A stretch of DNA of 12,243 nt from Lachnospiraceae bacterium (GTDB taxonomy: Bacteria; Bacillota; Clostridia; Lachnospirales; Lachnospiraceae): the NCBI GenBank assembly GCA_017959525.1, contig JAGDAL010000274.1, positions 1-12,243 on the forward strand. The letters are read 5' to 3'. The notes below the pieces were generated by a model that did not search any database, had not been told where the DNA came from, and saw nothing but the letters and a program-made list of their open reading frames with translations. The stretch's first letter is position 1. Each line of letters opens with the position of its first letter. Position numbers and translations under genes: made by a program. Shown one piece after another: positions 1 to 12,243 of the stretch.

Positions 1-1902
1 GGACTTCCGAAGTTCCGGAACATCAAAATAAGAAGATACCGACGGTCCCTTCAACAATAAATACGGAATCTGTCGCTGTTCAAAGAGCTGATGTAAATGC
101 AACGTTTGCTGCCACAACCGATAATTGTTCATTACCATCTGCTTCGCTGCCGGTTCGGTTAACGGCATCCATTGACGTAGTTCCGGCTGATCATGGCGAT
201 ACAGGTATTCATGAGCAAAGGTAATCAGTCCCTGATTTCTTGCCCAGATAATAGCTGCATGCACCGTTGCTACATCTGCGTCAAAGGTTTCTTCAACATC
301 CGGATTCAACCCACTGCGCAACAGCTGCAGGAAGAATAAATCCCGCTTCGACAAGGATGTGCTCTGTGTTTTTCTCATGCGTGCACGCAGTAACTCTTTT
401 GCCTTCTCTGCTAAGAACTGCAACTCCCGATTCCGGCAATACATGATAAAGAGCAATACATTCGGCACCACAAGGCAGATGACGATACGATACAACAGCA
501 TCAGCCACGGCGTTCCCTCATAGAGGGAACATACCCAATCCGTTAAAAACAACACGCCTGCCGCTACCGGCACGTAACAAAGTATGCGCTTCCAAAACTC
601 CCAGAGGGACGTCTGTAATCGGTACTTATATAGCATGTACGGTTCTACCCAGGCGGAGGTGGTTAAGGTACTGATCACCGTTCCCAGTAACACACCGGCG
701 GTTCCCAAATACCGCGCTAAGATGATGGATACCACCAGATTCACCACTGCTTCCGCAATGGCCTTGTAGCGGTCATACCAAAAGACGCCCAAGGAATCAC
801 GGAATACCAAGATGCCTTCTCTGAGGGATCCTAAGTAGAAGTTCAGGCAGATCATGGCCACGACCGGAACTTCGAAGACATACTGCTCTCCGAAGAACAG
901 AGCCACAAAGAGATTAAAAATCTCAAATAAGCTCACCGCCGCGAAACAGCTGACCCACTGATTGATAAACAAGGTCGCATGGAAAATCCGAGCCAAGCGT
1001 CCCCGCTCCTTGGAGACACCCAGATTGCCAACGCTTGCCATAATGCCCTGGAAGAAGCTTCGTACGATGTTACGAAGACTGGCGGTAATCAACACATAAT
1101 TGGAATACTTACCGACACTGACAATGCCCACGAAAGCAGAAATCAACAGGTTATCCGTGTTATTGACCACCACGTTGCTCATCTTATGCAAGAACATGGC
1201 GCCCACATTTTTGCGGATTTCCTGCTTTTCTTCCTGCGGAAGCGGCGCAACGTTCTTATCCTTCAGATACGGATACAACGCATCCGCCTTCCGGGAAATG
1301 AGAATATTGGTGGTAATTGTAACAACCAGATTAATTGCTAAATACAACAAAAAGTTGTGGGTGAATACCAAAACCAAGATCTGAATCAAATCCTGAATCA
1401 CCCAGGAACCGGTGGTATATAAGGTTCCGATATACGCCAGCTGATGCGCATCCATTAAAGTACGCTTATAGATCATCAAATAGCTGGATACCGCGCTGGC
1501 CAGATAGAACAGATAAATCACCGTCAGATGCTCTACATTTGGCGGGTCCTTGATGATGATATCCATAAACGGAATCAACAGAAGACCCAGTCCCAACACA
1601 ATGCAGGCCACCAGATGATAGAACCGTCGAAACAGCTGCATCAGGCTCTTTTGCTTCTCGATGTCCCCCTCTTCTATCGGTCCGTACAAGGCATAGGTAA
1701 TGGCAGTTCCCACACCCAGTTCCGATAAGGATAAGATAAAAATGATATCCAAAAAGAGACCGTTTACCCCCACATAATCCTTGCTTAAGGTATGGGTGAA
1801 AACGATACGAAGCAAAAAGCCTACCAGTAAATGTATCAATTGTGAAATCAATGCCACCGAGGAATTCCTGGCGGAATGCTCGGTACGACTGCGTGATTCC
1901 AT
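1..1902 (-). CDS. Wzx-like polysaccharide flippase fused to a putative NTP_transf_5-type nucleotidyltransferase domain (3' end outside window)
   Basis: The frame is open from an ATG at 1902 to the window edge: 634 codons with no stop. Residues about 14-490 are a string of hydrophobic helices with the look of the Wzx/MurJ-type (MOP superfamily) flippases that move lipid-linked sugars across the membrane; an early VGVNGLFLDII segment and an LSELGVGTAITYALY segment are typical of clostridial capsule flippases. After a basic linker (about 495-515) comes a helical, non-membrane region (about 517-610) leading to IPYLLLKGP (612-620) and then a YFDVPELRKS segment at the edge. LLKG followed by Y-x-x-P-x-x-R is the pattern expected just before the D-x-D of the NTP_transf_5 family (PF14907 as I recall it), but the D-x-D itself lies outside the window. 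The start is supported by a GGAG at 1914-1917, 11 bases upstream, inside the end of the preceding gene, leaving a 6-base gap. The flippase call is firm; the second domain is inferred from a short motif. Confidence 0.8.
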   Translation of the reverse strand, partial: MESRSRTEHSARNSSVALISQLIHLLVGFLLRIVFTHTLSKDYVGVNGLFLDIIFILSLSELGVGTAITYALYGPIEEGDIEKQKSLMQLFRRFYHLVACIVLGLGLLLIPFMDIIIKDPPNVEHLTVIYLFYLASAVSSYLMIYKRTLMDAHQLAYIGTLYTTGSWVIQDLIQILVLVFTHNFLLYLAINLVVTITTNILISRKADALYPYLKDKNVAPLPQEEKQEIRKNVGAMFLHKMSNVVVNNTDNLLISAFVGIVSVGKYSNYVLITASLRNIVRSFFQGIMASVGNLGVSKERGRLARIFHATLFINQWVSCFAAVSLFEIFNLFVALFFGEQYVFEVPVVAMICLNFYLGSLREGILVFRDSLGVFWYDRYKAIAEAVVNLVVSIILARYLGTAGVLLGTVISTLTTSAWVEPYMLYKYRLQTSLWEFWKRILCYVPVAAGVLFLTDWVCSLYEGTPWLMLLYRIVICLVVPNVLLFIMYCRNRELQFLAEKAKELLRARMRKTQSTSLSKRDLFFLQLLRSGLNPDVEETFDADVATVHAAIIWARNQGLITFAHEYLYRHDQPELRQWMPLTEPAAKQMVMNNYRLWQQTLHLHQLFEQRQIPYLLLKGPSVSSYFDVPELRKS

Positions 1903-1908
1903 AGTCTG

Positions 1909-3357
1909 TTACTCTCCGTATAACTGTTCTAGTGTGAAGCTTCCCAGATAATATCCGATATCCGTAAGCTCCATGGGATTCCCAAGGCGAATGTATTCCC
2001 CGGTCAATGGGTCCATCACCTGCAAATACACATCATAGGTGCCCTTTGGGTATCCACTGAAATCCAGTGGAACAGACACCTGGGTTTGTTCCCCGGCAGC
2101 AAAGGTCCGGTAGTCCCAGTCTAAAAGAACGACTGAAGTTGACGGCTCTTCTTTGGGACTTATAATCAGTTGGAAATCAAACTTCCGATACGCCGGTGCA
2201 AATCCAACATTTTCGATATCTAAGGTCAATGCTGCCTGTTTCTTGGCATAGTCTTCCATGGACTCGGTGGCATCCCGAAGAACATATCGATAACCCAAGT
2301 GGGTTCCGATGTAGTCATAAGCGCTCATGCCTTGATAGGCCGCTTCCTCGCCTGTATATGCACTCTGCTTCCACTTGCGCAGCACTTCCTCGTGATGCAA
2401 ATGGTTCAAATAGGACACATGCATGGTGGCTAAGGTTTCATAGGCATTGGATGCATCGTTATAGGAATTATCCAACACCACCTCTCCACCGTTTGGCACA
2501 TAGGCACAGCGCTTCCGTTGGAATTCCAACTCCTCTGCTCGTGTTCCCTTACCGCCAAATTCCGCATCCAATTGTAAAGAAGTATCTCCATAGGTCCCAA
2601 GATCGGATTCGGATCCCATCATACCATCATTAAAGAATCCCAAGCGGCTATTCAGACTACCGTTATAGGCCTCGTTAGACGCAATCTCCCCATTACTATG
2701 AAGGGCCAGTCTTACATGCTCCGGCGTACGAAGGGCCAGGAATAATTGCGGGTCGAATTCCCGATTCATGGTCTCCACCAAGGTACGCAACTCCTTGGTA
2801 CCAAGGTATTTTGACCCATGCATCTCTCCCACATCGCCAACGAATACGCCCTGCATGGTATAGATTGCATCCTTGTGCGCATTTACCACGCCTGCTACCT
2901 GGTGCATATGGGTAAGAATCTGTTCCATGGTATCCGGCTCGCTCTCCATTCCATGACCGGACCAGTCATAAAGGAAGCGCAGAATGATTCTACGTCCGCT
3001 TCCATTCCAAGCCGTAAGAATCTCATCGATTTCCTGCAGACCTTCTTTAGAAACATCACAATCCTTGTATTGTGCGAGATTGATCTGTATCTGTACCAAT
3101 CGAACAGAGGAATCGCATCCTTCCATGTGGTCCTGTATGGTCTTTTGCAGATTGGGATTGGCCCCAATCTCATATCCGTAGATTTCATACCATCCACAAT
3201 CCGGATTCTCTAAATAGGATGCGGATTCTGTATAAGTGGTTTTCTCCCACTGCAGTCGATATAAGCTTTGCAAAAAAGCCTTTCCACTGGTGGCACCGAT
3301 GCCAATCACCGAAATCAGCCCCAGCGTAATAAGCAGTTGCACCCATATATTACGCAT
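1909..3357 (-). CDS. Membrane-anchored DUF4874/DUF4832-type protein (putative glycoside-hydrolase-like TIM barrel)
   Basis: 482 residues. One hydrophobic helix at residues about 7-23, preceded by a single Arg, acts as signal anchor and places the rest outside the membrane; there is no lipobox. Then follow a NPDCGWYE motif (51-58), IILRFLYDW (124-132), GEMHGS (177-182), FFNDGMMGS (241-249) and SDLGTY (251-256), which match the order of conserved motifs in DUF4874 followed by DUF4832 proteins as I know them. The C-terminal region (about 370-470) looks like a beta-sandwich with an LDIENVGFAP segment. Glu178 in GEMH and the Asp of LRFLYD are the best candidate catalytic residues, by analogy with TIM-barrel glycosidases; no activity is established for the family to my knowledge. 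The ATG overlaps the previous stop by 8 bases and has an AGGAG at 3367-3371, 9 bases upstream. It is a paralogue of the gene just before it. Confidence 0.8.
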   Translation of the reverse strand: MRNIWVQLLITLGLISVIGIGATSGKAFLQSLYRLQWEKTTYTESASYLENPDCGWYEIYGYEIGANPNLQKTIQDHMEGCDSSVRLVQIQINLAQYKDCDVSKEGLQEIDEILTAWNGSGRRIILRFLYDWSGHGMESEPDTMEQILTHMHQVAGVVNAHKDAIYTMQGVFVGDVGEMHGSKYLGTKELRTLVETMNREFDPQLFLALRTPEHVRLALHSNGEIASNEAYNGSLNSRLGFFNDGMMGSESDLGTYGDTSLQLDAEFGGKGTRAEELEFQRKRCAYVPNGGEVVLDNSYNDASNAYETLATMHVSYLNHLHHEEVLRKWKQSAYTGEEAAYQGMSAYDYIGTHLGYRYVLRDATESMEDYAKKQAALTLDIENVGFAPAYRKFDFQLIISPKEEPSTSVVLLDWDYRTFAAGEQTQVSVPLDFSGYPKGTYDVYLQVMDPLTGEYIRLGNPMELTDIGYYLGSFTLEQLYGE

Positions 3358-4510
3358 GTGTTGATTCTCCTATACAAAAACGTTCTTCCCCTTCATTTGC
3401 AAAACGAACCGGATATCGATTCTGCATGGTACCGCAAAAATAGACAGACCCGCTAATGGATGGACTATGCAATACCACCTCTTTGCCGGCCGGCAACTGT
3501 GAAATCTCCCAACGGGCCAAAACTGCGTCCGCTTCATCTACAAGCTTTACCTCCATAGGAACCACCAAATCTCCCCAACCAACATTGGAAAGTGTGATAT
3601 CCAACGAATCGCCCCGTCGTTCTACCATCTGCACCAGCAGGCGATATCCCATATATTGCTTCACATCCCCTAATATTCCATTCTCCATCAGGTACGCTAG
3701 TGCCTTGGTATCATATTGGTTATTCAAATAGGACAATCGCATCTGACGGAAGGTACTTCGAATCTCATCCTCAGAGAACAGATTCTGCGCTAATCCGCGG
3801 GATAACACTTCGCCTCCCACCGGAAGATGTTTGCAGGCATCCTGCAATACCATCAGTGCCTCCGGTCGTTCCATACGGAAGGTTCCCAAATCGTCATTGG
3901 AACCAAACATGCCATCATCGAATAAGCTCAGGCGCGTATCCTTTTCTCCCCAACGCTGTAACCACTCCACGCGGCGAACAGCTAGAATCGCCTGCGTTCC
4001 AAAGGATCTTCGGAAACAACTATACAGCGAATCCAGAGCATGATCGGTGATGTAACGGGAGCCATGCATCTCACCCCAATTGCCGATGAACAATCCCTGA
4101 TAGCATAAGATCATGGTGTCATAGAGATTGCACACTTCTGCCACCTGGGACATATGGGTCAAAATCAAGGACAGCTCCGTGGGTTCTTTTGCAATGGCAT
4201 TGCCATCAAAATCATAGGCAAAGCGCAGGATGACCTGCTTATCGTATTCCTCAAAAAAGGACAAAATCTCCCCTAATCGCTTGCATGCTTCCTCGGGTAG
4301 CGCTCCTGCACGAAAGGATTCCAAGGAGCATTCCACTAAGCAAAGCGGCTCCTCCTCGTGCAGGCACCAGCGCTGCTCGCCGGCATCAAAAGGCTTGGAT
4401 AAATCGTAGATGTATGGGCGATACCATCCCTGGAACGGATTGATGCATACATCCCCGGAGTCCTTATATTTACTTTTTTTATTCGAGCGAAATCTTCGTA
4501 GAAATTGCAC
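3350..4510 (-). CDS. DUF4874/DUF4832-type protein without signal peptide (paralogue of the next gene)
   Basis: 386 residues with the same motif order as its downstream neighbour: NPFQGWYR (24-31), VILRFAYDFDG (93-103), GEMHGS (146-151), LFDDGMFGS (196-204), DDLGTF (206-211) and a C-terminal LDITLSNVGWG segment. The shared LRF-YD and GEMHGS motifs suggest a TIM-barrel sugar-active fold; Glu147 is the candidate acid/base. Unlike the neighbour it begins with a basic, non-hydrophobic segment (RRFRSNKKSKYK), so as called it would stay in the cytoplasm. The start is a GTG at 4510 with TAGGA at 4518-4522, 7 bases upstream; I see no ATG in frame before the first conserved motif. The gene overlaps the end of the GT2 gene by 32 bases. 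Family membership is recognised from motifs; substrate and reaction are unknown. Confidence 0.77.
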   Translation of the reverse strand: MQFLRRFRSNKKSKYKDSGDVCINPFQGWYRPYIYDLSKPFDAGEQRWCLHEEEPLCLVECSLESFRAGALPEEACKRLGEILSFFEEYDKQVILRFAYDFDGNAIAKEPTELSLILTHMSQVAEVCNLYDTMILCYQGLFIGNWGEMHGSRYITDHALDSLYSCFRRSFGTQAILAVRRVEWLQRWGEKDTRLSLFDDGMFGSNDDLGTFRMERPEALMVLQDACKHLPVGGEVLSRGLAQNLFSEDEIRSTFRQMRLSYLNNQYDTKALAYLMENGILGDVKQYMGYRLLVQMVERRGDSLDITLSNVGWGDLVVPMEVKLVDEADAVLARWEISQLPAGKEVVLHSPSISGSVYFCGTMQNRYPVRFANEGEERFCIGESTHA

Positions 4511-5270
4511 CTTGTGTTCCTACCCCTGCATCCTTTTTCTTAATCTGATACTGGAATGTAATCTGTAACAGAGAACATGCCATGTGGATCATATAACCGA
4601 TGGGCTTCAAGCCGGAATGCATACTCTTTCCGGTTTCTCTGGCATGCATGATGGCCGGAATCTCACGGATGTGAAATCCCAATAACAACATCTGCAATAC
4701 CATATTGGCATCCGGATAACGCTCATCGAAATGACCGTACTTAGAGTAATACAGGAAGGCCGGGAAGCTTAATCCCTGCAATCCGGTGGTCGGATCCATG
4801 ATGCGCACGCCGGTGTGACGACGGATGTAATGACGGAACATGCGAATAGCAAACGCCTTCAGTGCTCCTACCCGAAATTCCGAACTTCCCTCTACGAAGC
4901 GGGAACCAAGGACGATATCCGGGCAGTTGCCGTTTTCGTCCGGCGTTTTTAACTCTTCATAAATCTTAGGAATGTTGCAGACATCGTGCTGTCCGTCTGC
5001 ATCCATCTGAATGACATAATCGTATCTTCTGCGCACCGCGTACTTGTATCCCAGCTGAATGGCGCTGCCATAGCCTAAGTTAAATACGTGGGTAATCACC
5101 TTATAATTTCTTCGCTTGGCAATCCAGCTGGTATTATCGCTGGACGCATCGTTCATAATTAAAATATCTGCAATTTCCCGAATCTCCGGACGCTCCAGAG
5201 AATCAAGCACGTCCTTTATACTCTCTTCTTCGTTGTACGCCGGGATAATGATTAATAGATCCTTCTTCAT
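4479..5270 (-). CDS. GT2 family (DPM1/ArnC-like) glycosyltransferase
   Basis: 263 residues. The N-terminus has the GT-A fold signature LLIIIPAYNEEESI (5-18), then IMNDASSDNT (38-47), a nucleotide-sugar binding HVFNLGYGSAIQLGY segment (61-75) and the metal-binding DADGQHD (90-96, Asp90 and Asp92). GSRF and DPTTGLQG (159-166) follow as in dolichyl/polyprenyl-phosphate sugar synthases, with an MHARETGKSMHS segment (208-219) near the acceptor site. There is at most one weak hydrophobic stretch at about 224-240, so it is likely a peripheral cytoplasmic enzyme. It probably loads a sugar onto polyprenyl phosphate or extends a lipid-linked chain; which of the two cannot be told from sequence. The start has AAGGGG at 5281-5286, 10 bases upstream, and lies inside the 3' end of the GT4 gene. 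It overlaps the next gene by 32 bases. Confidence 0.9.
   Translation of the reverse strand: MKKDLLIIIPAYNEEESIKDVLDSLERPEIREIADILIMNDASSDNTSWIAKRRNYKVITHVFNLGYGSAIQLGYKYAVRRRYDYVIQMDADGQHDVCNIPKIYEELKTPDENGNCPDIVLGSRFVEGSSEFRVGALKAFAIRMFRHYIRRHTGVRIMDPTTGLQGLSFPAFLYYSKYGHFDERYPDANMVLQMLLLGFHIREIPAIMHARETGKSMHSGLKPIGYMIHMACSLLQITFQYQIKKKDAGVGTQGAISTKISLE
4518..4522 (-). promoter_or_regulatory. Ribosome-binding site supporting the GTG start of the first DUF4874/DUF4832 gene
   Basis: TAGGA, 7 bases before the GTG at 4510, within a longer GGGGTAGGA run (4518-4526) inside the end of the GT2 gene. No ATG occurs in frame before the conserved NPFQGWYR motif, so this site fixes the start. Confidence 0.55.
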
Positions 5271-6486
5271 CGTCTTCTAGCCCCTTCAACTTTTTCAGTA
5301 AATCTTCCAATTCCTGATCGTGTTCCACTTCCTTGTGGCACGCCGCTTCTCCCATGCGGGCCCGTGCCTCCGGGTTTTCAATCATAAACTCAATTGCTTC
5401 TGCCACCGCAGCCGGATTCAACGCACAAATCATACCGTCAATGCCATGATTGACTTGTTCCCGATTGCCGTTTACGTCACTGACAATAATCGGACATCCG
5501 AGAATCTGTGCTTCCTGCACCGCAATACTCTTCCCCTCAAAACGTGTGGCATGCACATAGAGATCACACTCCCAATAATACGGATACGGATTGCTGCGCT
5601 TGCCCATGAGGATAAAATCATCCTGCAAACCATTTTGCGCAATCTTACGCTCCAAGTCCTCCCGCATGACGCCTTCTCCCATGGCATACCAGCGGGCATC
5701 ATATCCGTGGGACCGCACCAGGGCCAAGGCCTGGATGGCAATCTCATAGGCTTTTTGCACATTCAACCGACCGACGGTAAGAATGCGATAACCTTCATAA
5801 TCATCTTCGAATCCGGCGCCCTTCATGGCCATCTTCAAGATGCTCTTCCGGTCCAAAATATTGTGGAACACCCGCATCTTCGGCAGGCACTCCGGATGCA
5901 CCTTCAAGAATCCTTGTCGCACCTCGTCGGATACCGCGTAGATTTCGTCGATGGCGTCGTATGCACCCTCATCCAAATCCGTGGTATATCCTGCCATTCC
6001 ATAATCTACATGGACGTATGCAATCTTGTGCTTGGCTTGTACGTGGTTGGCTACATAGTAGGTGGAAGCGCCTTCAATGAAGGACACCGCCAAGTCGTAC
6101 TCTTGGGGAAGACGTCTGGCACCGTCCGCCAACAGCTTCCATAGCAGCTTATCCGGCAGCACACGGCCGGCCTTTTTCATGGCCCGATAGTTCTTGATGC
6201 CATAGGGCAGCCAGGTAAAAAAAGCACCATTCCGGAAAGCCCGGTGCAACGTGCGACAGGCCAATCCAAAATGCCCCTTTGCAGATAGCACCGAATGATT
6301 GCTATGCATGCGATTGATGACATTCACATACCGCGGCACCCGGTCGAACAATTCGCCTTGTCCCAACATGACGTACAAATCAATATCGTATTCCCTTGGG
6401 TCTATTTTCTGAAGCATGGACACTAGCGCCGTTTCCGCCCCGGCTTGGCCCATGGTATTCATGACAAATAAAATGGAAGACTTCAT
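5203..6486 (-). CDS. GT4 family glycosyltransferase
   Basis: 427 residues with a GT-B architecture. The N-terminal half carries an AGAETALVSML segment (15-25), and a SFIEGASTYYVAN segment (135-147) precedes the KIAYVHVDYG acceptor-side strand (154-163). The C-terminal half has ILTVGRLNVQKAYEIAI (235-251), the nucleotide-sugar pocket, and a classic E-x7-E pair, Glu317 and Glu325, in FEGKSIAVQEA. GT4 enzymes are retaining transferases using NDP-sugars in the cytoplasm; donor and acceptor are unknown here. The ATG overlaps the stop of the 55-residue upstream ORF as TAATG (6484-6488), with AAGGTGA at 6494-6500, 7 bases upstream, so translation is probably coupled. The last 25 residues, after KKLKG, read through the beginning of the GT2 gene in another frame (68-base overlap) and look like an unconserved extension. 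Confidence 0.9.
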   Translation of the reverse strand: MKSSILFVMNTMGQAGAETALVSMLQKIDPREYDIDLYVMLGQGELFDRVPRYVNVINRMHSNHSVLSAKGHFGLACRTLHRAFRNGAFFTWLPYGIKNYRAMKKAGRVLPDKLLWKLLADGARRLPQEYDLAVSFIEGASTYYVANHVQAKHKIAYVHVDYGMAGYTTDLDEGAYDAIDEIYAVSDEVRQGFLKVHPECLPKMRVFHNILDRKSILKMAMKGAGFEDDYEGYRILTVGRLNVQKAYEIAIQALALVRSHGYDARWYAMGEGVMREDLERKIAQNGLQDDFILMGKRSNPYPYYWECDLYVHATRFEGKSIAVQEAQILGCPIIVSDVNGNREQVNHGIDGMICALNPAAVAEAIEFMIENPEARARMGEAACHKEVEHDQELEDLLKKLKGLEDDEEGSINHYPGVQRRREYKGRA

Positions 6487-6653
6487 TATTGCATCACCTT
6501 ATCAATCTTTTTGCGCATGTGTTCGTTTTCCTGATTAAGTAAGGATACCTGCATGGCAAGCTCCTGAATCTTGCGTTTTAAGACGCGAATGGTGTGGAAG
6601 CCAAACAATAGCGCGACAGCAAGGATTGCAATGGCAAGTTCTAATAATTTCAT
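6486..6653 (-). CDS. 55-residue single-pass membrane protein with parallel coiled coil
   Basis: I do not recognise a family. The ORF begins at an ATG (6653) overlapping the pelG stop as ATGA (6650-6653) and ends at a TAA overlapping the next ATG as TAATG (6484-6488). AAAGGGGG at 6661-6668 sits 7 bases upstream. Residues 3-20 form a hydrophobic helix (LLELAIAILAVALLFGF), followed by Arg23, Lys26, Arg27 and Lys28, which by the positive-inside rule would put the C-terminus in the cytoplasm. Residues 25-53 give an uninterrupted heptad series: 25, 29, 32, 36, 39, 43, 46, 50, 53 are L, I, L, V, L, N, M, I, V. Asn43 falls in an a position, as in parallel dimeric zippers. It fills the whole space between pelG and the GT4 gene with stop/start coupling at both ends, strong evidence that it is translated. 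A scaffold or regulatory role for the membrane glycosyltransferase complex is inference. Confidence 0.8.
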   Translation of the reverse strand: MKLLELAIAILAVALLFGFHTIRVLKRKIQELAMQVSLLNQENEHMRKKIDKVMQ

Positions 6654-8098
6654 TCTTCTTCCCCCTTTACATAAACAAGGTCCGACGGGCGAGCTCCCCG
6701 TCCATGCTCTAACAAATGCGCCTCACAGAAAATGTGTCGTTCCAGATTCCGTTCTACCCAACGAAGACGCAAGTAACCAATGGTCCATCCGATAAATGCG
6801 CCGAACACCAATCCCACGCCATACCAGATTTCCTGTAAATGGGTGGCCCAGATAGAAAAGGCCACATCAGAAACCAAGAAGCCCACCGCAATCAGCACGG
6901 CTCCGGTTAAATCATTGTAGTAATATAAGAAATTCAGGCAGGCATACATCAAAAACAAAATGAAGTAGCCGGCTGCCAAGGAAGGATAAATCTGCATCAC
7001 CAATCCTGAGATTCCAAGCTGTGGCATCATAACCACAAAGAACAAAAACAGGATGACGGAAATAATAAACTGGATACGCACCAGCCCCATCAGCTCCACC
7101 GACAACTGGCGAAACATCCGATTCTGTGCTGCCTCAATATCCTCCAAACGTCCACCGATGACCATCTCCGAGTACTTGCGGTACCGATAGGTGAAGCGGC
7201 GCTCCACGCTACTGATGAAAATGGTGGTGGCGGAAATATTGGTAATCAAGGCCAAAAAGGTTGCCATATCAAACGGCTGGGCACAAATAAAGGTATGTGC
7301 CACTTCCATATGCATATCCGTGGTCCAGAACACGAAGTTGTGGCTGTACAATCCCACGATATAAGCGGTATTGGCAACAATCAGCTGCCAGTACTTCTTG
7401 AAGTGATGATTGATGGCGGTATAGTTGTGACTGTTGTCCCGGAAGTAACTGAGTAACTGTCCATACTCCAAGGCCGCTGTCAGCAGGAATCCCACACCAA
7501 TGCCGCTTAACATGGCATAGATGGTATCCACATGAAACCAGTCATGTAGCGCCCAGGCCAACAACAGACCGATGCCAAGTCCAATCAAATAAAACAGTGC
7601 AATCTTGGCATAGTCCTTGCAGATGGATAAGTAGGTCATACAATAAAAGGTCAAAATCAATCCAAAGCAACTGCCAAAGGAAATCAGGATAAATACCGGA
7701 TCTACCCCACCCACACGATACTCATGAATAAAAAACGGTACCATGGGAATGAACGCCATCACTACAATGATCACCAGGCAATAATAGAAGCAGGCCATGA
7801 TCTCGCTGTAGCGTTCCTCAAAAATCACATCCGACATGAAGCGGGAAATCACCGCATTCAAGGTGGACGTTACAATCAAGGAGTAGATAAAAATATAGAG
7901 CACCGTACAGGAAAACAATTCCCTTCTGGCATAATCCAACTCCCGAAAATCCAAAAGATAACTCATGCCCCAAATCATCAACATACCGATAATCATAGGT
8001 GCAATGGTAATGATCATACTGTAGCTGATACCGCTAATGGTGGTCAGTAGTGTATTCTTTTCGTATAACTTATTGAGCTTAACTCCAATTCCCGCCAT
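6650..8098 (-). CDS. pelG: PelG, membrane subunit of the Pel polysaccharide synthase/transporter
   Basis: 482 residues, about 12 predicted membrane helices (first at residues about 18-45, last near 440-458), and a short charged cytoplasmic tail. The opening, GIGVKLNKLYEKNTLL followed by an SGISYSMIITIAPMIIG helix, is the PelG hallmark; P. aeruginosa PelG is about 456 residues. Also characteristic are the SRFMSDVIFEERYSEI loop after helix 2 and the FTYRYRKYSEMVIGG loop near 310. PelG belongs to the MOP flippase superfamily and forms the inner-membrane export path for Pel with PelF and, in known systems, PelD and PelE. It follows pelF after 6 bases, with AAAGGAG at 8111-8117 inside pelF, 12 bases from the ATG. 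Its stop overlaps the start of the 55-residue ORF. The identification is confident from overall sequence character and the adjacent pelF. Confidence 0.93.
   Translation of the reverse strand: MAGIGVKLNKLYEKNTLLTTISGISYSMIITIAPMIIGMLMIWGMSYLLDFRELDYARRELFSCTVLYIFIYSLIVTSTLNAVISRFMSDVIFEERYSEIMACFYYCLVIIVVMAFIPMVPFFIHEYRVGGVDPVFILISFGSCFGLILTFYCMTYLSICKDYAKIALFYLIGLGIGLLLAWALHDWFHVDTIYAMLSGIGVGFLLTAALEYGQLLSYFRDNSHNYTAINHHFKKYWQLIVANTAYIVGLYSHNFVFWTTDMHMEVAHTFICAQPFDMATFLALITNISATTIFISSVERRFTYRYRKYSEMVIGGRLEDIEAAQNRMFRQLSVELMGLVRIQFIISVILFLFFVVMMPQLGISGLVMQIYPSLAAGYFILFLMYACLNFLYYYNDLTGAVLIAVGFLVSDVAFSIWATHLQEIWYGVGLVFGAFIGWTIGYLRLRWVERNLERHIFCEAHLLEHGRGARPSDLVYVKGEEE
6661..6668 (-). promoter_or_regulatory. 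Ribosome-binding site of the 55-residue ORF
   Basis: AAAGGGGG inside the last codons of pelG, 7 bases before the ATG at 6653. Its good placement, together with the ATGA stop/start overlap, is the main evidence that the small ORF is translated. Confidence 0.7.
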
Positions 8099-8104
8099 GG
8101 GTTG

Positions 8105-9523
8105 CTACATCTCCTTTGACGCCTCAAAATCCTGATAGATCTTGCGGTACTGATTCTTCATATCTTCAATCTTGTATTTTTGCATGACGCGCTGATATCC
8201 CACTTCGCCCATCTTCTGAACCATGTGTGGGCTGCGTCCTAGATTCACCATCGCAATGGTAATCTCTTCCACATTCATAATGTGGGTTAAAATGCCGGCT
8301 TCACCTAAGCCATCGCCTTCGCCGTAAATCAAGCCTCTGCAATTACCAACGTCTGTTGCAATTACCGGTTTTTTCGCAGCGAATCCTTCTAGGATGGTCA
8401 GTGGCTGGCCTTCACTGATACTGGTTAAAATCGTAAAATCCATGCGACCGATATACTCTGCCGTGTTCACTCTTCCGGTAAACACCACATCCGGAATGTG
8501 CATGGTATCCACCAATTCGAAACACTCCTTGGCATACTCTTCATCTTCATCCGTCGGTCCCATAATCCAAAGCTTCAGATTCGGCACCTTCTCTTTGGCA
8601 TATCCGAAGGCACGAATCATGGTCTTAATATCCTTAATTGGAGTCACACGGGCAACGGCGCCTACATTCACAAAGCCTTCATCCTCCGGAAGTTTGCCCG
8701 GTGCAGCCTCGAAGCGCTGGGTCGGGATTCCGTTGGGTGTTACCAGAGTCTTATGTGGCGGACAGCCCAATTCCATCTGCAGTTCTTTCGCATGCTCATA
8801 CAAACTGGTCACCAAATCTGCCCGCTGATAAGCCACCAAGGACATCTTACGGAACTGTTCAATCCAGATATTTTTATAAATGCCCTTTACCCAAGATGCC
8901 CGGATAATCTCTTCCTCACGCTCACGGGTATAGATGCCGTGCTCGGATACCAAGAGGCCGCAGCCATACTTCGCTTTTGCCATGGCACCAAGCAGTCCGG
9001 CATAACCGGTAGCGACACAATGGTACAAATCCGCCTGCGGTACATGAAACTGCATAATATGAAACATGGGCAGATAAATCGAGCGCATGGTCCATAAAAA
9101 ATCGGAAAACGCCACGTCGGAATAATGGGTGCGATAACACTCTTTCACCGCCTGCAAATAGTCATAGCCCATCAGAAGATCATCCAACGATACCTTCGGA
9201 TCTTCCAATAAAGCAAACAGACGCTCCCAATCGATTTCTTCATTTAGAAGCAAGCTGCGCATAGCCTGCATATCCTTGGAACTTAACTGGAATCGACCGC
9301 CCTTTTTCTGGGTCCAATCCAAATCATTCAAATACACTTCGTATACTTCCGTCACATTCTCCGGAAGCTCGTACTTAAATACTCCGCGGTTGCTGCGGTC
9401 CGCCACAATGGCCAATATGATGAATTCGTATTCCGGGAAGGACTGTATCATGCTGTGAATCCAGCTGGATACACCTCCAACGACATAAGGGTAACAACCC
9501 TCTGCCACCATACATATTTTCAT
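8105..9523 (-). CDS. pelF: PelF, GT4 glycosyltransferase of Pel polysaccharide synthesis
   Basis: 472 residues from the chosen ATG at 9523. The N-terminal MVAEGCYPYVVGGVSSWIHS (5-24) is the PelF signature, and the family's LSEHGIYTRERE (191-202 region) follows. The donor site contains VGAVARVTPIKDIKTMI (287-303) and an E-x7-E pair, Glu371 and Glu379, in SEGQPLTILEG. PelF is a soluble, retaining GT-B enzyme that polymerises an N-acetylhexosamine polymer (GalNAc/GlcNAc in studied Pel) from UDP-sugar at the cytoplasmic face, delivering it to PelG. An in-frame ATG six codons earlier (9541) is rejected because GGAGG at 9535-9539 is ideally placed 11 bases before 9523 and family alignment begins with MKI. 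The gene starts 8 bases after the upstream stop; its ribosome site covers that stop. Confidence 0.95.
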   Translation of the reverse strand: MKICMVAEGCYPYVVGGVSSWIHSMIQSFPEYEFIILAIVADRSNRGVFKYELPENVTEVYEVYLNDLDWTQKKGGRFQLSSKDMQAMRSLLLNEEIDWERLFALLEDPKVSLDDLLMGYDYLQAVKECYRTHYSDVAFSDFLWTMRSIYLPMFHIMQFHVPQADLYHCVATGYAGLLGAMAKAKYGCGLLVSEHGIYTREREEEIIRASWVKGIYKNIWIEQFRKMSLVAYQRADLVTSLYEHAKELQMELGCPPHKTLVTPNGIPTQRFEAAPGKLPEDEGFVNVGAVARVTPIKDIKTMIRAFGYAKEKVPNLKLWIMGPTDEDEEYAKECFELVDTMHIPDVVFTGRVNTAEYIGRMDFTILTSISEGQPLTILEGFAAKKPVIATDVGNCRGLIYGEGDGLGEAGILTHIMNVEEITIAMVNLGRSPHMVQKMGEVGYQRVMQKYKIEDMKNQYRKIYQDFEASKEM

Positions 9524-9531
9524 TTGAAAAA

Positions 9532-11310
9532 CTACCTCCAAAAGGTCAATTGTGACTTGTTTCTATAATCGATGGACACCGTAGCGTCCGTTGCTTTGAT
9601 CAAATACTGACCGTCATCGATGCGGGTGTAGCTGCCGCCTTCCATCTTACGGATGGACTTGGAGCCAAGGCGCACCATAAAATAAGCAGGGTTTGCTTCC
9701 GTTGCATCGGTTGTGATGAGGATACGGTCTCCGTCATCCTCCACGTCATATTCCAACTGCATATACCGGTTACATCTGCGGGCCGCTTCTGTCACCGTGG
9801 TTTCGTCAAAATAGTTATAGTCCTGCCAATAGGTATTGGTGTAACGGGAGAACCGATCGAATACCTTCTCCCACTGATCCTCCTTGGACTGCGGATACAA
9901 GATTTCGGAAAAATCCTGTCCAATCACGGAGTATCCAAGCACCGTCTGAAAGCTCTTGGTACGCAAATCTTCCCGATAGGTATGAGAAGATCCGTTGTTG
10001 GTGATCTGTAAGATCTGCTTGCCATCAACCGCATCTACCATATTCCGGTTTGGATCGTAATCCGAAAGCATCGCGATAATATCCGAATAGCCGGCATTAT
10101 CCAGTGCCTCGGCTGTCTCCCTTGGATCTAGATCCTTAACATAGGCAAATAACATGCGATAGTCCTTGGCATGTTGTTTATAAAACAAACCATCTTCTGC
10201 CAGCTTCTCTTCTAATGTGATATCACCGGCATAATCCAGGCTAATACCTGCTTCTCCATGCTGCTCTCGTAACAGCTGCTGGTAATAGGCAAGAGCCTCT
10301 CCGTTTGGTGCGCCAGCTGTCTTGTAGTTATACTTCGGAGCTAAGCACACACTTGGATAGGAATGGTTATGGGCAGATACGGCCGCAATACCCGGCCATA
10401 CCAAATCTCTTAACACGGCTGCAGAATCTCTGGAATAGACTTCCCGTAGCTTCTCGGAATTCTCATCCGCGAAGGTCGGATAATTGAGTGCCACCAGATT
10501 CTGAGTATTAATGACCGGATATACATAACAATCATAGAGGTCGCTCTCCATGGCCGTTAACATACCAAGTCCGATATCACTGTTCATGAAATCACTGTTT
10601 ACCGCAAACACCGTATTCTCGCCGCTGCGATAACACCAAATCACCGGAGGCTTATAGGCAGCATCCGTATCGTCATATCCCTTCGGAAGGATGCCATCCA
10701 TATAGACCTTGGAACCGGAATTTAAGATGAACCAGGGAATGGTAAGGTCCAAATCCTGTTGCTTCTTCTCTTCCTTCGTCCGTGCTTCATAGATAACCTT
10801 GCCGCCCACCAGGAATCCATCGTATAAGGTCATACCGGACAGCTTGATGGACTCTTTTTGAATCGTTGCGATACCAAGCAGATTTGCAAGCTCGGTATGG
10901 GATTGCAACATAGCTACGGAAGGCAGGCTTCCAAATACCAATGGGATACGATTCTGTTGGAATTCCAATAAGGTCCCAATCTCATCCTCTTCCAAGGATG
11001 CACCGTCCACCAACACCATGGCATAGGTGGTATCCTCTCCTACCTCGGTATCCAATTGATACCGGCGATAGGTACACCACTGTTTTGCCATCTGCTCCAT
11101 CTCGTCAGATGCACCAAGATAGAGCATGGTTCCTTCCGTTGGATGGTCAAGCTCTGCAAAGCTTACGGCCGAGAACCCACTTCGGTCAAAATCATATTCA
11201 TTGATTTCGTAGTGGGACAAGGCAACCTTCGCTGCCCCGGAAAACAGGAACAGGAAGAAGACCATGGCCATCATAATTGTGATAGAAATATAATTTCTTC
11301 GGCTAATCAT
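9532..11310 (-). CDS. Membrane-anchored DUF2194-like protein, probable PelA counterpart
   Basis: 592 residues from the ATG at 11310. A signal-anchor helix (about 7-24, after ISRRN) places the rest outside the membrane. Residues about 50-190 alternate strands and helices in a Rossmann/glutamine-amidotransferase-like pattern (AMVLVDGASLEEDEIG, IPLVFGSLPSVAML, YDGFLVGGKVIYE). The region 330-520 contains AVSAHNHSYPSVCLAPKYNY and a YAYVKDLDPRETAEAL-like helix block, and the end (about 520-592) looks like a small beta domain. I assign DUF2194 with moderate confidence; that family accompanies pelF/pelG in Firmicutes as I recall. I do not see a TFDDG-type NodB motif, so deacetylase activity is doubtful. 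The frame stays open further upstream (to 11406), but that would overlap the previous gene by 104 bases and insert residues before the anchor. The ATG overlaps the previous stop by 8 bases; a GGGGAG at 11327-11332 lies 16 bases away, unusually far. Confidence 0.68.
   Translation of the reverse strand: MISRRNYISITIMMAMVFFLFLFSGAAKVALSHYEINEYDFDRSGFSAVSFAELDHPTEGTMLYLGASDEMEQMAKQWCTYRRYQLDTEVGEDTTYAMVLVDGASLEEDEIGTLLEFQQNRIPLVFGSLPSVAMLQSHTELANLLGIATIQKESIKLSGMTLYDGFLVGGKVIYEARTKEEKKQQDLDLTIPWFILNSGSKVYMDGILPKGYDDTDAAYKPPVIWCYRSGENTVFAVNSDFMNSDIGLGMLTAMESDLYDCYVYPVINTQNLVALNYPTFADENSEKLREVYSRDSAAVLRDLVWPGIAAVSAHNHSYPSVCLAPKYNYKTAGAPNGEALAYYQQLLREQHGEAGISLDYAGDITLEEKLAEDGLFYKQHAKDYRMLFAYVKDLDPRETAEALDNAGYSDIIAMLSDYDPNRNMVDAVDGKQILQITNNGSSHTYREDLRTKSFQTVLGYSVIGQDFSEILYPQSKEDQWEKVFDRFSRYTNTYWQDYNYFDETTVTEAARRCNRYMQLEYDVEDDGDRILITTDATEANPAYFMVRLGSKSIRKMEGGSYTRIDDGQYLIKATDATVSIDYRNKSQLTFWR
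9535..9539 (-). promoter_or_regulatory. Ribosome-binding site of pelF, decides the start
   Basis: GGAGG formed by the final TGG AGG TAG codons of the preceding gene. It lies 11 bases before the ATG at 9523 and downstream of the alternative in-frame ATG at 9541, which it would not serve. Confidence 0.8.
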
Positions 11311-12243
11311 TGACTGTAATATTTTTCTCCCCACAATGGTTGTATCCGTAATCGATACATAAATCGTACAAACTGTAAGTATTCTGATGAATGCGATAGC
11401 AAGCAAACTTCGAATCCGAATAGTAGGTGCTCACCGCATCCGGATGTAACTGCTGAAATGCTTCCATCCAGTAATACAGCTTCGACATACAGATCCATCG
11501 ATTCTCGGTGTAATAGATGGATAATCCTGTAATGTCCGGAAGGGTCCGCTTAGCGCCCTCCTTGGAAATCCGCTGCCCACTGTCGGCATAACTTCCGTAA
11601 TAATCTAACGGAACTTTTTCCACAAATACATAGATATCTTCCGTTGGAATGAACAAATGCCCCTTATCCACCGTGGTCAAATCTTCCACGGCTGCATCGC
11701 TGTAATCCTCTCCGCGATACAAGGCCAGGTGCTTTAGCAGCGAGTAAATCTCATAATGGTATCCCAACTCTTCCACCATCTGCACTTCGTCGTTAGCGGA
11801 AATGATGGTATAGGTATGCGGATCACTGTTTTCAATAATGTTGGTCAGGCACGTAATAGCCTGCGGATATTCAAAACTGTCTGCTCCCATGGGCTGGCGT
11901 ACGAGATTACCACCATAGGTAAGCACCAATACACTACATCCAAGTAAGATGGATACTTCTCTGGTAATGCCAGCCTTGTGATGCCACTGTTGTAAGTACA
12001 ACAGCACACCGGCTACCACATAGATTAGTACCACCGGCACCATATAATAGAAAAAGATACGTCCTCGGTTGGTATCCATAATGATCGGCAGCTGCAAAAT
12101 TCCGGCAGAGCACATGAGAATCAATGCCCCGTAGCCGAAGCCAAGGGAGATTCCGATGCGACCGTATGTTACGGACCAGCGGTAGAACAAAACAGAACCT
12201 GCCATCTCCACCACAAACAGCCAGAGGAAAAAGGACGGATGCA
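11303..12243 (-). CDS. Polytopic membrane protein with C-terminal soluble domain (5' end outside window)
   Basis: The last 312 codons of a longer gene are visible; the frame is open to the window edge and its first visible residues (HPSFFLWLFVVEM) are hydrophobic. Four helices can be seen at about visible residues 3-24, 33-53, 72-92 and 107-125, followed by about 180 residues of soluble sequence, with many Tyr and acidic residues and no recognised motif. The layout (many helices, then an extracytoplasmic tail after a HTYTIISANDEVQMVEELGY segment) resembles GT-C type glycosyltransferases or membrane proteins of cell-envelope glycan clusters, but I cannot assign a family from this part. It is not an evident PelD or PelE: no GAF or GGDEF motif and no tetratricopeptide pattern is seen. 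Its stop overlaps the next start by 8 bases, so it belongs to the same operon. Confidence 0.75.
   Translation of the reverse strand, partial: HPSFFLWLFVVEMAGSVLFYRWSVTYGRIGISLGFGYGALILMCSAGILQLPIIMDTNRGRIFFYYMVPVVLIYVVAGVLLYLQQWHHKAGITREVSILLGCSVLVLTYGGNLVRQPMGADSFEYPQAITCLTNIIENSDPHTYTIISANDEVQMVEELGYHYEIYSLLKHLALYRGEDYSDAAVEDLTTVDKGHLFIPTEDIYVFVEKVPLDYYGSYADSGQRISKEGAKRTLPDITGLSIYYTENRWICMSKLYYWMEAFQQLHPDAVSTYYSDSKFACYRIHQNTYSLYDLCIDYGYNHCGEKNITVND

Follow-up and report, generated by a model that had tools for sequence, protein, structure and literature searches.

A 55-residue membrane protein encoded beside pelG is a strongly reduced relative of DUF2304-type glycosyltransferase subunits

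What does a reading frame for 55 residues contribute to a pel operon when it sits between pelG and a GT4 glycosyltransferase gene? The frame lies in a 12,243-nucleotide stretch of Lachnospiraceae DNA (hereafter the window), which is a whole contig (C258) of a genome that is 71% complete. Length alone makes an ORF of 45–60 aa unremarkable, since 67 ORFs in the window reach at least 45 aa (ORF list), mostly by chance. The features described in the initial annotation are all present, however. The frame runs from ATG to TAA, overlaps the pelG stop at ATGA and the GT4 start at TAATG, and is directly preceded by a purine-rich GGGGG run resembling a ribosome site. Its product has one strongly hydrophobic segment (best 19-residue Kyte-Doolittle mean 2.26; 2.74 and 2.94 in two congeners), followed by a basic patch (R23/K26/R27/K28) and by the nine claimed a/d heptad positions (L25, I29, L32, V36, L39, N43, M46, I50 and V53), with N43 at an a position. 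An AlphaFold2 single-chain model gives one helix over residues 2–54 (mean pLDDT 96.2), and the positive collar suggests that its tail would face the cytoplasm. These observations support a small protein with one membrane helix, tightly encoded between pelG and the glycosyltransferases (Table 1). An NCBIfam search with the microprotein returned no match.

Table 1 Features of the pel operon discussed here, in positions of the window
Feature	Position	Strand	Evidence
55-residue microprotein, reduced DUF2304 (GacJ/WpsB)-type subunit	6486..6653	minus	ORF, two congeners, held-out profile
Membrane helix, residues 1–22	6588..6653	minus	Kyte-Doolittle, codon comparison, AlphaFold2 model
Invariant core, residues 23–44, basic collar and conserved cytoplasmic helix	6522..6587	minus	Codon comparison, 38-member alignment
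GT2, proposed partner enzyme	4479..5270	minus	PF00535
GT4 family glycosyltransferase, next gene	5203..6486	minus	PF00534/PF13692
pelG	6650..8098	minus	PF16933, 452.5 bits
pelF, start codon not resolved	8105..9541	minus	NF038011, 380.6 bits vs cut-off 100

A short ORF between pelG and the next gene, which the initial annotation had proposed to look for in relatives, was found in two congeners. It is thus present in three of the four genomes compared for the genus (that of the window, G001 and G003), always between pelG and GT4; the fourth, G002, has no pelG match. The ORF starts at −4 relative to the pelG stop in the window, at −7 with a GTG in G001 and at +2 in G003, and its end overlaps GT4 by one base in the window, stops two bases short of it in G001 and overlaps it by four bases in G003. 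The exact overlaps with the neighbours are therefore not conserved across the three species.

The protein itself is conserved. Core residues 23–44 are identical in all three species with silent variation in 14 of the 22 codons, and the stretch that encodes them overlaps neither pelG nor GT4. Within this core we counted nine synonymous and no non-synonymous differences between the window and G001, 14 and none between G001 and G003, and six and one between the window and G003, where the single non-synonymous count is a product of path averaging between two leucine codons and no residue is changed. Given about 13.5 synonymous sites among 66, the chance of nine silent changes out of nine is ~6e-7. 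The membrane half (residues 1–22) varies freely in sequence yet stays hydrophobic, with pN/pS of 0.66–1.0 as raw proportions. In the same species pairs pS is 0.66–0.81 for pelG, GT2 and GT4, and so the three species are well separated. The substitution pattern that had been named as a possible refutation shows protein constraint in the core. Because the core residues are unchanged, their codons silently varied and the stretch free of neighbour overlap, the ORF is a real gene under protein constraint, and a chance ORF is ruled out.

To place this gene among its relatives, we compared 78 pel loci, comprising the window, 70 fetched stretches and seven of nine further loci, the remaining two apparently being G001 and G003 again. 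Matches were obtained in 72 of 397 genomes; very weak, fragmentary and contig-end matches (G203, G360, G116, G118, G266) were left out, as were second weak matches, and no two PelG ends are identical among the 78 loci. The slot between pelG and GT4 is occupied in 38 of them. In 35 the layout is pelG-[X]-GT4-GT2 with an X of 118–160 residues, and the remaining three carry the short form. Each of the 35 long proteins reaches E <= 0.01 against PF10066 (DUF2304), many of them weakly and the best at 2.5e-11, and the three short ones, including that of the window, do not match it. The string ELAMQVSLLNQENE occurs letter for letter in eight of the 35 long proteins, and the tail is the same or similar in all 35. 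A profile built from the long proteins alone scores the window ORF at 43.7 bits (E 1.2e-12) and the other two short proteins at E 1.8e-15 and 2.3e-13, compared with E 0.0088 for the best of 900 shuffles. An iterative search was left out of the evidence because the short proteins had entered its training set. The microprotein thus shares ancestry with the long DUF2304 proteins of the same slot.

The link to DUF2304 at large runs through these Pel-type long forms, because a profile of 28 canonical DUF2304 proteins scores the short forms at E 0.05–0.1, barely better than the best shuffle (0.19). The same profile scores 34 of the 35 long forms at E 0.0022 or better, failing on L061 (E 2.9), and a profile-profile comparison of the long forms with canonical DUF2304 aligns 122 columns at 98.5% probability. 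In a PelG tree of 46 loci the three short loci group together (100/100) and have the long-form locus L080 as their sister (100/99); the short form is therefore derived, apparently once. An order-wide search with the family alignment (392 genomes, a sample in which up to ten candidates per genome were scored) listed 53 matches, among which only that of G000 is short, in an open frame of 78 codons; the others listed have open frames of at least 114 codons. A PF10066 search gave no match in G000, G002 or G003 (G000 being 71% and G003 81% complete), and the microprotein may be the sole protein of DUF2304 type in G000 and G003. Sequence searches for solved relatives of the slot family turned up no known structure, the best matches having E 0.98 and 0.16.

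These comparisons change the picture drawn in the initial annotation, which had taken the microprotein for a Pel component of an undescribed kind. Instead it corresponds, in shortened form, to a DUF2304 protein of GacJ/WpsB type, and its homologues at this position in 35 further pel loci exclude an orphan component. Full membership in DUF2304 was also rejected: the microprotein has no Pfam match and shows one hydrophobic segment and one modelled helix in place of three membrane helices. Since it failed both tests, we class it as a derivative whose mode of action is probably that of DUF2304 proteins. The gene is real and missed by profile libraries, a strongly reduced form of a known kind of glycosyltransferase subunit.

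What did the short form keep? The AlphaFold2 model of the long L080 protein has helices at residues 2–27, 33–51, 55–62 and 64–129 (mean pLDDT 92.1), the layout reported for WpsB, in which two helices are followed by a short one and a long final one (PMC10821137). A Foldseek search of this model against the PDB gave 21 hits, all with E above 0.001 (best 4.4). The microprotein aligns to positions 70–119 of the 130-position long-form profile, gap-free for the window; the alignment of G001 likewise crosses the last membrane helix unbroken, and that of G003 contains a small gap. Since E31 of the window is E97 of L080, residue 1 of the microprotein falls near L080 residue 67, within the fourth helix. 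The first helices have been lost in one genus, and the last membrane helix and its cytoplasmic extension remain. We also considered an internal deletion fusing the first membrane helix to the tail; the gap-free run across the last membrane helix fits loss of the first helices better, although the membrane-helix sequence is too variable for certainty between the two. A natural fusion of DUF2304 with GT2 was also sought; the sole long-frame match inspected, L172 (G841), instead has a DUF2304 gene whose open frame continues into a polymerase-like, polytopic membrane protein.

Conservation in the retained segment is not confined to the coiled-coil stripe. In the 38-member alignment E31 and L38, both at heptad c positions, are invariant, and E42 (g), A33 (e) and S37 (b) are 88–93% conserved; over residues 24–50 the mean conservation is 3.00 bits at a/d positions and 2.66 bits at the others. 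Packing through a/d positions alone therefore leaves the conserved face unexplained. At two positions that are mostly conserved in the long forms the short forms have changed, from S to R at 23 and from N to I at 29. The WpsA/WpsB contact modelled in the literature joins WpsB 93–115 to WpsA 58–87 (PMC10821137). In L123, a canonical DUF2304 protein of 115 residues, positions 93–115 form the tail that follows the last membrane helix. By length and layout, the WpsB contact segment would thus correspond to the conserved core of the microprotein.

In an effort to identify the partner of the slot protein, we recorded which genes accompany it, calling GT2 and GT4 by phmmer matches of >100 bits to the window genes (L103, with a 55-bit GT2 match, was counted as having none). 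A DUF2304-type gene is present in 45 of the 45 pel loci with a GT2 and in 0 of the 33 without. All 38 loci with a slot protein carry both GT4 and GT2 downstream. Seven further loci have the GT2 upstream of a DUF2194 gene and the DUF2304 gene 5.2–6.9 kb further upstream of the GT2, and six of these seven have no GT4 match. These seven (L149–L155) represent a second pel layout; the PelG tree includes six of them, which together make up one side of a branch. In the 33 loci that lack a GT2, the cluster span read contained no DUF2304 gene; it extended at most about 8 kb downstream and 16 kb upstream, and was limited by contig ends in several (for example L094, L099, L115). Extension upstream by up to 10 kb, which covered 29 of the 33 (L083, L089, L090 and L103 start at or near a contig start), revealed neither DUF2304 nor GT2. 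Many of these genomes carry DUF2304 genes elsewhere. Two loci at separate places in the PelG tree, L064 and L076, have a GT4 and neither a GT2 nor a DUF2304 gene in the cluster, and in both genomes the single DUF2304 match lies directly after another GT2 elsewhere. A GT2 match lies within about 1.5 kb in 26 of 30 high-scoring DUF2304 loci of the family. From the co-occurrence counts together with the GT4-only and GT4-less loci, we conclude that the DUF2304 gene follows GT2 rather than GT4 or pelG. The likeliest partner of the microprotein is therefore the GT2 two genes downstream, and not PelG.

The best NCBIfam match of this GT2 is PpgS, polyprenyl-phospho-GalNAc synthase (NF058614), at 78 bits against a cut-off of 370, and we accordingly do not count the enzyme as a PpgS member; when its sequence is compared with the PDB, dolichol monophosphate mannose synthase ranks first (E 1.1e-8). 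GT2 residues 61–90 are identical in the three short-form species, and their mean identity to the GT2s of long-form loci (0.75) is among the highest of all segments. Such conservation is as expected if the contact surface is unchanged, with the neighbouring DXD motif as a confounder.

With a probability of roughly 0.74, we read the microprotein as a shortened DUF2304 (GacJ/WpsB-type) anchor or activator of the operon's own GT2. Its membrane helix would serve as the anchor, and the conserved face on the cytoplasmic side (E31, L32, A33, S37, L38, L39, E42) may bind the GT2. The microprotein would hold the active site of the enzyme at the membrane and raise synthesis of a polyprenyl-phosphate-linked sugar, which would probably serve to build or decorate a Pel-type polymer; binding, activation, sugar, lipid and recipient polymer are all proposed by analogy. 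Several findings weigh against this reading. Two of the three membrane helices are absent from the short form, and its function could therefore have changed; the adjoining gene is GT4 and not GT2; and the DUF2304 gene of the seven upstream-GT2 loci is kilobases away from the GT2. The missing PF10066 match, the near-shuffle scores with the canonical DUF2304 profile and the short-form changes at positions 23 and 29 count against it as well. The WpsB/WpsA contact is itself a published model. A flippase-like gene in the cluster (window 1–1902 and congeners), under most profile cut-offs, would fit a lipid-carrier route. In the window this minus-strand frame runs on into an NTP_transf_5-like part (549–633, under cut-off) and off the contig, and in the congeners the two parts are separate genes (511 + 424 aa in L010, 518 + 425 aa in L011); the joined frame reflects either a fusion or a lost stop. 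A more far-reaching version of the proposal, which we regard as rather unlikely, is a minimal GT2 activator in which one membrane helix and ~30 cytoplasmic residues do the whole job of the three-helix protein, maybe as a homodimer in which Ile29 replaces the lost packing, the pair holding the glycosyltransferases by PelG and coupling lipid-carrier sugar to Pel synthesis.

Other explanations were weighed against the same data. A protein of the same origin might instead partner the adjacent GT4, or PelG, and recruit GT4 to the Pel synthase. Direct adjacency, tight coupling with both genes and the presence of GT4 in every locus with a slot protein speak for this, but we consider it improbable: L064 and L076 retain GT4 and have no cluster DUF2304 gene, in six loci GT2 and DUF2304 occur together with no match to GT4, and the reported partners of GacJ and WpsB are GT2 enzymes. 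The initial annotation had favored a homodimeric, parallel coiled coil scaffolding the Pel synthase, which would operate independently of any DUF2304 mode. The regular a/d stripe with Asn43 at an a position is in line with such a dimer, as is the short-form Ile29 (Asn in most long forms), which lengthens the hydrophobic stripe. Yet the invariant residues lie off the a/d face, the same tail occurs in three-helix proteins that accompany GT2, and PelD-like and PelE-like genes are present in a congener; we judge the scaffold somewhat less probable still. A homodimer that also binds GT2 is possible.

Loss of over half of the long protein and the loose constraint on the membrane half of the microprotein might also suggest a decaying DUF2304 relic without function, which is very improbable given 22 residues that persist through purely silent change in three well-separated species. 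Least credible of all is a DivIC/FtsB-like cell-division protein. The microprotein does combine one membrane helix with a coiled coil and matches the DivIC family (PF04977) over residues 7–53 at E 0.00042, but the score of 20.5 bits is below the curated cut-off of 28.9 and the genomic context is a polysaccharide operon. The eukaryotic leucine zipper TSC22 scores higher, and the DivIC match is therefore general coiled-coil likeness; TSC22 membership was itself rejected with a score under cut-off.

The suggestion that the microprotein could stand in for part of the PelD/PelE assembly is likewise not borne out. The window contig ends before the PelD/PelE region, and presence was judged from the congener L011. 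Upstream in its cluster lie a 728-aa gene that resembles PelD and has an epimerase domain at its N terminus, and a 313-aa gene with no informative Pfam match, taken as PelE on the basis of its size and place alone. Thus neither PelD nor PelE seems missing, and a substitute for them was rejected. An N-terminal epimerase domain is reported for clostridial and streptococcal PelD, and in Roseburia the pel genes lie within a larger capsule- or teichoic-acid-like cluster (PMC7112168). The legend of the Roseburia pel map in that paper names DUF and GT2 genes, and the map may already show the long DUF2304 gene.

Three further observations concern the wider clusters. Upstream of the DUF2194 gene lies an ~800-aa polytopic membrane protein with no Pfam or NCBIfam match (window 11303–12241; L118:12696–15122, minus strand), with relatives in many of these pel clusters; as a guess, it is possibly a GT-C-like transferase. 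PelG ORFs of 1080–1103 aa, about twice the usual length, occur in L088, L090, L092, L094 and L098, where PelG seems fused to a further part. L017, titled Candidatus Gastranaerophilales, has a PelG that groups among the Lachnospiraceae loci L015, L016 and L018, reflecting either transfer or a mislabelled MAG contig.

For annotation, the analysis accounts for a short ORF overlooked by family profiles. GacJ and WpsB are described as three-helix proteins, and a genus with the last helix alone points to the part that matters. The 55-residue form also offers a compact system in which to study the activation of polyprenyl-phosphate-sugar synthases by such subunits, an issue that arises for human DPM3 too. 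The finding also gives pel clusters a pair resembling GacI and GacJ, suggesting that a lipid carrier is used to build or decorate this Pel-type polymer. In the literature searched, as far as its text was available, we found no description of this microprotein or of a single-helix GacJ.

Among known systems, PelE and PelD resemble the microprotein as membrane proteins encoded in the same type of operon, and differ in that the PelD-like and PelE-positioned genes are separately present upstream in L011. Rv3632 of M. tuberculosis, which we take to be a DUF2304 protein, offers a second likeness as a small membrane protein with a GT2, and the window GT2 has its best NCBIfam match in PpgS. Rv3632 is reported to pair with PpgS (Rv3631) (PMC3485146) and, unlike the microprotein, has three predicted membrane helices (PMC6487176). 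The coiled coil of DPM3 holds DPM1, and its membrane part is reported to be unnecessary for activity (PMC9633384); this eukaryotic protein, a small membrane subunit whose coiled coil holds a GT2-type catalytic subunit, would be alike in mode of working, with no homology claimed. The closest comparison is with the DUF2304 (PF10066) members GacJ of S. pyogenes, WpsB of L. lactis/cremoris and EpaJ of E. faecalis. GacJ and WpsB are described as small membrane subunits that activate polyprenyl-phosphate-sugar GT2 enzymes, boosting GacI and WpsA, which make GlcNAc-P-undecaprenol (PMC8327497, PMC10821137). The microprotein differs from this family in having one membrane helix rather than three, 55 residues rather than about 115–160, no PF10066 match and a GT4 gene between it and the GT2, and it shares with the family the operon slot of the long members, the conserved cytoplasmic helix and the accompanying GT2 of polyprenyl-phosphate-sugar type.
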